64,000 bases of DNA from positions 434,001-498,000 of the forward strand of contig NZ_CP145607.1 of NCBI RefSeq assembly GCF_036884275.1. The letters are read 5' to 3'. Below, one piece after another: positions 1 through 64,000 of the stretch. The number at the start of each line of letters is the position of its first letter. The first letter of the stretch is position 1. A program made the position numbers and the translations under genes. This DNA comes from Sphingomonas kaistensis. Its GTDB lineage: Bacteria > Pseudomonadota > Alphaproteobacteria > Sphingomonadales > Sphingomonadaceae. The notes below the pieces were generated by a model. That model was given only the letters and a program-made list of their open reading frames with translations. It made no database searches and had not been told where the DNA came from.

Positions 1-680
1 CGAGCCCGCATTATCATTCGACCGAAAAGTCGAACGTGCCGTTTCAGCCCGGCTCGCTCTACCTGATCGATTCGGGCGGGCAGTATGAGGACGGCACCAC
101 CGACATCACCCGCACGGTCGCGGTGGGCGAGCCGAGCCAGGAGATGCGCGAGCGGTTCACCCGCGTGTTGCAAGGCCATATCGCGATCGACCGGGCGCTG
201 TTCCCCAAGGGGACGCGCGGCGGTCAGCTCGACAGCTTCGCGCGGCGGCCGTTGTGGGAAGCGGGCCTCGATTATGCGCACGGCACCGGCCACGGGGTCG
301 GCAGCTTCCTGTCGGTCCACGAAGGCCCGCAGCGAATCGCGCCGGTGGGCGGCGCCTATGCCGGGGGCGACGAGCCGCTGCAGGCCGGAATGATCCTGTC
401 GAACGAGCCCGGCTATTACAAGGAAGGCGCCTACGGCATCCGGATCGAGAATTTAGTACTGGTGGTCGAAAAGGACGTCCCCGGCGCGGAGAAGCCGATG
501 CTCGGGTTCGAGACAATGACCTTTGCGCCGATCGACCGGCGGCTAATCGTCACCGACATGCTGAGCGCCGACGAGCGGGGATGGGTCGATGCCTATCATG
601 CCGAGGTCGTGCGGCGGATCGGGCCGGGCCTTGGTGCCGAAGACCGCGCGTGGCTTCAGGAGCAGTGCGCGCCTCTTTAA
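1..680 (+). CDS. M24 family aminopeptidase P-like peptidase, 3' part
   Basis: This is the C-terminal catalytic part of an Xaa-Pro aminopeptidase-type enzyme, a cytoplasmic metallopeptidase that removes N-terminal residues preceding proline. The frame is open from base 3, so the true start lies outside the window. Visible pita-bread-fold signatures are HYHST, then LIDSGGQYEDGTTDITRTV with two metal-binding aspartates, then GTGHGVGSFLSVHEGP with the catalytic histidines, NEPGYY with a metal-binding glutamate, and GIRIENL with the last one. All five metal-ligand regions are therefore present. The family usually has an N-terminal creatinase-like domain, which is missing only because of the window edge. 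Confidence 0.93.
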   Translation, partial: SPHYHSTEKSNVPFQPGSLYLIDSGGQYEDGTTDITRTVAVGEPSQEMRERFTRVLQGHIAIDRALFPKGTRGGQLDSFARRPLWEAGLDYAHGTGHGVGSFLSVHEGPQRIAPVGGAYAGGDEPLQAGMILSNEPGYYKEGAYGIRIENLVLVVEKDVPGAEKPMLGFETMTFAPIDRRLIVTDMLSADERGWVDAYHAEVVRRIGPGLGAEDRAWLQEQCAPL

Positions 681-747
681 GAAATAGAGCTTAGCTCAGC
701 CCTAAGACTTCCTGAATGCATGTCGCTCGTGCATGATGAGGGAAAGT

Positions 748-756
748 AAGGGGGAG
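748..756 (+). promoter_or_regulatory. Ribosome binding site of the RTX gene
   Basis: A purine run AAGGGGGAG ends four bases before the ATG at 761. It supports this start for the long RTX reading frame. The preceding 70 bases after the peptidase stop are comparatively AT-rich and probably hold the promoter, but no convincing -35/-10 pair can be named. Confidence 0.6.
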
Positions 757-760
757 CGTA

Positions 761-3700
761 ATGGCTTATTTCGTCGGCACCGCGGGCAATGACAACCTCA
801 CTGGCGGTGACGAATCCGACTACATGGACGGCAATGGCGGTAACGACCAGTTGTCGGGTGGCAACGGATCGGACTCTATCGCCGGCAATCAGGGCGAAGA
901 CATTCTCTACGGCGGGGAAGGCAACGACGATCTCTACAGCGGAGATCGCTCCCCTTACTTTTTCCTTCCCTATTACGATAATCCCATCGTTCTGCCTCTG
1001 GTCGACAGGGGAGCCGAGCGCGACTCGCTGAACGGCGGAAGCGGCGACGACCGGCTGTTCGCCGGCTTTGGCGACAACGTCGATGGTGGAGTAGGTAACG
1101 ATTCGCTGTTCATCAGTTTTCTTGCAGCGACAAGCGGCGTTAACGCCGACTTCAGCCAGTCAACGCTGTCGATCGGCGGCGGAATCATCACCGGCATCGA
1201 GAATATCAGCTTCGTCGAGGGCAGTAACTTCGACGACTTCATCAATGTCGCCTCGCCCGGATCGAACGGTTATTCGGATCGCACCACCGTGTTCGGCATG
1301 GGCGGCAACGACATCCTGCTTGCCGGATATTACACCGCCTACCTCGATGGTGGAGACGGCAACGACATCGTCGACGGGCGTGGCAGCCAGTATATCCAGG
1401 CCGTCATCGGCGGCGCCGGCGATGACGTTCTTTACACCAATTCCAATACCTTCGCGCGCGCCGACGGCGGCGACGGCAACGACCGGATCTTTGCCCACGG
1501 CAAGATCGACGGCGGTGCCGGCGACGATTATATCGAGATCCAATACAGCTATTACGGCGGCGAAGTATCCGGCGGTTCCGGCAACGACGAGATCCGAGCC
1601 GCAACCAATCCTGCGCTCATCGCCGGCGGTTCTGGCGCCGATCTCATCATCGGCCACATCGGCAACGACAGGCTTGGATCGGCCGATTTCGGTCCTTACC
1701 CGAACATCCTCGCCGACGACATGGGGCTCGAACAGGATACGATCTACGGCGTCGACGGGGACGATCTCATTGCCGGCGGCTATGGCGACAATCTCGATGG
1801 TGGCGTCGGGCAGGATACCCTGCGCTATTCGATGGGCGGCCTGACCCAGGGTATCGATTTCGACACCGCCATCTTTGCGCCGGGTCAGTTCGTGACGATC
1901 GGCGGCGGCACGGTCGTGAATTTCGAAACGCTGGCTTATTTCCGGGCGACCGAGTTCGACGATATCATTCGCGTCGCCACGCAGACCGGCTCTCTCGAAG
2001 TGAATGCCGGCGCCGGCAACGACCTCATCTATACGGGCGGCAGCTTCGCCCAGCTATTCGGCGGGGCTGGCAACGACCGTTTCGTCAGCTCAGGCACGGG
2101 TGGGATGGTCGGTAACCTTCTCCATGGCGGCGATGGCATCGATGAGATCGACTATTCGGCCTATGCCAGCGGGGTTACGGTCACGCTGGGATCGCCGGGG
2201 ATAAGCGGCTCCGGCGCGAGCGGCGACCGCCTCAACACCATCGAAAACATAACCGGCACGGCCTTTGCAGACACGCTGACCGGCAATGACGAAGCGAACG
2301 ATATCCGCGGCGGGGCCGGGAACGACATTATCAATGGCGGCGCCGGCAACGACAAGCTGTATGGCGAGGGCGGCGACGACATTATCAACGGCGGGTTCGG
2401 CGCCGACGCCATCTGGGGTGGATCGGGCAACGACATCATCAATGGCGGCGGTGGCGGCTATCCGCTCGTCAACGAGACCATTTTCGCCGAAGACGGTGAC
2501 GACCTGGTCATCGTCGAAGGCGCGCAGGACAGCGCTTGGGTCGTCGCCAGCGGCGGTGCGGGGTTCGATACGCTTCGCGTGCAGGTCAGCGGCTATACCG
2601 GCCCCGGTTTCACCCGCTTCACCGGGTTCGGCTTCACCGGCTTCGAGCGCCTCGATCTGAGAAGCGGCACCAACTTCGAATATGTGTCGAACTTCGCCGA
2701 GATCGTTGTTGCGCCACAGATCACGGTGAACCTGCTCGATTCGCTCAACCCGGCCGTAAATCTGGCGATCAATGGCAATCTACTTTCGCTGTTCCGGTCC
2801 TCGCTGGCGACCGTGACCGGTAGCGACGCCGCCGAACGCGTCGAGCTCGGCCGGGACAGTGTGGTGAGCGGCGCCATTGCGCTTGGCGGGGGGAACGATG
2901 ATTTCGTTCTGAGCGAAACGGTTCTCGGCACTGTTCCCGCACGCTTCGGCTCGGTCGATGGCGGTGCTGGTTTGGATACGTTCAAGCTGGCGGGCATCCG
3001 AGGCGAGCGGACGTTCGACTTCGCCACCGTGACCGGGTTCGAGCGGCTGTGGATCAACGTCGAAGCGCAGATGCCGGCGACCACGGTGACGATCACCAAT
3101 GCTTCGGGCCTGTCGCAAATCATGCTTGCGCCCGAAGTCACGCTTGTCGTGAAGAACAGCGTGCTCGCCAATGCGTTGGTGACGCCCGGCGCGGGCGTGA
3201 TCATCGAGGCCGGTTCGGTGATCGGCGGCTATGGCTATCCGACCGACGGCCCTTACGATCAGCGCACCGACGTGGATGCGTCGACACCCGGCAATACCAG
3301 CTTCATCATCAACAACGGTACCATCACCGGCGACGTCAAACTTGGCACCGGCAACAACCTTTACGACGGGCGCGGCGGGACGATCGGCGGCACCGTGTAT
3401 GCGAGCGGCGGCAACGATACTCTTCTGGGCGGCGCCGGGGTCGACAAGCTGCAGGGCGGGTTCGGCAACGATCTGTTGTCGGGCGGGCTCGGCAACGACG
3501 TACTGTCGGGCGGCGCGGGGGCCGATATCTTTCGGGGCACCGCCGCCGAGTTCGCCGGGGACGTCATCACCGACTTCACGGCGAGCGACCGCATCGTCAT
3601 CACCAATGCGCGGCTGAGCGACCTCAACCTCACGCGCAGCGGCGACGTGATCAGCTTTACCGGCGGATCGCTGACCGTGACCGGACTTGGCGCGGGTCTT

Positions 3701-4777
3701 CTGGCCTTCCGAGAGGTTGCCGGTGGCAATGTCGAATTCGGCTTGATTGCCAGCCAGTTCTTAGGGCCTGGCAACATCCTTGTCGGCAATTTCGGCATCG
3801 GGGCCGGCGGCTGGACGAGCCAGAACCAGTTTCCGCGCCACGTCGCCGACGTGAACGGCGACGGCTACAGCGACATCGTCGGGTTCGGCTATGCCGGCGT
3901 ATTGGTGTCGTTCGGCTCCGCCAGCGGCAGCTTCTCGACACCGGGGCTGATGGTCGCCGACTTCGGGCAGACCAGCGGCTGGCGCAGCGACGATCAATTC
4001 CATCGCGAGCTGATCGATGTAAACGGCGACGGTCGAGCGGATATCGTCGGCTTCGGCATTGCCGGCACCCTGGTGTCCCTGGCCCGGGCCGATGGCACCT
4101 TCGCCAACGCGACCTTCGCCACCATGGATTTCGGTGCCGAACAGGGCTGGATGACGCAGGAGAAGTTCGCCCGCACGGTTGGCGACGTCAATGGCGATGG
4201 CAAGGCCGATATCATCGGCTTCGGCACCGCCGGGACGTGGGTCGCTCTCGGCAACGGGAACGGCACCTTCCAGGCCGTGAAGTTCGGCATCGCCGACTTC
4301 GGCGTCCAGCAGGGCTGGAGCAGCGACAACGGCTTTCATCGCAAGGTCGCCGACGTGAATGACGATGGATTCGACGACCTCATCGGCTTCGGCTTTGCCG
4401 GTACTCTCGTCGCCCTGTCCAATGGCGACGGCACCTTCAAGCCGGTGAAGCTTGCCCTGGGCAATTTCGGCAGGGATCAGGGCTGGTCCAGCCAGAACGA
4501 CTTTGCCCGCGACGTCGGCGACGTGAATGGCGACGGCCGTGCCGATCTGGTCGGCTTTGGGTATGCCGGCACCTATGTCGCTTATGGCCGCAGCGACGGC
4601 AGTTTCGAAGCACCGCGGCTCGACGTCCAGGCCTTCGGCAAGAACCAGGGCTGGGGCAGCGACGACATCGTGCATCGCGAGCTTGCCGACATCAACAATG
4701 ACGGCACGCTGGATATCGTCGGCTTCGGGGTATCGGGTGTGGTCGCCGGCCTGAACCAGGGGCACTGGCTGGCCTAG
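761..4777 (+). CDS. RTX calcium-binding repeat protein with C-terminal VCBS/FG-GAP repeats
   Basis: A 1338-residue acidic protein, probably secreted by a type I system because there is no N-terminal signal peptide. Residues about 9-60 and many later blocks carry glycine/aspartate nonapeptides of the GGxGNDxLx type, which bind calcium and fold into a parallel beta-roll after export. Blocks recur to about residue 925, followed by the common RTX C-terminal motif around ADIF and DVITDF. From about residue 1010 to the end there are six copies of a 56-residue VCBS/FG-GAP-like unit with DVNGDG calcium loops and VGFG strands. No protease, lipase or other catalytic domain is recognised. No ABC exporter or membrane-fusion gene is adjacent, so its secretion system would be encoded elsewhere. 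Adhesin or surface-layer roles are possible but unproven. Confidence 0.9.
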   Translation: MAYFVGTAGNDNLTGGDESDYMDGNGGNDQLSGGNGSDSIAGNQGEDILYGGEGNDDLYSGDRSPYFFLPYYDNPIVLPLVDRGAERDSLNGGSGDDRLFAGFGDNVDGGVGNDSLFISFLAATSGVNADFSQSTLSIGGGIITGIENISFVEGSNFDDFINVASPGSNGYSDRTTVFGMGGNDILLAGYYTAYLDGGDGNDIVDGRGSQYIQAVIGGAGDDVLYTNSNTFARADGGDGNDRIFAHGKIDGGAGDDYIEIQYSYYGGEVSGGSGNDEIRAATNPALIAGGSGADLIIGHIGNDRLGSADFGPYPNILADDMGLEQDTIYGVDGDDLIAGGYGDNLDGGVGQDTLRYSMGGLTQGIDFDTAIFAPGQFVTIGGGTVVNFETLAYFRATEFDDIIRVATQTGSLEVNAGAGNDLIYTGGSFAQLFGGAGNDRFVSSGTGGMVGNLLHGGDGIDEIDYSAYASGVTVTLGSPGISGSGASGDRLNTIENITGTAFADTLTGNDEANDIRGGAGNDIINGGAGNDKLYGEGGDDIINGGFGADAIWGGSGNDIINGGGGGYPLVNETIFAEDGDDLVIVEGAQDSAWVVASGGAGFDTLRVQVSGYTGPGFTRFTGFGFTGFERLDLRSGTNFEYVSNFAEIVVAPQITVNLLDSLNPAVNLAINGNLLSLFRSSLATVTGSDAAERVELGRDSVVSGAIALGGGNDDFVLSETVLGTVPARFGSVDGGAGLDTFKLAGIRGERTFDFATVTGFERLWINVEAQMPATTVTITNASGLSQIMLAPEVTLVVKNSVLANALVTPGAGVIIEAGSVIGGYGYPTDGPYDQRTDVDASTPGNTSFIINNGTITGDVKLGTGNNLYDGRGGTIGGTVYASGGNDTLLGGAGVDKLQGGFGNDLLSGGLGNDVLSGGAGADIFRGTAAEFAGDVITDFTASDRIVITNARLSDLNLTRSGDVISFTGGSLTVTGLGAGLLAFREVAGGNVEFGLIASQFLGPGNILVGNFGIGAGGWTSQNQFPRHVADVNGDGYSDIVGFGYAGVLVSFGSASGSFSTPGLMVADFGQTSGWRSDDQFHRELIDVNGDGRADIVGFGIAGTLVSLARADGTFANATFATMDFGAEQGWMTQEKFARTVGDVNGDGKADIIGFGTAGTWVALGNGNGTFQAVKFGIADFGVQQGWSSDNGFHRKVADVNDDGFDDLIGFGFAGTLVALSNGDGTFKPVKLALGNFGRDQGWSSQNDFARDVGDVNGDGRADLVGFGYAGTYVAYGRSDGSFEAPRLDVQAFGKNQGWGSDDIVHRELADINNDGTLDIVGFGVSGVVAGLNQGHWLA
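3788..4774 (+). repeat. Six tandem 168-bp coding repeats (VCBS/FG-GAP units)
   Basis: The codon for the first Asp of the D-V/I-N-x-D-G loop falls at 3848, 4016, 4184, 4352, 4520 and 4688, an exact 168-base (56-residue) spacing each time. Each unit reads roughly FGxxxGWxSxxxFxR, then a DVNGDG loop, then DIVGFGxAGxxV. DNA identity between units is moderate, so this is an old or diversified amplification, not a recent slip duplication. Unit 1 has one extra residue in its first linker. Confidence 0.9.
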
Positions 4778-4787
4778 CGCGGCGCGG

Positions 4788-4919
4788 TCAGGATCGTTCG
4801 TCGCCCTCGGCCGGCGGCTCGTGCGGCGGTGCCTTGGCGGGCGCTGCCGCCGCCTTTCGCTTTCTGAGGTTCTCGCGCAACGCTGCGGCGAGTCTCGCGT
4901 CTTTATCCTTGTTGGTCAT
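4788..4919 (-). CDS. Small charged hypothetical protein, 43 residues
   Basis: The protein begins MTNKDKDARLAAALRENLRK and continues with an alanine/proline/glutamate-rich tail. The first half looks like a basic amphipathic helix. I chose the internal ATG at 4919 because the longer reading frame runs through the antisense strand of tRNA-Thr, which is a known source of false N-termini. The gene is convergent with the RTX gene, 10 bases from its stop. Function is unknown; small proteins of this kind often occur in sphingomonads as unnamed families. Confidence 0.55.
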   Translation of the reverse strand: MTNKDKDARLAAALRENLRKRKAAAAPAKAPPHEPPAEGDERS

Positions 4920-4978
4920 TCCTTTCCCTTGACACCCTAGGGCCCGCACCGCCATAGGCCCGCCCGTCTCCGGACAGT

Positions 4979-5053
<75 letters not shown>

Positions 5054-5106
5054 TTTTCCTTTAAACAAGCGACTGGACCTCTCCTGCCCGACCGGTAGAG
5101 GGGGCC

Positions 5107-6108
5107 ATGCGCTTTTTCTCCGACAATGCCGCGGCGGTGCATCCGGCCGTGTTCCAGGCGATGGCCGAGGCCGACCGGCTCGACACCGCGTATGACGGCG
5201 ATGCGTGGAGCCAGCGGCTCGACGGCGCTTTCTCGCACCTGTTCGAGCGCGAGGTCAGCGTCCTGTGGGTGACCACCGGCACTGCCGCCAATTGTCTGGC
5301 GCTGGCCGGACTGGTGCCGCCGTACGGAGGTGTCCTCTGCCACCGCGAGGCGCATATCCAGGTCGACGAGGCGGGTGCGCCCGAATTCTTTACCGGCGGG
5401 GCGAAGCTGCTGCTGGTCGACGGGCCGGGCGCCAAGCTGACGGTGGACGCGCTGGAAGATGCCCGCGGCCGCATCCGCGCGGACGTGCATCAGGTGCAGG
5501 CGAATGCGCTGTCGATCACCAATGCGACCGAATATGGTCTGACCTATTCGGCGGCGGAGACGGCGGCACTGGGCGCGTGGGCGAAGGCGCATGGCCTCGG
5601 CTTTCATCTCGACGGAGCGCGGTTCGGCAATGCGGTGGCCTCGACCGGCGCTAGCGTTGCGGATCTCACCTGGCGGGCGGGCGTCGATGCGCTGAGCTTC
5701 GGGTTCGTCAAGAATGGCGGGCTGTCGGCCGAGGCTTTGGTGTTGTTCGACCCGGCGCTGGCAGACGGGATCAGGCGGCGGCGCAAACGGTCGGGGCATC
5801 TGCTCAGCAAGGGCCGCTATCTGGCGGCGCAGTTGCTGGCAATGGTGGAGAACGACATCTGGCTCGACAATGCGCGCGCAGCCAATGCGGCGGCGCGGCG
5901 GCTGGCCGAGGCGGCGGGCGAGCGCTTGGTCTATCCGGTCGAGGCCAACGAGGTGTTCCTTCGCGTCAGCGCGGCCGAGGCCGAGGCGCTGCGGAGCCAG
6001 GGCTTCGATTTCTACGACTGGGGCGTCGGCGAAGCGCGGCTGGTGACGAGCTGGGACCAGGACATGGACGCGGTCGAGACTCTGGCCCGGGCGATCGAGC
6101 GGCTGTGA
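5107..6108 (+). CDS. ltaE: Low-specificity L-threonine aldolase-type PLP enzyme
   Basis: A cytoplasmic fold-type I PLP enzyme predicted to cleave L-threonine (and allo-threonine) to glycine and acetaldehyde. At 333 residues it has the normal family length. It opens with MRFFSDNAA, matching the SDNxA start typical of this family. The VTTGTAAN stretch is the PLP phosphate-binding region, FHLDGARFGNA supplies the Asp/Arg pair that contacts the cofactor, and FGFVKNGG holds the Schiff-base lysine. The gene lies 53 bases after tRNA-Thr and is followed by a palindromic repeat. Other beta-eliminating lyases in the same Pfam family cannot be fully excluded. Confidence 0.9.
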   Translation: MRFFSDNAAAVHPAVFQAMAEADRLDTAYDGDAWSQRLDGAFSHLFEREVSVLWVTTGTAANCLALAGLVPPYGGVLCHREAHIQVDEAGAPEFFTGGAKLLLVDGPGAKLTVDALEDARGRIRADVHQVQANALSITNATEYGLTYSAAETAALGAWAKAHGLGFHLDGARFGNAVASTGASVADLTWRAGVDALSFGFVKNGGLSAEALVLFDPALADGIRRRRKRSGHLLSKGRYLAAQLLAMVENDIWLDNARAANAAARRLAEAAGERLVYPVEANEVFLRVSAAEAEALRSQGFDFYDWGVGEARLVTSWDQDMDAVETLARAIERL

Positions 6109-6134
6109 GGCTGAGCGCGCCTAAGTCTTCGGTC

Positions 6135-6221
6135 GTCATCCCGGGCTTGACCCGGGATCCCGCTATTTCCTTCGTCGGCGCCAGAAGCAGAAGCGGGACC
6201 CCGGATCAGGTCCGGGGTTAC
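6135..6221. repeat. REP-like palindrome doublet (REPIN-like)
   Basis: Two related 30-bp units face each other, at 6135-6164 and 6192-6221. The left unit contains ATCCCGGG-cttga-CCCGGGAT and the right unit ACCCCGGA-tcagg-TCCGGGGT, each an 8-bp perfect stem with a 5-base loop. The inner ends TCCCGCT and AGCGGGA are also complementary. Aligned head to head, the units match at 24 of 30 positions. The doublet fills the gap between the aldolase and the exporter gene and ends 8 bases before the exporter ATG. Confidence 0.85.
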
Positions 6222-6229
6222 GGAAGAAA

Positions 6230-7153
6230 ATGAGCGCGCCGCTCGGCCGCGGCACGGTCCTTCTCTTTTTCTGCATCATCACCCTCATCTGGGGGTCGAC
6301 CTGGATCGTCATCCGCGATCAGCTGGGCGTCGTCCCGGCGCAGTGGTCGGTTACCTATCGCTTCGTCATCGCGGCCGCCGCCATGGCGCTTTACACCCGC
6401 TGGCAGGGCAGTCCGCTGACCCTTCCGCCCGGCGCGTGGAAGATCGCGGCGCTGTTCGGTCTTTGCCAGTTCTGCGTCAATTTCAACGCGGTGTATCTAG
6501 CCGAGCATCACATCACGAGCGGGCTGGTCGCCTGCGTGTTCGCGCTGCTGCTGATCCCGAATTCGCTGCTCGCCTGGGCGTGGACCGGGCATAAGCCGAG
6601 CCGCAGCTTCATCCTGTCGGCGATCCCCGCGATCGGGGGTATCGCGCTGCTGTTCTGGAACGAGGTGCAAAGCGCGCGGGCGCCGCTGGGTGAAGCGACG
6701 CTGGGAATTGGGCTGACCCTGCTCGGCGTGATGGGCGCGAGCGTTTCGAACGTGCTGCAGACCACCGACCGCGCGCGGGAAATCGCGCTGCCGACCATGC
6801 TGACCTGGGGCATGATCTTCGGCGCTGTCTTCGATGCGGTCTTCGCGCTTGCCGTCAGCGGGCCGCCGGTGTTCGATCCCCGGCCGGGCTATTGGCTGGG
6901 CCTCGCCTATCTCGCGCTGTTCGCCTCGGCGCTGGCGTTCAGCCTGTACATGCCGATCATCCGCACCATCGGCGCGGGCCGCGCGGCTTATTCGAGCGTC
7001 ATCGTGCCGATCATCGCCATGGCGCTGTCGACCGTGTTCGAAGGCTATCGCTGGACTCCGCTGGCGGTCGTCGGCGCGGTGCTGGCGATGGCGGGCATGG
7101 TGTGGGCGCTGACCAGCCGCCGCGAGGTCGTTCCGACCCCGGTCGCCGACTAG
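6230..7153 (+). CDS. EamA/DMT-superfamily permease
   Basis: A 307-residue inner-membrane protein with about ten hydrophobic helices in two repeated EamA halves. The N-terminal signature FCIITLIWGSTWIVIRDQLG is characteristic of the drug/metabolite transporter superfamily, and the C-terminal half repeats the pattern around LALFASALAFSLYMPIIRTI. Members usually export amino acids, metabolites or toxins, and the substrate cannot be told from sequence. The ATG follows the palindrome doublet closely, so the ribosome binding site must lie in the repeat's right arm or the GGAAG just after it. The stop overlaps that of the convergent M48 gene (CTAG). Confidence 0.88.
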   Translation: MSAPLGRGTVLLFFCIITLIWGSTWIVIRDQLGVVPAQWSVTYRFVIAAAAMALYTRWQGSPLTLPPGAWKIAALFGLCQFCVNFNAVYLAEHHITSGLVACVFALLLIPNSLLAWAWTGHKPSRSFILSAIPAIGGIALLFWNEVQSARAPLGEATLGIGLTLLGVMGASVSNVLQTTDRAREIALPTMLTWGMIFGAVFDAVFALAVSGPPVFDPRPGYWLGLAYLALFASALAFSLYMPIIRTIGAGRAAYSSVIVPIIAMALSTVFEGYRWTPLAVVGAVLAMAGMVWALTSRREVVPTPVAD

Positions 7154-8412
7154 TCCTTGACCGGCAGCGGCGCGGGCCGCTGCAGCGCGCGTTGCTCGGG
7201 CGGCAGCTCGGCAAGGTGGCGAGCCTTCCACTCCATCGACATGCGGGCGCGGTTGTAGCCCGAGGGATGGTCGAAGAAGACGATCTCCTCGAGGGTGCCC
7301 GGCTCGAGCTTGCGATATTCGGACAAGCGCATCGCGACCTGGGCGAAGCCGTCGGGCTCACGCGCGGCGTCGAGACCGAAGGCGTCGGCTTCGATTTCGT
7401 TGACGCGAATGATCGAATTGGTGAGCGGGGTCGCGGCCAGCATGGCGATGGTGAACAGGATCGAGAGCAAAGGGAGCGAGGCGGGGTCGGCGACGTCCCG
7501 CACCCCCCAGCGGGCGCCGTAGCGGGCGAGCAGGCGCGGCGCGGCGAACCAGGCGAACAGGAACACGGCGAGGAAGACCAGCGCGAAGCCGCCGATCAGC
7601 TTCCATACGTGACCCCGCACGTAGTGGCCGAGTTCGTGGCCCATTACCGCTTTGCTTTCCTCCGGGCTGGTGCGGTTAAGCAGGTTGTCGTTGAGGCTGA
7701 TGCGGATGGTCGGTCCCAGGCCGCTGACATTGGCCGAGATGCGATCGGTCTGTTTGGACGCGTCGAAGACATAGACGTTGTCGGCGGGCACGTTGTTGGC
7801 CTTGGCCATCGCCAGGATCTCGGTCCGAAGCGGGCTTTCGGCCATTGGGGTGTAGGTGTTGAACAGGGGTGCGACGAACACCGGGGCGAGCAGCGGGCCG
7901 AACGCGACGAAGGCCAGGGTCAGCCCGGTGCCCCATAGCCACCAGCTGCGCGGGGCGCGGCGGATGACGGCATAGATGGCGGCGAACGCCAGGGCGCCGA
8001 CGATGAGGCTTAGGGCGAACCCGGTCGCTTCTTCGGAGGACCAAGCGGCGAAGCTCTGGTTCGACATGGCATATTGATGCTCACGCCAGAAATCGGTGTA
8101 GATCGTCCACGGCAGCAGGATCAGCGTGGTGACCGCGACGTAGGGTAGCCAGTAGAGCATGGTGCGCAGCGCCGGGCGACGGACGCGGCGGGCGGCCCAG
8201 GCGCTCCACCGCGCCGACCAGCCGAAGTGCAGCAGCGCCCAGTTGACCGCGATGCCGAAAAGGGCGTTCCACAACAAAAGCCAGTAGCCGCCTTCAAAAT
8301 AAGCGTCGGAACGGGCGCGGACCGGCCCTTCGACCATCGCGAGATAGGCGCGCGTTGCGGCGTCGACGTCGAACGCCGCCGCGGCGCTCGCGGCCAGCAT
8401 GGTAATGCTCAC
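7150..8412 (-). CDS. M48 family (Ste24-like) integral membrane zinc metalloprotease
   Basis: A 420-residue membrane protease like the CAAX prenyl protease 1/Ste24 group, which in bacteria probably acts in membrane-protein quality control. The zinc motif HELGH lies at about residues 259-263 within VMGHELGHYVRGHV. The third zinc ligand is the glutamate of NEIEADAFG near residue 337. Several hydrophobic helices precede the motif and two follow it. I prefer the GTG at 8412 because a run of five G lies seven bases upstream; an ATG at 8400 is the alternative. The N-terminal LAASAAAAFDVDA could be a weak signal sequence. Confidence 0.9.
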   Translation of the reverse strand: MSITMLAASAAAAFDVDAATRAYLAMVEGPVRARSDAYFEGGYWLLLWNALFGIAVNWALLHFGWSARWSAWAARRVRRPALRTMLYWLPYVAVTTLILLPWTIYTDFWREHQYAMSNQSFAAWSSEEATGFALSLIVGALAFAAIYAVIRRAPRSWWLWGTGLTLAFVAFGPLLAPVFVAPLFNTYTPMAESPLRTEILAMAKANNVPADNVYVFDASKQTDRISANVSGLGPTIRISLNDNLLNRTSPEESKAVMGHELGHYVRGHVWKLIGGFALVFLAVFLFAWFAAPRLLARYGARWGVRDVADPASLPLLSILFTIAMLAATPLTNSIIRVNEIEADAFGLDAAREPDGFAQVAMRLSEYRKLEPGTLEEIVFFDHPSGYNRARMSMEWKARHLAELPPEQRALQRPAPLPVKD

Positions 8413-8531
8413 GTATAAGCCCCCTAATTGCCCGCAAGCTTAGCGCGGCGGCGGCGGTCCGCCAGAGGGGTTCGACGGATCGACGAGCGGCAAGGTTGTG
8501 GGTGGAGGGTGCTGCGCCTAAGTCCACGACC

Positions 8532-11132
8532 ATGCTCGATATCCGTGCGTCGCTGGACGCTCCCGCCGCCCCGCCCGTCATCCGCCGCGAGGACTATCAG
8601 GCGCCCGACTGGCTGGTGCCGGAAGTCGAGCTGGCCTTCGCGCTGGATCCGGCGCGGACGGTGGTGACAGCGCGGCTGACGGTGACGCGCAACGGCAGCC
8701 ACGACCGGCCGCTGAAGCTCGACGGTGAGGAGTTGGAGCTGCTGGCGCTGCGGGTCGATGGCGAAACCCGCGAGCCGCGGTTCGAGGACGGGCGGCTGGT
8801 GGTCGATCTCGCCGGAGAGACGGCGGTGGTCGAGACCGAGGTCGCCATCGCGCCCGAGAAGAACAGCCAGCTGATGGGGCTCTACGCCTCGGGCGGCATC
8901 CTCTGCACGCAGTGCGAGGCCGAGGGCTTCCGCCGCATTACCTTCTTCCCTGACCGGCCCGACGTGCTGAGCCGCTATCGCGTGCGGCTGGAAGCGGACC
9001 GGCAACGCTTCCCCGTGCTGCTGGCGAACGGTAATCCGGTCGAGACCGGCGAAACCGCCGACGGGCGCCATTCCGCGTTGTGGCAAGACCCCTTCCCCAA
9101 GCCCTGCTACCTGTTCGCGGTGGTCGCCGGCGACCTCCAGTGCAACGCCGATACCTTCACCACGATGAGTGGCCGCGAGGTCGAGCTGGGCATCTGGGTG
9201 CGCGAAGCCGACCTGCCGAAGACCGAACTGGCGATGCAGGCGCTGAAGGACAGCTTCGCCTGGGACGAGCGGACCTATGGCCGCGAATATGATCTCGACC
9301 GGTTCAACATCGTCGCCGTCAGCGATTTCAATTTCGGCGCGATGGAGAACAAGGGCCTCAACATCTTCAACACGCGCTACGTGCTGGCCGATCCCGAAAC
9401 CGCGAGCGACGGCGATATCGACGCGGTGGCCGCGGTCGTCGCACACGAATATTTCCACAATTGGTCGGGCAACCGGGTCACCTGCCGCGACTGGTTCCAG
9501 CTGTCGCTGAAGGAAGGCCTCACCGTCTTTCGCGACCAGGGGTTCAGCGAGGATATGGGGTCCGAAGCGGTGCAGCGGATCGATCAGGTGCGGACGCTTC
9601 GCGCGGCGCAGTTCCCGGAGGACGCGGGCCCCCTCGCCCACCCGATCCGGCCGGACTCCTATCTCGAGATCGCCAATTTCTACACCGCGACGGTCTACAA
9701 CAAGGGCGCCGAGGTGATCCGCATGATGCGGACGATTCTAGGGGCCGAGGCCTATCGGAAAGGCACCGACCTTTATTTCGAGCGGCACGATGGGCAGGCG
9801 GTGACCTGCGAGGATTTCGTGCGGGCGATGGAAGAGGCGAGCGGGGTCGATCTGACGCAGTTCCGCTTGTGGTATTCGCAGGCCGGCACGCCGACCGTGA
9901 CGGCGCGGCTGGAGCAGGACGGCGGGCGGACGGCGCTGTATCTCAAGCAGCACGTGCCCGCGACGCCGGGGCAGCCGGACAAGCAGCCGATGGTGATCCC
10001 GCTCAGGGTGGCGCTGATCGGCGCGGAGAGTGGGCGCGAGGTCGCCCCGGAGCGGCTGGTGCTGCTGAGAGGGGCCGAGCAGGTCGAATGGTTCGAAGGC
10101 GTGGACGAGCCCGCGTTCCTGTCGATCAACCGCGGCTTTTCGGCCCCGGTGATCGTCGAGGCGCAGCGCCGGCCCGGCGAGATCGAGGCGCTGGCGGCGG
10201 GCGATACGGACAGCTTCGCGCGGTTCGAGGCCGGGCAGGAACTGATGACCCGCGACCTGCTGGCAGCGATCCGAAACGGCGGCGCGGTCGAGGTCGAAGC
10301 GATCGTCGCGGCGGTGGGCGCGACGCTGCGCAGCCAGTCGCTCGACCCCGCGTTCAAGGCCGACGCCATCGCGCTGCCGAGCGAAAGCCTGCTGATCGAG
10401 AAGCTCGATGCGGCCGATCCGGCGCGGGTGCATGAAGTGCGCGAAGAGGTGCGCCGGGCGATCGGGACGCGGCTCGGCGAGGAGCTGCGCCGCGCTTATA
10501 CCGCAGCGAGCGCAGCCGATCCGGCCAGCCTGTCGGGCGCGGACAAGGGCCTGCGCCGCCTCCGCGCGGCGACGCTGGCGCTGATCGCGGCGGGCGACCC
10601 CGCGCTCGGCGCGAGCCTCGGGCAGCAGCAATATGATGCGGCGCGGACGATGACCGAGCGGCAGTCGGCGCTGATGGTGCTGGCGATGCTCGGGCCGGAT
10701 GCCGCGGGCCAGGCGCTGGACGATTTCTATGTGCGGTTCGAGGCCGATCCTTTGGTCATCGACAAATGGTTCGCGGTGCAGGCGTCGGTGGGGAGCGAAG
10801 GCACGCTGGAGGTGGTCGAGGCGCTTCAGCAGCATCCCGCCTTCACGCTGGCCAACCCCAACCGACTGCGCGCGCTGGCCGGCAGTTTCGCGGGCACGCC
10901 CAGCGCGTTCCACCGCGCCGATGGCAAGGGCTACGACTGGCTGGCCGAGGTGATCGTCGCGGCGGACAAACTGAACCCGCAAACCGCCGCGCGGTTCGTC
11001 GCTCCGCTGGGACGTTGGCGCAAGATCGAACCCGGCCGCGCCGCGAAGATGCGGGCCGCTCTACAACGCATCCTCGCCGAGCCGGGGCTTAGCAAGGACG
11101 TGTTCGAACTGGCGAGCAAGAGTTTGGGTTAA
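8532..11132 (+). CDS. pepN: Aminopeptidase N (M1 family)
   Basis: An 866-residue cytoplasmic zinc aminopeptidase that removes N-terminal residues from peptides, of the gammaproteobacterial PepN type. GAMENKG, which binds the substrate amino terminus, is near residue 270. The zinc motif HEYFHNW has His305, Glu306 and His309, and the third ligand Glu328 is in SLKEGLT. The C-terminal half is the alanine/leucine-rich helical domain of the long M1 enzymes. An upstream in-frame GTG at 8496 would add 12 residues, but the ATG at 8532 gives the family-like start MLDIRAS. The gene ends seven bases before the GIY-YIG element. Confidence 0.95.
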   Translation: MLDIRASLDAPAAPPVIRREDYQAPDWLVPEVELAFALDPARTVVTARLTVTRNGSHDRPLKLDGEELELLALRVDGETREPRFEDGRLVVDLAGETAVVETEVAIAPEKNSQLMGLYASGGILCTQCEAEGFRRITFFPDRPDVLSRYRVRLEADRQRFPVLLANGNPVETGETADGRHSALWQDPFPKPCYLFAVVAGDLQCNADTFTTMSGREVELGIWVREADLPKTELAMQALKDSFAWDERTYGREYDLDRFNIVAVSDFNFGAMENKGLNIFNTRYVLADPETASDGDIDAVAAVVAHEYFHNWSGNRVTCRDWFQLSLKEGLTVFRDQGFSEDMGSEAVQRIDQVRTLRAAQFPEDAGPLAHPIRPDSYLEIANFYTATVYNKGAEVIRMMRTILGAEAYRKGTDLYFERHDGQAVTCEDFVRAMEEASGVDLTQFRLWYSQAGTPTVTARLEQDGGRTALYLKQHVPATPGQPDKQPMVIPLRVALIGAESGREVAPERLVLLRGAEQVEWFEGVDEPAFLSINRGFSAPVIVEAQRRPGEIEALAAGDTDSFARFEAGQELMTRDLLAAIRNGGAVEVEAIVAAVGATLRSQSLDPAFKADAIALPSESLLIEKLDAADPARVHEVREEVRRAIGTRLGEELRRAYTAASAADPASLSGADKGLRRLRAATLALIAAGDPALGASLGQQQYDAARTMTERQSALMVLAMLGPDAAGQALDDFYVRFEADPLVIDKWFAVQASVGSEGTLEVVEALQQHPAFTLANPNRLRALAGSFAGTPSAFHRADGKGYDWLAEVIVAADKLNPQTAARFVAPLGRWRKIEPGRAAKMRAALQRILAEPGLSKDVFELASKSLG

Positions 11133-11138
11133 CTTCCC

Positions 11139-11168
11139 GTCGTCCCGGCGCAGGCCGGGACCTCAGGC
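11139..11168 (+). repeat. Left inverted repeat of the GIY-YIG unit
   Basis: A 30-bp arm beginning GTCGTCCCGGC and ending ACCTCAGGC, with an 8-bp perfect stem and GCAG loop. It includes the stop codon of the nuclease gene (TCA at 11163-11165 on the plus strand). It may also act as the pepN terminator stem, though no T tract follows. Confidence 0.9.
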
Positions 11169-11456
11169 GAGATGGAGATCGGCTGCAAGATCGCGCCATT
11201 CCGAATTGCGTTCGTGGATCAGCCGCAGCTTCCAGAGCCGCGGCCATTCCTTGATGCATGTCTCGCGATGGATGGCTTCGGCGATGGTGTCGTGCTGTTC
11301 GGCAAACACCAGCAAGGTGCAATTGTAGCGTTTGACGAATTGCGAGCCGATGCCAGCGCGGTGCTGCGCGAGGCGTTCGGCGAGATTGGCGGTGACGCCG
11401 GTGTATAACGTTCCGTGCGGTTTGTTTGTGAGAATGTAGACCCAGCCGCCGGTCAT
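11163..11456 (-). CDS. GIY-YIG nuclease domain protein
   Basis: A 97-residue single-domain protein of the UvrC N-terminal/GIY-YIG superfamily (YhbQ/Slx1-like short type). GGWVYILTNK (residues 3-12) and GTLYTGVTANLAERLAQH give the two short strands with the catalytic tyrosines (GIY and YIG variants VYI and YTG) and the conserved arginine. The metal-binding glutamate is probably in EAIHRETCIKEWPR. These proteins are predicted DNA-cleaving enzymes of uncertain role. The gene is alone between inverted repeats, and the left repeat supplies its last codons and stop, so gene and repeat appear to travel as one unit. Confidence 0.9.
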   Translation of the reverse strand: MTGGWVYILTNKPHGTLYTGVTANLAERLAQHRAGIGSQFVKRYNCTLLVFAEQHDTIAEAIHRETCIKEWPRLWKLRLIHERNSEWRDLAADLHLA

Positions 11457-11471
11457 GCTCGCGCTTTAGCT

Positions 11472-11501
11472 GCCTGAGGTCCCGGCCTTCGCCGGGACGA
11501 C
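11472..11501 (-). repeat. Right inverted repeat of the GIY-YIG unit
   Basis: This is the reverse complement of the left arm with a single difference in the loop region. It forms a hairpin with an 8-bp stem GTCCCGGC/GCCGGGAC and CTTC loop. It ends two bases before the stop codon of the neighbouring lipoprotein gene. Confidence 0.9.
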
Positions 11502-11503
11502 GA

Positions 11504-12076
11504 TCAGCCGCCGATCCAGCGCGCGACCTGGTTGGCGACGTTGTTGGCGGCGGCGTTGATCGCGGGGCCGACGGTGACGTTGGTGCCGTCGGCGGGGGCC
11601 GAGGCGGTGAAGCGGCGGGTCTGGACGGTCGCGCCGCGGGCGGCGGTGGCGTCGTAGGTGACGACCACCTGGCCGCTCGCCACGTCATAGCCGAAGCGCT
11701 GCAGCACGCCCGATACTCGGGTGCCGGGGTCGATGCCGGTCTGGCGCGGATCGATGACGACCCGGCCGGTGACGCGCTTCACCGTCTCGCTCAGCAGTTG
11801 CTGGAACAGGCGGTCGGGGGTGTCGAGATATTGGAGGTCCTCGACGTAGGTGACCTGCCCCGAGCGCTCGAGCACCGGCACCCGGACCTGACGCACGTCG
11901 CGGCCGGCGATCGGCAGCTCGATGGTGATCGCTTCGCCCGCTGCGGCGGTGCGCTCGAAGGTTGCACTCGGCGTCGCCGGGGTCAGGGTCAGCAGCGTCG
12001 CCGGGGTCTTGCCGCCGAAGCAGGCCGACAACGACAGGGGCAGCGCCAGGGCGGCGGCGAGAGGCAGAAAACGCAT
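11504..12076 (-). CDS. ABC-type transport auxiliary lipoprotein (PqiC/LptE-like family)
   Basis: A 190-residue lipoprotein with signal MRFLPLAAALALPLSLSAC and a lipobox cysteine at residue 19. The mature part resembles the ABC-transport auxiliary lipoprotein family (PqiC-like), which works with MCE proteins in moving phospholipids between inner and outer membranes. It is the last gene of the mlaE-mlaF-mlaD operon. Its ATG overlaps the stop of the MCE gene by one base (TGATG), showing translational coupling. A soluble MlaC is not encoded here, and this lipoprotein may take over the periplasmic or outer-membrane contact role. Confidence 0.85.
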   Translation of the reverse strand: MRFLPLAAALALPLSLSACFGGKTPATLLTLTPATPSATFERTAAAGEAITIELPIAGRDVRQVRVPVLERSGQVTYVEDLQYLDTPDRLFQQLLSETVKRVTGRVVIDPRQTGIDPGTRVSGVLQRFGYDVASGQVVVTYDATAARGATVQTRRFTASAPADGTNVTVGPAINAAANNVANQVARWIGG

Positions 12077-13029
12077 CAGCGGGACTTTCCGGGCTTGTGA
12101 TCGGGGAGCTTGGGCGCGCCGAGCACGCCGGTGACGCCGCCTTGTTCGAGCCTGTTCGACACGCCTTCCAGGCTGGCGGTAAGATCGCGCAGGTCGCGGA
12201 CCAGGCGGTTCACTTCGGGCAGGGTCGACTTGGAGAAATTCTGCACGCCCGGCCGCGCATCGGCGACCAATGTGTCGATATTGGCCGAGGTCTGCTGCAG
12301 CGACTGAAGCGTGCGGCGCAGATCCGCCGCGGCCGGCTGGACGTCGCGCTGGACTACCGCGTTGCTGCTGTTGGCGAGCTTGGCGACCTCGTCGGCGGCG
12401 CGGCCCGCGTTGCGCGCGGCGACCCGCGCTTCGGCCAAAGTGTCGGCCATTTCGGGCGCCCGATCGGCCAGCACCCGGCTGGTCTTGTCGATATTCTCGA
12501 GGATGTCGGAGATGGCGTTCTGGTTGCGGTCGCTGAGCAATTCGGTCAGCCGCTCGGTGAGGCGCTGGATGCGCTCCAGCAGTTCCGGCGCGCTGTTCAG
12601 CAGCGCGCCAAGGCCGCCGGCCGAGCTTGGCACCACCGGGCAGCCCTGCGGGCCGACCTGGGTCAGCGGTTGCGCGCCCTTGACCGCGCCGTCGAGCTGG
12701 ATCTCGCTCACGCCAGTGAAACCGACGCCCTTGATCTGCGCGGTGGTGCCTTGGAGCACGGGGGTCGATTCCTCGACCTCGATCCGGACCCAGACGAATT
12801 CGGGCCGGTTGGGCAGCAGCGACACCTTGGTGATCTGGCCGACGGGAACGCCCGAGAAGCTGACGTTGGACCCGCGGTTGAGGCCGCCGACGCCCTGGCT
12901 GAAATAGATGTCGAAGCACTTGCGCTTGTCGGTGTTCAGCCCCGCGATCCACACCGCGAAGAGAAGCAGGCCGACCAGCAGGGCCAGGACGACGGTGCCT
13001 ACCAGCACCTGGTTCGATCGGGTTTCCAT
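12076..13029 (-). CDS. mlaD: MCE-domain substrate-binding protein MlaD
   Basis: A 317-residue inner-membrane-anchored periplasmic protein. One N-terminal transmembrane helix (about residues 9-29) is followed by a single MCE domain with the typical GGLNRGSNVSFSGVPVGQI core. After it comes a long helical, probably coiled-coil tail from about residue 145 to 290 with ELLERIQRLTERLTELL-type heptads. MCE rings form the lipid conduit of Mla-type phospholipid transporters. The tail is longer than in E. coli MlaD and is closer to the longer MCE proteins of other alphaproteobacteria. It lies 9 bases after mlaF. Confidence 0.92.
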   Translation of the reverse strand: METRSNQVLVGTVVLALLVGLLLFAVWIAGLNTDKRKCFDIYFSQGVGGLNRGSNVSFSGVPVGQITKVSLLPNRPEFVWVRIEVEESTPVLQGTTAQIKGVGFTGVSEIQLDGAVKGAQPLTQVGPQGCPVVPSSAGGLGALLNSAPELLERIQRLTERLTELLSDRNQNAISDILENIDKTSRVLADRAPEMADTLAEARVAARNAGRAADEVAKLANSSNAVVQRDVQPAAADLRRTLQSLQQTSANIDTLVADARPGVQNFSKSTLPEVNRLVRDLRDLTASLEGVSNRLEQGGVTGVLGAPKLPDHKPGKSR

Positions 13030-13038
13030 GGCTGCTCT

Positions 13039-13827
13039 TTATGCCGCTGCCGCGCGGCCGCGCGGTCCGTTGAAATATTCGTGGATCCAGGGGTGATCGA
13101 GGGTGAGAAGGTTCTCGATGGTGTCCACCGCGACGACCTTGCCGTCCGCCAGCACCGCGACGCGATCGCAGATGGCATACAGGCTGTCGAGGTCGTGGGT
13201 GATGAGAAAGACGGTCAGGTCGAGCCGTTCCTGAAGGCCCTTGATCAGCTGGTCGAACGCCTGCGCGCCGATCGGGTCGAGGCCGGCGGTGGGCTCGTCG
13301 AGGAACAGAAGCTCGGGATCGAGCGCGAGCGCGCGGGCCAGCCCGGCGCGCTTTCGCATGCCGCCCGACAGCTCGCTTGGGAACTTGGCACCGGCATTGT
13401 CGGGAAGACCCGACATGACGATCTTGTAGCTTGCGATCTCGTCCAGCAGCGGCTGCTTGATGAACGGGAAATATTCGCGGATCGGGACCTGTACATTCTC
13501 GGCCACGGTCAGCGTCGAGAACAAGGCGCCGTTCTGAAACAGGATTCCCCAGCGGCGGCGAATGTTCTTGGCTTCGTCTTCCGAGCGGTCGACCATGTTT
13601 TCGCCGAGCACTTCGATTTCGCCAGCGGTAGGGCGCTGAAGGCCGATGATCGAGCGCATCAGCACCGATTTGCCGGTGCCCGATCCGCCGACCACGCCGA
13701 TGATCTCGCCGCGTCGGACGTCGAGGTCGAGGTCCTGATGGATGACCTGCTCGCCGAAGCGGTTCTCGAGGCCGCGCACGCGGATGATCGGATTCTCGTC
13801 GTCGGGAAGGATGGGCGAACCCTGCAT
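13039..13827 (-). CDS. mlaF: ABC transporter ATPase MlaF
   Basis: A 262-residue cytoplasmic ATPase that energises the Mla lipid transporter. The Walker A is GGSGTGKS, the ABC signature is LSGGMRKRAGLARAL, Walker B is LLFLDEPTAGLDP, and the switch histidine is in ITHDLDS. I chose the ATG at 13827, which overlaps the mlaE stop as TGATG, the same coupling used at the end of this operon. A GTG at 13836 would add three residues. Confidence 0.95.
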   Translation of the reverse strand: MQGSPILPDDENPIIRVRGLENRFGEQVIHQDLDLDVRRGEIIGVVGGSGTGKSVLMRSIIGLQRPTAGEIEVLGENMVDRSEDEAKNIRRRWGILFQNGALFSTLTVAENVQVPIREYFPFIKQPLLDEIASYKIVMSGLPDNAGAKFPSELSGGMRKRAGLARALALDPELLFLDEPTAGLDPIGAQAFDQLIKGLQERLDLTVFLITHDLDSLYAICDRVAVLADGKVVAVDTIENLLTLDHPWIHEYFNGPRGRAAAA

Positions 13828-14912
13828 CAAATCCACCCGATCGAGCTGAAGAAGACCGCGAAAATGGCGTCGAGCACGATCACAAGGAAGATCGACTGCA
13901 CCACCGCGGCGGTGGTCTTGAGGCCGACCTGTTCGCTATCGTTGGCGACCAGCATGCCCTGAAAGCAGCCGGCCAGCGCGATGATGAAGCCGAACACCGG
14001 TGCCTTGATCAGGCCGACCCAGAGGTCGGTCGCCGGTACCACTTCGGAAATGCGCTGGACATAGGTCAGCGGCGGGATTTCAAGGCCGATCCAGCAGAAC
14101 AGGCCGCCGCCGATGATCGCGGTCAGCATCGCCCAGAAGGCGAGCAGTGGCATGACGAAGATGGTGGCCAGGATCCGCGGCACCACCAGCGCTTCCACCG
14201 GCGATACGCCGATGGTCCGCATGGCGTCCACTTCCTCGGTGATCTTCATGGTCCCGATCTGCGCCGCGAAGGCCGAGCCCGAGCGACCCGCGACCATGAT
14301 CGCGGTCATCAGCGGCCCCAGCTCGCGCACGGTGATCCGGCCGATCAGGTTGATGGTGTAGACCTCAGCGCCGAACTGCTGAAGCTGGACCGCGCCCTGC
14401 TGGCCGATCACGATGCCGATGAGAAAGCTCATTAGCCCGATGATGCCGAGCGCGCGCACGCCGACCACGTCGAACTGCTGGACCAGCGCATTGTAGCGGA
14501 AGCGTTTGGGATGGGTGAGTACGGCGGCGAGCCCGATCAGCGTCGCCCCGAAAAATCCGAGCAGGCCGGCGAAGGTGCGGCCGAACTGGATCGCCCAATC
14601 GCCGATTTCCGCGACCATGCCGAGCTTCTTGGGGCGCTTCACTTCGGTCGGATGATCGGCGTCGGCCACCTGGTCGAGCAGCTTGGCGACGTCCGGGCTG
14701 GCGCCGCTGACCTGCGCCTGTCGATCGCGCACGGTGCGATGGATCAGCCACGCGCCGACGGTGTCGATCCGCTCGACCTGCGAAAGGTCGATCTCGACCG
14801 GATCGGCCAGCGCGTCGAGTTCACGCTGGGTCGAGCCGGCGCGATTAATGGTCAACGCACCAGTGGGTGCGAAGATATTGCTGTCCGTCTTGGAAACCGC
14901 CGCCGAAGCCAT
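13827..14912 (-). CDS. mlaE: MlaE-family permease with N-terminal STAS-like domain
   Basis: A 361-residue protein and first gene of the operon. Residues about 1-95 look like a STAS domain (PVEIDLSQVERIDTVGAWL), the role played by separate MlaB in E. coli. The rest is the multi-helix MlaE permease with the conserved stretch PLMTAIMVAGRSGSAFAAQIG and the EVDAMRTIGVSPVEALVVPR coupling region. The fusion of MlaB-like and MlaE-like parts is usual in alphaproteobacteria. The divergent gene starts 176 bases away, so this gap should carry both promoters. Confidence 0.94.
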   Translation of the reverse strand: MASAAVSKTDSNIFAPTGALTINRAGSTQRELDALADPVEIDLSQVERIDTVGAWLIHRTVRDRQAQVSGASPDVAKLLDQVADADHPTEVKRPKKLGMVAEIGDWAIQFGRTFAGLLGFFGATLIGLAAVLTHPKRFRYNALVQQFDVVGVRALGIIGLMSFLIGIVIGQQGAVQLQQFGAEVYTINLIGRITVRELGPLMTAIMVAGRSGSAFAAQIGTMKITEEVDAMRTIGVSPVEALVVPRILATIFVMPLLAFWAMLTAIIGGGLFCWIGLEIPPLTYVQRISEVVPATDLWVGLIKAPVFGFIIALAGCFQGMLVANDSEQVGLKTTAAVVQSIFLVIVLDAIFAVFFSSIGWI

Positions 14913-15075
14913 CAGGCGCGGATATGCTCGTAAAGCGGGAAATCGGCAAGCATCGGCGGTTCAACGCGAAGAAAAGCGTTTCGGGTGCAACATGATTACC
15001 GGATTTCCGGTTACAGCCGCAATTCGGTGCCGGCACAATTTCCTGCCTTGTTATTGCCAGACTTTGCGGCTTTGC

Positions 15076-15082
15076 GGAGGAG
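15076..15082 (+). promoter_or_regulatory. Strong Shine-Dalgarno sequence of the CDP-alcohol phosphotransferase gene
   Basis: GGAGGAG lies six bases before the ATG at 15089, fixing the start of this gene in the divergent intergenic region. The remaining 163 bases back to mlaE contain nothing else that I can recognise. Confidence 0.8.
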
Positions 15083-15088
15083 ACGATC

Positions 15089-16198
15089 ATGGCCGACGCC
15101 CCCGCCTCCTCCCCGACCATTCAGTTCGTTGCCGTCGGCGATCCGCCGGTGCGCCTGTTCGGACGCACCGCCAAGACCCGTGCCGAGCAGGTCGCGGCCA
15201 AGGCCGGGCTGGTGCCGGTGGCGGCGGAAGACAGCGCCAAGCCTCGGATCGTCGCCGACATGGGCTATGCCTGGGATCCGGCTTGGCTGGACGAGCTCAA
15301 GAACCGTCCGGGCTCGGCCCTGATGCTCGACGGGCAAGCGGTGATGATGCATCTGGAAGCGGGAACGACGCGCGGGGGGTTCGATGCGTCAGGCCTGACC
15401 CCGATCGACGCGCGCACCGCGACCCTCAACTATTCGCTGCTGCGAAAGCGCGAGCGGCCGTTCGTGATGCCGCTCGACCCCGCCGACCCGCTTCCGGTCG
15501 AGCGCGCGCTTTACGATGCGTCCTACAAGGGCGTGACCGATCTTCTGACCTTGTACCTGTGGCGGCGGCCGGCGTTCTGGCTGACCCGCTGGGCGGCGCA
15601 GATCGGGATGACGCCCAATCAGGTCTCGCTGATCGGCGTGGTGTTCTGCGTGGCGGCGTTCTGGGCGTTCTGGAACGGCCAATATTGGCTCGGCACCGCG
15701 ACCGGCTTCGTGTTCATGGTGCTCGACACGGTGGACGGAAAGCTCGCCCGCTGCACCGGCACCTCGTCGAAATGGGGCGATGTCCTCGATCACGGGGTCG
15801 ATCTCATCCACCCGCCTTTCTGGTGGTGGGCGTGGCTCCACGGACTGGGCGCGGCCGGGCATCAGCTGGAAGAAGTCTACAAGGGCGGCATCTTGGCGGT
15901 GATCGTCGGCACCTATATCATCGGGCGGATCATCGAAGGCCTGTTCGTGTGGCGCTTCGGGATGCACATCCACGTGTGGCAAGCGGTGGATAGCCGTTTC
16001 CGCCTCGTCACCGCCAGGCGTAACCCCAACATGGTGATCCTGGTCGGCGCGCTGTTGTTCGCCCGGCCCGACCTCGGCATCGAGCTGGTCGCCCTGTGGT
16101 CGGTGCTCAGCCTCATCTTCCATTCGGTCCGCCTGGCACAGGCCGAGGGCCGCGCGGCGCGGGGGCGCAAAATCATCAGCTGGCTCGACCGCCCGTGA
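15089..16198 (+). CDS. CDP-alcohol phosphatidyltransferase family membrane protein
   Basis: A 369-residue protein. The catalytic signature D-G-x2-A-R-x8-G-x3-D-x3-D is complete, with the motif starting DTVDGKLAR and ending WGDVLDHGVD near residues 212-236. Four to six membrane helices surround it. These enzymes move a phospho-alcohol from a CDP-alcohol donor to an alcohol acceptor. An N-terminal soluble region of about 140 residues precedes the membrane part and has no domain I can name; in sugar-nucleotide terms it is too short for a full cytidylyltransferase. The next gene, overlapping by GTGA, is a nucleotidyltransferase, followed by a HAD phosphatase, so donor, transfer and dephosphorylation activities are grouped. 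Confidence 0.9.
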   Translation: MADAPASSPTIQFVAVGDPPVRLFGRTAKTRAEQVAAKAGLVPVAAEDSAKPRIVADMGYAWDPAWLDELKNRPGSALMLDGQAVMMHLEAGTTRGGFDASGLTPIDARTATLNYSLLRKRERPFVMPLDPADPLPVERALYDASYKGVTDLLTLYLWRRPAFWLTRWAAQIGMTPNQVSLIGVVFCVAAFWAFWNGQYWLGTATGFVFMVLDTVDGKLARCTGTSSKWGDVLDHGVDLIHPPFWWWAWLHGLGAAGHQLEEVYKGGILAVIVGTYIIGRIIEGLFVWRFGMHIHVWQAVDSRFRLVTARRNPNMVILVGALLFARPDLGIELVALWSVLSLIFHSVRLAQAEGRAARGRKIISWLDRP

Positions 16199-16971
16199 CT
16201 GACGACAAGCGCTGGACCGTGCTGCTGCTTGCCGGCTCGCGCCCGGGCGGCGATCCGCTGACCCGCAGCTTGCAGGTTGATTACAAGCCGCTGCTGCCGA
16301 TCGCGGGCGAGCCGATGCTTTTACGACCGATCCGCGCGCTGTTGGCGACCGAAAAGGTAAGCAAGATCCGCGTGCTGACCCAGCAGGTCGAGCGGCTGCG
16401 TGAGGCGTTGCCGAACGAGCCGCGACTGGTGGTGGAGCGGTCGGACGACACCATCGCCGCGACGTTGCAGCGTATCTGCGCCGATCCGGAAACGCCTTAT
16501 CCGCTGCTGGTCACCACCGCCGACCACGCCCTGCTGACGCCGCAGATGATCGAGGAATTCCTCGCCGGATCGGCGGGCAGCGACGTGGCGATCGGGTTCG
16601 TCAGCCGTTCCAACATGCTGACCCGCTTTCCCGATGCGCAGCGGACCTGGCTGCGGTTCGGGCGGGAGCGCTACAGCGGCGCCAATCTGTTCGCGCTGCG
16701 CACGCCCGAGGCGCGGATCGGGATCGAGCGTTGGCGCAGCGTCGAGCAGGATCGCAAGAAAGGCTGGCGGGTGCTGTTGCAGATGGGCCTGCCGCTGTTC
16801 CTCGGCGCAGTGCTGCGGGTGCGCGATCTCGATCAGTCGGCGCGCGGGCTTAGCCGAAGTCTCGGCATCACCATCAAGGGCGTGGTGCTGAGCGATCCCA
16901 CTGCCGCGATCGATGTCGACAAGGCGGCGGACTATACGTTGGTCAACGAGATCCTGGCGGGGCGAGCCTGA
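16195..16971 (+). CDS. MobA/GlmU-like nucleotidyltransferase
   Basis: A 258-residue cytoplasmic protein with a Rossmann-like NTP-transferase fold. It begins WTVLLLAGSRPGGDPLTRSL, a diverged nucleotide-binding loop, followed by YKPLLPIAGEPML, the KP-L-x-G-P segment of sugar-phosphate nucleotidyltransferases. VTTADHALLT supplies the metal-binding aspartate. The GTG start overlaps the upstream stop as GTGA. A likely role is making the CDP- or NDP-activated donor for the adjacent CDP-alcohol transferase. The nucleotide and substrate are not determined by sequence alone. Confidence 0.82.
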   Translation: MTDDKRWTVLLLAGSRPGGDPLTRSLQVDYKPLLPIAGEPMLLRPIRALLATEKVSKIRVLTQQVERLREALPNEPRLVVERSDDTIAATLQRICADPETPYPLLVTTADHALLTPQMIEEFLAGSAGSDVAIGFVSRSNMLTRFPDAQRTWLRFGRERYSGANLFALRTPEARIGIERWRSVEQDRKKGWRVLLQMGLPLFLGAVLRVRDLDQSARGLSRSLGITIKGVVLSDPTAAIDVDKAADYTLVNEILAGRA

Positions 16972-16974
16972 GCC

Positions 16975-17643
16975 ATGGACCTTGCGATCTACGACATGGA
17001 CCGGACGGTCACCCGCCGTCCGACCTACACCAGCTTCCTGCTGCATTGCGCGCGGCGGCGGGCGCCATGGCGGCTGCTGTTCCTGCCGCTCGTGGTGGGA
17101 TCGATGCTGGCTTATGTGGCGAAGCTGATCAGCCGCGCGACGCTGAAGGAGATCAACCACCGGCTGTTGCTGGGCGGGAGCATTCGCCCGGCGGATCTGA
17201 AGCCCCTGGTCGACAGCTTCGCCGACGCGCAGGCCGCGCACAACATCCGCCCAGGCGCGCGAAAGGCGATCGCCCGCGATCATGCCGAGGGACGCCGGGT
17301 AATCATGGCCACCGCCAGCTACCGCTTCTACGCCGCCGCGATCGCCGAGCGGGTGGGGTTCGACGACGTGATCGGGACCAACACCCTGCTTGGGCTCGAC
17401 GACAGCGTGATCTGCCGGATCGACGGCGAGAATTGTTATGGCGAAGCCAAGATGCGGATGGTCGCTGACTGGGTCGAACGGTCAGGCCTGACCGGCAAGC
17501 ATGGCCACGTCCGCTTCTATTCCGATCACGTCACCGACGCCCCGGTATTCGAATGGGCCGACGAAGCGGTGGCGGTGAATCCGCATGGGGCGCTGCGCGA
17601 GCTCGCGGCCAAACGCGGCTGGGCGGTCGAGGATTGGGGCTGA
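16975..17643 (+). CDS. HAD-superfamily (subclass IB) phosphatase
   Basis: A 222-residue protein. Motif I is DMDRT (Asp8 nucleophile, Asp10 acid/base), motif II is the serine/threonine in MATASYRF, motif III lysine is probably in GEAKMRM, and motif IV is SDHVTDAP with two metal-binding aspartates. A cap with a hydrophobic helix sits after motif I, as in SerB/PSP-like HAD-IB hydrolases. It starts three bases after the nucleotidyltransferase, completing a three-gene cassette. It could remove the terminal phosphate from a phospho-alcohol lipid or from a compatible-solute intermediate. Confidence 0.88.
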   Translation: MDLAIYDMDRTVTRRPTYTSFLLHCARRRAPWRLLFLPLVVGSMLAYVAKLISRATLKEINHRLLLGGSIRPADLKPLVDSFADAQAAHNIRPGARKAIARDHAEGRRVIMATASYRFYAAAIAERVGFDDVIGTNTLLGLDDSVICRIDGENCYGEAKMRMVADWVERSGLTGKHGHVRFYSDHVTDAPVFEWADEAVAVNPHGALRELAAKRGWAVEDWG

Positions 17644-17694
17644 TACCGCCTTTCGGTCGCTGAAATAGAGCCGGCCCGAACTTACATCGGGTAG

Positions 17695-18765
17695 ATGAAA
17701 CTGTCCCTGCCGCTGCTCGCCGCCTGTTCCCTGCTCGCCGCTGGATGCTCCGATGCGCAGCCGGGCAGTCGCCAAACGCCAGCCTCCACCGAACGTCGGG
17801 TGGAGACCCGCGGGCTCGATCCGGCGTTGATGGCCGAGGTGCGGCGGGAGGCCGACGCGCTGCCGCGCGTTCATTCGGTGCTGATCGCGCGGGGCGGCGA
17901 GACGCTGGCCGAATATCGCCTGCGCGGGCCCAGCCTCGACACGCCGGTCAACATCAAGTCGGCATCCAAGTCGGTGCTGTCGGCGCTGACCGGAATCGCG
18001 ATCGGGCGCGGGGTGCTGACCGGGGCCGAGCAGAAGATCGCGCCGCTGTTGCGGGCTGATGTGCCTGCCAACGCCGATCCGCGTATCGAACAGATCGAGG
18101 TGGGACATCTGCTGTCGATGCAGGCCGGGCTCGGGCGGACGTCGGGGCCGAATTACGGCGCGTGGGTCGCGAGCCCCAATTGGGTACGTTACGCGCTGTC
18201 GCGCCCGTTCGCCGCCGATCCGGGCCGGGAGATGCTGTATTCCACCGGCTCGTCGCACCTGCTGTCGGCGGCGCTGACCCGGGCGTCGGGGCGCAGCACC
18301 TATGCCCTCGCGCAGGACTGGCTGGCCGAGCCGCTCGGCATCACGCTGCCGCCCTGGCCGCGCGATCCGCAGGGCATTTATTTCGGCGGCAACGACATGC
18401 TGATGTCGCCCCGCGCGCTGCTGCGGTTCGGTGAGCTCTACCGCAACGACGGCGTCTGGCAGGGGCGGCGGATTCTACCCGAAGGCTGGGTGCAGCAAAG
18501 CTGGCGGCCGCGCACCACCTCGCCGTGGAGCGGCAATCCCTATGGCTATGGCTGGTTCACGCCGACCAGCGCCGGTCGCCAAGTGCATTTCGCCTGGGGC
18601 TATGGCGGGCAGATGCTGTTCATCGTGCCGAGCCTCGACCTGACGGTGGTCATGATCTCCGACCCCTCGCCCCGCCCGCGCGAGGAAAGCCATGTCGCGG
18701 ACCTGGGCCGGATCCTGGCGACCGGGATCATCCCGGCGGCGGAAAAGGGTGCGGGCATCTCGTGA
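17695..18765 (+). CDS. Beta-lactamase-family serine hydrolase lipoprotein
   Basis: A 356-residue protein with a lipoprotein signal ending in LLAAGC (Cys18). The serine-hydrolase motif S-x-x-K is Ser89-Ala-Ser-Lys92 in NIKSASKSVLSA. The second motif appears as YSTGSSH (Tyr-Ser-Thr in place of Tyr-x-Asn). HFAWGYGGQ provides the third-motif region. It belongs to the class C beta-lactamase/DD-peptidase/esterase family (AmpC/EstB-like) and probably acts in the periplasm. The substrate may be peptidoglycan or an ester; true beta-lactamase activity is not implied. Confidence 0.87.
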   Translation: MKLSLPLLAACSLLAAGCSDAQPGSRQTPASTERRVETRGLDPALMAEVRREADALPRVHSVLIARGGETLAEYRLRGPSLDTPVNIKSASKSVLSALTGIAIGRGVLTGAEQKIAPLLRADVPANADPRIEQIEVGHLLSMQAGLGRTSGPNYGAWVASPNWVRYALSRPFAADPGREMLYSTGSSHLLSAALTRASGRSTYALAQDWLAEPLGITLPPWPRDPQGIYFGGNDMLMSPRALLRFGELYRNDGVWQGRRILPEGWVQQSWRPRTTSPWSGNPYGYGWFTPTSAGRQVHFAWGYGGQMLFIVPSLDLTVVMISDPSPRPREESHVADLGRILATGIIPAAEKGAGIS

Positions 18766-18858
18766 CCGCCTGACGCCACGCCTCGCCATCCATCGACCGG
18801 ACGCGGCCGTTCGACGAAGGCGCCGAGCCGGCCGTGCTGCGAGGCGTAGGGCGAGACG

Positions 18859-19536
18859 ATGTCTCATGCCCTTGCCTCGCGCCCTGCCCGCCCCGCGATG
18901 GATGGCGGCCGCCTGTTCCTCAGCGCCACCTTCTTCGCCTTTTGCTATTGCCTGCTGACGTGGCGCGCGCATCTGCTGACCGAAACGGCGCCCTTGTTCA
19001 GCGATCGCCGCGCCATTGCCCTGCTGGTCGGCGCGGGGGTGTTCTGGCTGGCGCTGGGGCAGCTTCAGGGGCCGGGCCGGCTGACCCTGGTGCGCACCGC
19101 GAGCTGGGTCGTGCTCGGCACCATCGTCGTCATGGTCGCGCGGCTGGCGGTCAATTGGTGGAAGCCCGACGCCGTCCTGACCGTCGCCTACAGCCTGCGC
19201 TGGTCGCTCGCCTGGGCGGCTTATTTCGGGTTCTGGCTGATGGGTGCGGCGACGTTCCGGAAGCGCTCGGCGGCGGTGGCGAGCGTCGCGGCGCCGACCG
19301 CCGCCGCTCGCGCGGAGCGGGTGGCCGAGTGGGAGCAGGTCGACTGGCTGGTCGATGCCGTGGGGGCGGAATTCGCGGACGCGTCGGGCGAGGATCGCGC
19401 GCGGTTCGCCGATCGCCTGATCCGCAAGGCCGGGACCTTTGAGCTGGCGGACGACGACGGGGCGAATGCCGCCTACAATGCGCGGCTGCGGCTGGTCTAT
19501 CGGATCGCCGCGCGCATCACGACCGATCCGCGATAG
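18859..19536 (+). CDS. Hypothetical four-helix membrane protein
   Basis: A 225-residue protein with four hydrophobic segments in residues about 20-135 and a soluble acidic C-terminal tail of about 90 residues. The tail (WLVDAVGAEFADASGED and onward) looks helical. No domain is recognised. The gene follows the serine hydrolase by 93 bases on the same strand, and it is convergent with the lipoprotein gene 15 bases downstream. Confidence 0.65.
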   Translation: MSHALASRPARPAMDGGRLFLSATFFAFCYCLLTWRAHLLTETAPLFSDRRAIALLVGAGVFWLALGQLQGPGRLTLVRTASWVVLGTIVVMVARLAVNWWKPDAVLTVAYSLRWSLAWAAYFGFWLMGAATFRKRSAAVASVAAPTAAARAERVAEWEQVDWLVDAVGAEFADASGEDRARFADRLIRKAGTFELADDDGANAAYNARLRLVYRIAARITTDPR

Positions 19537-19551
19537 CCGCGATCCGGACGC

Positions 19552-20151
19552 CTAGTGCGTCCAGTCGAGCGTCACCTTGTCGAAGTGCCAGCGAAGCTGC
19601 GCGGGGGTGGCGCCGTCGATGTCGTTGACGCGGCGGAGCACGGCCTCGCCCTCGATCCGGACCGGGCGGCCGTCCCTGTCGGCGCTCGTGATGGTGACCG
19701 GCGCGGTGTAGTAGAGCGAGCCCGCGGCGCCTTCCATCGTGCCGGTCGGGACCGCGACCATGATCTTGCCGAGATCCTTGAAGATGGCGGCGAAGTCGGC
19801 GCGGCTCCAGCGCTGCTTGTCCGCCGGCGAAAGCAGATCGTAGGCCTGGTCGAAGCGCTTCAGTTCGATCGCGCGGGCGAAATCGAGGAGGATGGCGCGG
19901 GCACCGGTTTCGCTGCGCTCGGCCCGGTCGGTGAGCGGCGGAGCCGGATTGGGCTCGGCACTGGATTGGCGCGCGGCTGCCCCCGTTGGCGCGTTGCCGT
20001 CCAGGATCGGTTCGACCGGCGGAACTGCGACGGGCGAAGCCGCCGCAGTGTTGTCGGTCGGGACAGAGACATTCTCGGCGGCGGGCTGCTGCTGGCAGGC
20101 GGCGAGCGCCAGGGCCAAGCCGAGCGCGGGACAAATCTTGCTGCGAATCAT
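19552..20151 (-). CDS. Hypothetical lipoprotein
   Basis: A 199-residue protein with signal MIRSKICPALGLALALAAC and a lipobox Cys19. A proline/alanine-rich linker is followed by a globular part containing FARAIELKRFDQAYDLLSPA, which resembles NTF2/DUF4878-like repeats found in small periplasmic proteins. It is 50 bases downstream of the PLP enzyme on the same strand. Function is unknown. Confidence 0.72.
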   Translation of the reverse strand: MIRSKICPALGLALALAACQQQPAAENVSVPTDNTAAASPVAVPPVEPILDGNAPTGAAARQSSAEPNPAPPLTDRAERSETGARAILLDFARAIELKRFDQAYDLLSPADKQRWSRADFAAIFKDLGKIMVAVPTGTMEGAAGSLYYTAPVTITSADRDGRPVRIEGEAVLRRVNDIDGATPAQLRWHFDKVTLDWTH

Positions 20152-20201
20152 GGGGGATCGAACCGGCCAAGCGCCTTGCCGTTCCGATCCCCCCTGTTCG
20201 A

Positions 20202-21509
20202 TCAGACCGCCTGCAGCGCGTGCTCGAAATCGGCGATCAGGTCGTCGGCATTCTCGACCCCGATGCTGATCCGCACCAGATTGTCGGTGATGCCGAGCGC
20301 TGCCTTGCGCTCGTCGGGCACGCTCAAATGCGTCATCGCCGCCGGCGCGCTGGCCAGCGTTTCCGTACCGCCGAGGCTGACCGCGAGATGGGCGATGGTG
20401 AGGTTGTCGAGGAAGGCGAACGCCTCTTTCTCGCCGCCCTTCAGGTACAGCGAGAAGGTCGATCCGGCGCCGGTGCAATGGCGCTTGTAAATGTCGGCCT
20501 GGCGGGTGCCTTCTTCGAGGAAGCCCAGGTACCCGACGCTTTCGACCTTGGGATGGTCCTTGAGGAATGCGCAGACCTTGGCCGCATTCTCGCCCGCGCG
20601 GCTCATCCGCAGTTCCAGCGTCTCGAGACTGCGCAGCAGCATCCAGGCGGTGTTGGGATCGCAGATGGTGCCGATGGTGTTGCGCATCATGCGGATCGGA
20701 TCGAGGAACTTCTTCGAGCCCACGAGGCCGCCGGCGACGAGATCGCTGTGGCCACCGGCATATTTGGTGAGGGAGTAGACGGTGATGTCCGCGCCCTGCG
20801 CCAGCGGCTTGGCCCACAGCGGCCCGAGGAAGGTATTGTCGATCGCGATCGGTGGCACGTCGCCGCCGCTGAACGCCGCGTCACGCGCTGCCTTGACCGC
20901 TTCGACATCGACCAGCGCGTTGGTCGGATTGGCCGGGCTTTCGAGATAGATCAGGCTGAGGCGGCCCTTCGCCTTGGCCGCTTCGATCACCTTGGCGATC
21001 TCGTCCTGGGTCGAGCCGGCGGGGAAATCGAGCCAGGTGATGCCGAACTGGCCGAGGATCTTGGCGATCAACGTCTCGGTCGCGGCATAAAGCGGGCCCG
21101 AATGGACGATCACGTCGCCCGGCCGGGCATAGGTCAGCAGCAGAGTGGCGATGGCCGACATGCCGCTCGAGAAGGTCAGTGCTTCCTCGGCCTGTTCCCA
21201 CAGCTTCAAGCGGGCTTCGAGGATTTCCTGGTTCGGGCCGTTGAAGCGCGAATAGACGAGGCCTTCGGCGCCGCCCGGGCGCTTGCCGGTGATGCCTTCG
21301 AAGAAGCGTTTGCCGTGGGCGGCGGTCTCGAACACGAAGGTCGAGGTGAGAAAGATCGGCGGCTTCAAACTGCCTTCGGACAGCGCGGGATCGAAGCCAT
21401 AGCCCATCATCATCGATTCAGGGCTGAGTGGGTGGTTGCCGATCGCCATCGGGCTTTTCTTGGGGCGGCGGCTGGCGGGGACGCCGGTCATGTCAGCTTC
21501 GTTTTCCAT
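20202..21509 (-). CDS. Cys/Met metabolism PLP-dependent enzyme (cystathionine gamma-synthase family)
   Basis: A 435-residue cytoplasmic PLP enzyme. The Schiff-base lysine is in VYSLTKYAGGHSDLVAGG, the phosphate-binding region is FSSGMSAI, YSRFNGPN supplies the neighbouring-subunit tyrosine/arginine, and the substrate carboxylate arginine is in ISIGVENADDL. Family members include cystathionine gamma-synthase, cystathionine gamma-lyase, O-acetylhomoserine sulfhydrylase and methionine gamma-lyase. The exact reaction cannot be fixed from these motifs. I chose the ATG at 21509; the longer upstream frame has no family-like sequence. Confidence 0.9.
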   Translation of the reverse strand: MENEADMTGVPASRRPKKSPMAIGNHPLSPESMMMGYGFDPALSEGSLKPPIFLTSTFVFETAAHGKRFFEGITGKRPGGAEGLVYSRFNGPNQEILEARLKLWEQAEEALTFSSGMSAIATLLLTYARPGDVIVHSGPLYAATETLIAKILGQFGITWLDFPAGSTQDEIAKVIEAAKAKGRLSLIYLESPANPTNALVDVEAVKAARDAAFSGGDVPPIAIDNTFLGPLWAKPLAQGADITVYSLTKYAGGHSDLVAGGLVGSKKFLDPIRMMRNTIGTICDPNTAWMLLRSLETLELRMSRAGENAAKVCAFLKDHPKVESVGYLGFLEEGTRQADIYKRHCTGAGSTFSLYLKGGEKEAFAFLDNLTIAHLAVSLGGTETLASAPAAMTHLSVPDERKAALGITDNLVRISIGVENADDLIADFEHALQAV

Positions 21510-21587
21510 GGGGCAGCCCCTAGCCGAGGTCGCGCACGGGCGAAAGCCGAGGTTGCGTGCACGCCGCCGGCACCCATCTAGCGGTTC

Positions 21588-21908
21588 ATGACGAAACTCT
21601 TCTTTTCCGCTCTTGCCGCGCTCAGCCTTGCCGCCTGCGGAAGCAACGCGCCGCCACCGCCCGCCGACAACGGCATGGCGGGCCACAGCATGCCGGGCAT
21701 GGCCATGCCCGCACCCACCGGCGACCAGGATCGCGATTTCGCCCGGCAGATGATCGTTCATCACCAAGGCGCGATCGAGATGTCGCGGGTCCAATTGGCC
21801 CGCGGCAAGGATGCCGAGATGCGTCGTCTTGCGAAGGAAATCATCACTATGCAGGAGCGCGAGATTGCGCAGTTCAACGCCTATCTCGACCGCACCGGGG
21901 GACGTTAA
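21588..21908 (+). CDS. DUF305 lipoprotein
   Basis: A 106-residue lipoprotein with signal [18 protein letters not shown] (lipobox Cys17). A Met/His-rich linker ([12 protein letters not shown]) is followed by the DUF305 core [23 protein letters not shown]305 proteins are ferritin-like short helical proteins often found near copper-handling genes. The Met- and His-rich linker fits a periplasmic metal-binding role, but no copper genes are adjacent. Confidence 0.88.
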
Positions 21909-21920
21909 GAACTTTTTCGG

Positions 21921-22154
21921 TCAGGCGCCGCGCCTGCTGGCGAGCAGGCCGGCGAGAAACCCGAGCGACAGCACCCCCACCCCGCCCGCGGCGATCGCAG
22001 CCCACGACCGCGCCGGCGGTGCAGGCGCAGGCGCGGGTCGCGGCGGGCGGAGCTGGCCGCCTTCCTCGACCGGAATGCTGTGCACCGTCCGGCTGATCGC
22101 CTTGATCCGCTCGCGCTTGGCGGCGGCGCTGTCGGGGCTGGGCTCCTGATCCAT
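21921..22154 (-). CDS. Small hypothetical membrane protein
   Basis: A 77-residue protein with a charged N-terminal half, a proline/alanine linker and one C-terminal transmembrane helix (about residues 50-70, SWAAIAAGGVGVLSLGFLAG). The orientation suggests a tail-anchored protein with a cytoplasmic N-terminus. No family recognised. It is convergent with the DUF305 gene, with a gap of 12 bases. Confidence 0.55.
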   Translation of the reverse strand: MDQEPSPDSAAAKRERIKAISRTVHSIPVEEGGQLRPPRPAPAPAPPARSWAAIAAGGVGVLSLGFLAGLLASRRGA

Positions 22155-22200
22155 GAACCCAGCAACTAACGAGGCGGCGTTGCGGCTGCGTTAAAGCGGC

Positions 22201-24510
22201 TCAGAATCCGAGCGAAAACCGGATGGCCGCGCCGGTATCGGGGGCGGCCGCCTTGATGTGCCCCGGCTGGTAGCGCGTAAACAGATTGCCGCTGACCCAG
22301 CCGTTGCCGAGCCAGCGCCGGCCGTAGCTCAGCTCGGCATCAAGCTCGCGCCCGCGCGGGACCATGCTCGACCGGACGATGCTGTAGCCCGGCGTCAACG
22401 AGGCATAATCGTAGCTGGTCGGCAGCGACATGGCGAAGCCTCCACTGTCGATCCGCAGCGGCTGCGAGAAGCGCAGGCCGACGCGATCGCCGTCCGTCAA
22501 CAGATCGCTGCCCGCCACGTCCAGCGCATAGGCGCCGGTGGTGAAAGCGCCGCCCGCGAACTTGGTCCAGCCGCGCCGCGCGCTGACCCCCGCGCTCCAC
22601 CCGGCGCCAAGGTCGCGGCGGGTTTCGAGGTCGAGGAAGGTGGTCCCCGCCCCGCCGCCACCGAGCAAGCTGTCCATGTGCCCGCCGAGCAGGCTGCGGT
22701 TTTCCTCGAGCCGGCCGAGCCCGACCGACACCCATTGCCTGCCGAAGCTGCGGTCGAGGGTGACGGCGTTCCAACGATAGGGCGCGCCGGTCGCCAGCGT
22801 GCGGCGTTCGCCGCTGACTTCGCCGGTTTCGCCCGACAGGGTGAGGCCCATCTTGGTGCTGAGATCGCGGCGAAGCGCGAAGGAGGTACCGCGGGCCGCG
22901 TCGAAGCCGGGGCTTCCGCCCACGTCGCGGGCGATCAGGAACGCGCCGCCGCCAACGCCCGACAAGCGCCGCTCCATCGCCTTGGCCCCTTCGGCGAAGC
23001 CGAACGCGACCGCGGTCTTCCTGTCGATCTTCGCCACCGCCGATCCGGCGACGAGCCGCGCCTTGCGCAGGTCGTCGGGGCCGACGCCGCCGCTGGTCAG
23101 CAGAAAGCCCTTGCCGTCGCTGCGCTCGACCACCGTCATCAGGACGTTCAGCGGGCCCGCACCCGCCGCGCCGGCGCGATAGGAGCCGGACAGCGCGCGG
23201 TGGAGCGGTGCCGAGCGCGGGGCGCTGCGGATGGTCCGGGCGAGGTCCACCGCGAACGCCCGCGAATAGCCGTCGAGCACGACTGCGCCGATGCCGGTCG
23301 AATACGTGCCCGCATCGCCCGCCGATCCCGGCATGTCGGAGCCTCCGGTCGAGACGGGATCGGGGCTGCCGGCCAGCGACAGGGTGCCCAGCGGCTGAAA
23401 GGCTTTGCCGATATTGAGGCGGCCGCGCCCGTAGATGGCGTCGATGCCCGGATCCCCGAGATCGTCGGCGCTCCGGAACAGGATATCGACGATCTGCGCG
23501 CCGGTAAGGTTGGGAAAGGCCGAGGCGAGCAGGGCGACCGCGCCGCTGATGGTGGGCGCGGAAAAGCTGGTGCCGCTGTAGCGCACCGTGCGCTCTTGAT
23601 GGTCGATGGTCCGGACGCCGGTCCCGAATGCGGCAAGGTAATTGCTGGCGCTGGCGCCCGCCCGGTTGCTGAAATCGCTAAGGAGATCGGTGGTGACGAG
23701 GACGCCCGTCGAATCGCGCTGCCCGATCGATCCGGCGATGATCACGTTGGTGGGAAAGCGGGCGGCGGGGGCGGCGGCGAACTGGTCGGCGTTCAATCCC
23801 TTTTCGGGATCCTTGCCGTCGTTACCCGCCGAAATCACGATCACCGTGCCGACGTTCACCGCGCGCGCCATGGCGCTGAGGAGAAGGGTGCTGGGCGAGG
23901 ATCCGCCAAGCGACAGGTTGATGACCCGGGCGCCGGCCGCGACCGCGGCGTCAACCCCGCGCGCAATGCTCGAATCGGCGAACTTGCAGCCTTCGTTCTC
24001 GCCGGTGGTGGCGCAACTTCCCGCGGTGTCGGCGCGCAGCGCGATGATCGTGCTGTCAAAAGCGACGCCGTGGATTTCCTTGTCGTTCTTGGCGGCGGCG
24101 ATCACCGCGGCGACGGCTGAGCCGTGGCCGTCTTCGTCGCCCAGCGGGCGCGCGGCGCTCGTGACGTCGCGGCTGGCGGGATCGATTCGCCCGGCCAGCT
24201 CGGCCATGTTGGGATTGATGCCGCTGTCGATCACCGCGGCCTTGACGCCTTTGCCGGTCGCGCCCTTGTCATAAGCGGCGATCGCGCCCGAGATGACGGC
24301 CGCGTTGGAATATTGATATTCGGTCGTGTTGTAATTGACCGCCGGAGTCGGCGGCGGCGTGACCACGGGCGGCGGCGGGGTCGGCGCCGGGGAGGCGATG
24401 GTCGGCGGGGGCGGCGCCGGGGTCGATTCGACGCTGCCCCCTCCACCGCCGCACGCGGACAGGCTGACCAGAGCCAGGGTTGCAGCCGATCCGAGAAGCG
24501 CCTTCGCCAT
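22201..24510 (-). CDS. Subtilisin-like (S8) serine protease, autotransporter-like
   Basis: A 769-residue exported protease. The signal MAKALLGSAATLALVSLSAC ends in a lipobox-like cysteine followed by a glycine run and a proline-rich linker (to about residue 75). The catalytic triad is visible: Asp in AAVIDSGINPNM, His in DEDGHGSAVAAV, and Ser in YSGTSFSAPTISGAVALLAS. The last 300 residues are a beta-rich region ending in AIRFSLGF, with a terminal aromatic residue like outer-membrane beta-barrels. That suggests an autotransporter or an outer-surface protease. The family's usual autotransporter barrel is not clearly recognisable, so the export route is inferred. Confidence 0.87.
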   Translation of the reverse strand: MAKALLGSAATLALVSLSACGGGGGSVESTPAPPPPTIASPAPTPPPPVVTPPPTPAVNYNTTEYQYSNAAVISGAIAAYDKGATGKGVKAAVIDSGINPNMAELAGRIDPASRDVTSAARPLGDEDGHGSAVAAVIAAAKNDKEIHGVAFDSTIIALRADTAGSCATTGENEGCKFADSSIARGVDAAVAAGARVINLSLGGSSPSTLLLSAMARAVNVGTVIVISAGNDGKDPEKGLNADQFAAAPAARFPTNVIIAGSIGQRDSTGVLVTTDLLSDFSNRAGASASNYLAAFGTGVRTIDHQERTVRYSGTSFSAPTISGAVALLASAFPNLTGAQIVDILFRSADDLGDPGIDAIYGRGRLNIGKAFQPLGTLSLAGSPDPVSTGGSDMPGSAGDAGTYSTGIGAVVLDGYSRAFAVDLARTIRSAPRSAPLHRALSGSYRAGAAGAGPLNVLMTVVERSDGKGFLLTSGGVGPDDLRKARLVAGSAVAKIDRKTAVAFGFAEGAKAMERRLSGVGGGAFLIARDVGGSPGFDAARGTSFALRRDLSTKMGLTLSGETGEVSGERRTLATGAPYRWNAVTLDRSFGRQWVSVGLGRLEENRSLLGGHMDSLLGGGGAGTTFLDLETRRDLGAGWSAGVSARRGWTKFAGGAFTTGAYALDVAGSDLLTDGDRVGLRFSQPLRIDSGGFAMSLPTSYDYASLTPGYSIVRSSMVPRGRELDAELSYGRRWLGNGWVSGNLFTRYQPGHIKAAAPDTGAAIRFSLGF

Positions 24511-24618
24511 CCCAATCCTTTCACAAACCGTTAGATTTGCACGATAATTCCGGGTTCCGCTTAGCCGATGATTCCTTTCGCTTTGCTGACGGTCTCCAAG
24601 CACGGTAGCGGCGCCATC

Positions 24619-25310
24619 ATGGCAGATCCCGCCCCCGTCCGCATCAGGCCACCGTTCGATCGAATCGAGACCTGGATCTTCGATCTCGACAATTGTCTGT
24701 ACCCCGCTTCCACCGGCCTGTTCGCGCTGATCGACGAGCGGATGGGGGCCTATATCCGCGCCTGCTGGGCGTCGATGCGATCGAGGCGCGGCGCATTCAG
24801 AAAGAGCATTTCCGCAATCACGGCACCACGCTGGCCGGCCTGATGCGCGAGAACGAGGTCGATCCCTATCATTTCCTTGAAGACGTCCACGACATCGCGC
24901 TCGACCGGGTCGGACCGAACGAGCGGCTGGCGCGGGGGCTGGGGCTGCTGCCGGGACGCAAGTGCGTCTTCACCAACGGCAACGCGCCTTATGCCCGCCG
25001 CGTGCTCGAGCGGATCGGGATCGGCGACCGGTTCGAGCATCTCCACGACATCGTCGCCTGCGAGCTTCGGCCCAAGCCCGAACCGCACGGCTATGACCTG
25101 TTGTGCCGCCAGTTCGGCATCGATCCCACCACCGCCTGCATGGTCGAGGACATGGCCCGCAACTTGAGGCCGGCCAAGGCGCTCGGCATGACCACCGTGT
25201 GGGTGGACAATGGCTCCGAGCATGGCAATCACGACAACGAACCCGGCCATATCGACTGTCGGATCACCGACGTCGCCGACTGGCTGCACGACATATTGGA
25301 GGACCAATGA
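24619..25310 (+). pseudogene. Pyrimidine 5'-nucleotidase-like HAD hydrolase, frameshifted
   Basis: The N-terminal part (MADPAPVRIRPP, then WIFDLDNCLYP with the HAD nucleophile DxD) reads in one frame to about 24760. The rest, from LLGVDAIEARR to [11 protein letters not shown], reads in the frame one base earlier. The joint lies in TATATCCGCGCCTGCTGG, where one base appears to be missing between the Ile-Arg codons and CTG-CTG-GGC. Both halves match the SDT1/pyrimidine 5'-nucleotidase HAD family (FTNGNAPYARRVL motif [10 protein letters not shown] motif [11 protein letters not shown] motif IV). The end overlaps dapD by ATGA, an intact coupling that suggests a recent mutation or a sequencing error. 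Confidence 0.85.
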
Positions 25311-26128
25311 CCGACCTTGCCGCCATTATCGACAACGCCTGGGAGGCGCGGGACGGGATCGGCGTCGATACGCGGGGCGAGGTGCGCGATGCGGTGGAAC
25401 AGGCGCTGGCGCTCCTCGACAGCGGCGAAGCGCGCGTGGCGGAGCCGGGCGAGAGTGGCTGGACGGTCAACCAGTGGCTCAAGAAAGCCGTGCTGCTGAG
25501 CTTCCGCCTCAACGCGATGGAAGCGATTCCCGGCGGCCCCGGCGGCGCGCCGTGGTGGGACAAGGTGCCGAGCAAGTTCGCCGGCTGGGACGCGCAGGAA
25601 TTCGCCACCCGCGGCTTTCGTGCGGTGCCGGGCGCGATCGTGCGGCGCGGCGCGTATATCGCGCCGGGCGCGGTGCTGATGCCGAGCTTCGTCAATCTCG
25701 GCGCTTATGTCGGTGAAGGAACGATGGTCGACACCTGGGCGACCGTCGGCAGCTGCGCGCAGATCGGCCGCAACGTCCATATCTCGGGCGGAACGGGGAT
25801 CGGCGGCGTGCTCGAGCCGCTGCAGGCCGGCCCGGTCATCATCGAGGACGATTGCTTCATCGGCGCCCGAAGCGAGGTCGCCGAAGGCGTGGTGGTCGAG
25901 CGCGGCAGCGTGATCAGCATGGGGGTGTTCCTCGGCGCGTCGACCAAGATCGTCGACCGGGCGAGCGGCGCGATCAGCTATGGCCGGGTGCCGGCCTATT
26001 CGGTGGTGGTGCCAGGCACGCTGCCGGGCAAGGACGGCGGCCCGGGCCTTGCCTGCGCCGTGATCGTCAAGACGGTGGACGAGAAGACCCGCTCCAAGAC
26101 GGGGATCAACGAGCTGCTGCGCGACTGA
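25307..26128 (+). CDS. dapD: 2,3,4,5-tetrahydropyridine-2,6-dicarboxylate N-succinyltransferase
   Basis: A 273-residue cytoplasmic enzyme of the succinylase branch of lysine/diaminopimelate synthesis. It transfers succinyl from succinyl-CoA to tetrahydrodipicolinate. The N-terminal helical domain is followed by a left-handed beta-helix built of hexapeptide repeats, with [40 protein letters not shown] and [21 protein letters not shown] as landmarks. The C-terminal strand includes [14 protein letters not shown]. Length and motifs are typical. The start overlaps the upstream nucleotidase stop. Confidence 0.97.
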
Positions 26129-26610
26129 TGCGGACGCTGGTCGCCCTTGCGATGCTGGCGCTGGCCGGGTGCGCGAGCGTTCCGGCGCCGCCACCGGTCC
26201 CCAACATCTATGTCGTGCGCCACCTCAATACGCCGGCGGGCGTGGCCAATGCGCAGTTGACTGCCGAAGGCCGCGCCAATGCGGTGAAGCTGGCAGACTT
26301 TTTCCGCCGCGATCCGCCGCGCACCATCCTCGTCAGCGACACCGACCGCGCCCGCGACACCGCCGCCCCGACCGCCGCGCGCTATGGGGCGGCGGTGCTG
26401 ACCTATGACGCGTCCGACACCCCGTCCCTCGTCGCTCAGGCGCTGGCGTCGACGGGCACCGTGCTGGTGGTCGGACACAGCAACACCGTGCCCGACATCG
26501 TCGCAGGCCTTGGCGGCACCAAGCCGGCGCCGCTGGTCCACGAGGATTTCGGCGATGTCTGGCATATCAGCGGTCCGCAGCGGACCACCGTTCGAAGCAA
26601 GTTGCCCTAG
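26128..26610 (+). CDS. Histidine phosphatase-family lipoprotein
   Basis: A 160-residue protein with signal [15 protein letters not shown] (lipobox Cys15). The phosphoglycerate-mutase-like core begins IYVVRHLNTP, where the usual R-H-G is R-H-L but the catalytic His is kept. The second catalytic His is in VVGHSNTVPD. SDTDRARDTA provides the conserved arginine. A periplasmic phosphatase acting on small phosphate esters is likely. The ATG overlaps the dapD stop by one base. Confidence 0.82.
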   Translation: MRTLVALAMLALAGCASVPAPPPVPNIYVVRHLNTPAGVANAQLTAEGRANAVKLADFFRRDPPRTILVSDTDRARDTAAPTAARYGAAVLTYDASDTPSLVAQALASTGTVLVVGHSNTVPDIVAGLGGTKPAPLVHEDFGDVWHISGPQRTTVRSKLP

Positions 26611-27158
26611 CGCGCTTCCTTGAGCAGCTCGGCCGCCTTCGCTCCGGTCCAGTCGAGATCGCCGGTGAAGCGCCAGATTTCCTTGCCGTTCGAGCCGTAA
26701 AGAATGGTGGTCGGCATGATCTGCGAGCCGAGCGCCATCGACAGTTCCATTTCGCTGTCCTGATAAGCCTCGAGCCCGACCTTCTTGTCGGCGAGAAAAG
26801 CGCGGACCTTGTCGGGGGCGGCGGTGTCCTGGCTGATCGCCGCGATCTGCGGCGCGCCGGCCCGGTCGGCCAGCGCGTCGAGGGTCGGCAGTTCCTTGAC
26901 GCAAGGGGCGCACCAGGTCGCCCACAGGTTGACCAGCAATGGCTTGCCCCCGGCGATCGCGGGCAGGCTGGTATCCTCGCCCTCGCCGTCCTTGAAGCCG
27001 ACCGCCGGCATCGCCTTGCCAGCCTGGCTGCGGTCGAGGCCGGGGCCGCCCGGCTCGGTCGCGTCCGCCGCGACGGCTTCACTTTGGGAGCCAGCTTGCC
27101 TATCGCAGCCCGAGGTCAGCAGGGCGGCAAATGCCGCGGCGAGGAAGAGAACACGCAT
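26607..27158 (-). CDS. TlpA-like thioredoxin-fold lipoprotein
   Basis: A 183-residue protein with signal MRVLFLAAAFAALLTSGC (lipobox Cys18). The thioredoxin fold has a WCAPC active site in NLWATWCAPCVKELP and the cis-proline motif MPTTILY. It would be a periplasmic membrane-anchored thiol-disulfide reductase, as in cytochrome c maturation or protection of periplasmic cysteines. The stop overlaps that of the histidine phosphatase (CTAG). Confidence 0.92.
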   Translation of the reverse strand: MRVLFLAAAFAALLTSGCDRQAGSQSEAVAADATEPGGPGLDRSQAGKAMPAVGFKDGEGEDTSLPAIAGGKPLLVNLWATWCAPCVKELPTLDALADRAGAPQIAAISQDTAAPDKVRAFLADKKVGLEAYQDSEMELSMALGSQIMPTTILYGSNGKEIWRFTGDLDWTGAKAAELLKEAR

Positions 27159-27528
27159 GACGACGCGCTTGGCCTCGAACGGCAGCCGGCACAAGCTTGG
27201 GCTTAGGTCCAGCGCGCTTGGCGCCGTTTCCCTGGCGCTCGCGCTCGCCGCCTGCGGCCGCGCCGGCGAGCTTCGCCCGGCCGATGGCGCCTCGCTTCCG
27301 GTCAAGCCCAAGCTGGCGGCGACCACCCCAACCCCGACCGAGCTTCTGACTCCGCCCGCGATCGCCCGGCCGGTCCGGGTCGACGAGGTGCTGCGCCGGT
27401 CCGAACCGCGCCAGCCCGACCGTTTCGATCTGCCTCCGCCGAGCGGTGCCGACGCGCCGGCGGAACCCGAAGGCGACAGCAACGCTACGCCCAACGACAA
27501 CCAGACCCGCGTGCAGGAGCCCCAATGA
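27157..27528 (+). CDS. Small proline-rich lipoprotein (LPS-assembly LptM-like size class)
   Basis: A 123-residue protein with a signal core ALGAVSLALALAACG, giving a lipobox cysteine near residue 33. The mature part has a repeated proline-rich pattern (LPVKPKLAATTPTPTELLTPP and FDLPPP), typical of small lipoproteins encoded beside lysA in sphingomonads. I use the ATG at 27157, which overlaps the divergent tlpA ATG (CATG); a later non-ATG start is possible. The stop overlaps galU by ATGA. Confidence 0.7.
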   Translation: MTTRLASNGSRHKLGLRSSALGAVSLALALAACGRAGELRPADGASLPVKPKLAATTPTPTELLTPPAIARPVRVDEVLRRSEPRQPDRFDLPPPSGADAPAEPEGDSNATPNDNQTRVQEPQ

Positions 27529-28406
27529 GCCTTTCGCCGAGCCAGACCTTCAAGCCCGTCCGCAAGGCCGTTTTCCCCGTCGCCGGCCTCGGCACCCGCC
27601 TGCTGCCCGCGACCAAGACCATGCCCAAGGAAATGCTGACGGTGATCGACCGTCCGCTGATCCAATATGCGGTGGACGAAGCGCGCGAAGCGGGAATCGA
27701 GCAACTGATCTTCGTCACCGGTCGCGGCAAGTCGAGCCTGGTGGATTATTTCGACGTCTCGTTCGAGCTTGAGGCGACCATGACCGCCAAGGGCAAGAGC
27801 CTCGACGTGCTCGACCTCAGCCGTGCCGATTATGGTGAGCTGATCAGCGTCCGCCAGCAGCAGCCGCTCGGCCTCGGTCACGCAGTGTGGTGCGCGCGGC
27901 ACGTGGTCGGCGACGAGCCGTTCGCGGTGCTGCTGCCCGACGATCTGATGGCCGGGACCCCGGGCGCGCTTCGCCAGATGGTCGATGCGTACGATAAGGT
28001 CGGCGGCAACATCGTCTGCGCCGAGGAAGTCGCGGCGGAAAAGACTGCCAGCTACGGCATCGTCACGCCGGGCGCGACCGAGGGCAATCTGACCGAAGTG
28101 CGCGGGCTGGTCGAAAAGCCCAAGCCCGAGGTCGCGCCGTCGCGGCTGGGCGTCATCGGCCGGTATATCCTCCAGCCCGAAGTGATGGACCTGCTCGACA
28201 GCCAGGAACCGGGTGCGGGCGGCGAGATCCAGCTGACCGACGCGATGGCCAAGCTGATCGGCGACCAGCCGTTCCACGCGGTCAAGGTCGATGCGGTGCG
28301 CCACGATTGCGGCGACCGGGCAGGCTATGTGCTGGCGACGCTGAAGCTCGCGTTGCAGCGCGAGGACCTCGCCCCGTTGGTGCGCGAGGCGCTGGCCGGG
28401 GCTTAG
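27525..28406 (+). CDS. galU: UTP-glucose-1-phosphate uridylyltransferase
   Basis: A 293-residue cytoplasmic enzyme that makes UDP-glucose for exopolysaccharide, trehalose or glycolipid synthesis. Signatures are AVFPVAGLGTRLLPATKTMP (nucleotide-binding loop and catalytic Lys in PKEML), VTGRGKSSLVDYFD and VLLPDDLMAG. The VEKP motif is in EVRGLVEKPKPE. It overlaps the upstream lipoprotein gene by four bases, so the two are translationally coupled. Confidence 0.96.
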   Translation: MSLSPSQTFKPVRKAVFPVAGLGTRLLPATKTMPKEMLTVIDRPLIQYAVDEAREAGIEQLIFVTGRGKSSLVDYFDVSFELEATMTAKGKSLDVLDLSRADYGELISVRQQQPLGLGHAVWCARHVVGDEPFAVLLPDDLMAGTPGALRQMVDAYDKVGGNIVCAEEVAAEKTASYGIVTPGATEGNLTEVRGLVEKPKPEVAPSRLGVIGRYILQPEVMDLLDSQEPGAGGEIQLTDAMAKLIGDQPFHAVKVDAVRHDCGDRAGYVLATLKLALQREDLAPLVREALAGA

Positions 28407-28927
28407 GCCGGCAGGCGCCGGCGTTCGGCTTCGAGCTGGACCATCCGGTCCTTGAGTTCGCCGAGCTCGATCGCCTTCATTGCGGCGCGGGCGTCCATCG
28501 CTTCCATGTCGGCGCGCAAGGCGGCGACGCGGGCGGCGGCGGCGCGGCGGCGTTCGATACGCGCGACCAGCACTTCAAAGTGGAAGGGCTTCAGGATCAC
28601 GTCCTCGGCTCCGGCCTCGAAAGCGCGAACCGCGGGGTCGGCCTCGGCGCGGCTGGCGATCAGGATCACCGGCGTTTCGGCAAAAGCGGCCTGGTCGCGG
28701 ATCGAACGAGTGAGTTCGGGGCCGCTCATCGGGTCCATCACCAGTTCGGCGATGACCACGTCGATCGCCGACCGGCGAAGCTCGCCGAGCGCCGTTGCGC
28801 CATCACTTGCGGTGACGATGGAATAACCTTCCGCGCCCAGCCGGCGAGCAAGCACTGCCTGGTGGGACCGGTTGGGGGACACCACCAGCAGGCGGGGACG
28901 ACGCGTGAAGGAAGACGGCGGGGACAT
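28403..28927 (-). CDS. Receiver-domain protein lacking the phospho-acceptor aspartate
   Basis: A 174-residue protein. Residues about 11-125 form a CheY-like receiver, from LLVVSPNRS to ILKPFHFEVL. The conserved Lys113 is kept. The phospho-acceptor site reads VIAELVM, so a glutamate (Glu61) stands where aspartate is expected. The N-terminal acidic pair is replaced by Ser-Pro-Asn (17-19). The C-terminal 50 residues are a charged helix that may form a coiled coil. It looks like a pseudo-receiver, either constitutive or phosphate-independent. The stop overlaps the galU stop (TTAG). Confidence 0.85.
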   Translation of the reverse strand: MSPPSSFTRRPRLLVVSPNRSHQAVLARRLGAEGYSIVTASDGATALGELRRSAIDVVIAELVMDPMSGPELTRSIRDQAAFAETPVILIASRAEADPAVRAFEAGAEDVILKPFHFEVLVARIERRRAAAARVAALRADMEAMDARAAMKAIELGELKDRMVQLEAERRRLPA

Positions 28928-29059
28928 GGCCGTAAAAGTGAAGGCTATTGGTTAACGAAGTCCTAAACCTTTGGCTGCAGTAGATGGTGACCCAGATTGC
29001 CGGTGACGTCCGGGCTTGGGTGCGGTAGGTCTGGTGGCCAAGCCGGGTCGGAGACTGCG

Positions 29060-29362
29060 ATGTCCTTGCTGATGGTCGCGCTGTTGCAGGCGGTTTCCGC
29101 GACACCGCCCGAAAAGATCGACCTGACGATTCGCCGCCCCTGCGAGGCCGCCACGGAGACTCCGCAGGATATCGTGGTGTGTGGCCGAAACGGATCCGGC
29201 CGCTACCGGTTGAACGATCCGCTGCCGCCCCGGCAGTCCGATGTGCCCACGGCCGCGGTGCAGCTTGCCGATGGGGTTACGATCGCAGCCGAAGCCGAAG
29301 GAGCCCAAGCCGGTGGGCAGCAATCCAACCGGCTCATGGCGCGCATCAAGATCAAGTTCTAG
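29060..29362 (+). CDS. Hypothetical small exported protein
   Basis: A 100-residue protein. MSLLMVALLQAVSA is a short signal sequence, then comes a small beta-rich part with the DIVVCGRNG motif that I associate with many uncharacterised sphingomonad periplasmic proteins. No catalytic residues stand out. The stop overlaps the convergent HNH gene (CTAG). Confidence 0.65.
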   Translation: MSLLMVALLQAVSATPPEKIDLTIRRPCEAATETPQDIVVCGRNGSGRYRLNDPLPPRQSDVPTAAVQLADGVTIAAEAEGAQAGGQQSNRLMARIKIKF

Positions 29363-29925
29363 GCGTCGAGTTCGACGTCCCAGTAGAGATAATCGCGCCA
29401 GCTTTCGTGAAGATAGCCCGGCGGAAAGGCGCGGCCGTGGTCCTGCAATTGCCAGCTGGTCGGCCGCTCGGGCCAGCGGACGATGTGCATCCCCGCCTGG
29501 CGCGGGGTGCGGCCGCCTTTCTTGAGGTTGCACGGCGCGCAGGCGGTGGCGACATTCTCCCATGTCGTCCGGCCGCCCTGGGCGCGGGGGATGACGTGGT
29601 CGAAGGTCAGTTCCTTGCCCGACCCGCAATAAACGCAGCGGAAGCGGTCGCGCAGAAACAGGTTGAAGCGGGTGAAGGCCGGATGCTCGCTCGGCCGCAC
29701 GAATTGGCGGAGCGCGATCACGCTCGGCAGCTTCAGCGTGTGATTGGGGCTGTGCACCTCGCGCTCGTAATGAGCGATGACGTCGACCCGTTCGAGGAAC
29801 ATCGCTTTCACCGCGGTCTGCCACGGCCACAGGCTGAGCGGATAATAAGACAGCGGGGTGTAGTCGGCGTTGAGCACCAGCGCCGGGCAGCTTTCCGGGT
29901 GGCGGATAAGATCGGGATGATACAC
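29359..29925 (-). CDS. HNH endonuclease
   Basis: A 188-residue protein starting at a GTG as VYHPDLIRHPESCPALVL. The HNH domain near residues 95-145 has CVYCG and CAPCNL zinc cysteines, with DHVIPRAQGGRTTWENV giving the catalytic His and the Asn. This type is broadly conserved in alphaproteobacteria. It could be a general repair or defence nuclease, though no partner gene is adjacent. An ATG at 29985 would add 20 poorly conserved residues. Confidence 0.88.
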   Translation of the reverse strand: MYHPDLIRHPESCPALVLNADYTPLSYYPLSLWPWQTAVKAMFLERVDVIAHYEREVHSPNHTLKLPSVIALRQFVRPSEHPAFTRFNLFLRDRFRCVYCGSGKELTFDHVIPRAQGGRTTWENVATACAPCNLKKGGRTPRQAGMHIVRWPERPTSWQLQDHGRAFPPGYLHESWRDYLYWDVELDA

Positions 29926-30097
29926 GAGCGACAGGTCTCCGTGGTGGTCCTGCCGAACGCGTCTCCCGGGCCTTGTCGCACGCAAGGAGGAGACCGTTTT
30001 CGGCCGCTTCCCTTGTGCCCCACCGGTTGCCAGTCCGGTGTGACGCCCATGTGAATCGCAAGTTGCAGTTTCGCGGTCAAGGGCTCAACGCATCCGC

Positions 30098-30934
30098 GTG
30101 ATCACGAGGTTCGCGCCTTCGCCGACCGGGCGGCTGCATCTGGGGCATGCGTATAGCGCGGCGCTCGGGCGCAAGCATGGGGCACGCTGGCTGCTGCGGA
30201 TCGAGGATCTCGACCCCGGTCGGGCCCGGCCCGAGTTCGTCGTCGGCATCAGGGAGGATCTGGCGTGGCTGGAGCTCGAACCCGACGGCGCGCCGATCGT
30301 GCAGTCCGAACGCACGCACCTCTACGCCGCTGCGCTCGACCGGCTGAAGGCGCAGGGCCTCGTCTACCCCTGCTTCTGCACCCGAGCCGATATCGCCGCT
30401 TCCCTGACCGCGCCGCATGGCGATGCCGGAAGCGCTTATGCCGGGACCTGCCGCGGCCTTCCCGACGATCCCGACCGGCGCGCCGCGACCCCGCATAGCT
30501 GGCGGCTCGATGCGGCCAAGGCGATTGCGGCTGCGGGCGGGGTGCCGGGCTGGATTGAACAGGACGGCAGCCGCCACGAGGGCTCGGCGGCGATGATTGG
30601 CGACGCGATCCTGGCCCGCAAGGACGCGCCCTCTTCCTATCATCTCGCCTGCGTGGTCGACGATGCCGACAACGGCGTCAGCCTGGTCGTGCGCGGCGCG
30701 GATCTCAAGCCCTCGACCCCGGTGCAGCGCTTGCTTCAGGTCCTCCTCGGCCTGCCCGAGCCGACCTATCTCCACCACCCGCTCGTCCTCCACGACGACG
30801 GCCGCCGCCTCGCCAAGCGCGACCAGGCGCCGACATTGGCCGCGATGCGCGAGGCGGGGGTCGACGGGCGCGCCCTTGCCGATGCGCTGGGGGTGGGCAT
30901 TCTGCCTACTGGTTATCGTCTCGCCCTCCCCTAA
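30098..30934 (+). CDS. gluQ: Glutamyl-Q tRNA(Asp) synthetase
   Basis: A 278-residue paralogue of the glutamyl-tRNA synthetase catalytic domain that loads glutamate onto queuosine at the wobble base of tRNA-Asp. It starts at a GTG (VITRFAPSPTGRLHLGHAYSA): HLGH is the HIGH motif. Zinc cysteines are in YPCFCTRAD and YAGTCRG. The KMSKS-like segment is GRRLAKRDQ. No anticodon-binding domain is present, as expected for GluQRS. Confidence 0.95.
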   Translation: MITRFAPSPTGRLHLGHAYSAALGRKHGARWLLRIEDLDPGRARPEFVVGIREDLAWLELEPDGAPIVQSERTHLYAAALDRLKAQGLVYPCFCTRADIAASLTAPHGDAGSAYAGTCRGLPDDPDRRAATPHSWRLDAAKAIAAAGGVPGWIEQDGSRHEGSAAMIGDAILARKDAPSSYHLACVVDDADNGVSLVVRGADLKPSTPVQRLLQVLLGLPEPTYLHHPLVLHDDGRRLAKRDQAPTLAAMREAGVDGRALADALGVGILPTGYRLALP

Positions 30935-30946
30935 GTAGGACCGATC

Positions 30947-31150
30947 ATGAACACGCTTCTCATCATCGCGCTGGTGCTCGCCATGGCGGCAACCGCTTAT
31001 GTTCTCGTCCGCGGCGTCATTGCCATGGCGTCGGGCAAGGTCGGCAATCAGCAGGAACAGCAGCAATGGATGCGCAAGCGCGTGCTTTATCAGGGCATCG
31101 CGGTGTTCATCGCCGCGGCGATCATGCTGCTCGCCAGCGCGGGCAGCTGA
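30947..31150 (+). CDS. HIG1-domain small membrane protein
   Basis: A 67-residue protein with two transmembrane helices around a short basic loop (residues about 4-24 and 47-65), matching the bacterial HIG1/hypoxia-induced family. In alphaproteobacteria such proteins associate with respiratory complexes. It lies 12 bases after gluQ and 4 before the adenosyltransferase. Confidence 0.78.
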   Translation: MNTLLIIALVLAMAATAYVLVRGVIAMASGKVGNQQEQQQWMRKRVLYQGIAVFIAAAIMLLASAGS

Positions 31151-31154
31151 CGCC

Positions 31155-31712
31155 TTGGTCAAGCTCAACAAGATCTACACCCGCACCGGCGACGCCGGGC
31201 AGTCGGGGCTGGTCGACGGCAGCCGGGTCAGCAAGGCCTGCGCGCGGATGCACGCGATCGGCGAGGTGGACGAGGCGAACAGCGCGATCGGCCTCGCCAT
31301 CGCGGAACTCGACGGCGAGGCGAAGGCAGCGCTCAGCCGGATCCAGAACGAACTGTTCGATCTTGGCGCCGATCTCGCCACGCCGGGCGAGATGGAAGGC
31401 GCGCTACGCATCGTCGCACCCCAGGTCGAGCGGCTGGAAGCCGAGATCGACGCGATGAACGAGGATCTGTCGCCGCTGACCAGCTTCATCCTCCCCGCCG
31501 GCAGCCGCGCGGTGTCCGCACTGCACCTCGCCCGCGCCACCGCGCGCCGGGCGGAGCGATGGACCGTGGCGCTGGCCGAGGAAGCGCAGGTGAACCCGCA
31601 CGCGCTGGCTTACCTGAACCGCTTGTCCGACCACCTGTTCGTGACCGCGCGGCACGTCGCGGCGATGTCCGGGGGTGATGTGCTGTGGCAACCGGGCGCG
31701 ACCCGGACCTGA
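31155..31712 (+). CDS. PduO-type cob(I)alamin adenosyltransferase
   Basis: A 185-residue cytoplasmic enzyme that adenosylates cobalamin using ATP. It starts at a TTG as VKLNKIYTRTGDAGQSGL, whose TRTGD is the ATP-binding loop. Catalytic residues are in the RAERW stretch and LNRLSDHLFV. The length is normal for a single-domain trimeric PduO protein. It supplies coenzyme B12 for methylmalonyl-CoA mutase or a ribonucleotide reductase elsewhere in the genome. A TTG start is supported by the four-base spacing after the HIG1 stop. Confidence 0.93.
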   Translation: MVKLNKIYTRTGDAGQSGLVDGSRVSKACARMHAIGEVDEANSAIGLAIAELDGEAKAALSRIQNELFDLGADLATPGEMEGALRIVAPQVERLEAEIDAMNEDLSPLTSFILPAGSRAVSALHLARATARRAERWTVALAEEAQVNPHALAYLNRLSDHLFVTARHVAAMSGGDVLWQPGATRT

Positions 31713-31785
31713 CTTTTGGTCGGTGGCGGGGACCCAAGCGCGGCCCACTCGTTATGGGGTGATACCCCAGATCCGCGGAGACCCT

Positions 31786-32409
31786 GTGACCCTTAAAGCC
31801 ATCGCCATCAACGCCACGCTCAAGGCCTCGGGCGACGAGCCTTCGTCCACCGACAAGATGATCGACCTAGTCAAGGACGCGCTGACCGGGCGCGGAGCCG
31901 AGTGGAAGGGTACGATCCGCCTCGCCGATCACGACATCAAGCCGGGGGTGACCTCGGACGAAGGCGACGGCGATGCCTGGCCCGAACTTCGCAAGCAGAT
32001 CCTCGAAGCCGATATCCTGGTGTTCGGCACCCCGGTCTGGATGGGCCAGCTGCCGAGCGTCGCCAAGCGCGTGCTGGAGCGGATGGACGCCTTTCTGTCC
32101 GAAACAGACGACAACGGCCGGATGCCGAGCACGGGCAAGGTCGTCGCGGTCGCCATCGTCGGTAACGAGGACGGCGCGCACAACGTCTCGGCCGATCTGT
32201 TCCAGGGATTGAGCGACACCGGCTGGACCGTCCCGCCGGGCGGCCCGGCTTATTGGGTCGGCGAAGCCATGGGGTCGGTCGACTTTAAGGACCTGCCCAA
32301 AGTCCCCAACAAAGTCACCGAAACGGTCGAAATGCTGGCGTCGAACAGCCATCATCTCGCGACGCTGCTGGCCGACAAGCCCTTTCCTGGGGTAAAGCAG
32401 GAAGGGTGA
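31786..32409 (+). CDS. Flavodoxin-like NADPH-dependent FMN reductase family protein
   Basis: A 207-residue cytoplasmic oxidoreductase with a flavodoxin fold. The first strand and loop read LKAIAINATLKASGDEPSST, the FMN-phosphate loop. DILVFGTPVWMGQLPS is the isoalloxazine-contact region, and AVAIVGNEDGAHNV follows. The GTG start at 31786 fits the first strand. It overlaps egtB by four bases (GTGA), so it is probably co-translated with the ergothioneine enzymes, but a direct role there is unproven. Confidence 0.85.
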   Translation: MTLKAIAINATLKASGDEPSSTDKMIDLVKDALTGRGAEWKGTIRLADHDIKPGVTSDEGDGDAWPELRKQILEADILVFGTPVWMGQLPSVAKRVLERMDAFLSETDDNGRMPSTGKVVAVAIVGNEDGAHNVSADLFQGLSDTGWTVPPGGPAYWVGEAMGSVDFKDLPKVPNKVTETVEMLASNSHHLATLLADKPFPGVKQEG

Positions 32410-33641
32410 ACAGGCAGGCGACCCTTGCGCCGGTATCGCTCGGCGAGCGGCTACGGGCCACCCGTGACCTCACGATGGCGCTGGCCGAGCCGCTGAGCGA
32501 CGCCGATGCGACGGTGCAGCCGATGCCCGATGCGTCGCCGGCCAAGTGGCATCTGGCGCACACCAGCTGGTTCTTCGAAACCTTTCTGCTGCGCGAATTT
32601 GTGCCCGATTATCGCCTGTTCGACGAGCGCTGGCCGTTCCTGTTCAACAGCTATTACGAAGGCGCAGGCGAGCGGCTGGCCCGCGATCGGCGCGGCATGC
32701 TGTCGCGCCCGTCGCTGGACGAAGCGCGCGCCTATCGCGCCCATGTCGACCAAGCGCTGGCGGCGGCGCTGCCCGACCTTGACGACGACGCACGCGACCT
32801 GATCGAGCTCGGCATCAATCACGAGCAGCAGCATCAGGAACTGTTCCTCACCGACATCCTGGCGACCTTCGCCGCCAATCCGCTTGAGCCGGCTTATGCG
32901 GCGGCTCCGCCCACTCGGACGGCCGACCCCGGCCGCGACGTGGCATGGGTCGAAGGACGTAGCGGTGTGGTCGAGATCGGCACCAGCGAGGAGAGCTTCG
33001 CCTTCGATTGCGAGCGGCCGCGCCATCAGGTGCTGCTCCAGCCCCACGCCATCGCCGACCGCTTCGTCACCAACGGCGAGTGGCAGCAATTCATCGCCGA
33101 CGGCGGCTACCGGACGCCGGGCCACTGGCTGAGCGACGGCTGGGCCTGGGTCGGGCGCGAGGGGATCACCGCGCCGCTCTATTGGGGCGAAGACGGGACC
33201 AGCTTCACGCTGGCGGGGCGCCAGCCGCTCGACCCGAACGCGCCCGTCACCCACGTCAGCCATTACGAGGCCGACGCCTTTGCCCGCTGGGTCGGCGCGC
33301 GGTTGCCGACCGAGGCCGAGTGGGAGGACATGGCCGCCGGCCACGACCCGCGCGGTGGCAACCAGCTCGACCATGCCGGCGCCGTCATGCCGCGGCCCGG
33401 CGGCGATTTCTTCGGCGATGTCTGGTGCTGGACCGGTTCGGCCTTCCTGCCCCACCCCGGCTTTCGTCAGCCCGAGGGGCCGGTCGGCGAATATAACGGC
33501 AAGTTCATGAGCGGGCAGATGGTGGTGAAAGGCGCAAGCTGCGCCACCCCGCGCGGCTCGTCGCGGCCCTCGGTCCGCAGCTTCTTCCCGCCCCATGCCC
33601 GCTGGCAATTCACCGGAGTACGCCTTGCTCGCGACTGTTGA
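32406..33641 (+). CDS. egtB: Ergothioneine biosynthesis sulfoxide synthase EgtB
   Basis: A 411-residue cytoplasmic non-haem iron enzyme that joins trimethyl-histidine to a thiol (cysteine or gamma-glutamyl-cysteine) with oxygen. The N-terminal DinB-like domain carries the iron ligands: LAHTSWFFE (first His) and NHEQQHQE (HX3HXE). The C-terminal formylglycine-generating-enzyme-like domain includes MVVKGASCATPRGSSRPSVR. It begins at a GTG overlapping the flavodoxin gene's stop and runs into egtD. Confidence 0.94.
   Translation: MNRQATLAPVSLGERLRATRDLTMALAEPLSDADATVQPMPDASPAKWHLAHTSWFFETFLLREFVPDYRLFDERWPFLFNSYYEGAGERLARDRRGMLSRPSLDEARAYRAHVDQALAAALPDLDDDARDLIELGINHEQQHQELFLTDILATFAANPLEPAYAAAPPTRTADPGRDVAWVEGRSGVVEIGTSEESFAFDCERPRHQVLLQPHAIADRFVTNGEWQQFIADGGYRTPGHWLSDGWAWVGREGITAPLYWGEDGTSFTLAGRQPLDPNAPVTHVSHYEADAFARWVGARLPTEAEWEDMAAGHDPRGGNQLDHAGAVMPRPGGDFFGDVWCWTGSAFLPHPGFRQPEGPVGEYNGKFMSGQMVVKGASCATPRGSSRPSVRSFFPPHARWQFTGVRLARDC
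33615..33618 (+). promoter_or_regulatory. Shine-Dalgarno sequence deciding the egtD start
   Basis: GGAG lies six bases before a TTG at 33625, inside the end of egtB. It favours TTG 33625 over the upstream ATG at 33595 as the start of egtD. Confidence 0.5.
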
Positions 33642-34587
33642 GACCCGCCCCGACCCTGCGTTCGCCAAGGGAGTGCTGGACGGCCTCGCGCAGGATCCGC
33701 CCGCCATTCCTGCGCGCTGGTTCTATGACGAGGCCGGCTCGCAATTGTTCGACGCGATCACCGATCTGCCCGAATATTATCCGACGCGGACCGAGATCGG
33801 CATTCTCGAAACCGCCATGCCCGAAATCGCCGACGCCGTCGGCCCGGGCCGCGCGGTGGTTGATTACGGCGCCGGTTCGCTCGCCAAGACCCCGCTGTTG
33901 CTCGACGGGATCGAGCCCGCGCTCTACGTCCCCGTCGATATCAGCGGCGTGCATCTTCGGGCCAGCGCCGAAGTGCTGGAAAAGCGCTTTCCCGGCCTGC
34001 CGATCGAGCCGGTCGAAGCCGATTTCACCCGGCCGTTCGACCTTCCGGCAGAGGTCGGCGACCATCCGCGGCTCGGGTTCTTTCCGGGCTCGACCATCGG
34101 CAATCTCGTGCCGCCGAGCGCGGTCGACCTGCTGCGATCGTTTCGCCGCACGCTCGGCACCGGGGCGCTGCTGCTGATCGGGATGGACCGGGTGAAAGAC
34201 CCTGCCCGGCTGGTCGCCGCTTATGACGATGCCGCCGGGGTCACCGCGCGGTTCAACCGCAACCTCCTCGAACGCATCAACCGCGAGCTTGGAGGCACCG
34301 TCCCCGTCGAAGCCTTCGCCCACGAAGCGCGCTGGAACGCCTCCCTGTCGCGGATCGAAATGCACCTCGTCGCCCAGCGCGACGTCCGGTTCGAGATCGA
34401 CGGCCGACCTTTCCAGATGGCCGAAGGCGCCAGCATCCACACCGAGAACAGCCACAAATATACGCCTGAAAGCAGCCAATTGCTGCTCTCGGCCGGCGGC
34501 TGGACCGTGCGCCGCGCGTGGACCGATCCGGCGGGCGACTTCTCGCTGCTGCTGGCGCGGGCCGAACCGGAGCGGATGGCCCCTTGA
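33625..34587 (+). CDS. egtD: L-histidine N-alpha-methyltransferase EgtD
   Basis: A 320-residue cytoplasmic SAM-dependent enzyme that trimethylates histidine to hercynine, the first step of ergothioneine synthesis. VDYGAGSLAKTPLLL is the SAM-binding motif, and GFFPGSTIGNL and IHTENSHKYTPES are substrate and SAM contact regions. The start is uncertain: an ATG at 33595 would add ten residues and overlap egtB by 47 bases, while the TTG at 33625 has a ribosome site. The two-gene set lacks egtC, egtE and egtA, as in many proteobacteria. Confidence 0.94.
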   Translation: MLATVETRPDPAFAKGVLDGLAQDPPAIPARWFYDEAGSQLFDAITDLPEYYPTRTEIGILETAMPEIADAVGPGRAVVDYGAGSLAKTPLLLDGIEPALYVPVDISGVHLRASAEVLEKRFPGLPIEPVEADFTRPFDLPAEVGDHPRLGFFPGSTIGNLVPPSAVDLLRSFRRTLGTGALLLIGMDRVKDPARLVAAYDDAAGVTARFNRNLLERINRELGGTVPVEAFAHEARWNASLSRIEMHLVAQRDVRFEIDGRPFQMAEGASIHTENSHKYTPESSQLLLSAGGWTVRRAWTDPAGDFSLLLARAEPERMAP

Positions 34588-34628
34588 GCCGTGTTGCCCC
34601 TGCAATACGGGGCGGCTAGAGGGGGCGG

Positions 34629-34940
34629 ATGGTCATTCTGCGCACCCTTCTCGAGATTGCCGCGATCCTGCTCAACGTCCTGTGGTGGCTGATCATCATC
34701 CAGGTGATCCTGAGCTGGCTGATCGCGTTCAACGTGCTGAATACGCAAAGCGAGGGAATGCGGCGGTTCCTGACCGGCCTCGACCGCTTCCTCGAGCCGC
34801 TCTACCGGCCGTTCCGCAAGATCCTGCCCGATTTCGGCGGGCTCGACCTGTCGCCGGTCGTGGTGCTGTTGCTGATCGGCATCCTGATCAACCCGGTCAT
34901 CTCGAACACGCTCGCCTCGCTCCCGCCGCCGGGAGTGTGA
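34629..34940 (+). CDS. YggT family membrane protein
   Basis: A 103-residue inner-membrane protein with two to three helices. The signature [20 protein letters not shown] between the helices, and the later [14 protein letters not shown], define the YggT family. The family is linked to osmotic or cell-division related membrane functions without a settled mechanism. It lies four bases before folD. Confidence 0.9.
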
Positions 34941-34944
34941 GCCG

Positions 34945-35838
34945 ATGAGCGCGCGTCGGATCGACGGCAAGGCTGCGGCAGCGGAGGTGCGGGCGAGCGC
35001 CGGGCGTGCCGCTGCCTTCTTTCGCGCGACCACCGGACGAGCGGTCGGCCTCGCCACCGTGTTGGTCGGCGAGGATCCGGCGAGCGAAGTCTATATCCGC
35101 TCCAAGCGCGCGGCCTGCAGCGAAGCGGCAATGGAAAGCCTGCATCATGCGCTTCCCGCCGAGACCAGCGAAGCCGACCTCCTCGCCCTCGTCGCGCGGC
35201 TAAATGCAGACCCGGCGGTGGACGGCATCCTCGTCCAATTGCCTCTCCCGCCGCACATGGACGCGGCGCGAGTGATCGACGCGATCGACCCCGACAAGGA
35301 CGTCGACGGCTTTCATGTAGTGAACGCCGGACGGCTGGCTGTCGGCGATCCTGCGGCCCTGGTGCCCTGCACGCCGCTCGGCTGCCTGCACCTGCTCAAG
35401 GCCGAACTCGGCGATTTGAGCGGCAAGCATGCCGTAGTGATCGGCCGCTCCAACATCGTCGGCAAGCCGATGGCAATGCTGCTGCTGGCCGAAAGCTGCA
35501 CCGTCACCATCGCCCACAGCCGCACCCGCGATTTGCCCGCTTTGGCTCGCGAGGCCGACATCCTGGTCGCCGCCGTCGGTCGGCCCGAGATGGTCCGCGG
35601 CGATTGGGTCAAGCCCGGCGCCACCGTGATCGACGTCGGAATCAATCGCGTTGCCGGCGCTGAGCCCGGCAAGACCCGGCTTGTCGGCGACGTCGCTTAT
35701 GCCGAGGCTGAGAGGCAAGCGGGCGCGATCACGCCGGTGCCGGGCGGGGTCGGGCCGATGACCATCGCCATGCTGCTTCGCAACACCGTCGTCGCGGCAC
35801 ACCGCCGCCAAGGCCTCGCTCCACCGGAGGGACTATGA
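34945..35838 (+). CDS. folD: Bifunctional methylenetetrahydrofolate dehydrogenase/cyclohydrolase
   Basis: A 297-residue cytoplasmic enzyme of one-carbon metabolism that converts 5,10-methylene-THF to 10-formyl-THF with [24 protein letters not shown] contains the catalytic Tyr and Lys. [27 protein letters not shown] and [18 protein letters not shown] (nucleotide loop) are all present. [16 protein letters not shown] closes the active site. The length is normal. Confidence 0.97.
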
Positions 35839-36464
35839 TCCTCGCCTCGCTGATGCTCGCTGCCGCCGCTCCGACTACCGCGGTCGAGGCGGAGCGCGCC
35901 TTTGCCGCCGACGCGAAAGCTCAAGGCCAGTGGACCGCTTTTCGCACCTGGGCCGATCCAACCGCGGTGATGTGGACCCCGCAAGCCGTCTGGGCGCACG
36001 ATTTCCTGAAGGACCGCAAGGACCCGGCCACCGCCGTCCAATGGTGGCCTTCGCACAGTTGGCAATCGTGCGACGGCCGCACGGCGGTCAACGTCGGGCC
36101 CTGGCAACTGCCGAATGCGACCGGGCGGTTCATCACCCTGTGGATGCGCCAGGCGTCGGGTGACTGGCGCTGGACCGCCGATGGCCAGCTTGCCGCAGCG
36201 CCGCGGTTCGCCATTCCCAAGCGCCCGGTGGTGCGGGTCGCCGCCTGCGGCAATGCCGCCGCGCGGGCTCGGCAGGTCGCCGCCAATTACGCGCAGCCGC
36301 TCAATCGTACGGCCCCGCCGGGCGACAGCGGCTATGCCCGTTCGGCCGACGGCACGCTCCTGTTCAACTGGACCGTCACGGCCGACGGCGTTCGCCGCAC
36401 GCGCGTTCAGCTGTGGAACGGGCGCCGATTCGATACGGTGCACGACCGCACCACGCGGCCATGA
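35835..36464 (+). CDS. Hypothetical secreted protein
   Basis: A 209-residue protein with signal [20 protein letters not shown]. The mature part is tryptophan-rich (about a dozen, for example [16 protein letters not shown] and DWRWTADG) and looks like a DUF4440/NTF2-type fold, common for small periplasmic proteins. The start overlaps the folD stop by ATGA and its stop overlaps marC the same way. No catalytic motif recognised. Confidence 0.68.
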
Positions 36465-37093
36465 TCGAGCTTTTCACCTCGGCCTTTCTGACTCTTGCGG
36501 TCATCATCGATCCTCCCGGCTGCGCGCCGATCTTCGCCGGGCTGACCAAGGGCGCGGACGCCGCGCATCGCCGGGCGATGGCAATCCGCTCGGCGGTGGT
36601 CGCCTGGTGCATCCTGCTGTTCTTCGCGCTGCTCGGCGAGCCGCTGCTACGGACGCTCGGGATCAGCCTGTCGGCGTTCCGGCTGGCGGGCGGCATCATG
36701 CTGTTCATGATCGCGCTGGACATGGTGTTCGAAAAGCGCACCGAGCGCCGCGAAGAGCGGGCGCGCGAGATCGAAGGCACGCCCGAAGCCGACGACATTT
36801 CGGTGTTTCCGATGGCGATCCCGATGATTGCGGGCCCGGGATCGATCGCGTCGATCATGCTGTTGTCGGGCCGCGCCGACGGGACGGTGGAGCAGGTGGT
36901 CGTGCTCGCCGCGATGACCGCGGTGATCCTGTTGACCCTGCTGGCACTCCTCACCGCCGGGCCGCTAATGCGGATGATCGGGGCCAAGATCGAGGCGATG
37001 ATCACCCGCATCCTCGGCGTCATCCTCGCCGCGCTGGCCGTGCAGTTCGTGCTCGACGGGCTGGAGCGGAGCCTGCCCGGATTGGCGGGCTGA
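36461..37093 (+). CDS. MarC family integral membrane protein
   Basis: A 210-residue protein with six membrane helices. The first helix TLAVIIDPPGCAPIFAGLTK carries the family's N-D-P-x-G-like signature, and the second repeat has MAIPMIAGPGSI. MarC-family proteins are predicted transporters with unknown substrate. A central charged loop (EKRTERREERAREIEG) is cytoplasmic. The ATG overlaps the upstream stop. Confidence 0.9.
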   Translation: MIELFTSAFLTLAVIIDPPGCAPIFAGLTKGADAAHRRAMAIRSAVVAWCILLFFALLGEPLLRTLGISLSAFRLAGGIMLFMIALDMVFEKRTERREERAREIEGTPEADDISVFPMAIPMIAGPGSIASIMLLSGRADGTVEQVVVLAAMTAVILLTLLALLTAGPLMRMIGAKIEAMITRILGVILAALAVQFVLDGLERSLPGLAG

Positions 37094-37096
37094 ACC

Positions 37097-38881
37097 CTAG
37101 CGCAGCACCCGCCACATCTTGAGCGGGCTGTCCTTACCGAGGTCGATCGGCTGCAGCCACGGGAAGCTCGCCCCGCGCTCCAGCTGCGCATAGAAGCCGC
37201 GCGGCGCCTGGGCGCGAAAGATGGTCGCCTGGTTCATGTGCGGGCAGATTAAGAGATAGTCCGAGCGATGCTTTAGGATCAGCGCGCGGGCCTGTTCGGG
37301 CGTCCCGCGCATCGCATTCATGCTGTCGGCGATGGCCTCACCGTTGCGGTGATAGGGGCCGCCCAGCGCATCATGCCTGGTGATTGCGATCAGGCGGGGC
37401 CCGAGGTCGATGAAGGTGAACACCATGCCCTTGGGTTGCTTCGCCACCGGGCGCATCGCCCACAGGGTCGGGCAGAGCCGGTTGGCGCGGTTGTTGAGCC
37501 GCTGCGATTCGGTGACCTTGTCCTGTTTCTCGGGCAGATATTTGAGGACGATCGGCGCCGCACCGCCGCTCGCCACCAGCACCAGCGCGGTGGAGCCGAG
37601 CACGACGACGAGGCTGTTCTTGGCGTTCCACAAGCGCGGCAGCAGCGTGGCGGTGAGCGCCGCGCAGCCGACCACGCCGAGCAGCTGGCTCGCCGGCCCG
37701 GCGCGGGTCTGCCAGAACAGCAGGCCGAGCGACGCGGCGGCGATCGCGGCCGGGCCGAGGATACGGCGCAGATGCTCGGGCTCACGGCGGTGGAGGAAGG
37801 CGAGCCATGCCCAGCCGAGCAGTCCCGCGATGGGCAAAGAAATGACGGTGGTGACGGTCCGCCAGCTATGCTGGGTGATCGGCTTGGCCTCGCGCACATT
37901 GCTCAGCCACAGGCGGTCCACCTCCGGCGAGACGCCTTCGAGCCGTGACAGGCAGTTGGGCCAGGCCAGCGCATGGAAGGTTGCCACCGCTACGCCCGCT
38001 GCCGCGGCGAGCGCTAGGCGGGTGGTCCAGCGCGCCGGGCTCTTCCACACGATCAGCGCCAGCAGCGCTCCGCCGAGCAGCGCGTCGGACAGCCACACGG
38101 GCGACAGCGCATCGCACACCGCCGCGCGGTTGGCGTAGGAGGCGAACAATAGGAAGCCGATCGCCGTCCCCCCGGCGATGCTGACGGCATAGGCCAGCAG
38201 CCGATCGCGTTCTTCCGCGTCCGACACCCACATCAGCACCTGCGCGGCCGCGGCGAGCGCCAAATAGATCAGCATCTCAAGCCCGATCGACAGGCTGATC
38301 GCGCTGGCGATCCCGGCGGTCAGACCGCCGCGGCGACGGTCAGGATCGGCGAGGCCAGCGATGACTAGGCTCAGCATCGCCAACTGCCAGCCGTGGTGAT
38401 CGATGCGGGTCGGCATGAACATGCCATTGGTCGCGCCGGCGAAATAGAGCGCGACAAAGGCCGCGACGAACGCCGCCGGGCTGATCAGCCGGCGGGCGGT
38501 CAGGGCGATCCCGGTCAGCAGCACCGCGTACGGCAGCAACGGCGCGACCGCGACCGCCATCCGCTCGGCATTGGCGCCGGTAGTGAACAATTTGCCGAGC
38601 AGGATCAGCCCGGCGATCGGCAGGTCGACGATCCGGCTCCAGTGGATGTTGGCGCCGCCGAACGCGGGATCGAAGCGATATTGGCGAAGGTCGTACCAGC
38701 CTTGCCCGTTCAGCCAGGCGCGGACCTGCGCCATGCGGAGGTTGTCGTCGGTGTCGCCGAGCTGGAAGGCGACAATCCCGCCCCACTTCTGCCAGGCGAA
38801 CAGCGCGCAGGCGAGCAGCCAGACCAGCAGCACCACCAGCCGCCAATGCCGCTCCATCCATCCCAGCAACCGTTCCGGCAC
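37097..38881 (-). CDS. Polytopic GT-C-like membrane protein
   Basis: A protein of about 594 residues with about 12 hydrophobic helices. The first luminal loop reads FQLGDTDDNLRMAQVRAWLN and then FGGANIHWSRIVDLP, resembling the aspartate-bearing loop of GT-C glycosyltransferases and STT3-like proteins. The soluble C-terminal 150 residues are periplasmic. A lipid-linked sugar is a likely donor. I chose GTG 38881; ATG 38857 is an alternative, and the longer frame to 38950 would overlap the divergent gtrA start. It belongs with gtrA, the methyltransferase and GT2 genes next to it. Confidence 0.72.
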   Translation of the reverse strand: MPERLLGWMERHWRLVVLLVWLLACALFAWQKWGGIVAFQLGDTDDNLRMAQVRAWLNGQGWYDLRQYRFDPAFGGANIHWSRIVDLPIAGLILLGKLFTTGANAERMAVAVAPLLPYAVLLTGIALTARRLISPAAFVAAFVALYFAGATNGMFMPTRIDHHGWQLAMLSLVIAGLADPDRRRGGLTAGIASAISLSIGLEMLIYLALAAAAQVLMWVSDAEERDRLLAYAVSIAGGTAIGFLLFASYANRAAVCDALSPVWLSDALLGGALLALIVWKSPARWTTRLALAAAAGVAVATFHALAWPNCLSRLEGVSPEVDRLWLSNVREAKPITQHSWRTVTTVISLPIAGLLGWAWLAFLHRREPEHLRRILGPAAIAAASLGLLFWQTRAGPASQLLGVVGCAALTATLLPRLWNAKNSLVVVLGSTALVLVASGGAAPIVLKYLPEKQDKVTESQRLNNRANRLCPTLWAMRPVAKQPKGMVFTFIDLGPRLIAITRHDALGGPYHRNGEAIADSMNAMRGTPEQARALILKHRSDYLLICPHMNQATIFRAQAPRGFYAQLERGASFPWLQPIDLGKDSPLKMWRVLR

Positions 38882-38948
38882 GCACTTCTCCCCGCCCCAA
38901 AAGGCAATCTGTTGCCGCTCTAGGCACTTGACCCTAGAGGGCAAGGCC

Positions 38949-39359
38949 ATGATCCAGGCAAGCCTGCCCCAAGCCTCCCGCCGCGAGTTGATCGGCCAGT
39001 TGATCCGCTTCGGGCTGGTCGGACTCGGCTCGACCCTGCTCTACGCCGCGGTCTATTGGCCGCTCGCGACCTATGTCATGTGGCCGGTACTGGCGGTGGT
39101 GATCGCCTTTGCCGTGGCGGTGACCGCGGGCTTCTTTCTGCACAGCCGGTGGAGCTTCAAGGGGCATGAGCGGACCGAGGACGGCAAGACCAAAGCGCAG
39201 TTCCTGGGCGTGCAGACGGTGGGAATGCTGATGAACGCCGGTTTCACCTGGATCGCGGTCGACTGGCTGCACGGGCCGACCTGGTGGCCGCTTATCCCGG
39301 CGGTGCTGATCACGCCGTTCGTGACCTTTGCACTCAATCGCTGGTGGGTGTTCGGCTGA
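38949..39359 (+). CDS. GtrA-family polyprenyl-linked glucose flippase-like protein
   Basis: A 136-residue inner-membrane protein with four helices and the GtrA signature FGLVGLGSTLLYAAVYW, then HSRWSFKG and FALNRWWVF at the end. GtrA proteins flip or bind undecaprenyl-phosphate glucose and work with GtrB-type transferases. The following methyltransferase starts one base into its stop. Confidence 0.9.
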   Translation: MIQASLPQASRRELIGQLIRFGLVGLGSTLLYAAVYWPLATYVMWPVLAVVIAFAVAVTAGFFLHSRWSFKGHERTEDGKTKAQFLGVQTVGMLMNAGFTWIAVDWLHGPTWWPLIPAVLITPFVTFALNRWWVFG

Positions 39360-40090
39360 TGGAACGGCAAGTCTACGACCGGATGGCAGAGCTCGACCAG
39401 CGGCATTGGTGGTATCGCGCCCGGCGCAAGGTGCTGGCGCAACTGATCGCCCGGGTGGTGCGGCCGCGCCCGAACAGCCGGATTCTCGAAGTGGGCTGCG
39501 GGACCGGGCACAACTTCCCGATGCTCGACGTCTTCGGTTCGGTCGAAGCGATCGAGGTCGATCCGGCCGCGCGGGCGATGGCCGAGAAACGGCTCGGCCG
39601 CGCCGTCGGGTCGGCGCCGTTGCCCGACCTGCCGGGTGTGGCGGACGCCTCGTTCGACATGATCGGCTCGTTCGACGTGATCGAGCATATCGAGGACGAC
39701 CGCGCCGCGCTGGCGGGGATCGCGCGCTGCCTGAAGCCCGGCGGCAAGTTCGTGATGACGGTCCCGGCACACCAATGGATGTGGTCGGCGCACGACGTCG
39801 TGAACCACCATCACCGCCGTTATTCCAAGACCGGCCTCAAGGCGCTGTTCGACGGCTCGCCGCTGAAGCTCGAGAAGATGGGCTATTTGAATAGCCTGCT
39901 GCTGCCGGTCGCGATCGCGGCGCGGACGGCGGGCAAGATCACCGGCAAGGACGATGGCGACGACACGTTGCCCCCAGCCCCGCTCAATGCCGCGCTGGAG
40001 AAGGTGTTCGCTCAGGAAGCGCGGTTGATCGGCAGGGTGCCGCTGCCGCCGGGCCTGTCGCTCTGGGCGGTGGCTTCGTCGGGCACCTGA
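39359..40090 (+). CDS. SAM-dependent class I methyltransferase
   Basis: A 243-residue protein with SAM motif I ILEVGCGTGHN and acidic post-I motif EAIEVDP. SFDVIEHIEDDRAAL and LKPGGKFVMTVPAH follow. The N-terminal ELDQRHWWYRARRKVL segment is common in methyltransferases acting on lipid-linked or carbohydrate substrates. It is coupled to gtrA, and its 3' end overlaps 79 bases of the convergent GT2 gene. Confidence 0.88.
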   Translation: MERQVYDRMAELDQRHWWYRARRKVLAQLIARVVRPRPNSRILEVGCGTGHNFPMLDVFGSVEAIEVDPAARAMAEKRLGRAVGSAPLPDLPGVADASFDMIGSFDVIEHIEDDRAALAGIARCLKPGGKFVMTVPAHQWMWSAHDVVNHHHRRYSKTGLKALFDGSPLKLEKMGYLNSLLLPVAIAARTAGKITGKDDGDDTLPPAPLNAALEKVFAQEARLIGRVPLPPGLSLWAVASSGT

Positions 40091-41043
40091 CCGAGGCTCT
40101 TGCGCGGGATTCGCGCATCGCCCGCAATGTCCTGCACGATATAGAGCGGACGGTTCTTCGACTGGCTGTAGAGCCGGCCGATATATTCGCCCATCATCGC
40201 CAGCACGAACATCTGCACCGCGCCGAGCACCACGACCACCAGCATCAGCGAGGTCCAACCCTGGATGTTCTGGCCGGTGACGAAGGCGTAGCCGATGTAA
40301 AGGATGATCAGGATCGAGCTCAGGCTGAGCAGCAGCCCGGCGTGGCTGGCGAGCTTCAGCGGGGCCGAGCTGAACCCGGTCAGCGCGTCCAGTGCGAAGC
40401 GGATCATCTTGCCCAGCGGATATTTGCTTGTCCCCGCGAAGCGCTCGGCGCGGTCATAGGGGAAGGGCAATTGCTTGAACCCGATCCACGCCACCATGCC
40501 GCGCACGAACCGCGCCTGCTCGGGCATCGCCAGCAGCACGTCGAGCGCACGACGGCTCATCAGGCGGAAGTCGCCGGCGTCTAGGGGAATGTCGATCTCG
40601 GTGGCGCGCGACAGGAGGCGGTAGAAGGCATGGGCGGTGGCGCGCTTGAAATGCGTTTCGCCCGCGCGGCTTTGGCGCACGCCATAGACGACGTCGGCGC
40701 CTTCGCGGTCCATCATCTCGAGCATGGGCGCGAGCAACTCGGGCGGGTCCTGGAGGTCGGCGTCGACGATCAGGATGCGATGGCCCCGCGCTAAGTCGAG
40801 CCCGGCGGTCAGCGCCAGCTGGTGGCCGTGATTGCGCGACAGGTTGACGCAGGTGAGATGCGGGTCGCCCGCGCTCATGTCCTGCATGATCGGCCAGGTC
40901 CGATCCTTGGACCCGTCGTTGACGAGGATGATCTCGTAATCCTCGCCGAACGAGGTCCGCGCCGCGCCGCTCAGCCGCTGGTGCAGCAGGCGGACGCATT
41001 CCTCTTCGTTGAAGCAGGGAACGACGATCGAAAGCGCGGTCAT
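40012..41043 (-). CDS. GT2 polyprenyl-phosphate glycosyltransferase (DPM1/GtrB-like)
   Basis: A 343-residue protein. The N-terminal GT-A domain has SIVVPCFNEEECVRLL, then VNDGSKDRTWPIM, VDADLQDPPELL (the DxD) and FRLMSRRALDVLL. Two C-terminal helices (about residues 230-300) anchor it. It would load a sugar onto undecaprenyl phosphate. The last 26 codons are antisense to the methyltransferase gene. Its ATG overlaps the stop of the next upstream gene. Confidence 0.92.
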   Translation of the reverse strand: MTALSIVVPCFNEEECVRLLHQRLSGAARTSFGEDYEIILVNDGSKDRTWPIMQDMSAGDPHLTCVNLSRNHGHQLALTAGLDLARGHRILIVDADLQDPPELLAPMLEMMDREGADVVYGVRQSRAGETHFKRATAHAFYRLLSRATEIDIPLDAGDFRLMSRRALDVLLAMPEQARFVRGMVAWIGFKQLPFPYDRAERFAGTSKYPLGKMIRFALDALTGFSSAPLKLASHAGLLLSLSSILIILYIGYAFVTGQNIQGWTSLMLVVVVLGAVQMFVLAMMGEYIGRLYSQSKNRPLYIVQDIAGDARIPRKSLGQVPDEATAQSDRPGGSGTLPINRAS

Positions 41044-42614
41044 GGTGCTGGGTTAGCGGGTCCGGGACGTATCCGGTAGAGGGCCGAGCCATCGGGCAGG
41101 CCCCAGACCTTTTGCAGGTCGGCCACCGCCGCCGGATCGTAGCGCGGCGGATCGATCAGCCACAGATAGTCGAACGCGTCGCGCGGGAAGCGGCGCAGCA
41201 TGACACTGATCGGCCGTGCGTAGCGCGCCGGGCAATTGTCCTGCACGACGAGGTTCGAGGGATCGTGCTGCCAATAGCCCGCCGCCTTGTTTGTCACGGT
41301 CAGGAGCTTGGCGCCGGGCACGTCCCAGTGGTCGTTGGAAAAACCGTTGCGGCGCACCACCACCAAACCGCCGAGATGCGCGTTGCGCCACATCGGCCAG
41401 CCGCTCGCCCGGGTGCAGCCGAGGCCGACCATGCTGACCACGCGGGCGCCCATCGGCACCTGGTCTAGGGCGGTCAGTTGCCGCTCATATTCATCGCTCG
41501 CGAGCTTCATGCTCCACGTCACGCTGGCGGTGCGGGCGAGGAAAAAGCCGAGCGCCAGCAGCGCGAGCACCCAGCCCATCAACAGCGGCGTGTCGCGGCG
41601 GAAGCGGATCGCCAGTAGCGCAAAGGCGAACACGAAGGGCATCAGCCGCATGTCGGCATAAGCCGATCCGAAGATGATCCGCGGCAGGCAGACGAACGCG
41701 GTGCCCAGCACCAGCGCGGTAAAGGTCAGCATCCGCGACAGGGTCAGCCGCGGATGCACGATCGCGAACAGGAAGACGGTGAGGCAGAGAAAGAAGCTGA
41801 TCCGGTCCCACACCCGCCAGCGATCGCGCAGCACAGTGTTCACGGAGAACATCTTGTTTGACCAGTTGAAGAAGTCGGTGGTCTGCCCGCCGCCTCCTTC
41901 GCGCCACAGCAGCATCAGCACCAGCGGCAGCGCCAGGCTCATGCTCTGCCCGACGGCGCGGAGAATCGAGCGCCACCAGCTTCGCCCGTCGTCGTGCGCG
42001 CGGACGACTTCGGACGAGAAAGCGAGCAGGCCGAGAAAGCCCCAGCCGAAGGCGTGACACAGCCAGACCAGGATGCTGATCGGCACGAACAAGGCGGCGC
42101 GCAGGCGGTAGCGGCGTTTGCGTCCGAGCCGCAGCCACAGCCCGAACGCCAGCATCGCCAGCGCAACGCTCAAGGCATAATTGACGAAGCCGAACAGGAA
42201 GTGGTGGCCGTAGACCAAAGGCAGCGCGAACATCACCGTCGGCGGCAGGCGGTGATGCACTTCGCGCGCGACCCACAGCATGCCCGCGGTGGTCATCATC
42301 GGAATGAGGATGATGACCAGCTTCACCGCCGGTTCCAGCCCGATCAGCCGGGCCAGCGGGTAGACCGCGAGGTCGACGCCGAGGTTGCCCATCAGCGCCC
42401 ATTTGAAGCTGTAATTGGCGGTAAGGCTCGGCACGTCGCCGTCGAGCATCACCCGGTAGCGGCCCATGTGGCCGAGCAGGTCGACCAGCGGCGGCACGGG
42501 CGGGTAGAGCAAGGGCACGGCGGACAGCAACACCATCGCCACCACGAAGGCACGCGTTTCCCACCAGGGACGCGGCGCTCCGGGCGGGCTGGGCGGTGCG
42601 GCGGGCGGGATCAT
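41040..42614 (-). CDS. Polytopic membrane protein, GT-C-like
   Basis: A 524-residue protein with about ten to twelve hydrophobic helices and a C-terminal soluble domain (residues about 400-524) carrying AGYWQHDPSNLVVQDNCPARY. The N-terminal region after helix one has DLLGHMGRYRVMLDGDVPSLT, a possible luminal loop of a glycosyltransferase-C fold. I do not assign a substrate. It is cotranscribed with the GT2 gene (ATGA overlap), which fits a role in using or making a lipid-linked sugar. Confidence 0.68.
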   Translation of the reverse strand: MIPPAAPPSPPGAPRPWWETRAFVVAMVLLSAVPLLYPPVPPLVDLLGHMGRYRVMLDGDVPSLTANYSFKWALMGNLGVDLAVYPLARLIGLEPAVKLVIILIPMMTTAGMLWVAREVHHRLPPTVMFALPLVYGHHFLFGFVNYALSVALAMLAFGLWLRLGRKRRYRLRAALFVPISILVWLCHAFGWGFLGLLAFSSEVVRAHDDGRSWWRSILRAVGQSMSLALPLVLMLLWREGGGGQTTDFFNWSNKMFSVNTVLRDRWRVWDRISFFLCLTVFLFAIVHPRLTLSRMLTFTALVLGTAFVCLPRIIFGSAYADMRLMPFVFAFALLAIRFRRDTPLLMGWVLALLALGFFLARTASVTWSMKLASDEYERQLTALDQVPMGARVVSMVGLGCTRASGWPMWRNAHLGGLVVVRRNGFSNDHWDVPGAKLLTVTNKAAGYWQHDPSNLVVQDNCPARYARPISVMLRRFPRDAFDYLWLIDPPRYDPAAVADLQKVWGLPDGSALYRIRPGPANPAP

Positions 42615-42717
42615 GGCTCCGCGCCAGCCCCTTGCAGCTTGCGCGGCACCTGTCACCCCCGGTTCAGCAATCGGCGGTTATCTCCGCGCTCATCAAGGCA
42701 GGGCGAATGGAGGCATT

Positions 42718-43326
42718 ATGAAGAAGATTCTGTTTGGTGCTGGCGTGCTGCTGGCCGCCACCGCCGCGGCTGCGCAGATGGCACCGACCGCGCCGGTTGC
42801 GCCGCGCGACGGGGTGCAGACCCGCGCCGAAGTGGTCGAGCGGACCCGGGCGATGTTCGCGCGGGTGGACACCAATCGTGACGGCTTCATCACCCAGGAA
42901 GAGCGCCAGGCCGTGCGCGGCCAGATGCGGGCGGAGATGGGCGAGCGCCGGGGTCAGCGCATGGCGCAGAACCGCGGTGCCGGCCGCGCGCAGATGTTCG
43001 AGCGGCTCGACCAAAATCGCGACAACGTCATCAGCCGCGACGAATGGGCGCGCGCCGAAGCGATGCGCGGTGAGCGCCGGGCCGAGGGTCGCCGTGCCGG
43101 CATGAACGGTCAGCGGATGGCGATGCGCGGCCGGATGGGCGGCGCGATGATGCGGATGGCCGACACCAACCGCGACCAGCGCATTTCGCTTGCCGAAGCG
43201 CAAGCGGCAGCGGTGCAGCGGTTCGACCGGGTCGACCTCAACCGCGACGGCCGCGTCACCCGCGAGGAGCGCCAGCAGGCGCGCCAGCAGCGGCAGGCCC
43301 AGCGTCCGGCGGCCGCCGTTCGCTAA
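42718..43326 (+). CDS. Exported EF-hand protein
   Basis: A 202-residue protein with signal MKKILFGAGVLLAATAAAAQ. Four calcium-binding EF-hand loops are visible: DTNRDGFITQEE, DQNRDNVISRDE, DTNRDQRISLAE and DLNRDGRVTREE. All keep the first Asp and the last Glu, and the second and third lack the central glycine. A methionine/arginine-rich linker lies between pairs. Similar periplasmic calcium-sensor-like proteins are common in sphingomonads. A GGAGG ribosome site precedes the ATG. Confidence 0.9.
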   Translation: MKKILFGAGVLLAATAAAAQMAPTAPVAPRDGVQTRAEVVERTRAMFARVDTNRDGFITQEERQAVRGQMRAEMGERRGQRMAQNRGAGRAQMFERLDQNRDNVISRDEWARAEAMRGERRAEGRRAGMNGQRMAMRGRMGGAMMRMADTNRDQRISLAEAQAAAVQRFDRVDLNRDGRVTREERQQARQQRQAQRPAAAVR

Positions 43327-43348
43327 ACCCTTTCAGCCTTTGCTGAAT

Positions 43349-44566
43349 TCAGGAGGCGGGGCGGCGGTAACGCTGCTCCGCCTCTTGCATATAATCCCGG
43401 GTCAGCGGCAGCGCCCGGCGGTCGCGGACATATTGCACCTGAAAATTGTTCATCGCGCCATGCTCGAACGCCACGGCGGCGGCGGCGAGGTAGAAGGTCC
43501 ACATGCGGAAAAAGCGCTCGTCGTAGAGCGCCACGATCTCCGCCCGGTGCGCGTCGCAATTGGCCAGCCAGTGCCTGAGCGTGAAGCCGTAATGCATCCG
43601 CAGCGTTTCGACGTCGGTCGCGATCAGCCGCACTTCCTCGCTCGCCGCCATCATCTGGCTGAGGCTGGGAAGGTGGTAGCCGGGGAAGATCCATTTGTCG
43701 GTGAACGGGTCGGGTTTGCCCGCCTTGCCGTATTTGCCGATGGTGTGGAGCAGCATCACGCCGTCGTCGGTCAGAAGCCGTTTGCAGGTCGCGAAGAACT
43801 CCCCGAAATGCGCCGCGCCGACATGTTCGAACATGCCGACCGAGACGATCCGGTCGAACCGGCCGGTCACCGCGCGATAGTCGATCAGTTCGAACCGCAC
43901 CTTGTCGGCGACGCCGGCTTCTTCCGCGCGTTGACGGGCGACGCGAAGCTGTTCCTCGCTTAGGGTAACGCCGAGCACTTCCACCCCGGCGACGCGGTTC
44001 AAGTACAGCGCCATCCCGCCCCACCCGCAGCCGATATCGAGCACGCGCTGGCCCGGCTGGAGATAGAGTTTGGCGGCGATGTGCGCTTTCTTGTCTTCCT
44101 GCGCCTGGACCAGGCTGTTGGCGGGGTCGCGGAAATAAGCGCAGCTATATTGCAGGTCGGGGTCGAGGAAGAGGCGGTAGAGCCGCTCGTCGAGGTCGTA
44201 ATGATGCGCCACGTTGCGGCGTGAGGCGGTGGCATCGTTACGGCGCGGGAGCAGCGATTTGAGCAGCCCGAAGCGCTTCTTGAGCCGACCCTTGTGGCCG
44301 CCATCCTCGAACCGATTGGCGCCGACCACCATCGAAAGGAGGTCGATCAGTGCGCCCTGCTCGATCGTGATGCGCCCATCCATGTAGAGCTCGCCGAACG
44401 CGAGGCGCGGTCCGCGGGCCAGTTCGAGCAACGCCTTCTTGTCGTGGATCCGGGCCGTGACGTGCGGTTCGCCCGACCCGACCGACGATCGCTCGCTGCT
44501 GGGGAGGATGACGGTTAGCGTGCCGCCCTTGATACGGTCGCCGAGCAGGCGTTCAAGCATGGTCAT
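43349..44566 (-). CDS. cfa: Cyclopropane-fatty-acyl-phospholipid synthase
   Basis: A 405-residue cytoplasmic enzyme that adds a methylene from SAM to unsaturated membrane lipids. The SAM site is VLDIGCGWGGMALYL, preceded by NVAHHYDLDERLYRLFLDP and YSCAYF. EHVGAAHFGEFF, HTIGKYG and FPGYHLPS follow, and FRMWTFYLAAAAVAF is the C-terminal signature. The N-terminal 120 residues form the lipid-binding domain. Related enzymes methylate fatty acids to other products. It is coupled to the upstream MpaB-like gene by ATGA. Confidence 0.93.
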   Translation of the reverse strand: MTMLERLLGDRIKGGTLTVILPSSERSSVGSGEPHVTARIHDKKALLELARGPRLAFGELYMDGRITIEQGALIDLLSMVVGANRFEDGGHKGRLKKRFGLLKSLLPRRNDATASRRNVAHHYDLDERLYRLFLDPDLQYSCAYFRDPANSLVQAQEDKKAHIAAKLYLQPGQRVLDIGCGWGGMALYLNRVAGVEVLGVTLSEEQLRVARQRAEEAGVADKVRFELIDYRAVTGRFDRIVSVGMFEHVGAAHFGEFFATCKRLLTDDGVMLLHTIGKYGKAGKPDPFTDKWIFPGYHLPSLSQMMAASEEVRLIATDVETLRMHYGFTLRHWLANCDAHRAEIVALYDERFFRMWTFYLAAAAVAFEHGAMNNFQVQYVRDRRALPLTRDYMQEAEQRYRRPAS

Positions 44567-45429
44567 GCGCTTCTTTCGCGCGGAGCGAGGGCCCAGCGCA
44601 AGGTCGAAGCGAGGCTGTAGGTGGCGGCGCCGACCGCCGGGGTGGCAAGGCCGGACCCGCGCAGTCCGTGCAGCCGCCGCACCTCGCGCGGGAGGAGGTC
44701 GGTTGCCGACCGCATCAGCAGGCGCTGGACCGGAAACAGGCGCAGGCGCTGCGGCGGGGCGTTGAGGATGATGTCGCGGATAGTCCGGCTGCGCTCGTCG
44801 GCGCGAAGCTCTGGGAGAAACTCGCGAGACAGCGCCTCGGCCTCGGCCTCGCTGCGCGGGACCGGATCGGCGCCGAGCTTTTCAGCGATGATCGCGACCT
44901 CGTCCCAATAAGCGTCGCGCTCGGCGAGCGGCATGACGGGATTGGCGAAGCGGCGATAGCCGGCGAGGAACATCGCCGACCCAGCGAGGTGAACGAAAGC
45001 CAGCAGCCGGGGATCGTTGGCGTCGTAGGGCGTGCCGTCGGGCAGCGTGCCGTGGACGTGATCGTGGATCCGCCTGACCCGCGCGATCGCCGCCTCGGCC
45101 TCGTCCCGCGCGCCATAAGTGGTGACCGCGATGAACCGCGCGGTGTTGCGCAGCCGCCCGTGCATGTTGCGGCGGAAGTCCGAATGGTCCCACACTCCTG
45201 CTAGTGCCCGCGGGTGGAGCATCTGCCACAACAACGCTGCCACCCCGCCGACCATCATGCCGGCAAGATCGGCATGGACCTTCCACGCCGCCCCGCCCGG
45301 CGGGCACAGGGCATCGTCGGACGGTTTGATCGGCTGCTGCCCCGTGGCCGCATCGTTGAAGAATCCGACCACCCCTCCGGCGATGGCGCGGCGAAGCTTT
45401 TCAACGGACGGGGACGCGGGACTGGGCAT
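44563..45429 (-). CDS. MpaB/rubber-oxygenase-like (DUF2236) protein
   Basis: A 288-residue protein of the DUF2236/MpaB family of haem b oxygenases related to latex-clearing protein and mycophenolic-acid MpaB. MVGGVAALLWQMLHPRALAGV and FIAVTTYGARDEAEAAI are family signatures, the latter with the Thr/Tyr near the haem arginine. LAFVHLAGSAMFLAGYRRF supplies the haem-ligand histidine region. It overlaps cfa by four bases, so oxidation and cyclopropanation of membrane lipids may be linked. Confidence 0.82.
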   Translation of the reverse strand: MPSPASPSVEKLRRAIAGGVVGFFNDAATGQQPIKPSDDALCPPGGAAWKVHADLAGMMVGGVAALLWQMLHPRALAGVWDHSDFRRNMHGRLRNTARFIAVTTYGARDEAEAAIARVRRIHDHVHGTLPDGTPYDANDPRLLAFVHLAGSAMFLAGYRRFANPVMPLAERDAYWDEVAIIAEKLGADPVPRSEAEAEALSREFLPELRADERSRTIRDIILNAPPQRLRLFPVQRLLMRSATDLLPREVRRLHGLRGSGLATPAVGAATYSLASTLRWALAPRERSA

Positions 45430-45473
45430 GGGGAGAGAACGAGCGGCCCCGGCGGCTGCTCCGTCCGCCGCGC

Positions 45474-45974
45474 TTATTCCTCGGTCGCCGTCATGGCGCC
45501 CATGCGAACGAATTCTGTGACTGAGCGGCCAAGCGTGTCGAGCTGCACCTGGAGTAGCTCGGCGATCTGGCCGCTCTGCATATAGCCGGCGGTGAACCCG
45601 ATGGTGCCGTCGGGACCACGCTGGAGCACCTGCCGTTCGATCAGGCGATTGACGTGTCGGCGCGCGGTTTCCCGGTTGAAGCCGGTCGCGACCGCGATGG
45701 AGCTGACGTTGCAGGTCCCGATATATTCGGGCGGCAAAGGCGTCTCGAGCGTCCGCAACTCATCGGCCAGCCCGCCGCGGGTCAGCCGTTCTGCCGAGAT
45801 CGCTACCACCGCAAGCATGATCAGCGCGCTGTCATGATCGCCGGCGACGTCGCGATAATGTTCCATGCAGCGAAGCGTCAGCATCGCCATCTGGATGCCT
45901 GCAAGGCGACTTTCGCCGCCGGCCCGTGGCTGAGCTTGAATCCGGATCATCGAACCTGCGCCTCGTTGGGTCAT
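45474..45974 (-). CDS. Winged-helix DNA-binding-like protein
   Basis: A protein of 166 residues, or 158 if the next ATG (45950) is used. GTCNVSSIAVATGFNRETARRHVNRLIERQVLQ, given here in part as IAVATGFNRETARRHVNRL, is a clear winged helix-turn-helix with a recognition helix. A beta wing follows with GTIGFTAGYMQ. No effector domain is recognised. It lies 44 bases upstream of the MpaB-cfa pair on the same strand and could regulate them. Confidence 0.8.
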   Translation of the reverse strand: MTQRGAGSMIRIQAQPRAGGESRLAGIQMAMLTLRCMEHYRDVAGDHDSALIMLAVVAISAERLTRGGLADELRTLETPLPPEYIGTCNVSSIAVATGFNRETARRHVNRLIERQVLQRGPDGTIGFTAGYMQSGQIAELLQVQLDTLGRSVTEFVRMGAMTATEE

Positions 45975-46071
45975 CTTATCATTTTGCGTGACGAGTGCAC
46001 AGTCTGAGCACCGCCGTCCGACGACGGAAACAAACTTCAACTACGGTTGGCGTTAACAATGACTTAGCCGT

Positions 46072-46075
46072 GAGG
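46072..46075 (+). promoter_or_regulatory. Shine-Dalgarno sequence deciding a TTG start
   Basis: GAGG lies five bases before the TTG at 46081 and is the only ribosome site near the small gene. An in-frame stop at 46060 leaves no other plausible start. Confidence 0.6.
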
Positions 46076-46080
46076 ATTGG

Positions 46081-46242
46081 TTGACCCGCAAGATCCTGCC
46101 GCCCTGTTCGGTTCCCGACTGTGACCATGCCGCCGGCGCGATCATCAACGGCGCGCTTTATTGCGGCGCCCATGCGTCGGACAAGCTCAAGACCATGCAG
46201 ATTCTGGGACGCACACCCGGACCGAAGCCCGCCGCCGCCTGA
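46081..46242 (+). CDS. 53-residue zinc-ribbon-like small protein
   Basis: A short gene in the gap between the winged-helix gene and rlmN. It reads MTRKILPPCSVPDC, then about 20 residues with the segment NGALYCGAHA, then a short basic tail. Cys9, Cys14, Cys28 and His31 could bind one zinc. A GAGG site precedes the TTG start, and the frame ends three bases before the rlmN stop. Likely a real small protein conserved in related genomes; its role is unknown, though this Cys/His spacing resembles small zinc proteins that sit beside RNA enzymes. Confidence 0.6.
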   Translation: MTRKILPPCSVPDCDHAAGAIINGALYCGAHASDKLKTMQILGRTPGPKPAAA

Positions 46243-46245
46243 GGG

Positions 46246-47433
46246 TCAGGCCACCCCTTCGCGGTCGAGTTCGGCGCGGCGCTTCTTTTCCGCCGCCGTC
46301 TTGAGCTGGCCGCAGGCCGCGTCGATGTCGCGCCCGCGCGGGGTCCGCACCGGCGCGCTGATCCCGCCTTCGAACACGATGTTCGAGAAAGAGCGGATGC
46401 GCTCGGGCGTGGAGCATTCATACTCGGCGCCCGGCCACGGGTTGAACGGGATCAGATTGACCTTGGCCGGCAGGCGATAATGGCGGATCAGCCGGACCAG
46501 CTCACGCGCATGGTCGTCGCTGTCGTTCTTGTCCTTCAGCATGACGTATTCGAAGGTGATGCGGCGGGCGTTGTTGGCGCCGGGATAATCAGCGCACGCC
46601 TGCAGCAATTCCTCGATGCCGTACTTGCGGTTCAAGGGCACGATCTCGTCGCGGATTTCCTTGGTCACCGCGTGGAGCGAGACGGCGAGATTGACCCCGA
46701 TCTCCTCGCCGCATTTCTCCATCATCGGCACGACGCCCGAGGTGGAGAGGGTGATCCGGCGCTTGCTAAGGCCCAAGCCGTCGCCGTCCATGACGATCTT
46801 GAGCGCGTCGCGGACATTGTCGAAATTATAGAGCGGCTCGCCCATCCCCATCATCACGATGTTGGTGAGCATCCGGCCCTCGGGCTGGCTCGGCCATTCG
46901 CCGAGCGAATCGCGGGCGAGCATGACCTGGCCGACGATCTCGTGGATATCGAGATTGCGCACGAGGCGCATGGTGCCGGTGTGGCAGAAGCGGCAGTTCA
47001 GCGTGCAGCCGACCTGGCTGGATACGCACAAAGTGCCGCGGTCGGCGTCGGGGATGAACACCATCTCAAAGTCGTGCGCGTCGTGGGTGCGGAGCAGCCA
47101 CTTGCGCGTCCCGTCGGACGACACCTGCGCTTCGACGACTTCAGGACGCGTGATCTTGAACCGCTCAGCCAGCCACGGCTGCTGCGCCTTGGCGATGTCG
47201 GTCATCAACGCAAAGTCAGTGACCCCGCGATTGTAGATCCAGTGCCACAATTGCTTTGACCGCAGCTTGGCCTGGCGCGCATCCATGCCGGCGCTTTCCA
47301 GCGCCTCGCGGATGGCATCGCGCTTCAAACCGATCAGTTCGACGCGGGGATCGGCGGTGACCGCCGCGGGACGCGGGACGGTGACAGGATCGACCGCTCC
47401 GGCGATCGGCATAAGGTTGGTGTCGGCGCTCAT
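46246..47433 (-). CDS. rlmN: 23S rRNA (adenine-2503-C2)-methyltransferase
   Basis: A 395-residue cytoplasmic radical-SAM enzyme that methylates A2503 of 23S rRNA and A37 of some tRNAs. The 4Fe-4S cysteines are Cys143, Cys147 and Cys150 (GCTLNCRFC). The methyl-carrying cysteine is in the AACGQL segment near the C-terminus. [13 protein letters not shown] and [17 protein letters not shown] are RlmN-type signatures. The length is slightly above the E. coli enzyme. Confidence 0.96.
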
Positions 47434-47515
47434 GAGAGAGCGGCCATGTAGCGAGTTTTACGGAATTTTCCAGTAGCGCGCGCGGGGCGGCGGCCGCTCG
47501 CCCGCACGCACCGAT

Positions 47516-47995
47516 TCAGCAGCCGAGCGCCGCGGCGTCGATGGCGGTGGGTGCCCCGCCGAGCAGATAGCGATCGCTGATCCGTCCGCCCTGCCCCTGC
47601 GCTCGAACCCGCATTTCGGTGCTGCGGCGCATGGCGGCGATGATGGCGGCTTCCTGCGCCGGACCACGGCTCCAGGCGCTGGACCCGCGCGTGACGAGCA
47701 GAAAGCTCTGGTCCCCGATGGTCAGCACCGCCGCCGCGCCCGGCCGCACCGGACGCGCGAACAGGAAATGCAGCTCGCCGCGGCGCTTGCCGTCCCGGGT
47801 GAAGGCAATGGTTGCACGGGCCTGCGGACGCCCCGGCGCGGCGATCATCTCGCTCCGCGACACCGCTTCGCACAGGCCGCCCGACCGCTCGAACGCCGCC
47901 CAGAAGGTACCGGCGTGAAGCAGCCGCTGCGCCGCCGCCGGCTCCGCGCCGAGGAGGCCGAGCGCAACGCCGAGGGCCGCCGCCGCCTGCCTCAC
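47516..47995 (-). CDS. IalB-like invasion-associated family exported protein
   Basis: A 159-residue protein with a hydrophobic signal (QAAAALGVALGLLGAEPAAAQ). The core with FERSGGLCEAVSRSEMI and a final cysteine resembles the invasion-associated locus B family, which is widespread in non-pathogenic alphaproteobacteria as well. The GTG at 47995 overlaps the prepilin peptidase stop (GTGA), so it is the second gene of that pair. Confidence 0.68.
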   Translation of the reverse strand: MRQAAAALGVALGLLGAEPAAAQRLLHAGTFWAAFERSGGLCEAVSRSEMIAAPGRPQARATIAFTRDGKRRGELHFLFARPVRPGAAAVLTIGDQSFLLVTRGSSAWSRGPAQEAAIIAAMRRSTEMRVRAQGQGGRISDRYLLGGAPTAIDAAALGC

Positions 47996-48492
47996 GCCGG
48001 GCGGGCGCCCATCAGTTGCAGGCTTGTGATGATCGCCCCGGCGGCAATCGCGATACCATAGGGAATGCCCGCCTTGGGCTGCAGCACCCGCATCCGCGAA
48101 CGGATCGCCTGGGGCCACGGCAAGGTGCGCAGGATGATGATCAGCACCGCCAGCAGCCCCCCGGCGATCGCGGTCCACATCAGGAAACGGGCGGACGCGC
48201 CGAGGTCGAACCACAGCACGGTAGCCGCGAACAATTTGACGTCGCCGCCGCCAAGGATGCCGCGGCCGAACAGAAAGGTCCCGATGGCGAGCGCGGCGAC
48301 GAACACCACGCCATTTTCCCACAAGCTCGGCTGCGGACCCGCGATCACCGCCCCCGCGACTCCGAGCAGAAGCACCGCGCCGCAGATGTAATTGCTGATC
48401 TTGAGCATCATCGCGTCCTGGAACGCGGCCAGCACAAGGCAAGCGATCAGCGCCCAGAACAGCCACTCCGGCACCAGGGTCGGCAGGTTCAC
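47992..48492 (-). CDS. A24-family prepilin peptidase (CpaA/TadV-like)
   Basis: A 166-residue inner-membrane aspartyl protease with six short helices. The two catalytic aspartates are in FQDAMMLKISN and GILGGGDVKL (the GxGD motif). The protein lacks the N-terminal methylase domain of PilD, as expected for the Flp/Tad type. No tad or flp pilus genes are in the window, so its substrates are encoded elsewhere. GTG 48492 is the only sensible start. Confidence 0.9.
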   Translation of the reverse strand: MNLPTLVPEWLFWALIACLVLAAFQDAMMLKISNYICGAVLLLGVAGAVIAGPQPSLWENGVVFVAALAIGTFLFGRGILGGGDVKLFAATVLWFDLGASARFLMWTAIAGGLLAVLIIILRTLPWPQAIRSRMRVLQPKAGIPYGIAIAAGAIITSLQLMGARPA

Positions 48493-48686
48493 GTCATTGT
48501 CCCCCAAAGCTTTTCGTGGGTGCAGCGATGGCCCGGCACGAGGCGACGCGCAAGCGGGTTGCGTGGCCGCCCGTCTCGTGAGACACTGAGCGTGCTCGGA
48601 AGAACACCAGCGCGAGGGGCGCGTGTGAACCGGGGCGATTCTCTTCACCACAGCTTGCGAGTGCGCGGTCCGCAAGGCTTCGCGCA

Positions 48687-50066
48687 GTGAGCCTGCAGCT
48701 TGCCATGGCCGAACTGGCAGCCGAGCTAGCGCTGTTTGCAGCACTCGGTTTTCTGCTCTTCTCGCTCGACGACCTGCTGGTCGACATCATCTATTTCGCC
48801 CGCCGCCTGTGGCGCGCGATGACGGTGTATCGCCGCCACCGGCCGGGCGATGCGCGTTCGCTGACCGACGGCGCGGCGACGGGATGGATGGTGGTGATGA
48901 TCCCCGCCTGGGACGAAAGCGCGGTAATCGGCGCCATGCTGCGCTCGACCCTGCAAAGCTTCGATCACCCTGATTACACATTGCTGGTCGGCTATTACCG
49001 CAACGATCCGGCGACCCGGCTGGCGATCGAGGCCGTGACCGACCCCCGGGTGATGGCGATCGAGGTCCCGCACGACGGGCCGACCACCAAGGCCGATTGC
49101 CTGAACGAGCTCTACGCCTTTCTCCTGCGGCACGAAGTGGCGAGCGGGCGGCAGGCGCGCGCGGTGGTGCTTCACGATGCCGAAGACCTCGTCCACCCGC
49201 TCGAGCTTCGGTTGTTCGATCGGCTGACCGCCAGGGCCGGGATGGTGCAATTGCCGGTGGTCCCGCTGCCCGATCACACCAGCCACTGGGTCGCTGGCCA
49301 TTATTGCGACGAATTCGCCGAATCGCATGGCAAGGAACTGGTGGTGCGCGAAGCGGTCGGGGCCTCGATCCCGCTGGCCGGGGTGGGCTGCGCAATCTCG
49401 CGCGGCGCGATCGCGCGGCTGGCCGAAGCGCATGGCGGCAGGCCGTTCGCCGGCGGTTCGATGACCGAGGATTACGAGATGGGGCTGCGCCTCGGCGCGC
49501 TGGGCGAACGGACGATCTTCGTCCGCCTGCCCGAAAGCCCGGGCCAGCGCGGCGTGGTCGCCAGCCGGGGTCATTTCCCGAGCAATCTCGGCGCCGCGGT
49601 CCGGCAGAAGGCTCGCTGGCTGGGCGGCATCGCCTTTGCCGGATGGGACCGGCTCGGTTGGAGCGGGGGCCTCGGCGAACGCTGGTTCCGGCTTCGCGAC
49701 CGGCGCGGCCCCTTTGCCGCTCTGCTGCTGCTGGCCGGCTATCTGTCGGGGCTGCTGTGGGCGCAATTGTGGTTCGCGGCGCAGCTCGGCGCGCCCTTGC
49801 CGCCGCAGCCCTCTCCGCTGCTGGCCGGCCTGCTGCAGATCAATTTCGCCTTGCTCCTGTGGAGAATCCTCATGCGTGTCGGCTTTACCAGCCATGTCTA
49901 CGGCTTTGGCGAGGGACTGGCGGCCGTGCCGCGGATCGTCACCGCCAACCTCATCGCGATCCTCGCGACGGGCCGCGCCCTGTTCCTTCATGCGGGCGGG
50001 GGACCACGGCAATGGGACAAGACCGATCACGTCTTTCCCGCCGCCACCGGAGCGGCCCGGCCATGA
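48687..50066 (+). CDS. NfrB-like membrane glycosyltransferase (GT2)
   Basis: A 459-residue inner-membrane protein. One N-terminal helix is followed by a GT-A domain with MVVMIPAWDESAVIGAML, VVLHDAEDLVHPLELRLFD (the DxD-like metal site), and SMTEDYEMGLRLGALGERT (the TED motif). Three to four helices follow (about residues 350-440). It resembles the N4 adsorption protein NfrB but is shorter and lacks the C-terminal c-di-GMP-binding MshEN domain. It is translationally coupled to the outer-membrane protein gene downstream. Confidence 0.88.
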   Translation: MSLQLAMAELAAELALFAALGFLLFSLDDLLVDIIYFARRLWRAMTVYRRHRPGDARSLTDGAATGWMVVMIPAWDESAVIGAMLRSTLQSFDHPDYTLLVGYYRNDPATRLAIEAVTDPRVMAIEVPHDGPTTKADCLNELYAFLLRHEVASGRQARAVVLHDAEDLVHPLELRLFDRLTARAGMVQLPVVPLPDHTSHWVAGHYCDEFAESHGKELVVREAVGASIPLAGVGCAISRGAIARLAEAHGGRPFAGGSMTEDYEMGLRLGALGERTIFVRLPESPGQRGVVASRGHFPSNLGAAVRQKARWLGGIAFAGWDRLGWSGGLGERWFRLRDRRGPFAALLLLAGYLSGLLWAQLWFAAQLGAPLPPQPSPLLAGLLQINFALLLWRILMRVGFTSHVYGFGEGLAAVPRIVTANLIAILATGRALFLHAGGGPRQWDKTDHVFPAATGAARP

Positions 50067-51358
50067 GCGCCCCGATCCGCTTTCTCGGACTGGCGATCGT
50101 CGCTTACGTCGGGCTGCGCACCGCGAGCAGCGCGCTGGCGCTAGATCCGGCACCGGCCGAGCCCGCCGGCAGCGCCGCAACGCCCGTCGCCGCCGCGGCC
50201 GAGACGACGCTTCCGCCCGGTGTCCCCGCCGACATGGGGCCGCCACCCGCTGCCGGCTATGCGCAGGGGGTCGGTCCCTATGCCATGCCGCCGAGCTACC
50301 CGCCCGCTTACCCAGCGGCCTATGGCGCCGCGCCCTATCCCTACATGCCGGCCGCCGCGCCTTATCCCTATCCGTACCCGGCGATGATGGCCGCCGCCGC
50401 CACCGCCCAGCGCCAGATGCGCCCGGTCTATTATCGCGTGCCCTATCCCGTTCCGATGCCCGCTTATCCCGCTCCAGCCCCGACGCCGGCGATGGCATCG
50501 AGCTTCGCGCCGGCGGCCGCGGCCGAGGGCTATGCCAGCCCGGTCGCGCCGATCGATCAATGGCCGACCATCGGCGGCACTGGCCCGGTCTCGCTCGCCG
50601 GCACCGCGACGCAGGTCACGCCGGGCTGGGGCAAGCGTGGCCGCAATAGCGACGGGCTCAATCCGTCCAAGGCGGCGCAGCGCTGGTCGGTCGATGCCTG
50701 GGCCCTGCTTCGCCCGCGCGAGGGGGTCTATCGGCTCGACGATACGACCGGCGCGCTCAACCCCGGGCTCGCCCCGGCCGGATCGCTGGGCGGTAGCCAG
50801 GCGGGCATGCGGATCAGCTGGACACCCTTGTCCTCCCTCGGCGTACACCTGCGCGCTTCCACCGCCTTGCTGCCCAAGGGAAGCAGCGCGCGCAGCCAGC
50901 AGGCGATCGGCGGCGAAGGCGCGATCGGGATCAGCTGGAAACCGATCAAGGGCGTGCCCGTGCGCCTGCTCGCCGAACGCCGGCAACGCCTCGGCGCGGC
51001 ACTCGGCGGCGGACGCGATGCCTTTGCCCTGCTGGCCGAAAGCGGGCTCTATGGCCAGCCGCTGCCGTTCGGCGCGACGCTCGACGGCTATGCCCAGGCG
51101 GGCGTCGTCGGTGCCCATCGCCGCGACCTGTTCGCCGACGGCGCGCTGACCGCCAGCTACCCCTTCATGCCACGCTTCGCGATCGGCGGGGGCATGTGGG
51201 GCGGGATCCAGCCCGGACTGCACCGCTTCGATGCGGGCCCGCGCCTCAGCTACGAACTCCGCCCGGGGCTGCGCGCCCACCTCGATTACCGCTTTCGCGT
51301 GACCGGCAATGCCGATCCCCGAAGCGGCCCGGCGCTGACCCTCGCCGCGGGGTTCTGA
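50063..51358 (+). CDS. NfrA-like exported outer-membrane beta-barrel protein
   Basis: A 431-residue protein with a short signal, then a proline/tyrosine-rich linker (YPPAYPAAYGAAPYPYMPA and further), then a predicted beta-barrel domain from about residue 190 (SVDAWALLRPREGVYRL, LRASTALLPKGSSARS) ending in LTLAAGF with a terminal Phe. Such endings mark BAM-inserted barrels. It partners the NfrB-like transferase and probably lets a surface glycan out. The tetratricopeptide-like region of E. coli NfrA is absent. Confidence 0.78.
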   Translation: MSAPIRFLGLAIVAYVGLRTASSALALDPAPAEPAGSAATPVAAAAETTLPPGVPADMGPPPAAGYAQGVGPYAMPPSYPPAYPAAYGAAPYPYMPAAAPYPYPYPAMMAAAATAQRQMRPVYYRVPYPVPMPAYPAPAPTPAMASSFAPAAAAEGYASPVAPIDQWPTIGGTGPVSLAGTATQVTPGWGKRGRNSDGLNPSKAAQRWSVDAWALLRPREGVYRLDDTTGALNPGLAPAGSLGGSQAGMRISWTPLSSLGVHLRASTALLPKGSSARSQQAIGGEGAIGISWKPIKGVPVRLLAERRQRLGAALGGGRDAFALLAESGLYGQPLPFGATLDGYAQAGVVGAHRRDLFADGALTASYPFMPRFAIGGGMWGGIQPGLHRFDAGPRLSYELRPGLRAHLDYRFRVTGNADPRSGPALTLAAGF

Positions 51359-51378
51359 GCGGCGGCCATGACGCGACA

Positions 51379-51450
51379 GGACCGGCGTTCTCACCCCGCC
51401 GGTCCCGGAGGCTTCCTCCCCGCACGCCGGCGGGAGGGAACCTCCATTTC
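51379..51450. repeat. Two intergenic hairpins after the NfrA-like gene
   Basis: The first is a 9-bp stem GGACCGGCG/CGCCGGTCC (51379-51387 and 51397-51405) with a 9-base loop. A second, longer imperfect hairpin follows, GGAGGCTTCCTCCC...GGGAGGGAACCTCC. Neither has a T tract. They may end transcription of the pair, but the stems differ from the REP-like units at 6.1 and 11.1 kb. No other feature is seen in this 193-base gap. Confidence 0.6.
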
Positions 51451-51551
51451 AAGCTGACCCGCGACCCCGCCTTTCGCCCTTTTGCGCCGCGCCCGCGACT
51501 GTTCTAGAGCCGCGCCGGAGGCCCCGCGGGGCGGCAGGAGGCAGTAGGCAC

Positions 51552-53309
51552 GTGCGCAAGGGCAACAGCCTGGAACATTTCCCCAATCTGGTCGCCATGT
51601 TCCTCGACCGGGTGCAGCAACGCGGCGACACGCCCTTCCTGTGGGCAAAGCGCGACGGGGCGTGGCAATCGATCAGCTACACCGAAGCCGCGCGCCAGGT
51701 CGCCGCTCTGTCGGACAGCCTGATCCGCCTCGGCTGCAAACCCGGCGACCGGGTCATGCTGGTCAGCGAAAACCGCCCCGAATGGCTGATCGCCGATCTC
51801 GCGATCATGGCCGCGGGCTGTGTCACGGTGCCGACCTACACCACCAACACCACGCGCGATCACACCCATATCCTGACCAACTCGGGCGCCCGCGCGGTGA
51901 TCGTGTCGAGCCAGAAGCTGGCCAAGGCGCTCGTCCCGGCGGTGCTGTTCTCGTCCGATTGCCACGACGTCATCGGGATCGAGGACATCCGCACCGGCCA
52001 GGCGGTCAACGGCGCCAAGTTCCATGTCTGGTCCGATCTCGTCGCCGACGGCGGCAGCCTCGACGCGGTGCGGGCGCGCATCGCGACCATGCAGCGCGAG
52101 GACCTTGCCTGCATCATCTACACCAGCGGCACCGGCGGCGCCCCGCGCGGCGTTCGCCAGCACCACGGCGCGATTCTCCACAACACCGCCGCCTGTATCG
52201 ACGTCATCGCCAACGACTTCGGCTGGGACGACGAGGTGTTCCTGTCGTTCCTCCCCGCCAGCCACGCTTACGAGCATTCAGGCGGGCAGATGTTCCCGAT
52301 CGCGCTCGGCGCGCAAATCTACTTCGCCGAAAGCCTCGAAAAGCTTGCCGCCAATATCGAGGAAGTGCGTCCGACCCTGATGGTGGTCGTCCCCCGCCTG
52401 TTCGAAATGCTGCGCCAGCGGATGCTCAAGACCATCGAAAAGCAGGGCGGGGTCGCCGCCAAACTGCTCGATCGCGCGCTCGCCATCGGCAAGGAGCGCT
52501 ACGACAAAGGCTCGATTCCCGTGAAGGACTGGCCCGCCGACCTTGCCGTGCGGATGCTCCTGAAGCGCAAGGTGTCGAACAAGTTCGGCGGCCGGATCAA
52601 GGCGATGGTCTCAGGCGGCGCGCCGCTCAATCCCGATGTCGGGCTGTTCTTCCACTCGCTCGGAATCACCATGCTGCAGGGCTATGGCCAGACCGAGGCC
52701 GGGCCGGTGATCAGCTGCAATCGGCCCAAGGTCGGGATCCGCATGGACACGGTCGGCCCGCCCTTGCTCAACACCGAAGTCCGCTTCGCCGAGGACGGCG
52801 AATTGCTGGTGCGCGGCGAGCTCGTCATGCACGGCTATTGGAACAATGAGGAAGAAACGGCGCGGGTCTTGAAGGACGGATGGCTGCACACCGGCGACGT
52901 CGGCCATTTCGACGAGGCGGGGCGGATCGTCATTACCGACCGCAAGAAGGATCTGATCGTCAACGACAAGGGCGACAATGTCTCGCCCCAGCGGGTCGAG
53001 GGGATGCTGACGCTCCAGCCCGAGATCGCGCAGGCGATGGTCTATGGCGACCGCCGCCCGCATCTCGTCGCGCTGCTGGTGCCCGAGCCCGATGTGAAGG
53101 GCGACGAAGCCGCGGTCCGCGCCACGCTTCAAAAGGCGGTCGATCGGGTGAATGCGGAACTCAGCGTGATCGAAAAGGTCCGCCGCTTCGCCCTCGCCGA
53201 CGAGCCGTTCAGCGTCGACAACGAGCAGATGACGCCGAGCATGAAGATCCGCCGTCACGTGCTGAAAGGCGTCTACGGCGAGCGGCTCGACGGCCTTTAC
53301 GGCAAATGA
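51552..53309 (+). CDS. AMP-forming long-chain acyl-CoA ligase
   Basis: A 585-residue adenylate-forming enzyme that activates fatty acids to acyl-CoA for beta-oxidation or lipid synthesis. The P-loop reads YTSGTGGAPRG, with Gly for the second Thr and Arg for the usual Lys. GYGQTEAGPVISCN is the adenine-contact motif, WLHTGDVGHFDEAGRIVITDRKKDLI the hinge motif, and the C-terminal catalytic Lys region is in MTPSMKIRRH. Length fits the FadD/long-chain family with an N-terminal domain. It has a GTG start. Confidence 0.92.
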   Translation: MRKGNSLEHFPNLVAMFLDRVQQRGDTPFLWAKRDGAWQSISYTEAARQVAALSDSLIRLGCKPGDRVMLVSENRPEWLIADLAIMAAGCVTVPTYTTNTTRDHTHILTNSGARAVIVSSQKLAKALVPAVLFSSDCHDVIGIEDIRTGQAVNGAKFHVWSDLVADGGSLDAVRARIATMQREDLACIIYTSGTGGAPRGVRQHHGAILHNTAACIDVIANDFGWDDEVFLSFLPASHAYEHSGGQMFPIALGAQIYFAESLEKLAANIEEVRPTLMVVVPRLFEMLRQRMLKTIEKQGGVAAKLLDRALAIGKERYDKGSIPVKDWPADLAVRMLLKRKVSNKFGGRIKAMVSGGAPLNPDVGLFFHSLGITMLQGYGQTEAGPVISCNRPKVGIRMDTVGPPLLNTEVRFAEDGELLVRGELVMHGYWNNEEETARVLKDGWLHTGDVGHFDEAGRIVITDRKKDLIVNDKGDNVSPQRVEGMLTLQPEIAQAMVYGDRRPHLVALLVPEPDVKGDEAAVRATLQKAVDRVNAELSVIEKVRRFALADEPFSVDNEQMTPSMKIRRHVLKGVYGERLDGLYGK

Positions 53310-53316
53310 GCCGGCG

Positions 53317-53745
53317 TCAGCGGCGGACGCCGGGGCCCGTGTAGGGCACGAAGTCGCCGAGCGAGCAGCTGCCGACGGTGAAGCCCTGGCTGGTGTCGAT
53401 CACCTGGGCGATCTCGCCGCTGCACAGGTTGGAGCCGAATTGCCGCGTCAGGAGCGCGGTGCCCGGACGGCCAAGGCTGTTGCACCCGCCCCGCAGATCG
53501 TTGCGCCAGACCCGGTTGGCGCCGTCGCGGAAGAGGATGGTGTTTTCGTCGATCACCACCATGTCGTTGCGGCGATAGGTCGGCAGGCAGGACACCGGCT
53601 TGCCCGGCGTACGCCCGTCGAGATAGCGCGCCAGGTCCGCCATCGCCTTGGGTGAGCGCTCCACAGGCTGCATGGTCGTGGCGCAGGCGGCAAGCGCACC
53701 GGCCGAGGCCAGGATGGTGAGGGAAGCAAGGGTCAGGCGTTGCAT
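53317..53745 (-). CDS. DUF6491-like exported lipoprotein
   Basis: A 142-residue protein with a signal ending at ALAAC (lipobox Cys21). The mature domain contains four cysteines and the strand-loop segment IDENTILFRDGANRVWRNDL, which I associate with the DUF6491 family. Family function is unknown. It is convergent with the acyl-CoA ligase, 7 bases apart. Confidence 0.68.
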   Translation of the reverse strand: MQRLTLASLTILASAGALAACATTMQPVERSPKAMADLARYLDGRTPGKPVSCLPTYRRNDMVVIDENTILFRDGANRVWRNDLRGGCNSLGRPGTALLTRQFGSNLCSGEIAQVIDTSQGFTVGSCSLGDFVPYTGPGVRR

Positions 53746-53810
53746 GGCGGCGGGTCCTCGGGGCTTTTGGTCACGTGAAGAACGCCTGAACAGGGTTGCA
53801 GTCTCCCCGC

Positions 53811-54527
53811 TTAACGAAAGCTGTCCTTGGCGGCGCGCAGCCGGGCGAATTCGGCGGCGTTGTCGGCACGCAGGAACAGGTTGCTCGCCCGCTCCTCGGC
53901 GATGGTGGTCGGCACGGTCGGGCGGCCGGCGTCACGCAGCGCGGTGACCTCGGCCAACCGCCGCTCGATCGCCGCGTCGCCCGGCGCCTTGGCCGCCAGG
54001 AACCGATAGTTGCCGAGCGTATATTCATGCGCGGGATAGACGATCATCTCGTCGGGCAAGGTGCCGAGCCGCTGGAGCGAGGCGTGCATCTGGTCGGGCG
54101 TGCCTTCGAACAAGCGCCCGCAGCCGCCGGCGAACAGGGTGTCGCCGACAAAGGCGTGGCCATCAAGGATGAAGGCGATGTGGCCGAGCGTGTGGCCGGG
54201 GACGTGCCACACTTCGGCCTCGGCGCTGCCGACCTGCACCTTGTCGCCGTCGGCAAGGCCGTGATCGAGCCCGGCGAACTTGTCGCGCTCGGCTTCCGGG
54301 CCCCAGACCTTGGCGCCGGTCGCGGCGACCACCGCGGGGATGCCAGCGGTGTGATCGGGGTGCCAGTGGGTGATCAGCACCTGGTCGATCGTCCACCCGC
54401 GCGCCGCCGCACCGTCCAGCGCGACCTGTGCGTCGCCGGGATCGACGACGGCGGTGTGGCCGCTATTCTCGTCGTGCAACAGCCAGACGTAATTGTCGCT
54501 GAGCGCGGGAAGCGCGACCGCCTGCAT
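53811..54527 (-). CDS. gloB: Hydroxyacylglutathione hydrolase (glyoxalase II)
   Basis: A 238-residue cytoplasmic zinc hydrolase that splits S-lactoylglutathione to D-lactate and glutathione. The metallo-beta-lactamase motif is THWHPDH in DQVLITHWHPDHTAGIP. GHTLGHI supplies the next His, VGDTLFAGGCGRLFEGTP the bridging Asp, and VYPAHEYTLGN the last His. The C-terminal glutathione-contact domain is present. It starts one base into the gloA stop (TGATG). Confidence 0.95.
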   Translation of the reverse strand: MQAVALPALSDNYVWLLHDENSGHTAVVDPGDAQVALDGAAARGWTIDQVLITHWHPDHTAGIPAVVAATGAKVWGPEAERDKFAGLDHGLADGDKVQVGSAEAEVWHVPGHTLGHIAFILDGHAFVGDTLFAGGCGRLFEGTPDQMHASLQRLGTLPDEMIVYPAHEYTLGNYRFLAAKAPGDAAIERRLAEVTALRDAGRPTVPTTIAEERASNLFLRADNAAEFARLRAAKDSFR

Positions 54528-54943
54528 CACCAGACGCCGATGTTGGGCATCGACTTCCACGGTTCGGCGGGCGTCTGCGCACCGCCCTTGTTGAGCAATT
54601 CGATCGAAATGTTGTCGGGGGTGCGAACGAACGCCATGCGTCCTTCGCGCGGCGGGCGATTGATGGTGACACCGGCGTCCATCAGCCGCTGGCAGGTCGC
54701 GTAGACGTCGTCGACCTCGTAAGCGAGATGCCCGAAATTGCGGCCGCCGTCATACTCCTCAGGGTCCCAATTGTGGGTCAGCTCGACCTCGCCGCCTTCG
54801 TCGCCGGGCACGCCGAGAAAGATCAGGGTGAAACGGCCCGCTTCATTCTCGATCCGCCGGCGCTCTTCGAGGCCGAGGAGGTTGAAGAAACGGATGGTGG
54901 CGTCGGGGTCGGTGACCCGGATCATGGTGTGTAGGAATTTCAT
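54527..54943 (-). CDS. gloA: Lactoylglutathione lyase (glyoxalase I)
   Basis: A 138-residue cytoplasmic metalloenzyme that converts the methylglyoxal-glutathione hemithioacetal to S-lactoylglutathione. The two betaalphabetabetabeta modules are visible with HTMIRVTDPDATIRFF (metal His), ELTHNWDPEEYDGG (metal Glu), FGHLAYEVDDV (metal His) and AFVRTPDNISIELLN (metal Glu). All four ligands are present. It starts three bases inside the upstream hydrolase stop. Confidence 0.96.
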   Translation of the reverse strand: MKFLHTMIRVTDPDATIRFFNLLGLEERRRIENEAGRFTLIFLGVPGDEGGEVELTHNWDPEEYDGGRNFGHLAYEVDDVYATCQRLMDAGVTINRPPREGRMAFVRTPDNISIELLNKGGAQTPAEPWKSMPNIGVW

Positions 54944-55701
54944 AGGGGCGATTTGGGTGCTCTGGCACCCGCTGCCAAGGCCATGACAGTGGTTTCTAGC
55001 AGGGCCAGTTCGTGCGGCGCGGACAGGCGGTGGGTGCCGCCCTTCACTACCGTGACCTGAACATCGTGCGAAGTCAGCGCGTCCTTGAGGCGAATGGCGA
55101 TCTCCAGCGGCACTTCGGCGTCCCGGTCGCCGTGTAGCAAGCGCACCGGCCCCTCGAACCGCACCGGTCGCTCGAGCAGCCGCAACCGTTCGCCCGATCG
55201 CCACAGCCTGAGCGTCGTCAGCTCCGCCTCGCCGCCATAAGGGTTGTCGCGGCGAAGCTCTCCGGCTTCAGCCAGCGCCGCCTTGTCGGCATCGCTATAG
55301 CCCCAGTCGGTGAAATCGGGCGCAGCGGCGATGCCGACCAATGCTTGGACCCGATCGCCCAGTCGCTCGGCGAGATGCAGCATCAGCCAGCCGCCCATCG
55401 ACGAGCCGATCACGATCAGCGGGCCGTCGGTCAGCGCGGCCGCGGCCAGCGCGTCGTCCAGCCAATCCTCCAGCGTGAAGTCGACAAAGCCGCCCTCGGA
55501 CTCGCCCGTGCCGCGATAATCGAAGCGGAGAATGCCGAGACCCTCGCGCTCGGCCAGCGCATCGAGTGCCAGCGCCTTCGATCCCATCATGTCCGAGGCA
55601 TAGCCGGGCAGGAACAGGATGGTCGGCGTGTCCGCGACGGCGGGACGGTGGCGGACGGCGATGGCATGGCCGCTCGGCCGGGCGAGGTGCTGCAGGGTCA
55701 T
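54940..55701 (-). CDS. Alpha/beta hydrolase, ABHD10/palmitoyl-thioesterase-like
   Basis: A 253-residue cytoplasmic hydrolase. The nucleophile elbow GSSMGGWLMLHLAERL holds the catalytic Ser, LLHGDRDAEVPLEIAIRL holds the acidic residue and KGGTHRLSAPHEL the His. The oxyanion segment is FLPGYASDMMGSKA. The sequence resembles proteins related to ABHD10. It heads a three-gene operon with glyoxalases I and II (ATGA and TGATG overlaps), suggesting hydrolysis of thioesters or reactive-carbonyl products. Confidence 0.87.
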   Translation of the reverse strand: MTLQHLARPSGHAIAVRHRPAVADTPTILFLPGYASDMMGSKALALDALAEREGLGILRFDYRGTGESEGGFVDFTLEDWLDDALAAAALTDGPLIVIGSSMGGWLMLHLAERLGDRVQALVGIAAAPDFTDWGYSDADKAALAEAGELRRDNPYGGEAELTTLRLWRSGERLRLLERPVRFEGPVRLLHGDRDAEVPLEIAIRLKDALTSHDVQVTVVKGGTHRLSAPHELALLETTVMALAAGARAPKSPL

Positions 55702-55728
55702 GGTCAAGCCACCTAGCCGACGGCGGCG

Positions 55729-56058
55729 TCAGCGGCGAGCGGGCTGCTCGTTATCGATCCAGCCCTTGGGCGCGGTGCCGATCTCGACCTCGATTGGTTC
55801 GCGCGGCTGCGCCGGCTGGGGCGCCGGGCGGCCGGGCCAGGCGAGCACGATGATCGCCGCCGCCAATACGGCCAGCCCGATCATCAACGCGGCATAGGGA
55901 ATGACGTCGAGAAACGGTCGCGGAGCTGCCTCCTCGTCGTCGTTCGCGGCCGGCTGGAAGCTCTTGAACGACCGTCGCCCGCTGCGGCGGGAACGGCGCG
56001 GCGGCCAATAATCTTCGGGGCGGGTCCAGACCCGTGCTTTCTCGTCGGGGATCGGCAT
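55729..56058 (-). CDS. Hypothetical single-pass membrane protein
   Basis: A 109-residue protein with a basic N-terminal cytoplasmic half ([13 protein letters not shown]), one hydrophobic helix (about residues 55-77, PYAALMIGLAVLAAAIIVLAW) and a short proline-rich tail. No family recognised. It lies 27 bases upstream of the hydrolase start on the same strand. Confidence 0.58.
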   Translation of the reverse strand: MPIPDEKARVWTRPEDYWPPRRSRRSGRRSFKSFQPAANDDEEAAPRPFLDVIPYAALMIGLAVLAAAIIVLAWPGRPAPQPAQPREPIEVEIGTAPKGWIDNEQPARR

Positions 56059-56149
56059 GGTTGCTGGGGCAACGCACCACGTGCCGCATGGCTTCGCTGT
56101 TCGCCGCAAAGTCGGGCCGCCGGTCGCGCTTTGTGCCCAACCCGTGGCC

Positions 56150-56581
56150 TCAATGCAGCAGCCGGCGCTGATCGAACAGCGCGAACCCGCTGGTGGTCGC
56201 GGCGCGGGCGAAGTGACGGGCATGGGCCAGCACCAGTTGCAGCTCGGTATAAAGCCGATCCCACAGGGTGCGGGGGATCAGCAGCCGTTCGCCGCCCTGG
56301 ACCAGCTCGATGCGGATCTCCCCGCCGCGCGCGCCGAGCCGCATCGCCAGCGGATAATCGCCAAGGCAGCTTTCCTCCGGCAGCTCGCCGACCGGCGTTA
56401 CCCGCGCGCTCATCAGAAAGGCCGCGAGCAGTTCGGCGGCGTAGAGATCGAGAATGACCGTCGCCGGATTGGCCCGCTCGGGATCGCCGAGGCGCAGCAG
56501 CGGACCGTAGCCGCTTTCGCCCGCCGAAAAGCGGAGACGAAGCCGAGGCCCGTCGCGGTGGATGATGTCGCGCACTCGCAT
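56150..56581 (-). CDS. Hypothetical protein
   Basis: A 143-residue soluble protein with alternating beta and helical segments (IRIELVQGGERLLIPRTLW, then TELQLVLAHARHF). I recognise no family. It is the gene next to the flagellin remnant and on the same strand, with its own ATG. Possibly a former neighbour of flagellar genes, but nothing in the sequence proves this. Confidence 0.55.
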   Translation of the reverse strand: MRVRDIIHRDGPRLRLRFSAGESGYGPLLRLGDPERANPATVILDLYAAELLAAFLMSARVTPVGELPEESCLGDYPLAMRLGARGGEIRIELVQGGERLLIPRTLWDRLYTELQLVLAHARHFARAATTSGFALFDQRRLLH

Positions 56582-56614
56582 GATGAGAAGGTCCTGCCGC
56601 GCTGCCGGCGGTGG

Positions 56615-56660
56615 GGTAAACGAAAAGGGCCGGGGCGATCATGACCTTCGCCCCGGCCCT
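56615..56660 (-). terminator. Rho-independent terminator of the flagellin gene
   Basis: On the minus strand a 12-bp perfect stem (AGGGCCGGGGCG at 56649-56660 read as complement, pairing with 56626-56637) with an 11-base loop is followed by TTTTCGTTT. It lies 47 bases downstream of the flagellin remnant's stop codon and faces the right way. It survived although most of the gene is gone. Confidence 0.85.
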
Positions 56661-56706
56661 CCGGTGGCCGGCCCCGGGGGTGACCGACCGGTTGCCTCAG
56701 CTCCGC

Positions 56707-56880
56707 TTAGCGGAACAGCGACATGATCGCCTGCGGCGCCTGGTTGGCGATCGACAGCGCCTGGACACCGAGCTGCTGCTTGACCTGGAGGGCCTGCAGC
56801 TTGGCGCTTTCCTTGGCGAGGTCGGCGTCGACCAGATTCCCGACCGAGGACTCGACGACGTCGCTGAGCTTGCTGGTACC
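56707..56880 (-). pseudogene. fliC: Flagellin gene remnant (3' end only)
   Basis: The last about 57 residues of flagellin are preserved: [19 protein letters not shown] and then [20 protein letters not shown], the typical flagellin C-terminal D0 helix with its stop codon and a terminator downstream. The 5' portion (normally about 200 or more residues) is missing. The frame runs beyond 56880 only as antisense of flgD. The break lies within the GGTACC at 56875-56880. Confidence 0.88.
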
Positions 56881-56886
56881 CAGCAA
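56870..56886. repeat. 7-bp inverted repeat at the fliC/flgD junction
   Basis: TTGCTGG-TAC-CCAGCAA spans exactly the join between the flagellin remnant (left, minus strand) and the flgD remnant (right, plus strand). It contains the palindrome GGTACC. It may mark the recombination joint. Confidence 0.75.
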
Positions 56887-57378
56887 CTGGTTCAATATTC
56901 GCAGGTCGAACAATCGATCCAGCAGACCGGCGTGCTGCGCAACATGCTCGACCGGATGTCGTCCGACGATCTCACCAGCGCCGGCCAGTTGATCGGCAAG
57001 ACCGCCGAATTCGACAGCTCGATCGCCGGCCTGACCGCCTCGACGCCGGCCGAATGGCGCTGGACCTTTGCCGGAAGGCCAGCGACGGTTGAAGCCGAAA
57101 TCCTCGACAGTAGCGGCCGGGTGGTGGCGAGCCCGCGGGTAGCGGTGGACTCGAGCGGCACCCTTCGCTGGGACGGCGTGCTGCCTTCCGGCGCGCGTGC
57201 TCCCGAAGGCGCTTACAGCCTGAAGCTCGTCGCCAGGACCGCGGACGGCAGCGAGCTCGGCTCGACCCTCAACAGCCTCGGCAAGGTACAGGAAGTGGTG
57301 AGCCGCGAAGGCGAATTATGGGCCGGCCTCGGCGGCGCCGCGCTGCCGCTTGCCAACCTGACGAGGATCGCCGCCTAG
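56881..57378 (+). pseudogene. flgD: flgD remnant (flagellar hook capping protein, 5' end missing)
   Basis: About 165 residues remain, starting [19 protein letters not shown] and including the Ig-like/TIGFR domain with [20 protein letters not shown], then [20 protein letters not shown], and a stop at 57378. The first about 60 residues, including the conserved hook-targeting helix, are absent. The upstream open frame is only the antisense of flagellin. It is convergent with uvrB, 8 bases apart. Confidence 0.87.
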
Positions 57379-57386
57379 CGCGCGAC

Positions 57387-59588
57387 TCACCGCTTCGCGC
57401 GCTTGTTCATCCGCATCTGCTGCTGCTTGCCGTAGCGCGTCTTTCGCGTGCCGGGCTTGCCCTCGGTCGAATGTCCGACCCGCGGTGCGGCGCGCTGGTG
57501 ATCGGGGATGCCGAGCTCGTCTTCTTCCAGCTTGCGGATCTCATCGCGAAGTCGCCCGGCTTCCTCGAACTCAAGGTCGGCCGCGGCCTTACGCATCCGT
57601 GATTCCAGGTCGCTGATGTAGGCCCGCAGATTGTGCCCGACGAGGTGCGGCGTGTCGGGATCGCCGGTGTCGACCACCACCCCGTCGCGGGTCGAGACGT
57701 GGGCGATGATGTCGCTGATGTCGCGCTTGATGGTCGCGGGCGTGATGCCATGCTCGAGGTTGTAAGCCTCCTGCCGCTCGCGCCGACGGTTGGTTTCGTT
57801 GAGCGCGCGCTCCATCGATCCGGTGATGCTGTCGGCGTACAGGATCACCCGCCCATCGACGTTACGCGCGGCGCGGCCGATGGTCTGGATGAGGCTGGTT
57901 TCGGAGCGCAGAAACCCTTCCTTGTCCGCATCGAGGATCGCGACCAGCCCGCATTCTGGGATGTCGAGGCCCTCGCGCAGCAGGTTGATCCCGACCAGCA
58001 CGTCGTACACCCCGAGCCGGAGATCACGGATCAGCTCGATGCGCTCCAGCGTCTCGACGTCCGAGTGCATGTAGCGGACCTTAAGGCCCGCCTCGTGCAG
58101 ATATTCGGTGAGGTCCTCGGCCATGCGCTTGGTCAGCGTGGTGACCAGCGTCCGATACCCCGCCTTCGCGGTCTTGCGCGCTTCGTTGACAAGGTCATCG
58201 ACCTGATCCTCAACCGGCTTAATCTCCACCGGCGGATCGATCAGCCCGGTCGGGCGGATCACCTGCTCGGAGAACACGCCGCCGGTTTCGGTCATTTCCC
58301 ACGGCCCTGGCGTCGCGCTGACGAACACCGACTGCGGGCGCATCGCGTCCCATTCGTTGAAGCGCAGCGGGCGGTTGTCGATGCAGCTCGGCAGGCGGAA
58401 GCCATATTCGGCCAGCGTGATCTTCCGCCGGTGATCGCCCCGCGCCATCGCGCCGATCTGCGGCACCGTCTGGTGACTTTCGTCAACGAACAGCAGCGCG
58501 TTGTCGGGGAGATATTCGAACAATGTCGGCGGCGGCTCGCCCGGTAGGCGCCCGGTCAGGAAGCGACTGTAATTCTCGATCCCCGCGCAGCTGCCAGTCG
58601 CCGCGATCATCTCGAGGTCGAAGTTGGTCCGCTGCTCGAGCCGCTGCGCCTCGAGATAGCGGCCTTCCGCGTTCAGCTCCTTCAGCCGCTCTTCCAGCTC
58701 ATGCCGGATCGCGCCCGCCGCCTGCTTCATCGTCGGCCCGGGCGTCACATAGTGGCTGTTGGCGTAGATCTTGATCGACGGCAGGCTGCCGACCTTCTTG
58801 CCGGTCAGCGGGTCGAATTCGACGATGTCCTCGATCTCGTCCCCGAAGAAAGAAATCCGCCACGCGCTGTCCTCATAGTGCGACGGAAACACCTCGAGGC
58901 TGTCGCCGCGCACCCGAAAATTGCCGCGCGCGAAAGCCGCGTCGTTGCGCTTGTACTGCAGCGCGACCAGCTTGCGGATGGTCTCGCGCTGATCGACCAG
59001 CTCCCCCTTCTTCAGGCTGAAGGTCATCGCCGAATAAGTCTCGACCGAGCCGATACCGTAGAGGCAGCTGACCGAGGCGACGATGATCACGTCGTCGCGC
59101 TCCAGCAGCGACCGGGTCGCCGAGTGGCGCATCCGGTCGATCGCCTCGTTCACGCTCGACTCCTTTTCGATGTAGGTGTCGGACCGCGGGACATAGGCTT
59201 CGGGCTGGTAATAATCGTAGTAGCTGACGAAATATTCGACCGCATTCTCCGGGAAGAAGCTCTTGAACTCCCCGTACAGCTGCGCCGCCAGGATCTTGTT
59301 GGGCGCCAGCACCAGCGCGGGACGCTGGGTGTGCTGGATGATCTGCGCCATGGTGTAGGTCTTGCCCGACCCGGTGACGCCGAGCAGCACCTGGCTTTTC
59401 TCCTGGCCCTCGCGAATGCCCTCGACCAGTTCGCGGATCGCGGTCGGCTGGTCGCCGGCGGGCTCGTAATCGCTCGTGAGCTTGAAGGGCCGTCCGCCCT
59501 CCGCCTTGTCGGGTCGGGCCGGCCGGTGAGGCACGAACTCGGCGCCGGTTTCGGGCTCGGCAAGGTTCGTGCGGATCTTGATTTCCAT
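57387..59588 (-). CDS. uvrB: Excinuclease ABC subunit B
   Basis: A 733-residue cytoplasmic DNA-repair helicase-like protein. Walker A GVTGSGKT is at residues 70-77, the beta-hairpin tyrosines are in [14 protein letters not shown], and helicase motifs include [17 protein letters not shown] and IGRAARN. The C-terminal UvrC-binding coiled coil is [17 protein letters not shown]. It starts at MEIKIRTNL; the longer frame upstream is not conserved. A complete enzyme of usual length. Confidence 0.97.
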
Positions 59589-59692
59589 GCGAGAACATAT
59601 GGGGGCTGCGCGCGCTGGTCGCAATCGACCGCGACCCGATTGTCGGACGCACGCGGCGGTGCAAAGCTGCGCCGCGAGGGAGACTCGATTCC

Positions 59693-60592
59693 ATGAGCAA
59701 GGCCTGGCTTTCGAACAACGCAATCACGCTGGCCGGAGCGGCGGCCGTGCTGTGCGGCCTGCTGTTCCTGAGCCTGACCGGCGCGCCGCCGCGGCTGCTG
59801 CTGATCAACCTCGTCGCTTTAAGCGCCGGCATCGCGCTGCTGGCTATCGCGCGACTGCTTCCCGTGCCGAGCCTGCGGCCGCTGCTGCTGCTCGGCGCGG
59901 CCGCTGCAACGCTCGCGACCGCCCTGTTCGGCGTCACGGCGGAAGGCGCGGCGCGGTGGGTAATGGTCGGCGGCCTATCGCTTCAGCCAAGCCTGATCCT
60001 GCTGCCCGCCCTGCTCCTCGCGCACGTCACACGGCCCGACCGCTGGAGCAGCCTCGCCATCGCTCTCGCCGCCCTGGCAATGGCGCTGCAACCCGACCGC
60101 TCGCTCGCCGCCGCCATCGCGCTCGTCACCCTGACCGACGCCGCCTGCCGCCGCACCCCAACCGCCTGGCTCACCACGGCCGCGCCGCTGCTGGCGTTCG
60201 CCGTGACCGCCATCCGGCCTGACGATCTGCCGGCCGTCGCTCACGTCGACCAGATCCTGTGGACCTCCGTCGTCGACCAGCCGCTGGCCGCGCTCGCTAT
60301 CTGGACGGGCACCCTGCTGCTGTTCGTGCCCGCGCTCGTGCTGTGGCGGCGCGGCCTTGTAACGGAGGCCGCCGGCTTCACCACGCTGTGGGCCTGCCTC
60401 GTCGCTGCCGCGATGCTGCACAACTACCCGACCCCGCTGGTCGGCTATGGCGCAAGCAGCATTCTCGGCTACCTGCTCGTCGCGCTGACGCTGCCGCTCG
60501 GACGACAAAGTGCCGATCCCCAGACCAACCCGTCAGTCGCCGCCTTCGACGACACGTTGGGCATCTGGCGGGTCGCCGCCACGGTTCGCTGA
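59693..60592 (+). CDS. Short SEDS (FtsW/RodA)-like membrane protein
   Basis: A 299-residue protein with about eight hydrophobic helices. The segment [20 protein letters not shown] and then [10 protein letters not shown] match the SEDS pattern RRW..GG...QPSE....QPDxG, and [19 protein letters not shown] matches the C-terminal PFISYGGSS motif. The family usually has 370-400 residues and ten helices, so this protein is about 80 residues short, and several positions are substituted. It may be a diverged SEDS paralogue; polymerase activity is uncertain. Confidence 0.7.
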
Positions 60593-60593
60593 C

Positions 60594-60998
60594 ATGGCCG
60601 AGAACAAGACCAAGCCGACCGGCGCCGACGTCACCGCCTTTCTCGACGCGATCGATCACCCGACCCGGCGCGAAGACGGCCACACCCTTCGCGCCCTGTT
60701 CGAACGCATCTCGGGTGAGCCCGCTACCTTATGGGGCCCCTCGATCATCGGCTTCGGCACTCACCACTACCGCACCGACGCCGGCCGCGGAGGTGATACG
60801 CCGCGCATCGCCTTCTCCTTACGCAAGGCGAGCCTCGTCCTCTATCTCCACCACTACGACGGCTACGACACCGACCTCGCCCGTCTCGGCAAGCACAAGA
60901 CGGGCAAAGGCTGCCTGTACGTCACCAAACTCGCCGACGTGGACGCCGCCGCCCTCGAAAACCTCGTCCGCAAGGCATGGGATCGGGCGGGCACCTGA
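60594..60998 (+). CDS. DUF1801 domain protein
   Basis: A 134-residue soluble protein of the DUF1801/YdhG-like fold. TPRIAFSLRKASLVLYLHHY and KTGKGCLYVTKLADVDAAAL are the core strands and helix. The family is used as a predicted enzyme-like domain without known function. It starts one base after the SEDS-like gene stop (TGACATG). Confidence 0.85.
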   Translation: MAENKTKPTGADVTAFLDAIDHPTRREDGHTLRALFERISGEPATLWGPSIIGFGTHHYRTDAGRGGDTPRIAFSLRKASLVLYLHHYDGYDTDLARLGKHKTGKGCLYVTKLADVDAAALENLVRKAWDRAGT

Positions 60999-61052
60999 GC
61001 ATCTCGGTCGGCGTCAGCAATTTGGCAACCGAACGCGGTTAATACCGTATCC

Positions 61053-62573
61053 GTGCTACAGTCTCCTGTCATTGCTGCGTCGCCTTTGGTCGGCACTCCG
61101 GCCTGGCGAAATGCGCTGCGTTGGCGGCAATGGTGCTTTCTCGCATTGCTCGCCGCCGGACTGTTTCTCTTCTCGGATGGGCTCACGGCGCCGCTTGCGC
61201 TGAAAGACGAGTCCCGTAATGCCAACAACGCGCTGGACATGACGCTGACGGGGTTCAGCCTTGTCACTACCTATGATTTCCGGCCCGATCTCTGGAATAC
61301 CAAGCCGCCGCTGGTGATCTGGCTGATGAGCGGCAGCCTGCGCCTCTTCGGCTTTCACGAATGGGCGCTTCGCCTCCCTTCGGCGTTGGCCGCCATCGGC
61401 ACACTCGGCCTGTGCTTGTGGTTCGTGCGAAAAGTCACCGGCTCGCGCGGCTTGTCGGTCGGCGCAGCGATTCTGCTGTTGCTGAGCCCCGGTTTCTTCG
61501 GAGAACACGGCGCCCGGACCGCAGATTTCGACGCCGTCCTGCTGTTCTTCGTCACCGGCGGCCTTCAGTTCCTTTATCTTGCCAGCCTTCGAAGACGGCC
61601 CGGCTGGCCGCCGCTCATCGCTGCTGGCGGCATGATTGGGCTCGGCGCCCTCGCCAAGAGTATCGCCGCCTTTATTCCAGTGGTGGGAGTGCTCCTGTTC
61701 CTCCTGCTCGGTCGCCGGCTCACGTCCGTGCTCGCGAACTGGCAACGCTACCTATTGACCGGCCTCGCTTCGATTCTTCCCTTGCTGGCCTTCTACGCAG
61801 CCCGCGAAGCCGCCGGTCCAGGCTATCTCGACGCGGTCATCTTCAATGACCTCGCGGGCCGCTACAGTCGCTCGCTAATCCCCGAAACCAGCCCGCTCTT
61901 CTATCTCGAGCATCTGTCCAAAGGATGGTTCTTCACGGGCCCCCTCCTGCTCATCCTTCCCATCGGTCTTCGGGGGTTGGGCAATCGCGAAAAGACGCTG
62001 GCGCTGTACGCGGGATGCATCGTGTTTGCGGCGCTGGCAATCTACAGCGCGGCCGCGACCCGCGCGATGCAATATGCGCTTCCCCTGTTCCCGTGGTTGG
62101 CCATCCTCAGCGCGATTAGCCTGAAGCGCCTGATCGGGATCTTCGCCGTCGATCGATGGAAAGCCGGCAAGCGGCTCGTCCCCGTGGCCCTGATAATCGG
62201 CTTAAGCCTGCTCGGCGCGCAGCTCACCGCCCGCGCCTTGTGGTGGCGTTACGAGATGTTTCCGGCGCGCCAGTCGGGGCCGCAAGCTTCCTATGGTCAC
62301 CTTTTCGCCACCCTGGCGGCACGTGGGCTCACGCACGTCGCCATCGTCGATCCGGGCTTCCAGCGCGAACAGGAACAGGGCTATTCCCCGCTGCTCCGTT
62401 GGCACCGCCTCGTGTGGGCGACCTGCGGCCTTCACACGACAGAGCTGCGGACGACCCCGGCATTCTCGGCGACGTTGATCGCCAGCTGCGAACCCTCCGT
62501 CTACGAGACATGGCAGCCATCAAGCGTCGAACGCATAGGTCTGTGCGCTGTCAGGAACCCGCAACCAGGTTGA
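61053..62573 (+). CDS. GT39/ArnT-like polytopic glycosyltransferase
   Basis: A 506-residue protein with about 11-12 helices and a C-terminal soluble domain of about 120 residues. The first luminal loop holds LALKDESRNANNALDM, the aspartate/glutamate pair that is diagnostic of PMT/ArnT GT-C enzymes, and WNTKPPLVIWLMSGSLRLFG follows. A polyprenyl-phosphate sugar is the likely donor, the acceptor is unknown (lipid A, glycan or protein). It starts at a GTG. Confidence 0.85.
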   Translation: MLQSPVIAASPLVGTPAWRNALRWRQWCFLALLAAGLFLFSDGLTAPLALKDESRNANNALDMTLTGFSLVTTYDFRPDLWNTKPPLVIWLMSGSLRLFGFHEWALRLPSALAAIGTLGLCLWFVRKVTGSRGLSVGAAILLLLSPGFFGEHGARTADFDAVLLFFVTGGLQFLYLASLRRRPGWPPLIAAGGMIGLGALAKSIAAFIPVVGVLLFLLLGRRLTSVLANWQRYLLTGLASILPLLAFYAAREAAGPGYLDAVIFNDLAGRYSRSLIPETSPLFYLEHLSKGWFFTGPLLLILPIGLRGLGNREKTLALYAGCIVFAALAIYSAAATRAMQYALPLFPWLAILSAISLKRLIGIFAVDRWKAGKRLVPVALIIGLSLLGAQLTARALWWRYEMFPARQSGPQASYGHLFATLAARGLTHVAIVDPGFQREQEQGYSPLLRWHRLVWATCGLHTTELRTTPAFSATLIASCEPSVYETWQPSSVERIGLCAVRNPQPG

Positions 62574-62589
62574 AATCTTTGTTCGATTG

Positions 62590-62873
62590 ATGGACGAACG
62601 CATTTGCTGCTGGCTCTGCAACCGCCCGCTCGGGGCCCGGGTCGAGCAGCATCATCCGGTGCCGAAATCACGCGGCGGGCGGGAGACGCGGCCGGTGCAT
62701 CCGATCTGCCACCGCGCGCTGCACGCCACCTTTTCCAACAAGGAACTGGCGAAAGCCGGAGACGACCCGGCCGCGCTCAGCGCGCCAATCCCGACCTCGC
62801 CCGCTTTCTCGCCTGGATCGCCGGCAAGCCCGCCGACTTTCACGCCCCAACCAGGCGGCGCAAGGGCGCCTAG
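62590..62873 (+). pseudogene. Short HNH endonuclease, frameshifted
   Basis: The first part (MDERICCWLCNRPLGA, then EQHHPVPKSRGG and HPICHRALHATF with the zinc cysteines and catalytic His) reads in one frame to about 62785. The expected remainder (NPDLARFLAWIAGKPADFHA) reads in the frame one base earlier and ends at a stop that overlaps the kinase gene as CTAG. The joint is at CAGCGCGCCAATCCC, where one base appears to be missing. The second frame carries typical family sequence to the end. Confidence 0.83.
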
Positions 62874-64000
62874 GCTTCGGCCGCGCCGAAATCCGATGTC
62901 ATGCGACGCTCGTCGGCCTGATGCGCGCGGTTGTTCAGCGCCTGACGCACCCGGTCGAGCAATTCGGACCGGCGATAAGGCTTGCCGAGCACGTCCTTGT
63001 GCGACCGGTCAGGTCCCGCGATCACCAGCTCCTCGTTATAGCCCGTGGTCAGCAGGATGCCGATGTCGGAGTCCTTCTCGCGCACCTTTTCGGCCAGCTT
63101 CAGCCCGTTGATTCCGCCCGGCATGACAAGGTCGGTGAACAACAGGTCGAACGTCCCGGGCTCGGCCTTTTCGAAGATGCGCAGCGCGATCTCGCCGCTT
63201 TCGGCAGTGGTCACGCGATAACCGGCCGCGCCAAGGATTTCGACCGCCAATTCCAGCACTTCGGCGCTATCCTCGACCACCAGGATATGCTCGGCCTCGG
63301 CCGAACGGGTCCTGGCCTGCGGCACCTCATGGTGAAGGGGCCGCTCGCCATTTTCCTGTTCTTCCTCGCGCGTCACCGGGAACAGGAAGCGCATGGTCGC
63401 GCCCTCGCCCGGTTTGCTCTCGATTTCGAGCCGGCCGCGCGACTGCTGCACGAACCCCGACGCCATGGCGAGGCCAAGACCGGTGCCCTTGCCCTGCGTC
63501 TTGGTGGTGAAGAAAGGTTCGGTCGCGCGCTCGATCACTTCGGGCGTCATGCCCTCGCCCTCGTCCTTGACCTCCAGCGCGACATAATCGCCCTCGGGCA
63601 ACTGCCGCGCGGCGCTGTCGCCGTTCAAATGGATCTGGCTGGTCGATAGCGTGACCAGACCGCCGCCCGGCATCGCGTCGCGGGCGTTCATGAGGACGTT
63701 GAGCAGCGCCATTTCGAGCTGCTCGCCGTCCACCATAACCCGCGGCAGGCGGCGGCGCAGATTGAGCTGAAGTTGGACCTGGCTGCCGAGCGAGCTTTCG
63801 ATCACGTCGACGAAATTGCCGACCAGATGGCTGAGGTCGGTCGGCTTGGGGCTGAGCCGGGTCTTGCGGGCGAACGCCAGCAACTGCCTCGTCAGCTTGG
63901 CACCGCGATCGGCGGCCGAGCGGGCATTGTCGATATATCGCTTGGCGCGGTCGCCATCGACACAGGATCCCAGCAGCTCGAGATTGCCGTTCACCACCTG
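62870..64000 (-). CDS. Hybrid histidine kinase / response regulator, 3' part
   Basis: A membrane-signalling hybrid kinase whose start lies beyond the window. Visible parts begin just after the H-box, then the HATPase domain with NVLMNARDAMPGGG (N-box), VKDEGEGMTP (G1), FTTKTQGKGTGLGLAM (F and G2). A C-terminal receiver follows, with HILVVEDSAEVLELA (acidic pair) and DLLFTDLVMPGGINGL holding the phospho-acceptor Asp, then LTTGYNEEL and LGKPYRRSEL. The sequence is close to the PAS/hybrid kinases that autophosphorylate and pass phosphate to the attached receiver. Confidence 0.93.
   Translation of the reverse strand, partial: QVVNGNLELLGSCVDGDRAKRYIDNARSAADRGAKLTRQLLAFARKTRLSPKPTDLSHLVGNFVDVIESSLGSQVQLQLNLRRRLPRVMVDGEQLEMALLNVLMNARDAMPGGGLVTLSTSQIHLNGDSAARQLPEGDYVALEVKDEGEGMTPEVIERATEPFFTTKTQGKGTGLGLAMASGFVQQSRGRLEIESKPGEGATMRFLFPVTREEEQENGERPLHHEVPQARTRSAEAEHILVVEDSAEVLELAVEILGAAGYRVTTAESGEIALRIFEKAEPGTFDLLFTDLVMPGGINGLKLAEKVREKDSDIGILLTTGYNEELVIAGPDRSHKDVLGKPYRRSELLDRVRQALNNRAHQADERRMTSDFGAAEA

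Follow-up and report, generated by a model that had tools for sequence, protein, structure and literature searches.

CGTC-tagged REPs were defined by Di Nocera et al. (2013, PMC3733652), and passages of that survey report them from five phyla, with a wide distribution in alphaproteobacteria, describe head-to-head dimers and count the Neisseria dRS3 repeats among them. The usual CGTC REP of those passages has A-T pairs at stem positions 1 and 2 and a CCA tail, and a dedicated transposase is described there as apparently missing. In the REPtron/RAYT systems, with their GTAG REPs and REPINs (abstract of PMC3733652; see also PMC3116915), the gene of a small DNA enzyme lies between copies of a palindrome that recurs throughout the genome, each system with its own class. 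Here, too, the REPs on either side of the enzyme gene are of the class found across its own genome, but a GIY-YIG nuclease (PF01541) and a CGTC tag take the place of the HUH tyrosine transposase and the GTAG tag. GIY-YIG homing endonucleases (I-TevI) offer another comparison: the site in the window likewise differs between related genomes, being filled in some and vacant in others, whereas the protein is a single 97-aa domain, no intron was seen and the presumed sites are short palindromes. The entry titles of UPF0213-type small GIY-YIG proteins and SLX1 nucleases carry no link to repeats, and a residue that tracks REP class, residue 70, is described here. The term GIY is absent from the main text of PMC3733652 and from passages of PMC12306157 and PMC6006769. 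A search by title or by the start of the abstract found no earlier link between GIY-YIG proteins and REPs; preprints and most subscription papers lie outside this scope, and an unseen report is possible.

The window, that is the whole stretch of 64,000 nucleotides analysed, contains a left REP (11138..11168, + strand), a 97-aa GIY-YIG nuclease gene (11163..11456, - strand), which is the only gene between both arms, and a right REP (11472..11502, - strand), an inverted copy of the left one with its tag outward. The left REP, of class X=G, comprises the CGTC tag (11138-11141), an 8-bp stem (GTCCCGGC/GCCGGGAC), the loop GCAG and the tail CTCAGGC; the loop of the right REP is GAAG. The arms measure 31 nt each, are 97% complementary and are separated by a spacer of 303 nt, so that the near-perfect inverted repeats of the original prediction are confirmed, its 30-bp version being one base short at the outer end. 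Folded alone (-10.5 kcal/mol), each arm leaves the four nucleotides CGTC unpaired and forms an 8-bp stem closed by a 4-nt loop, followed by a 7-nt tail, in agreement with the 8-bp hairpin proposed for each repeat. The coordinates also agree with the statement that the stop codon of the nuclease (11163-11165) lies inside one arm, the left, and its start 15 bases from the other. Because the frame of the flanking pepN-like gene (8496..11132, + strand; an open reading frame whose label comes from the original prediction) stops at 11132 and the next frame at 11504, the cassette takes up the whole gap, as had been claimed. The convergent gene on the far side (11504..12076, - strand; start picked within a longer open frame) is lipoprotein-like by eye. 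Promoter, terminator and Rfam scans returned nothing of weight.

CGTC REPs are marked by an unpaired CGTC end, a stem of 8-9 bp, a loop of 4-5 nt and repetition mostly as head-to-head dimers, and the window arms, with a stem of 8 bp and a loop of 4 nt, show all of these. Measured against the passages of PMC3733652, tag, 8-bp stem, 4-nt loop, dimers and an alphaproteobacterial and sphingomonad home are shared, while the stem starts with GT rather than AT and the tail is CTCAGGC rather than CCA; no enzyme is assigned in those passages, and here there is a candidate, the GIY-YIG nuclease. The A-T pairs at stem positions 1 and 2 and the CCA tail, both absent here, are usual and not defining traits, and many REPs of relatives do start their stem with AT. 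Copies elsewhere in the genome, on which the original prediction had made its reading depend, were found: the core has 48 matches at no more than 2 mismatches (24 on each strand; one palindrome accounts for an overlapping pair), against 0 for a reversed control. In the window alone, 5 sites match the core pattern with no more than 3 mismatches, 2 of them exactly, where 0.04 would be expected. With the overlapping double omitted, 47 core positions remain, of which 36 form 18 dimers and 11 are single. All 18 dimers are head-to-head, with starts 44-60 bp apart, and two of the 11 single REPs, with starts 340 bp apart, are those that frame the nuclease. A CGTC REP dimer of another type, with a CCCGGG stem and a CTTGA loop followed by an inverted partner, occupies 6134-6222 (+ strand) of the window; a nuclease of that class is absent from the genome, and the dimer is perhaps the relic of a lost one.

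The nuclease scores 51.7 bits against the Pfam GIY-YIG family (PF01541; cut-off 22.6), is present once in the 2.79-Mb genome and, in an NCBIfam search, was assigned to no family. The single 97-aa domain is a putative DNA-cleaving enzyme. Tyr7, Tyr18, Arg28, Glu65 (codon 11262-11264) and Asn84 are invariant (1.0) in the aligned rows, and we take these residues to have the catalytic roles of the GIY-YIG Tyr, Tyr, Arg, Glu and Asn. The predicted structure is a confident model (pLDDT 94.7, pTM 0.87), with an SLX1-like fold among its top structural matches.

How is the same site arranged in relatives? The C-terminal part of pepN is present in 70 of the 71 genomes of the genus. At the 29 same-genus pepN loci examined, the nuclease was found at none and the downstream gene at 26. 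In three near relatives (G156, G210 and G154) the two flanking genes stand about 10 bp apart. Relatives with an empty site, as the original prediction required, thus exist, and it is not the case that every relative carries the gene here free of repeats. Three others (G169, G166 and G178), whose pepN part is 86, 85 and 79% identical, have one lone palindrome in the gap, with arms like CGTCCCGG/CCGGGACG, and the remaining relatives have other sequence there. The gap of G212 (L068, about 2424-2520) holds a GTGC-tagged REP-like dimer, and the spot therefore takes in different REP kinds. In G169 no nuclease of this branch was detected, and the 400 kb searched contain neither a perfect CGTC hairpin nor similar palindromes. 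Only 5 of the 30 REP loci of our genome, at four sites, had an orthologue in those 400 kb; aligned to G169, these four further sites have a REP in 0 of 4 cases, and one has a lone CGTCATCCCG palindrome. Nuclease and REPs thus differ together between near relatives, G169 being without both. Judged from the aligned sequences, this joint difference could reflect a gain here or a loss there, neither of which is proven. Lone palindromes starting with CGTC or GTC and CCCG, where this genome has REPs, are seen in L062, L063, L065 (pepN gap) and L212 (near 6903); those in relatives may represent targets, terminators or the scars left by REP pairs. A related gene, interrupted by one stop codon, occurs in G156 of the same genus, with a different REP on both sides (CTGAA stem, CTTGT loop; L232).

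Homologues of the nuclease occur in 105 of the 149 genomes of the family. The family set comprises 150 nucleases among the matches listed, stronger matches only, and a flanking hairpin was scored when a GTC-headed 8-bp stem with a loop of 3-6 nt lay within 200 bp, tag outward. Such hairpins flank 100 of the 150 genes on both sides, 22 on one side and 28 on neither, whereas random points in the same loci had them on both sides in 0 of 3000 cases and on one side in 150. Another inverted repeat spans the gene at 20 of the 28 hairpin-less loci (score at least 14; control, 2.7% of 2280 points). Outside the family, at the best 59 loci of a longer match list and with loops of 3-8 nt allowed, 22 of 59 have hairpins on both sides, 11 on one and 26 on none (control, 0 of 2360 on both and 165 on one); of the 26, 12 show a different inverted repeat with a score of at least 14. 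A third set of named loci numbered 80 among the matches listed, or 77 after removal of the duplicates L315 (Sphingomonas oleivorans), L365 (Porphyrobacter) and L387. The first two repeat loci of family members, from which the family is judged to be that of the sphingomonads. With loops of 3-8 nt, 52 of the 77 have hairpins on both sides, 17 on one and 8 on none, against 2 of 2310 control points on both sides and 122 on one. Both sides are occupied in Erythrobacter, Sphingobium, Rhizobium, Magnetospirillum, Pseudomonas, Rhodanobacter and a Neisseria MAG, and one side in Massilia, Lysobacter and a Labilibaculum (Bacteroidota) MAG; the Scalindua MAG locus has no flanking hairpin.

The REPs can be divided into classes: those with a GNAN loop go by X, the central stem base of CC[X]GC, and others by their loop of the CTTG type. 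The left and right hairpins of a nuclease belong to the same class in 92 of 95 cases (shuffled mean 18.6, maximum 31). Mapped on the nuclease tree, where unlabelled rows form a state and near-copies contribute, class labels change 31 times, against 95.8 when shuffled. When each nuclease is compared with its closest counterpart from a different genus, the two share their class in 95 of 117 cases (shuffled mean 22.7, maximum 41), and in genomes with several classes in 48 of 59, whereas pairs of nucleases inside one genome share their class in 33 of 86. The class thus tracks the enzyme more than the genome, because neighbours from other genera agree and pairs within a genome mostly do not.

Class is also linked to abundance. 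REPs were counted, copied by hand, for the four stem classes with GNAN loops, including nuclease-flanking copies and excluding CTTG-loop classes. On this basis, the median number of REPs of a class in genomes with and without a nuclease of that class is 29 and 1 for A, 43 and 2 for G, 20 and 2 for C, and 5 and 0 for T. Over all four, the median is 25 in nuclease-bearing genomes and 2 in those without (p 5e-9). At least 20 REPs were counted in 71 genomes, 66 of which have the nuclease and 13 a Y1 protein; in the other five (G018, G022, G063, G134 and G136) no nuclease was detectable, a profile search included. Conversely, 20 nuclease-bearing genomes have fewer than 5 counted REPs, CTTG-loop classes being uncounted. 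A cognate pairing of nuclease and REP class is well supported by these sequence comparisons. With flanking hairpins, agreement of class and REP abundance taken together, the suggestion that a GIY-YIG enzyme follows the logic of a REPtron is upheld both inside and outside the family. The two genomes of one genus G063 and G134 have 145 and 184 counted CGTC REPs, and no nuclease of this branch was detected in them.

Which part of the protein could read the class? Position 70 is the most informative on X, with 1.18 bits over shuffled in 66 rows (next column, 0.63). It lies between the near-invariant Lys69 and Trp71, five residues past Glu65, and in the structure model it ends the helix predicted for residues 58-70, which also holds Glu65. 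In the family, X=A goes with Ala in 22 of 23 cases, X=C with Lys in 25 of 25, X=G with Glu, Asn, Asp or Gln in 7 of 8 and X=T with Lys or Arg in 8 of 9, a fit of 62/65 in this discovery set. The pair in the window, X=G and Glu70 (codon 11247-11249), obeys the code. Outside the family, a hairpin was present at 33 loci; 10 were omitted because their loops were of other kinds, and 23 were classed by hand, not blind, from a table that also displayed residue 70, and 19 of the 23 fit; L248 and L273 (CCGAC) were called G, L290 (CTTGC) T and L306 (8-nt loop) C. The named loci, classed by a scripted rule, fit in 37 of 40 cases. These further sets together give 56/63, where shuffling, which ignores relatedness, gives 21.6 on average and 35 at most. 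In place of an independent-pairs test, for which the poorly resolved tree offered 1-3 supported pairs, pairs of like identity were compared: among proteins less than 50% identical, the 157 same-class pairs share residue 70 in 68% of cases and the 932 other-class pairs in 7%, a gap of 0.61, where the next best column reaches 0.28. One genome (G016) has two nucleases that are 76% identical, of classes A and C, with Ala and Lys at position 70. His70 often accompanies REPs with 7-nt loops of the GCTTG type. In chemical terms, Lys or Arg would contact a purine, Glu a cytosine and Ala the methyl group of a thymine.

Evidence on the ends of the element comes from copies within and between genomes. 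Five copies in G139 and one in G071 are alike over REP, gene and REP, with a stop codon in three of the five of G139. Among same-genome copy pairs (29 aligned of 32 tried, judged by eye), about 10 cease to be alike, at one end, no more than about 2 bases from the CGTC tag, and in the remainder likeness extends beyond the tag or ends within a REP. A unit bounded exactly by its repeats is therefore only partly supported, since in other genomes the similarity of copies frequently continues beyond the REPs. Of the single repeat-bounded cassette originally envisaged, what stands is a unit that fills its gap; exact bounds hold only in part, and this genome has no second cassette. An ATGGAG stretch lies near the matching offset of the cassette's left end in 3 of 16 dimers compared, which is suggestive only of REP dimers being internally deleted cassettes. 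Just outside several cassettes of G139 and G071 (L045, L093-L096, L137-L145) there are stretches like GCCGACATTGCGGAC, perhaps a preferred target or companion repeat.

The cassette is probably a GIY-YIG counterpart of a REPtron, whose nuclease would recognise, cut and spread its own CGTC REPs, as far as can be judged from sequence comparison. The nuclease would recognise its own CGTC-tagged hairpin, reading the central stem pair through residue 70, and would cut DNA at REPs, probably when these are extruded or single-stranded, as would suit the SLX1-like branch of GIY-YIG enzymes. To our knowledge, a covalent Tyr-DNA step is not expected of a GIY-YIG nuclease, unlike an HUH enzyme. Repair of the cut, or transfer of an excised hairpin, would then set new copies of REPs and REP dimers elsewhere; in this scheme the REP-gene-REP unit is the autonomous form, and scattered dimers with the same ends are the non-autonomous ones. 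Both this copying route and a spread of REPs by the nuclease, rather than by the host alone, are what we infer. Counting against it are the five REP-rich genomes in which no nuclease was detected, the 20 nuclease-bearing genomes poor in counted REPs and the many loci lacking a flanking hairpin. For small GIY-YIG nucleases at large, it seems fairly probable that they form a second, independent REP-spreading class, each driving its own CGTC REP family with a target set largely by one residue. The nuclease family is the best candidate enzyme for CGTC REPs and would act in their cleavage and mobilisation.

Alternatively, a selfish nuclease may home by cutting pre-existing REPs or other palindromes made by something else, repair then copying the gene in. 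Homing accounts equally for the flanks, the match of class and the residue-70 code; the lone palindromes with similar arms in the pepN gap of G169, G166 and G178 would suit it, as would the existence of REP-rich genomes without the nuclease. Taken alone, however, it leaves unexplained why REPs of a class abound alongside a nuclease of that class and why both are missing in the near relative G169, where a stock of targets is unlikely given the lack of similar palindromes in 400 kb. We regard homing alone as unlikely, though worth keeping in mind, and prefer the nuclease as maker of the REPs because REP abundance follows class and G169 lacks nuclease and REPs.

It is also conceivable, if improbable, that a domesticated SLX1-like enzyme trims or resolves REP hairpins for the host, with REPs that spread otherwise framing the gene for its regulation or termination. 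The SLX1-like fold among the top matches of the model, the conserved catalytic residues and the single copy in this genome would be in keeping with such maintenance, but not the patchy presence (105 of 149 family genomes), the coexistence in one genome of several different nucleases, each of a class of its own, or the stop codons in the G139 copies. A Y1 (HUH) transposase that spreads the REPs, with the GIY-YIG gene as passenger, is very improbable. Y1 proteins do occur in 13 of the 71 genomes with at least 20 counted REPs, and the median counted REPs are 26 with and 13 without one (p 0.056); yet neither this genome nor 125 of the 149 family genomes has a PF01797 match, and passages of the 2013 survey (PMC3733652) state that no Y1 gene with CGTC repeats at its flanks was found. 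A RAYT as driver is largely refuted by the absence of Y1 from REP-rich genomes. As for chance, REPs are frequent between genes in many of the genomes and might simply happen to flank the nuclease, but the near-total lack of control points with hairpins on both sides (0/3000, 0/2360 and 2/2310) makes this hardly credible, and it was rejected.

If the maker reading is true, it supplies CGTC REPs with the enzyme whose apparent absence had been reported, together with a simple code for hairpin recognition, and the nuclease-REP system becomes a non-HUH parallel to RAYT/REPIN biology. A cognate nuclease with a one-residue code would make the origin and spread of CGTC REPs directly testable. It would also give a candidate function to many proteins that carry no more than the name 'GIY-YIG nuclease family protein' or 'putative endonuclease', of whose kind at least 8000 homologues were scored. 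A relative in the Neisseria MAG (L364, 1501-1755) is framed by CGTC hairpins of the CCGAC type and has Glu70. At seven other loci (L048, L130, L134, L140, L161, L188 and L201), related nucleases are framed by palindromes with GTGC, GCGC or similar starts, possibly further tag types.
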